From Azoarcus sp. (GTDB lineage Bacteria; Pseudomonadota; Gammaproteobacteria; Burkholderiales; Rhodocyclaceae), in NCBI GenBank assembly GCA_031268685.1, contig JAIRWW010000033.1:1-14361 (forward strand): a stretch of DNA of 14,361 bases, given 5' to 3'. Below are positions 1 through 14,361 of this stretch, piece by piece. The position numbers and the translations under genes are program-made. Each line of letters begins with the position of its first letter. The first letter of the stretch is position 1. The notes beneath the pieces are model-generated. The model had not been told where the DNA came from, ran no database searches, and saw only the letters and a list, made by a program, of their open reading frames with translations.

Positions 1-93
1 TCGGCTTTGAACGACTTAATTTATATATAAATATCGTCAAAATGAATATGACAGCGATTTATCTTCGTTTTTGATTATAAGGGAATCGGAACG

Positions 94-270
94 TCAATCG
101 AAAATCTTGCCCGGATTCATGATGCCGTTCGGGTCGAGCGCGCGCTTGACGGCGCGCATGGCGTCGATTTCCGCCGCGCTGCGGCAGAGGGCGAGGAAGG
201 GTTTTTTGAGCGTGCCGATGCCGTGCTCGGCGGAGATCAAGCCTCCAAACGGCGGCAGTTCGGCGAAGAA
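94..270 (-). pseudogene. C-terminal remnant of an FAD-linked oxidase (GlcD/lactate dehydrogenase-type)
   Basis: Read on the minus strand, about 57 codons ending at the stop at 94-96 give a peptide with SAEHGIGTLKKPFL, then MRAVKRALDPNGIMNPGKIF. This is the characteristic end of the FAD-linked oxidase C-terminal domain found in glycolate oxidase subunit GlcD and D-lactate dehydrogenases; full-length family members have about 450-500 residues. The FAD-binding PP-loop domain and most of the substrate domain are missing. Upstream of the fragment (above about 270) the frame runs straight into dispersed repeat copy A, and nothing resembling the missing part is found between the repeats. It is therefore a truncated remnant, probably left after a repeat-mediated deletion or insertion. 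The family assignment rests on the EHGIG and DPNGIMNPGKIF motifs and is firm; the exact substrate cannot be told. Confidence 0.8.
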
Positions 271-477
271 AGGAGTCACAGCCGCAACAGAAACAGCAAG
301 CGTTATTTTTTGCCAGATCTCCGCCCCCTCTTGCCCGCTCTCCGCACCGACTCCCTCCGTCACGCGGCTCCGCCGCGCGACACCTCCCTCACCGAGGGAA
401 GCCAAACCCCACCTTCCTCTCCAAGTAAGTAGGGCGGGTGCAGCCCGCCGGTCGTAAAACTCTGATGCGAAGCATCA
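271..477 (+). repeat. Dispersed repeat family R1, copy A (partial)
   Basis: This stretch matches, almost base for base, the right half of copy B (about 700-909) and, inverted, part of copy C. Shared landmarks are AACAGAAACAGCAAGCGTTA, the palindromic CACGCGGCTCCGCCGCGCG region, AAGTAAGTAGGGCGGG, and the GATGCGAAGCATC palindrome at its right end. It abuts the truncated oxidase. No coding function is evident; peptides readable across it in several frames are low-complexity. Confidence 0.85.
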
Positions 478-480
478 CCA

Positions 481-909
481 ATCAGGGATCAGATTGTGGA
501 GTGCGATGGCAGCACTGCCGGAAATCAGTGATTGGGTAATTACGCTGGATGTTCATTTGGTTTTTCCTTTCCTTTCCGGCGTTTGTCGCCGCAAAACTAC
601 TGATCCCTGATTCCTGACCTCTGATCCCTGAACCCGACGCAAAGCGTCGCAAGCCCAAGCCTTCCTCTTGAGGAAGGTGGCTCGCCGAAGGCGAGTCGGA
701 AGGAGTTGCAGCCGTAACAGAAACAGCAAGCGTTATTTTTTGCCAGATCTCCGCCCCATCTTGCCCGCTCTCCGCACCGACTCCCTCCGTCACGCGGCTT
801 CGCCGCGCGACACCTCCCTCACCGAGGGAGGCAAAACCCCACCTTCCTCTCCAAGTAAGTAGGGCGGGGGCAGCCCGCCGGTCGTAAAACTTTTGATGCG
901 AAGCATCAC
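481..909 (+). repeat. Dispersed repeat family R1, copy B (long form)
   Basis: About 430 bases are repeated in inverted orientation as copy C near 6660-7128. Its left part carries ATGGCAGCACTGCCGGAAAT, TTTCCTTTCC and several CTGATCCCTGA-type phrases; its right part equals copy A. Internal small palindromes (GCGACGCTT-type, CTCGCCGAAGGCGAG, GATGCGAAGCATC) suggest a mosaic, structured, non-autonomous repeat. No transposase is encoded. Confidence 0.85.
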
Positions 910-921
910 AATTCAGGGAAT

Positions 922-963
922 AAGTGAAAAGTGAAGGGTGAAAACTCACTTTTCACTTTTTTT
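922..963 (+). terminator. Long perfect hairpin followed by a T tract
   Basis: Arms AAGTGAAAAGTGA (922-934) and TCACTTTTCACTT (946-958) pair perfectly over 13 bp around an 11-base loop, and seven T occur at 957-963. This has the form of a rho-independent terminator on the + strand. No + strand gene ends just before it, so it may instead be part of the local repeat mosaic. Confidence 0.4.
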
Positions 964-998
964 CCAGCACATTCCGCCGCAAGGAAAGAACTTGGAGC

Positions 999-1323
999 GC
1001 GGGCTTCCAGCCCGCATACCACTTATTCCGGCGCGAAGCGTCGCAAGAATCCCAGGCCCCGCAGGGGCCACACCCCGATAACCCCCGGCGTCAGCCGGGG
1101 GCCAGCCGCTCCCCATCCGCGCAGCCCCAACGGGGCGTGACACCATGACCTGCTACACGCCGAGAGATGTAACGCCCCGTTGGGGCTACACAGAGAGAGA
1201 CATCTATCCCCCGGCTGACGCCGGGGGTTATCAAGGTGCCGTCCCTTCGGGACGGACAACGCTCCCGCTTGCAGCGCAGCGGGCCATCCGGCGCTCCCGC
1301 TCGGAAGATTGCGAACAGGTTCT
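999..1323. repeat. Palindrome cluster 1 (REP/BIME-like)
   Basis: A run of GC-rich hairpins: GCGGGC/GCCCGC at 999-1015, GGCCCC/GGGGCC at 1055-1069, a 20-base palindrome at 1082-1101, GCCCCAACGGGGC at 1124-1136, GCCCCGTTGGGGC at 1174-1186, the mirrored 20-base palindrome at 1208-1227, and CCGTCCC/GGGACGG at 1239-1255. The cluster is itself roughly symmetric: the second half is the inverse of the first. It ends at 1307-1323 with GATTGCGAACAGGTTCT, an edge sequence shared with clusters 2, 3 and 4. The same hairpin order recurs at 14097-14330. Confidence 0.85.
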
Positions 1324-1985
1324 AAAACAAAGCGACACTGAAATGGCAAACGCAGTGCGGCAGAAATACCGAAAATCCGGCGAGATGCTTGAGCGTTGTT
1401 TTCATGTTGTTGTCAACCGGCTGAAAGTTTTTCCAGAGACGGCGCCTGACTTTGCGAGGGTGAGCCGTGCCTGATTGGAAAAGCATTATCCTTTTCCGCC
1501 CGAGGAGAAAAGGCCGGGTTACGTTTTGCCACTCTCCTGCTGGCGGGAAGTGGCGCGGAGATAATCCGCCGATCCACTTCTTGCAGGGAGAAATGCAAGT
1601 CCAATGTATGCGACACATTCGTTTGAATCGCATCCGAGGTGGCGTTTCCATTTGATAAAAGATTGGGCGGAGGCATATAATCGGGTGCTGCGCTTTTTTG
1701 ACAAGCGCAGGTCATCCAAGAAAAGCCGGGGAAAACAGGGTGAGCCTTTTCGGAAACAGCCAGATCATGGGGCGCGAAGGCGCTGTGGGTGGGTGTTTGT
1801 GCAAAATTTCTCCCGTTTTCGTGTTTTTCCCCGCGACGCTTTCCCCCGCCAGTTTCCCGTCTTCCTCCCGCCGTCTCCTGCCTTGGAGCGCATCGCCGGC
1901 CCCTGGGCCGGTTTGTTCCAGGGCATCGCGCGCGGGCGGATGCCGTATCCGAGCGATTCGATAAATACCGTGATGAAAGGACACA
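1324..1985. other. Gene-poor region upstream of the autotransporter
   Basis: No convincing coding region is seen on either strand: the open frames have arginine- and proline-rich, frame-shadow composition and no recognisable motif. An 8-bp palindrome (CTGCGCTT/AAGCGCAG, 1688-1710) holds a TTGACA at 1698-1703, but I see no credible -10 box at the right distance. The region presumably contains the autotransporter promoter and a leader. A Shine-Dalgarno AAAGGA occurs at 1976-1981. Confidence 0.5.
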
Positions 1986-4289
1986 ATGATGCGTTCGAAA
2001 AAATCCCAAGGTTCTCCGTCCCGTTTTCCGCGCCGCCCCGCCGAGCACACGCGCTTCCCGAAGACGAAGATTTTTCTCCTGGTTTCCAGCCTTCTCGTCC
2101 CGGCGGCGACGTTTGGGCAGCAAGTGAACAGCCTCAGTAATTTATCTAGCGCCTTGCACTCGGGTGGCACAGTAACGGTTCCCGTCAGCGGCGTTGCTTT
2201 TGGATCCACCGCAGAGGCGGTCACCGGCATCCCCGCCAGTACCACGCTTAAAGGTGCCACGGCGAGCGGGTTTACGTCGAGCATCGAGGCAATGACAGCC
2301 GACATTCTCAAGGTGATGTACCAGCGGAAAGGCGACGCGACCGACACGCTGCTCGCCGATTCTGTGTGGACGCAGGTCGGCGGTTTCACGCCGTCCGGGC
2401 TGAGTTTCATTCAGGGAGTGGTCAGCCAGAACAGAGGAACGCAGCCTACGAGCAACCAGACAGCTTTTAATCGCTCCCGCTGGCTGACGACGAGCAACAA
2501 TTTTGGTTTCAACAACGTGCATTTCAGAAATGTAGTGGTAGAAAATACATTTACCTACAATCCTGACCCTCCTGCCACTGGCGCTGGCGGCATGGTCAAC
2601 GGATTGATCGGAAATGTCGACAACAACACCGGCAACATCGCTTTTACCCAGATCACCGACAATGCCTTTACAGACATCGAGGTCGGCCTGGCGGGCTATC
2701 GGGATACGCACTACATGGCCGGCGGCGGCATCGTCGGTCTCAGAGCCACGGCCGGTTCGGTTTCCACTGAAAAGATCGAAGGCAATGTGTTCAAAACCAT
2801 CACGGTAAAAACGACCGATCGCAGTGGGAAAACTACTGGAGCAGGCCTTGTCCAAAGCGCCTATATCGAAGGGGGCGGCATCATCGGCCTCGACGCGGTT
2901 TCTTCGCCGGCGAAGATATCTGGCCATGCCGAGCTTGGGTCGTTGTCCTCCAATCTTTTCACCGGCATAACGGTAGGTTCCGGCGACATCATCCTGGGCG
3001 GCGGCGTGGTGGGCGTGAACAACAACAGCCAGAATTACAATGACTCCACCTACGCGAAAATAAAAGAAGTCTCCGGCAACATCTTCGGCAACGGCGCGAC
3101 CGGGGACATTGACGTCAGCGCCTACTACTCCCTGCGCGGCGGCGGGGTGATCGGCATCAACGGTCTTTCCAACGCGGCGGTGCAGATGGACTTTCTCACC
3201 AACAACGTCTTCGCGGGCATTGCGGTGGAATCGGAAGCCAGCTACATCAAAGGCGGCGGCATCGTGGGCCTGCAGAGCAATGACAACGACCCCAACCCCA
3301 ACCCCAAACCCAAAGAAGATCATACTTACGATCCGGTTAACGACGAATCGGCCCGCAACTTTCTCCACGTCGCGGACAACAACCTTTTCCTGAATGCCCA
3401 AGTCACAGCCGGCACCTATCTCGACGGCGGCGGCATCATCGGCCTGCGGGCCAACACGGGCGCGGCCTACCTCAGCAGCCTGACGAACAATGTTTTCAAA
3501 GATCTGACGATAACAACGAAGGGACCCGACACTACAGACACTACATATTCTCTGCGCGGCGGCGGCATCGTCGGCGTGTCTTCCGGGACACAGGGGGTCG
3601 TGGGGAGTGTCACGGGCAATTATTTCGGCGACTTGAAGGTAAGCACGGCGGGCAAGCTGCGTGGCGGCGGTATCCTCGGGGCGCAGGTCGACAGCGATGG
3701 TGATTCTTCTTCTGCCGCTATCCTCAGCGAGATCACGGGCAACAGATTCATCGGTCTCAACGTCGACGCCGGCGGCGCGATCCTGGGCGGCGGCATCATT
3801 GGCGTCGAGAATCCGGACGGGCAGAGGAACGGCTTGACGACAGTGGACAACAACCACTTCGACCAGATCACGGTTCACTCGGATTCCTTCCTGTCTGGCG
3901 GCGGCGTCGTCGGCGTCCGGGCGGTGGGGGGACACGCGGTGATCGAGACCCTCACCAACAGTCAGTTCTACGGAAGTTGGGGGGGGGGGGCAAGACGGAT
4001 GTTAGCGCCAATGAATACCTCGAAGGCGGCGGCATCGTCGGCGTTCGCTCCGACACCGGCGGCTCGATCGGGACGATCGACAACACCTGGTTTGCCGGTT
4101 GGAGAGTCACGGCGGGCACCTTTATCGATGGCGGCGGCATCGTCGGCGCGACCGGCTCCACTGGCGACTACATTGCCACCGGCATCACCAGCATCGTCGA
4201 CAGCGTCTTCTACGGTAATGAGATCAGGGCCAAGAACGGGCAGATCATGGGCGGCCTGGTCTACAGCTACGGCTTGGCCGGCGGCTTGA
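1986..4289 (+). CDS. Autotransporter passenger, N-terminal part (frame broken at poly-G tract)
   Basis: This is the upstream portion of a type Va autotransporter adhesin-like protein. ATG codons lie at 1986 and 1989; AAAGGA (1976-1981) is better spaced for 1989. A basic, extended N-terminus precedes a hydrophobic stretch (KIFLLVSSLLVPAATFG), predicting signal peptidase cleavage near residue 44. The passenger carries ten GGG[IV][IVL]G motifs at residues near 246, 296, 338, 385, 423, 481, 525, 560, 601 and 638, each preceded by an NN.F or N.F motif. The arrangement is typical of a right-handed beta-helix and recalls the FxxN/GGA[ILV] repeats of Chlamydia Pmp proteins. In-frame homology ends at residue 665 in a run of 12 G (3979-3990). 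The remaining ~100 residues are an out-of-frame tail rich in Ala, Ser, Arg and Pro, ending at 4289. As written, the product would be secreted to the periplasm without a translocator. Confidence 0.85.
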   Translation: MMRSKKSQGSPSRFPRRPAEHTRFPKTKIFLLVSSLLVPAATFGQQVNSLSNLSSALHSGGTVTVPVSGVAFGSTAEAVTGIPASTTLKGATASGFTSSIEAMTADILKVMYQRKGDATDTLLADSVWTQVGGFTPSGLSFIQGVVSQNRGTQPTSNQTAFNRSRWLTTSNNFGFNNVHFRNVVVENTFTYNPDPPATGAGGMVNGLIGNVDNNTGNIAFTQITDNAFTDIEVGLAGYRDTHYMAGGGIVGLRATAGSVSTEKIEGNVFKTITVKTTDRSGKTTGAGLVQSAYIEGGGIIGLDAVSSPAKISGHAELGSLSSNLFTGITVGSGDIILGGGVVGVNNNSQNYNDSTYAKIKEVSGNIFGNGATGDIDVSAYYSLRGGGVIGINGLSNAAVQMDFLTNNVFAGIAVESEASYIKGGGIVGLQSNDNDPNPNPKPKEDHTYDPVNDESARNFLHVADNNLFLNAQVTAGTYLDGGGIIGLRANTGAAYLSSLTNNVFKDLTITTKGPDTTDTTYSLRGGGIVGVSSGTQGVVGSVTGNYFGDLKVSTAGKLRGGGILGAQVDSDGDSSSAAILSEITGNRFIGLNVDAGGAILGGGIIGVENPDGQRNGLTTVDNNHFDQITVHSDSFLSGGGVVGVRAVGGHAVIETLTNSQFYGSWGGGARRMLAPMNTSKAAASSAFAPTPAARSGRSTTPGLPVGESRRAPLSMAAASSARPAPLATTLPPASPASSTASSTVMRSGPRTGRSWAAWSTATAWPAA

Positions 4290-6490
4290 CCATCACCGAC
4301 AGCATTTTTTCGGATAACGTTTTCTATTCGGACGTTACGTCCTCATATGCCGGAATCCAGATCGGACCGAAAGTGTATGGTGCTGTGACCGTGGATACCG
4401 GTGTGGTCGCGCCTTCAGGTTCTCATACACTCACCCTGAAGGCCACTTCCACAGGCAGCACGCAGTTCATGCGCAACGAGACCTACGAAAATGGCAAGCT
4501 GGTCCGTGCCCATTCCCTCTACTTCGGGACGATTCCCAGCCTGACGGGACTGAAAGGCAATAACAGCTTGCGAGCTGAAGCCAATACAGCCCAGGCTGAC
4601 GCGGCGCTCATCATCGACACCCACGGAGTGCTCCTCTACGGAGTGCTCCTCTATGATCCGATCTGGGTCAATCAGGACGGTGGCAAAACCTTCAACATGA
4701 CGGTTCAGGGCGGCGGCGACTTTTTCTGGAACGGTGTGAACACTTTCACTGTTGGCGCGCCGGGAACGATCAAGGTGAATTCCGGCATCACCACTTTCAT
4801 GAACGACGGTTTATCCGATCCCTTCACCCTCGTCGCGCCCGACCACAGTTTCTCCCTCGCGCCGGAAGCGCGGATCAACGTCATGGGCAGAAACACTATG
4901 ACCCTCGCCCACGCCGACCTGCAAGGCACTCTTTTTTTTAACCTGTACGCAACCACCAAGGACAAGTCGGAGACTGCGCTCCTGACCCTGCACACGTCCG
5001 AGGCGGTCAATATCGACGGGAGCATCATCCGGCTCAACAATTTCGGGGCCGGGCCGATTTTTCAGGCGGGTGACAGTTTCTATCTGATCCGTACCGACGG
5101 TAAAGACTTCCTGCAAGGCAACCCCGCCAATAACCACGCCTATGCCCGCCAGGGATTGCTCGTCGGCTATAACTTCATCATCGACAAAAAGCCGTATGGA
5201 ATGGATGAGGATGGAAACCAGTATCTCGTCGCCCGGCTGGAAGAACAAAAAGCACAGGTGGATCCCAATCCGCCGGTCGTCTACATGTCATCCCCGTCTG
5301 TCCCGTCTACCCCACAAGAAAGTGACCCGACCACCCCGCCCACCCCGTCGCCGCAACCGACCCCGACTCCTGTCCCGGAGGGCGACCCGCCTGCCCCACC
5401 CGTGCCGCCTGAGCTGCCTGTCTCACCGCCGGTCATTCCGCCGGTCAACCCGTCGGGCAACACGCCGGTCAACCCGCCGCCGGTCAACCCGTCCCCGGTC
5501 ATCCCGGCTTCCGGTGGTATGCCACCGATCGGCCCCGCCCTTGAGACCACGGTGCTGGTCGGCGGACGGGCCGCGGGCCTGGCTTTCCTCGCCCAACGGG
5601 ACGGCTGGCTGCCGGATCACAGCTATCAGGCCGCCGACCTCGCGCTGGACGAGAACCGGAGCGAACGCGCCTGGGTTCCCTTCGGCGGCGTCGACGCCGC
5701 CCGCCTGCACGTCAAGACGGGTTCCCACATCAAGATGACGAGCAGCAACATGCTGCTTGGCCTGGCCACCCGCCGCCGCGGCGATTCGGGTGTCTTCCTC
5801 TTTGGCGCCTTCATGGAAGCGGGCCATGCCGACTACGACACGCGCAACCACTTCTCCGGCCTGCTGCCGGAGATTCGCGGCGACGGCAAGCTGTGCGCCC
5901 TCGGCGGCGGTCTGATGGCCCGCCATACCTGGAACAACGATTTCCGGATCGAGGCCTCCCTGCGGGGCGGGCGCCTGAAAAACGAGTTCCGCGCGAAGAA
6001 TTACGAGGATCCTGATACCCTCGCGCCCGCCAGCTACAAGCTCCACGACCGCTATCTCGCCGCGCATCTGGGCGTGGGACACGGTTGGCAAATCAGCGAG
6101 AAAAACAAACTCGATCTCCTGTTCCGCTACTATTGGAGCCGCCAGGAAGGCGGTAACGCCACGCTGTCCAACGGCGAACGGATGCGTTTCGAAGACGACG
6201 ATTCGCGGCGCGCCCGGGTTGGAGGACGCTGGACCCATACGTGGGAGGAAAACCGTTTCTGGTACATCGGCGCCGCCGTGGAGCGCGAATTCGACAGCAA
6301 AGCCAAGGCCAGCGCCTACGGTTTCGACTTTGACGCGCACGACTTCGAGGGCACGGTGGCCATTGGCGAAATCGGAGTGATCATCCGCTCCCACAAAAAC
6401 AGCCCGTTCTCGCTCGAAGCCGGTCTCCAGGGATACACCGGGAAATTCAAGGGGGTATCCGGCGGTGTGAGAATCGGCTGGGAGTTCTAA
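3977..6490 (+). CDS. Autotransporter C-terminal part: passenger end, proline-rich linker and beta-barrel
   Basis: This frame continues the passenger directly after the poly-G tract, with GGGIVGVRS and GGGIVGATG repeats and a degenerate MGGLVYS. The nominal TTG at 3977 has no ribosome site of its own, so it is the rest of the preceding gene rather than an independent one. Order (residues from 3977): passenger to ~425; a linker of Pro, Thr, Ser and Val with VNP and PVNPSP repeats at ~430-513; autotransporter beta-barrel (PF03797-type) at ~520-837, with alternating aromatic/hydrophobic strands and a final ...RIGWEF, the terminal Phe recognised by the BAM complex. The barrel length (~310 residues) is normal. 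With 13 G the fused protein would have 1501 residues, with 10 G 1500. A 15-base tandem duplication lies within it. A strong terminator follows the TAA by about 90 bases. Confidence 0.88.
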   Translation: MGGGGKTDVSANEYLEGGGIVGVRSDTGGSIGTIDNTWFAGWRVTAGTFIDGGGIVGATGSTGDYIATGITSIVDSVFYGNEIRAKNGQIMGGLVYSYGLAGGLTITDSIFSDNVFYSDVTSSYAGIQIGPKVYGAVTVDTGVVAPSGSHTLTLKATSTGSTQFMRNETYENGKLVRAHSLYFGTIPSLTGLKGNNSLRAEANTAQADAALIIDTHGVLLYGVLLYDPIWVNQDGGKTFNMTVQGGGDFFWNGVNTFTVGAPGTIKVNSGITTFMNDGLSDPFTLVAPDHSFSLAPEARINVMGRNTMTLAHADLQGTLFFNLYATTKDKSETALLTLHTSEAVNIDGSIIRLNNFGAGPIFQAGDSFYLIRTDGKDFLQGNPANNHAYARQGLLVGYNFIIDKKPYGMDEDGNQYLVARLEEQKAQVDPNPPVVYMSSPSVPSTPQESDPTTPPTPSPQPTPTPVPEGDPPAPPVPPELPVSPPVIPPVNPSGNTPVNPPPVNPSPVIPASGGMPPIGPALETTVLVGGRAAGLAFLAQRDGWLPDHSYQAADLALDENRSERAWVPFGGVDAARLHVKTGSHIKMTSSNMLLGLATRRRGDSGVFLFGAFMEAGHADYDTRNHFSGLLPEIRGDGKLCALGGGLMARHTWNNDFRIEASLRGGRLKNEFRAKNYEDPDTLAPASYKLHDRYLAAHLGVGHGWQISEKNKLDLLFRYYWSRQEGGNATLSNGERMRFEDDDSRRARVGGRWTHTWEENRFWYIGAAVEREFDSKAKASAYGFDFDAHDFEGTVAIGEIGVIIRSHKNSPFSLEAGLQGYTGKFKGVSGGVRIGWEF
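3979..3990 (+). repeat. Poly-G(12) tract, candidate phase-variation switch
   Basis: Twelve consecutive G lie inside the autotransporter reading frame. The upstream frame reads TGG GGG GGG GGG GCA, while the passenger repeat pattern continues in the frame GGC AAG ACG GAT. Joining the frames needs a total of 13 G (gain of one) or 10 G (loss of two). Tracts of this length are hypermutable by slipped-strand mispairing in contingency genes of Campylobacter, Neisseria and Helicobacter. Confidence 0.85.
4625..4654 (+). repeat. In-frame 15-bp tandem duplication
   Basis: GGAGTGCTCCTCTAC (4625-4639) is followed by GGAGTGCTCCTCTAT (4640-4654), duplicating the peptide GVLLY in the late passenger. One base differs, so the duplication is not brand new. 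Being a multiple of three, it changes length without breaking the frame. Confidence 0.9.
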
Positions 6491-6565
6491 GAACCTGTTT
6501 TCGATCTTTCAGGCGGGCAGGACAGGCCCCGTCGGGGCCTGAGATTCTTGCGGCGCTTTGCGCCG
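6490..6565. repeat. Palindrome cluster 2 (partial)
   Basis: Starting at the last base of the autotransporter stop codon, AGAACCTGTTTTCGATC is the inverse of the edge of cluster 1 (1307-1323). It is followed by GGCGGGCAGGACAGG, the hairpin AGGCCCC/GGGGCCT near 6523-6540 and CGGCG/CGCCG at 6551-6565. The left edge of cluster 4 (14075-14110) matches closely. Confidence 0.75.
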
Positions 6566-6577
6566 GGACGTCAGGAT

Positions 6578-6608
6578 CAGTGGGACGCTGAAAGCGTCCC
6601 ACTGTTTT
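6578..6608 (+). terminator. Rho-independent terminator of the autotransporter gene
   Basis: A perfect 12-bp stem, CAGTGGGACGCT (6578-6589) and AGCGTCCCACTG (6593-6604), closes a GAA loop and is followed by TTTT. It lies 88 bases after the autotransporter stop codon. Confidence 0.85.
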
Positions 6609-6659
6609 ACGCCAGAAAGAAAAACACAACCTCCAACCCCGCATCCTGATCCCTGATTG

Positions 6660-7128
6660 GTGATGCTTCGCATCAAAAGTTTTACGACCGGCGGGCTGCA
6701 CCCGCCCTACTTACTCGGAGAGGAAGGTGGGGTTTTGCCTCCCTCGGTGAGGGAGGTGTCGCGCGGCGAAAGCCGCGTGACGGAGGGAGTCGGTGCGGAG
6801 AGCGGGCAAGAGGGTGCGGAGAGCGGGCAAGAGGGTGCGGAGAGCGGGCAAGAGGGTGCGGAGAGTGGACAAGAAATAACGCTTGCTGTCGCTGTTACGG
6901 CTGCGACTCCTTCCGACTCGCCTTCGGCGAGCCACCTTCCTCAAGAGGAAGGCTTGGGCTTGCGACGCTTCGCGTCGGGTTCAGGGATCAGAGGTCAGGA
7001 ATCAGGGATCAGTAGTTTTGCGGCGACAAGCGCCTGAAAGGAAAGGAAAAACCAAATGAGCATCCAGCGTAATTACCCAATCACTAATTTCCGGCAGTGC
7101 TGCCATCGCACTCCACAATCTGATCACT
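6660..7128 (-). repeat. Dispersed repeat family R1, copy C (inverted, expanded)
   Basis: This is the reverse complement of copy B: it begins with the GATGCTTCGCATC palindrome and AGTTTTACGACCGGCGGGC, and ends with GGCAGTGCTGCCATCGCACT. It differs from copy B by an array of four 21-base units where copies A and B have a single unit. It stands in inverted orientation on the far side of the autotransporter gene. Confidence 0.88.
6792..6875 (+). repeat. 21-bp tandem array (4 units)
   Basis: Four head-to-tail units of the form GGTGCGGAGAGCGGGCAAGA plus one base start at 6792, 6813, 6834 and 6855. The first three are identical; the last has three changes (GTGGAC in place of GCGGGC, and a final A). 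It lies inside repeat copy C. Confidence 0.92.
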
Positions 7129-7154
7129 GATCCCTGGCATCTGATCCCTGAAAG

Positions 7155-7281
7155 TCACGCCCCGTTGGGGCTAAAGTCGTGATCGATGACGCAATCCCCG
7201 GCTGGCGCCGAGGGTAATCAAGGGATGGCCCCTGCGGGGCCTGGCCTATCCTGCCTGCCCGAGAGTCGCAAACAGGTTCGA
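7155..7281. repeat. Palindrome cluster 3 (partial, degenerate)
   Basis: ACGCCCCGTTGGGGCTA, a decayed CCCCGGCTGGCGCCGAGGGT palindrome, GGCCCCTGCGGGGCC, and the edge sequence GTCGCAAACAGGTTC appear in the same order as in the right half of cluster 1 plus its edge. It closes the repeat block between the autotransporter and the R-body island. Confidence 0.75.
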
Positions 7282-7455
7282 GGCGTCGTTGATCATCGTC
7301 TGATAGCCGCGCCGCCCCATCAGTGCGTGTCGGTGGCCCAACCGAACGGGAACGCGATTGCTTTGGGAAAACGCTTGCCTTTTCTTTTATCATTTCAGAG
7401 AATTGCACACGCTACACGAGGTGATTGACAAAAAACATGAAAAGGGAAAAAGACC

Positions 7456-7686
7456 ATGAACGAAGTAGAAACGCCAGAGAGTGAAAGCAAAGGCCGGTTG
7501 GAGATCGCCGGTACCGGGCCGCACGGGGTAAATAACTTGGCCCGATTCTTGCCGCAAACAAGTCATTATCAAGCCCGCATAAGTTGGGGGGAGCGAAGCG
7601 AACCCCAACACACCATTCGAACGCTTCATGTCGAAATGTTGAGGCTCGCTTTGCTCACCCCAACCTATACGGGTTGTCTTTGGTAG
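7456..7686 (+). CDS. Small open frame running into a short repeat (doubtful)
   Basis: An ATG at 7456 is preceded by AAAGGG with a 9-base spacer and opens a 76-codon frame. The first ~40 residues (MNEVETPESESKGRLEIAG...) look plausible but match nothing I recognise. The rest, from about 7583, is read through the MITE-like repeat and gives the WGERSEPQH-type peptide that such repeats produce. It may be the start of a small gene interrupted by the repeat, or simply noncoding sequence upstream of the R-body island. Confidence 0.22.
   Translation: MNEVETPESESKGRLEIAGTGPHGVNNLARFLPQTSHYQARISWGERSEPQHTIRTLHVEMLRLALLTPTYTGCLW
7583..7665 (+). repeat. MITE-like short repeat, copy 1
   Basis: Imperfect terminal inverted repeats: left GTTGGGGGGAGCGAAGCGAA, and right, read inversely, GTTGGGGTGAGCAAAGCGAG. 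The total length is about 83 bases with no coding capacity of its own. A diverged copy in the same orientation lies at 13972-14055, just beyond the R-body operon. Confidence 0.7.
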
Positions 7687-7802
7687 GCTTGTGTAGGCTT
7701 GGCAGAACGGTGAAGGTTGCACATTCCCTGCATCGTCTGTGCCACGCGCTGAACACAGCAGGCGAGGAAGCATGGATATTGCCAGCATCGTATGCTCTTT
7801 AT

Positions 7803-7837
7803 TGCCGGGATGCCATTCTCCAGGGGGCATCCCGGCA
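7803..7837 (+). promoter_or_regulatory. Perfect hairpin in the leader of the Crp/Fnr-type gene
   Basis: TGCCGGGATGCC (7803-7814) pairs perfectly with GGCATCCCGGCA (7826-7837) around an 11-base loop. It ends 17 bases before the preferred start at 7855 and overlaps two alternative upstream ATG codons (7810, 7837). There is no T tract, so it is more likely a translational control structure or an operator palindrome than a terminator. Confidence 0.5.
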
Positions 7838-7854
7838 TGAAAGGGGACGCTGAC

Positions 7855-8574
7855 ATGATTGCTGGAGCGGCAGATATCGACTCTTGCCGATCCGAATCCT
7901 GGTTGAAGCAAACACAATTGCTGCGGGGTCTTCCAGAGCGCCTGATCCGGCATGTTGCAAGCCATATGACGGAACGCCAGTTATGCGACAAGGAAATCCT
8001 GTTCTTGCAACACGATCCCTGTCATTTCATCGGAATTGTCGTCGACGGAATGATTTACCACGTCCTCTTCAACCCGGATGGACGCGAATTGATCATTGAG
8101 CGCAGCGCCCCCGGTCAAGTCATCGGGATAACCGCGTTGATCGGTCAGGAGTTGCGCTGCGAAACGGCCTGCGCTTCTGGCGTCACGCGGATACTCATTC
8201 TATCGCGCGCTCATTTTCAGCTGCTATTGAAAGAACGGGCCTTTCTCGAGCGTCTGCTGGACATTTTCAAAACGCAGGTTGAAGCGCATATCTCCTTCAT
8301 TGAGACGATGTGTCTTTATCCGCTGGAGGTTCGTCTGGCGCGTCATTTGCTGGACAACCTGCAAGCCTCGGGGACGGCAACACCGCATGTCCGCCTGCCT
8401 GCCTATCAAGGCTTGCTTGCCTCGATGATCAATGCCAGCCGCCCCAAGCTGAACGCCAGTCTGCAAGCGTGGAAACGTCAGGGGCTGGCGCACATCCGGC
8501 AAGACTGCCTTCTGATTGACGATCTGTCGCAAATTCGTTGCAAAGCGTGTCTGCGCACGCTGTCACCCAGGTAA
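7855..8574 (+). CDS. Crp/Fnr-family transcriptional regulator of the R-body locus
   Basis: A 239-residue protein of normal Crp/Fnr length. Residues ~20-130 form the cyclic-nucleotide-binding-like beta-roll, with the hallmark FIGIVVDGMIYHVLFNPDGR and the glycine turn APGQVIG. The long dimerisation helix is at ~131-155. A C-terminal winged helix-turn-helix lies at ~158-225, with a recognition region ASMINASRPKLNASLQAWKR. No Fnr-type N-terminal cysteine cluster is seen; two cysteines near the C-terminus (RCKAC) are unusual. The start at 7855 is chosen because AAGGGG stands 8 bases upstream and because the upstream ATGs lie in a hairpin. It begins the R-body island, 58 bases before the sigma factor gene, with which it is probably co-transcribed. 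The effector ligand cannot be told. A role in activating the reb genes is inferred from position only. Confidence 0.9.
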   Translation: MIAGAADIDSCRSESWLKQTQLLRGLPERLIRHVASHMTERQLCDKEILFLQHDPCHFIGIVVDGMIYHVLFNPDGRELIIERSAPGQVIGITALIGQELRCETACASGVTRILILSRAHFQLLLKERAFLERLLDIFKTQVEAHISFIETMCLYPLEVRLARHLLDNLQASGTATPHVRLPAYQGLLASMINASRPKLNASLQAWKRQGLAHIRQDCLLIDDLSQIRCKACLRTLSPR

Positions 8575-8632
8575 CAGACGCGCACCCGAATTTTTTCCAG
8601 ACTGTCTCTGTGTCAATGACAGGGAGCGTCGT

Positions 8633-9172
8633 ATGGAAGACGAGTGCGCGGAAACAGAGACCGCTGACGCATGCTTTACGGCAAGCTGGCGCGCCGTTCA
8701 TGAAAAACTGAACCGCAGGGCGCGTTATCTGGCAAAGGGCGATCATGCCCGCGCCGAAGACCTGCTTTCCTGCACCGCCATCAAATCTTTGCAATTACTG
8801 CGTCGTTCAGCAAAGCGTATCCATAACCCGGAAGGCTTCCTGTTTCTGGTCCTGCAACATACCCACATAGACAGCCTGCGCCGTGAACAACGGGAAAATC
8901 GGATATTCGACCACGCGGAGGCAGAATACATCGAGCAAATCGCCGTGCCGCAATCTCCGCTGGAATACCTGAGCCACAAAAGAACAGTGGAAATGCTTGC
9001 CCGGCTCGTTTCTCGCCTGCCGCCAGTGCAACAGCAGTTGCTCACGCTGGCCTTCATCAATGGTGCTTCGTATGCGGAAATAGCTGCCTGCCTGGGGATC
9101 AGTAATGCGCTGGTGCGCAAGCGCATCCAGTTGTTGCGCGACAAATTGCGCCTTTTACTGCCGTTCCCATAA
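8633..9172 (+). CDS. ECF-like sigma-70 family RNA polymerase sigma factor
   Basis: A 179-residue protein, the usual size of ECF sigma factors. Region 2 spans ~15-92, with AEDLL (41-45), NPEGFLF (65-71) and the IDSLRREQR stretch (79-87). Region 4 spans ~115-175, with LPPVQQQLL followed by the helix-turn-helix YAEIAACLGIS...VRKRIQLLRDKL. There is no region 1 or 3. The ATG at 8633 follows AGGGAG with a short spacer; the open frame extends upstream to 8516 but there overlaps the preceding gene and loses sigma similarity. No anti-sigma gene is adjacent. Two matching promoter-like motifs precede the reb genes downstream, so the likely target is the R-body operon itself. R-body genes of Pseudomonas aeruginosa are, as I recall, also controlled by an ECF-type sigma factor. 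Confidence 0.87.
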   Translation: MEDECAETETADACFTASWRAVHEKLNRRARYLAKGDHARAEDLLSCTAIKSLQLLRRSAKRIHNPEGFLFLVLQHTHIDSLRREQRENRIFDHAEAEYIEQIAVPQSPLEYLSHKRTVEMLARLVSRLPPVQQQLLTLAFINGASYAEIAACLGISNALVRKRIQLLRDKLRLLLPFP

Positions 9173-9175
9173 AGA

Positions 9176-9210
9176 TTCACAAACGGGGGCGTAATGCGTT
9201 CCTCTCAACA
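9176..9210 (+). promoter_or_regulatory. Candidate ECF-type promoter of the first reb unit
   Basis: TTCACAAAC (9176-9184), 12 bases, CGTTC (9197-9201), 3 bases, TCAACA (9205-9210). The same words with identical spacing occur at 13014-13048 before the second reb unit. Read as TTCACA-N15-CGTTC, the spacing suits an ECF -35/-10 pair. It lies just after the sigma gene stop and 85 bases before the first reb start. Confidence 0.6.
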
Positions 9211-9295
9211 AGACCCTTTAAATGCAGATCGATCGGAAGCCTCGCCACGCTCATGAGACAGGCGCGGCCCGTCATTTTTATTCAGGAGACAAGCG

Positions 9296-9538
9296 ATGGC
9301 CGATTCCACAGCAGTCAATGCGCAAATTACCGATTCCGTCACTCAAACCAACGTCAAGGTCATTGCCGAAGCGCCTGCCCAGGCAATGGCGGCGCTCTAT
9401 CAGGTCGCCAGCCATGCCAGCGGGTTATCGCTGCAAAACGCCGTGCACAGCCAGCAATCGCTCAACCAGATTTCCACCGCTGTGGTCTCGAAAGCCGTCG
9501 CGCTCATCATGGCGATTGGTGAGAAAAGCCCAAAATGA
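9296..9538 (+). CDS. Short RebB-like R-body protein
   Basis: An 80-residue protein of the RebB family (Pfam RebB, 'killing trait'), whose members polymerise into R-bodies, coiled protein ribbons first known from Caedibacter endosymbionts of Paramecium. The N-terminal half matches the two RebB paralogues downstream: VNAQITDSVTQTNVKVIAEA, then the A.A...L.Q...H..G....NAV..QQ pattern. It lacks the conserved second half (NMGVMQ.YSLDTA.GAGAAEK) and instead ends in KAVALIMAIGEKSPK. CAGGAG lies shortly upstream of ATG 9296. It is the first gene after the candidate promoter. The short length could mean a capping or nucleating subunit rather than a main ribbon component; that is inference. Confidence 0.82.
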   Translation: MADSTAVNAQITDSVTQTNVKVIAEAPAQAMAALYQVASHASGLSLQNAVHSQQSLNQISTAVVSKAVALIMAIGEKSPK

Positions 9539-9637
9539 AACAGCGAATCTCACTTGCCATGACGTCGACGATTTTTGTCCGGCGAGCGGCGCGGTATGAA
9601 CGGATCCATCCGGTTCCAACCTACAGGAGCACCCCCC

Positions 9638-10201
9638 ATGTTCGGTTTTCTTGATGGTTTTTTTGATTTTGGCAAAAACAAGGTGCATTGCATTCCCGCA
9701 GTGACGGTAAACGAAACCATGCCGTCCTCTCCGATCAAGGCCGCTCGCGCGTACCGGGCGGCGGACAACCCGGCACCGGACACTTCTGCGCTCAACAGCC
9801 AGATCGTCCAGGCCGTGCAATTTTCCAACAGTGAAACAGCCGCACATGCCAGCGAGCAAATTGCCGTGCCGCCCGACATGATGATCGCCCAGGCTTCCGG
9901 TCTGAGCGCGCAGTCGGCCGCGGGCTATTTTGATGGCGTCAGCAAGCTGGCGCTGGCCAGCAAGTCTGTATTGCTCAAGCAGATGACGGAGAACATCGGC
10001 GCACAAAAAATGGTTCAGGCGGGCGAAGATGCGCTGGGCGCGCTCGTCACCGATCTGCTGGTCGGTTCCGCCGCTGCCATTGCGGCGGCAGCAGGCGTGA
10101 TGAAAGCCGAATCTGTCAGTTTCGCTATCGACAAAATCAAACAAAGCATCGAAAGCTACAGCAGCTTGCTGGGGGATAAAAGCAAGACGACGGAAAAGTA
10201 A
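9638..10201 (+). CDS. Reb-like protein with N-terminal extension and hydrophobic C-terminal segment
   Basis: A 187-residue protein counted from ATG 9638, chosen because AGGAG stands 8 bases upstream; ATG 9596 and TTG 9575 lack good ribosome sites. Residues ~50-118 follow the Reb pattern (LNSQIVQAVQFSN..., then ASEQIAVPP, ASGLSAQSAAGYFDG, ASKSVLLKQ) but are strongly diverged. Residues 1-50 are an extension beginning MFGFLDGFFDFG. Residues ~134-155 form an Ala/Leu/Val-rich hydrophobic stretch that could insert in a membrane or pack in a polymer. The tail is lysine-rich. It lies between a short Reb protein and the ADA-like gene, presumably in one transcript. An accessory or assembly role in R-body formation is likely, but the exact role is unknown. 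Confidence 0.68.
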   Translation: MFGFLDGFFDFGKNKVHCIPAVTVNETMPSSPIKAARAYRAADNPAPDTSALNSQIVQAVQFSNSETAAHASEQIAVPPDMMIAQASGLSAQSAAGYFDGVSKLALASKSVLLKQMTENIGAQKMVQAGEDALGALVTDLLVGSAAAIAAAAGVMKAESVSFAIDKIKQSIESYSSLLGDKSKTTEK

Positions 10202-10249
10202 GCCACGTATTGTCTTGTCAGCATTTTCACATTTTTAAGGAGCGTAAAA

Positions 10250-12460
10250 ATGTCTTATTTCGAACTTTCAAAGCCGGTTGTTGGATTGTTTCCGTACCCA
10301 TTTGATTTTCATAGCCACTTTACGGGAATTTTGCCGTTGGAGAGCGATATCAAGTGGAGTGGTGATAGAGTGGAATTCGACACGAAAGATAAAAAAAAAT
10401 TTGTTATCGATAAAACCGAAGACGAAGACTTGGAGCTTTCCATCATCGGCATGATCGTAAGAGCAATAAAGGGCAAAAAGGGTAAAAATGAATGTAGAAT
10501 AGAGGCGCACTACAAACTGTTCGATATGGTTTTACAAAACATCATCAAGCAGAATCCATTCAATACGACAAAAATCGGAGGCTATCAACGCGGTGAATGC
10601 GCGGCGGAAAACATCTACATCGCCTGCTGCCTGTTGCTGCAAAACATAGGGATTCACACGAATTACGAAATTGACAAATCCGATATCTATGATGTGGTGC
10701 GGTCTCTTTTGAGCACAAAAAACTCGCCTGTCAAAAACGAAAAAAACCAACATATTGTTGCTTATTTCAACCGCAAAATATTCACTGCGAACAAATATAC
10801 GCCATTTGACGACGCGTACTGGGCGCGGGACGCTATTCGCGATGAGGATAAATTTGCATTCAAAAAATTTTTCAACTGGACGACACTCTGCTATCTCTAC
10901 GAATCCGGTATTCGCTACAGCCAAATTGCCGCTAGTGTCAGGGCAGTCAAAGAACTGGATCCCTACTTTACAGAATTCAATGGAAAATTGAAAGCAGCCT
11001 ACAAACTGCTGGCCCACTCGCCGCATGTATATTCAGACAAGGATGAATTTTTGAAGCAACTCAACGAAATCATGGAGTTGTTCAAGATCGATAGTCAGAA
11101 ACCAAAATACAACAATCTTGTCGGCATTGATCTTCTGGCGCCCGAAAACAAGACCGGTTTGTATGGAGATTTTTTTAAATTTCTCAACATCAAAGAAAAT
11201 AAGAAAGTCTTCAGTGATTACGTTGGAACTCAAGCCCTCAAACCCTGTAAAAAAATAATTATCCACATTCACTGCGGCGAAGGGGGCAGTCAGTCTGAAG
11301 ACAACCGTTCTCTGAGCGGCTACTTTCTCAGCCATGCGTTCCCTGCGGTGCCACGGAATAAATTTTTTAAATTCCTGGCAGGGTATGCCAGGAAATGCTA
11401 TCAAAATACTCTCTCCCGCAAGGATGAGCGCGAACGGGAGCGGAAAAATCTTGCGCATAACATAAAAGATTACAGCGAAATATCCAGCTTGCTCGATGAA
11501 TTGTTTTACCTGAACACACTGAGCTTCGAGGGCCTGCAACTCCGTCGCTTCGATATCAGCAGCCAGGCATCCCATGATCTGGTGGTTTATAATGGCCAAA
11601 TCAACATTACCCATCTTTGCGAGGAATTAGAAAAGGTGCCAGAGGGAGAGGACAAAGATGGAGATAAAAATTATTATGAATTGCTATGCGATCCAGGAGT
11701 GTCTAAACCAACACCCTATTCATTCCGTATTGGTCATGCTTATTATGCCCGCAATTACGTAGTCAGCAAATTTCCAGCGCTGTATTATGACACCAATCTG
11801 GGCAGCAATTTCATCACTGGCGCATCCGGTCTTTTCGATTCCGCGCAAATTTATCGGCTCAACAAGGGATTCCGGCATCTGAATGGCAGTATCGATACCG
11901 ATATTCTCGAACAGACGATGGACAGGGTTGCCTATATGGGCATTGAACGCCTGAATGAAGAGCAGATCGCACTGGTTAGTAAAAACGAGAATCAGATCAG
12001 CAATGAAGATTATAAAAAATTGGGGATTGTCGAAGAAACAACAATAGAATATGTGAGAGTTTTTTTAAATACACTCTGTTGGGGAGAAAATCCTCCCGAT
12101 GAAAACCTTAAACGTCACCGCACTCTCCTGCTGGCGCTGATTGCCAACTGGCGCTCTTACATGTTTGGCGCAGATGGTCAGGGCGTCGAGCATTCCGATA
12201 TTGAGGTAGAAGCCGCCCGGATGGCGCTGATGCTGGCTTACCGATTGAGCGGCGAATTCAAAGGAGAGATTCCCGCTGACCTCATCCAAAATCTTTCCAA
12301 GTTATTCTACCTTATCTCTAAAAAATACTGGGAAGAAACCATCGGAGAATGTAGTGCGCCGGAGAGTCTCTCAAAGTACACCGTTGAAAATTTTCATGGA
12401 TTCAAGTCTCCTCACTCTATCGTTCTGGTCAAGGCCGAACGAAAGAAAATAGTGTTGTAG
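10250..12460 (+). CDS. Large adenosine-deaminase-like metallohydrolase (R-body-linked)
   Basis: A 736-residue protein with AAGGAG 7 bases before ATG 10250. The metal-site motifs of adenosine deaminase (amidohydrolase superfamily) appear in order: DFHSHFTG (HxH, H21 and H23), GID (292-294, compare VGIDLAGDE), HIHCGEG (H341 metal ligand, E344 catalytic), FRIGH (H496, compare RIGHG), and IDTD (548-551, where D551 may replace the metal-ligand Asp of TDDP; the following residue is Ile). Classical ADA has ~340-350 residues, so about 390 residues are extra, mainly between HxH and GID and between HCGE and RIGH. Large size with split motifs recalls RdrB of the RADAR anti-phage system, but no RdrA ATPase is present. 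The gene is visibly more AT-rich than its neighbours, suggesting a separate origin. No signal peptide is seen. The substrate is unknown; deamination of a purine nucleoside or nucleotide is the reasonable guess. Confidence 0.72.
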   Translation: MSYFELSKPVVGLFPYPFDFHSHFTGILPLESDIKWSGDRVEFDTKDKKKFVIDKTEDEDLELSIIGMIVRAIKGKKGKNECRIEAHYKLFDMVLQNIIKQNPFNTTKIGGYQRGECAAENIYIACCLLLQNIGIHTNYEIDKSDIYDVVRSLLSTKNSPVKNEKNQHIVAYFNRKIFTANKYTPFDDAYWARDAIRDEDKFAFKKFFNWTTLCYLYESGIRYSQIAASVRAVKELDPYFTEFNGKLKAAYKLLAHSPHVYSDKDEFLKQLNEIMELFKIDSQKPKYNNLVGIDLLAPENKTGLYGDFFKFLNIKENKKVFSDYVGTQALKPCKKIIIHIHCGEGGSQSEDNRSLSGYFLSHAFPAVPRNKFFKFLAGYARKCYQNTLSRKDERERERKNLAHNIKDYSEISSLLDELFYLNTLSFEGLQLRRFDISSQASHDLVVYNGQINITHLCEELEKVPEGEDKDGDKNYYELLCDPGVSKPTPYSFRIGHAYYARNYVVSKFPALYYDTNLGSNFITGASGLFDSAQIYRLNKGFRHLNGSIDTDILEQTMDRVAYMGIERLNEEQIALVSKNENQISNEDYKKLGIVEETTIEYVRVFLNTLCWGENPPDENLKRHRTLLLALIANWRSYMFGADGQGVEHSDIEVEAARMALMLAYRLSGEFKGEIPADLIQNLSKLFYLISKKYWEETIGECSAPESLSKYTVENFHGFKSPHSIVLVKAERKKIVL

Positions 12461-12508
12461 TGCATAAATCCGAAATGCAAAACCCACTTGATCCTCAGGA
12501 GTAACAGC

Positions 12509-12988
12509 ATGGAACCCTCTGATTCGTTTGATGTTCTATGTAAGTTTGCTGAATTTTATTATCTACAGCGCTCGCTTACGCAGGAAGAAATTTCGACGTT
12601 GCGGGATTTTTATGACAAACGCCTGCGGCCGACGCAAAAGCAGCATGCCCATTCCGAAAAATTGCTTCAGGCCATCAAGGAAGCCTCCGACAGAGCCGGG
12701 CAACATCTCCTGGAGAGCGTGCAGGCGGCGTCTTCGCTGGACGAGTTGCGCCCTGCCGCCCTGCCGTCCCCGCCTTATACGGACAATCAACTGGTCGTCG
12801 CGCAGATTGCCGACCGGCTGGCCAATCTCGTGCAGACAGAAGTGGGGAAATGCTTTGAGAAAAATTTTGGCGCATTGCGGCAGCAGTTGCAAAACGCCCT
12901 GTCTTCTCTGGATGGCGCGCACTCCGCGATCCCTCACCCGGCATCCACGGTTCAGGCAGCAGAAGCCCCCAGCCCTGCGCTCGCCTGA
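12509..12988 (+). CDS. Hypothetical helical protein of the R-body island
   Basis: A 159-residue protein from ATG 12509, preceded by CAGGAG at good spacing; a TTG 21 bases further upstream has no ribosome site. I do not recognise a family. Residues ~1-80 look helical and charged (FAEFYYLQRSLTQEEISTLR, then EKLLQAIKEASDRAGQHLLE). A short proline-rich linker (LPSPPY) follows, then a second helix at ~93-135 with heptad-like hydrophobics (VAQIADRLANLVQTEVGKCF), then an Ala/Pro-rich tail. There is no signal peptide or membrane segment. It lies 48 bases after the ADA-like gene and immediately before the promoter of the RebB pair. A chaperone, scaffold or regulator of R-body assembly is possible, based only on position and coiled-coil-like composition. 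Confidence 0.68.
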   Translation: MEPSDSFDVLCKFAEFYYLQRSLTQEEISTLRDFYDKRLRPTQKQHAHSEKLLQAIKEASDRAGQHLLESVQAASSLDELRPAALPSPPYTDNQLVVAQIADRLANLVQTEVGKCFEKNFGALRQQLQNALSSLDGAHSAIPHPASTVQAAEAPSPALA

Positions 12989-13013
12989 CCGGATTGATTT
13001 CTTGCCGCACTCT

Positions 13014-13048
13014 TTCACAAACACGGCGCCCAGTCGTTCATTTCAATA
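13014..13048 (+). promoter_or_regulatory. Candidate ECF-type promoter of the rebB pair
   Basis: TTCACAAAC (13014-13022), 12 bases, CGTTC (13035-13039), 3 bases, TCAATA (13043-13048). It repeats, with identical spacing, the motif at 9176-9210; the sequences between the words differ, which argues for conserved function rather than recent duplication. It lies 42 bases before the rebB start. Confidence 0.6.
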
Positions 13049-13090
13049 GCGCGACATGGTGTTGCGCCCTATCGAAAAGGAGTCGTTATT

Positions 13091-13423
13091 ATGGCTTTTC
13101 CAACCGCAGTCAATGATCAAGTAACAGATGCCATTACCCAATCCAATGTCAAGGTGATCGGCGAATCGCCTGCGATGGCGCTGGGCAATCTTTACCAGGC
13201 GATGGCGCATTCCACGGGAATCCTGTTTGAAAATGCCGTTTCGGCCCAGCAACAGCAAAACACGCTGGCGCTGGCTGCCGCCAACATGGGCGTCATGCAG
13301 ATTTATTCGCTGGATACGGCAACCGGCGCAGGGGCTGCCGAAAAAGGAGGACAGGTTGGCGTGGCGGACACCCTCATTAGCTTCCTGTCCGTGCTCAATT
13401 CACTCCAACCGGTCGGAGCATGA
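13091..13423 (+). CDS. rebB: R-body structural protein RebB, paralogue 1
   Basis: A 110-residue RebB-family protein of usual length. It contains TDAITQSNVKVIGESPA, QAMAHSTGILFENAV, a QQQQ stretch, and NMGVMQIYSLDTA.GAGAAEK, all nearly identical to paralogue 2, with about three quarters of residues identical by eye. Proteins of this family assemble into insoluble ribbons coiled inside the cell, which in Caedibacter unroll at low pH; there is no signal peptide, consistent with cytoplasmic assembly. AAAAGGAG precedes ATG 13091. The gene follows a candidate ECF promoter and is followed, after a short hairpin, by its paralogue. Two co-expressed RebB-type subunits are common in R-body loci. Confidence 0.92.
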   Translation: MAFPTAVNDQVTDAITQSNVKVIGESPAMALGNLYQAMAHSTGILFENAVSAQQQQNTLALAAANMGVMQIYSLDTATGAGAAEKGGQVGVADTLISFLSVLNSLQPVGA

Positions 13424-13437
13424 TGCTTTAGCATCAT
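13420..13437 (+). promoter_or_regulatory. Short hairpin between the two rebB genes
   Basis: ATGATGCT (13420-13427) and AGCATCAT (13430-13437) form a perfect 8-bp stem with a TT loop that overlaps the rebB stop codon. Without a real T tract it is more likely an RNA-stabilising or processing structure, or a weak attenuator, than a terminator. Confidence 0.45.
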
Positions 13438-13475
13438 TTCCCTTACTCGAAACTCTTTTATAGAGGAGAACTTTT

Positions 13476-13817
13476 ATGGCTTATCCCACTTCCGTCAACA
13501 ATCAAATCACCGATGCTGTCACCCAATCCAATGTGAAAGTCGTTGGCGAAGCGCCAGCCATCGCTTTGGGGTCGTTGTTTCAGGCGATGGCGCATTCCAC
13601 GGGCATTTTGTTTGAAAACGCAGTAGCGGCGCAACAGCAGCAAAACACGCTGTCGCAGACAGCGTCCAACATGGGCGTCATGCAAGTCTACTCGCTGGAT
13701 ACCGCAGTCGGCGCGGGTGCTGCCGAAAAAGCAGGACAGATCGGTGTGGCGGAAAATCTCACCAGCTTCTTGACGCTGTTAAACACCTTCAAGTCCAAAA
13801 AATCGCCAGGACTGTAA
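13476..13817 (+). CDS. rebB: R-body structural protein RebB, paralogue 2
   Basis: A 113-residue RebB-family protein with VNNQITDAVTQSNVKVVGEA, QAMAHSTGILFENAV, QQQQNTL and NMGVMQVYSLDTAVGAGAAEK. AGAGGAG precedes ATG 13476 by a short spacer. It lies 52 bases after paralogue 1 with only a small hairpin between, so both are probably on one transcript. Nucleotide similarity to paralogue 1 is high with many silent changes, which indicates an older tandem duplication under selection on the protein. It differs most at the C-terminus (KSKKSPGL against LQPVGA). It is the last gene of the island, followed by a strong terminator. Confidence 0.92.
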   Translation: MAYPTSVNNQITDAVTQSNVKVVGEAPAIALGSLFQAMAHSTGILFENAVAAQQQQNTLSQTASNMGVMQVYSLDTAVGAGAAEKAGQIGVAENLTSFLTLLNTFKSKKSPGL

Positions 13818-13853
13818 AACCGGATTGCGCTTTGCACACAGCAAAGCGCCTTC

Positions 13854-13898
13854 ATTCCGGAAGTGGCAGGCTACATGTTGCCGCTTCCGGAATTTTTA
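13854..13898 (+). terminator. Rho-independent terminator of the R-body operon
   Basis: ATTCCGGAAGTGGCA (13854-13868) pairs with TGCCGCTTCCGGAAT (13879-13893) with one G-T wobble around a 10-base loop, followed by a run of five T. A smaller perfect hairpin, GCGCTTTGC/GCAAAGCGC (13827-13849), precedes it directly after the rebB stop, giving a double stop structure. Confidence 0.85.
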
Positions 13899-13971
13899 TT
13901 CCAGCGACGGCACCGGAATCCGCATCGATTCCGCTCTTCCAAACCTGCTTGAATCAAACGAATCCATATAA

Positions 13972-14055
13972 GGGTGGGAGCAAACGCAGCGACCCCAACG
14001 TGCCAATCGAAATTTTTATGTCGGAATGTTGGGTTGCGCTTCGCTCACCCAACCT
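13972..14055 (+). repeat. MITE-like short repeat, copy 2 (diverged)
   Basis: It corresponds to copy 1 at 7583-7665 in the same orientation: GGGTGGGAGCAAACGCAGCG at the left, a middle with ATGTCGGAATGTTG (compare ATGTCGAAATGTTG), and GCTTCGCTCACCCAACC at the right. The ends are imperfect inverted repeats. Confidence 0.65.
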
Positions 14056-14074
14056 ACGCGCTGGCCGTGCCCTC

Positions 14075-14361
14075 AGAACCTGTTTGCGATCTTTCGGGCG
14101 GGCAGGACAGGCCCCGCAGGGGCCATGACCTTGATAACCCCCGGCGTCAGCCGGGGGCCAGACGCAAGCCTCTCCCAGCCCCAACGGGGCGTAACACCAT
14201 AACTTGCCATCCGCCGAGAGATGTAACGCCCCGTTGGGGCTAGAGAAGAGGGAGACGCCCTTCCCCCGGCTGACGCCGGGGGTTATCAAGGTGCCGTCCC
14301 TTCGGGACGGACAGCTCTCCCGCTTGCAGTGCGACAGGTCGTCCGGCGTTCCCGGTCGGAA
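14075..14361. repeat. Palindrome cluster 4 (runs off the window)
   Basis: It starts with the edge AGAACCTGTTTGCGATC (14075-14091), then GGCGGGCAGGACAGG, GGCCCCGCAGGGGCC, the 20-base GC palindrome, CAGCCCCAACGGGGCGT, AACGCCCCGTTGGGGCTA, the mirrored GC palindrome, and GTCCCTTCGGGAC. Order and spacing match cluster 1 closely, including the GCCGAGAGATGTAACG spacer. Confidence 0.85.

What the first reader, a model, noticed from the sequence alone, without database searches (positions are those of the whole stretch)
3979..3990. Poly-G(12) switch inside a giant autotransporter gene
The tract sits exactly where the passenger repeat pattern moves from one frame to another. The present length (12) is OFF; 13 or 10 G would give one protein of about 1500 residues with signal peptide, beta-helix passenger and beta-barrel. 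Both halves show intact repeats and no other disruption, as expected for a contingency locus rather than a decaying gene. Homopolymer sequencing error is the main alternative.
Basis: partly seen in the sequence, partly recalled or inferred. Interest (0 to 1): 0.85.

Follow-up and report, generated by a model that had tools for sequence, protein, structure and literature searches.

The report
Poly-G frame break in autotransporter gene
In a bacterium related to termite-gut species, a run of twelve G's puts the two halves of a surface-protein gene out of step, so the protein is probably off in this assembly and may be able to flip on and off, as is known for similar genes in other bacteria.

Summary
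G12 at 3979-3990 lies where one autotransporter frame passes into another: 10 of 11 spacings between repeat marks are multiples of three, the one across the tract is not, and codon-position GC changes phase there. Both halves are otherwise open. Separate AlphaFold models give a beta-helix upstream and, downstream, the helix's end, a Pro linker, an alpha-helix and a 12-stranded barrel like EspP, BrkA and NalP. Same-genus genomes belong to a termite-gut MAG set. Orthologues in 7 of 20 same-genus genomes, and 48 named family loci (which include those 7), are each one open frame. None of the 7 has the tract at this site, so it is lineage-specific. Nine of the 48 carry G or C runs of 8-12 elsewhere, all in frame, which argues against routine miscounts, although that set is NovaSeq/MEGAHIT data with many poly-G contig ends. 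Best reading: a slippage-prone tract caught in an OFF class, as in known phase-variable autotransporters. Length variation and switching are not shown; no reads or second isolate were reached. Miscount and recent decay stay open. 'Giant' overstates it: about 1,500 residues is normal for the family. New member of a known kind.

The parts
3979..3990 (+). G12 homopolymer tract at the frame change
   Evidence: Sequence; motif spacing and GC3 phase change
1986..3977 (+). Upstream in-frame part, 664 codons: N-terminus and beta-helix passenger with GGGIVG-type repeats
   Evidence: ORF list; homology to 7 orthologues; AlphaFold mean pLDDT 85.9, beta-helix
3991..4289 (+). Out-of-frame tail of the upstream ORF, ending at a stop
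   Evidence: ORF 1986-4289; the tail is seen in the catalogued protein P0079
3992..6487 (+). Downstream in-frame part, 832 codons: end of passenger, linker, translocator
   Evidence: homology; AlphaFold mean pLDDT 84.1
3992..5239 (+). C-terminal part of the beta-helix (residues 1-416 of the downstream piece)
   Evidence: DSSP of the model
5252..5521 (+). Pro-rich, low-confidence linker
   Evidence: pLDDT mostly under 50 in residues 421-508; short tandem repeats 5426-5506
5540..6481 (+). Alpha-helix and 12-stranded beta-barrel (autotransporter translocator)
   Evidence: Foldseek to EstA, EspP, AIDA-I, BrkA, Hbp, NalP
1986..2123 (+). Signal-peptide-like N-terminus (basic stretch, then a hydrophobic stretch)
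   Evidence: Read from the sequence; no predictor was run
1976..1981 (+). Shine-Dalgarno-like AAAGGA before the start at 1986
   Evidence: Read from the sequence
1652..1681 (+). Sigma-70-like match, 11 of 12; weak evidence
   Evidence: 2 matches found in 1500-6900 against 1.4 expected in shuffles

Best explanation
The gene encodes a classical (type Va-like) autotransporter, a surface beta-helix anchored by a 12-stranded barrel, in a bacterium of a genus whose named members are termite-gut 'Azoarcus'/Zoogloeaceae MAGs. A lineage-specific G tract arose in a loop between beta-helix strands. Slippage of such a tract during replication (established for G/C tracts in other bacteria, inferred here) would move the gene between length classes, only one of which keeps the two halves in one frame. 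The assembled sequence shows an OFF class: translation would leave the frame at the tract and stop at 4289, giving a passenger fragment without its barrel, so no surface protein. Shown: tract, frame change, intact halves, predicted folds, whole orthologues. Inferred: slippage, reversibility, loss of surface display, any benefit.
For: The frame change falls on the tract by two independent signals. No other stop or frame break in about 4.5 kb. Orthologues in 7 of 20 other same-genus genomes, and 48 of 48 named loci (which include the contigs of those 7), show one open frame each; 34 of the 48 are complete, 14 cut by the end of the stretch. In five near relatives the matching stretch is a loop of variable length, a place that tolerates extra residues. 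Nine of 48 family loci carry a G or C run of 8-12 inside the frame. At three Gly sites compared, run length is bimodal: at R-G-G-G 43 of 44 loci have at most 5 G and one has 12, as expected if single lineages grow a tract. G runs of 11 or more: 3 against 0.73 in codon shuffles, reached in 11 of 300 (the window's own tract not counted). Precedent: poly-C tracts in the coding sequences of nalP and mspA set ON/OFF, confirmed by immunoblot for NalP (PMC3723659, passages).
Against: No length variation seen: no second genome or protein of the species (24 and 57 scored capped candidate lists). The tract is absent at this site in all 7 orthologues. In this Gly-rich family runs of 9 or 10 G are no more than codon shuffles give (>=9: 6 against 8.6; >=10: 3 against 3.0), runs of 6-8 are fewer than expected, and >=12 is 1 against 0.25, reached in 68 of 300. 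Poly-G runs of 12 or more occur in 17 of 21 genus genomes; in 10 of the 17 loci listed first, one per genome, they lie within about 115 bases of a contig end. The named relatives come from NovaSeq reads assembled with MEGAHIT (PMC11257099, passages), a chemistry that, from general knowledge, can add false G. Of 6 runs well inside contigs that I read, only one (L136) lies well inside an open frame.
Confidence: 0.58

Rival explanations
1. Assembly or sequencing miscount: the living cells carry a tract of the in-frame class and the consensus length is wrong.
For: A fragmented genome (344 contigs, 82.8% complete). The termite-gut set that holds its same-genus kin was sequenced on NovaSeq 6000 and assembled with MEGAHIT (PMC11257099, passages). 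Poly-G lies at many contig ends in the genus, including a G16 that ends contig C266 of this genome.
Against: The contig was not broken at the tract. In relatives from the same set 9 of 9 G/C runs of 8-12 inside the family frame leave the frame open (one, C10 in L081, may lie before the true start), 3 of 3 among G runs of 11 or more; random miscounts would leave about a third in frame. Runs of 9 in this genome's DnaX, in a phosphatidylserine-decarboxylase frame and in a WecA-like frame (named by eye, no Pfam match) are also in frame.
Confidence: 0.2
2. Early pseudogene: a one-off slip in a tract with no regulatory role has killed the gene, which will now decay.
For: The tract is lineage-specific. 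Only 7 of 20 same-genus genomes were found to have the gene (several are incomplete), so it seems dispensable. Autotransporter decay independent of tract length is described for Campylobacter capC (PMC7168839, passages). A broken TraI_2-like gene with a C11 run and, by eye, at least one other frame change exists in this genome.
Against: No second lesion in about 4.5 kb, and codon-position GC is kept to the end of the barrel, so any decay is recent.
Confidence: 0.17
3. Leaky expression: RNA polymerase or ribosome slippage on the G run yields some full-length protein although the DNA is out of frame.
For: Long homopolymers can be slippery templates (general knowledge; no call).
Against: No recoding signal was sought. 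Recalled cases of transcript slippage mostly use A/T runs.
Confidence: 0.05

Closest known systems
NalP and MspA of Neisseria meningitidis (phase-variable autotransporters)
   Same: Autotransporter with a homopolymeric G/C tract inside the coding sequence whose length sets the frame (PMC3723659, passages). NalP's barrel is among the structural matches of the downstream half (1uyo, TM by target 0.82).
   Different: A different passenger: a GGGIVG-repeat beta-helix here. Switching is shown there and only inferred here. A different lineage and habitat.
CapD autotransporters of Campylobacter
   Same: Poly-G tract within the open reading frame of an autotransporter in many members (PMC7168839, passages).
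   Different: There the tract position is described as conserved in the genus; here it is absent at this site in 7 of 7 same-genus orthologues. No sequence relation was tested.
GGGIVG-repeat autotransporter family of termite-gut MAGs
   Same: Same passenger and barrel; the window's halves match single open frames (48 loci; 106 proteins at E <= 0.001 in a capped search, some of them distant).
   Different: None of the 48 loci is frame-broken; some carry long G runs at other sites, in frame.

Membership tests
Classical (type Va) autotransporter | 12-stranded C-terminal beta-barrel with an alpha-helix | tested here: met
   Model with a helix at 517-551 and 12 long strands at 559-830; Foldseek TM by target up to 0.71 (EspP), 0.86 (BrkA), 0.82 (NalP)
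Classical (type Va) autotransporter | N-terminal passenger, usually a right-handed beta-helix | tested here: met
Classical (type Va) autotransporter | Sec signal peptide | not tested
   Read by eye only; no predictor run
Classical (type Va) autotransporter | Match to a curated autotransporter profile (supporting, not defining) | tested here: not met
   Pfam 0 families up to E 10 and NCBIfam 0 up to E 1 on the in-frame pieces; some relatives carry a precomputed PF03797. Filed by fold, not by profile
Simple-sequence-repeat phase-variable locus | Homopolymer inside the coding sequence at the frame change | tested here: met
Simple-sequence-repeat phase-variable locus | Coding sequence otherwise intact on both sides | tested here: met
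Simple-sequence-repeat phase-variable locus | Tract length differs between siblings of one species | tested here: inconclusive
   No second copy of the species found; no reads available
Simple-sequence-repeat phase-variable locus | Reversible ON/OFF switching of the protein | not testable with these tools
   Needs culture, reads or protein data

The most novel reading that the evidence does not exclude
One autotransporter family shared across termite-gut phyla repeatedly and independently gains poly-G contingency tracts at different Gly sites (G11-G12 in members labelled Desulfovibrio, Burkholderiaceae and Deltaproteobacteria, and in the window's lineage), so hindgut symbionts use phase variation of a common surface beta-helix much as mucosal bacteria do, perhaps against phages, protists or the host.
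Probability: 0.22. Interest if true: 0.6.

Novelty: new member of a known kind. Interest (0 to 1): 0.38.

Why it matters
If the tract really varies, it would extend homopolymer phase variation of autotransporters, best known from mucosal bacteria of vertebrates, to uncultured termite hindgut symbionts. It also names a gene family in which this can be tested from existing metagenome reads without culture. If it does not vary, it is a caution about reading poly-G tracts in short-read genomes as switches.

Tried and rejected
Tract conserved in orthologues: rejected, 0 of 7 have it at this site. Same-species copies in the protein collection: none found; the window's own pieces came back only from the 14,361-base contig (P0079; P0107, 2 member sequences, 1 contig). 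Both searches scored only about 8,000 candidates, and admits no protein over about 1,465 residues. A mismatch-repair defect as driver: not supported; MutS_V is present in this genome, MutS_I and the MutL domain were not found, but the genome is 82.8% complete, so inconclusive. Tract as an RNA element: no Rfam match at gathering score in the window. PDB sequence search with the barrel profile: one irrelevant hit at E 0.75, so folds were compared instead. Source of the named relatives: PMC9137090 (metaSPAdes, k up to 71) does not fit the k119 contig names; PMC11481507 gives BioProjects only in the passages seen; PMC11257099 fits (termite guts, MAG accessions JAIRJQ-JAITXW, PRJNA732531, NovaSeq 6000, MEGAHIT up to k 119; passages). 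Sample-code searches gave nothing more (listings, passages). Literature on autotransporters in termites or homopolymer phase variation in insect-gut bacteria: search listings only, no paper on this gene seen.

Flank control: 7 G/C runs of 9 or more in 203,799 bases of family frames against 0 inside 413,161 flanking bases, plus one at a contig end. It looks like enrichment, but one search shows that Gly coding alone can give runs of that length, so it is not used as main evidence. Runs of 7 or more do not differ (19 against 39).

Full report
What is there. The window is contig C344 (14,361 bases) of a genome of 2.21 Mb in 344 contigs, 82.8% complete. A poly-G run of exactly 12 lies at 3979-3990. 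Upstream, ORF 1986-4289 is in one frame; downstream, ORF 3977-6490 is in another. Twelve GGG[IV]xG-type marks of the repeat lie between 2721 and 4130. Ten of their 11 spacings are multiples of three; the one across the tract is 128 nt. GC at the third codon position moves from one position class to another at the same place. In the alignments the upstream homology runs to the Ser coded at 3975-3977 and the downstream homology begins at or just after the Lys at 3992, so little but the tract lies between them.

Relatives. Orthologues were found in 7 of 20 other same-genus genomes, and in none of the 39 genomes outside the genus in that search. In a draw of 150 genomes of the family only this genome and one of another genus (G153) matched; the G153 match has a TAA near its start, before a 533-residue open frame that ends with its contig. 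In named genomes 48 loci were found: Azoarcus, Zoogloeaceae, Desulfovibrio, Synergistaceae, Planctomycetaceae, Burkholderiaceae, Methylobacteriaceae, 'Deltaproteobacteria'. All 48 accessions lie in the range JAIRJQ-JAITXW, which one paper gives for its termite-gut MAGs (NovaSeq 6000, MEGAHIT; PMC11257099, passages). Each of the 48 loci has one open frame for the family (pieces under 50 residues or E above 1e-10 would be missed). Thirty-four are not cut by the end of the stretch (1,315-1,963 residues stop to stop, median 1,570) and 14 are. Among these loci and the window, only the window's gene is frame-broken.

Is the tract conserved? No. None of the 7 orthologues has a run of 8 or more G at this site; two have a G9 elsewhere. 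In five near relatives (P0015, P0005, P0008, P0004, P0037) the stretch is a loop of variable length without a Gly run of its own.

Long G runs in the family. Nine of 48 loci carry a G or C run of 8-12 within the frame, one of them (C10, L081) in a stretch that may precede the true start. All nine leave the frame open. They sit at different places, mostly Gly-Gly-Gly or Trp-Gly-Gly sites. At three such sites compared, most relatives have G runs of 2-6 and a few have 8-12. Under codon shuffles that keep each protein and its codon counts (50 pieces, 300 shuffles), runs of 6-8 are rarer than expected (>=6: 41 against 103), >=9 and >=10 as expected or fewer (6 against 8.6; 3 against 3.0), >=11 commoner (3 against 0.73, reached in 11 of 300), >=12 not clearly so (1 against 0.25, reached in 68 of 300). 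I read the long tail as slippage growth in single lineages. The support is modest, and Gly coding explains much of the rest.

Background of poly-G. This genome has 13 G/C runs of 9 or more. One ends a contig (G16, C266). One (C11) lies in a TraI_2-like gene with, by eye, at least one other frame change. DnaX, a phosphatidylserine-decarboxylase frame and a WecA-like frame (named by eye; no Pfam match) have runs of 9 in frame. A G12 lies at the 5' end of a 354-residue frame and a C10 just before a pilin-like frame. The others lie at gene edges or where I saw no clear gene. In the genus 17 of 21 genomes have a run of 12 or more; in 10 of the 17 loci listed first, one per genome, it lies within about 115 bases of a contig end. 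Of 30 loci returned I read 8. Of the 6 well inside contigs only one (L136) lies well inside an open frame, which stays open across it; the other five lie within about 85 bases of an end of the stop-to-stop frames that hold them.

How it most likely works. Slipped-strand mispairing in G/C tracts is the accepted cause of ON/OFF switching in several bacteria. In Neisseria meningitidis the poly-C tracts inside nalP and mspA set expression, confirmed by immunoblot for NalP (PMC3723659, passages), and Campylobacter CapD genes can carry poly-G in the coding sequence (PMC7168839, passages). Here the assembled length is in an OFF class: the ribosome would leave the frame at the tract and stop at 4289, leaving a passenger fragment without a barrel. 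The rivals are a miscounted homopolymer, a recent dead-end mutation, and leaky slippage. The miscount is favoured by the platform and the poly-G contig ends, and weakened by the 9 of 9 in-frame runs in relatives of the same data set; the dead end is weakened by the absence of a second lesion. None is excluded, because no reads and no second genome could be reached.

Known or new. The mechanism is known and so is the kind of gene. A termite-gut member was not seen in my searches (listings only). The part worth following is the family: one beta-helix autotransporter shared by several phyla of one habitat, with long G tracts in several unrelated members. In a tree of 43 rows (42 of the 48 loci and the window; six had no usable block or were cut) the five phylum labels need 7 changes, least possible 4, shuffled mean 22.8, so it mostly follows phyla with some mixing; 19 of 40 inner branches are unresolved.

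Noticed in passing
9296-9538, 13091-13423, 13476-13817: Three RebB-family genes (PF11747, 'Killing trait') beside a Crp-type regulator (7792-8574) and an ECF-type sigma factor (8516-9172): an R-body-like cluster downstream of the autotransporter.
   Followed up: no
10250-12460: A 736-residue frame at lower GC (about 0.44) inside the R-body-like cluster, without a Pfam, NCBIfam or PADLOC match; it holds HSHF and HCGEG stretches that, from recall, resemble metal-dependent deaminases.
   Followed up: partly
L061, 4240-4249: A C10 run (read on the minus strand) 15 bases before the start of a type IV pilin-like frame (N_methyl, PF07963), a possible second homopolymer switch at the level of translation or promoter.
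   Followed up: no
L055, 992-1003: A G12 run at the 5' end of a 354-residue open frame without Pfam match, between two possible ATG codons.
   Followed up: no
L065-L112: The same autotransporter family in termite-gut MAGs labelled Pseudomonadota, Desulfovibrio, Synergistota, Planctomycetota and Deltaproteobacteria; the tree mostly follows phyla with some mixing, and bins may hold foreign contigs.
   Followed up: partly
L054, about 2433-3388: A TraI_2-like conjugation gene with a C11 run between its parts and, by eye, at least one further frame change.
   Followed up: partly
6792-6874 and 94-949: A 21-base tandem repeat (4 copies), and stretches of the window that code the same words (for example VGAESGQ) at several places, probably dispersed repeats.
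   Followed up: no
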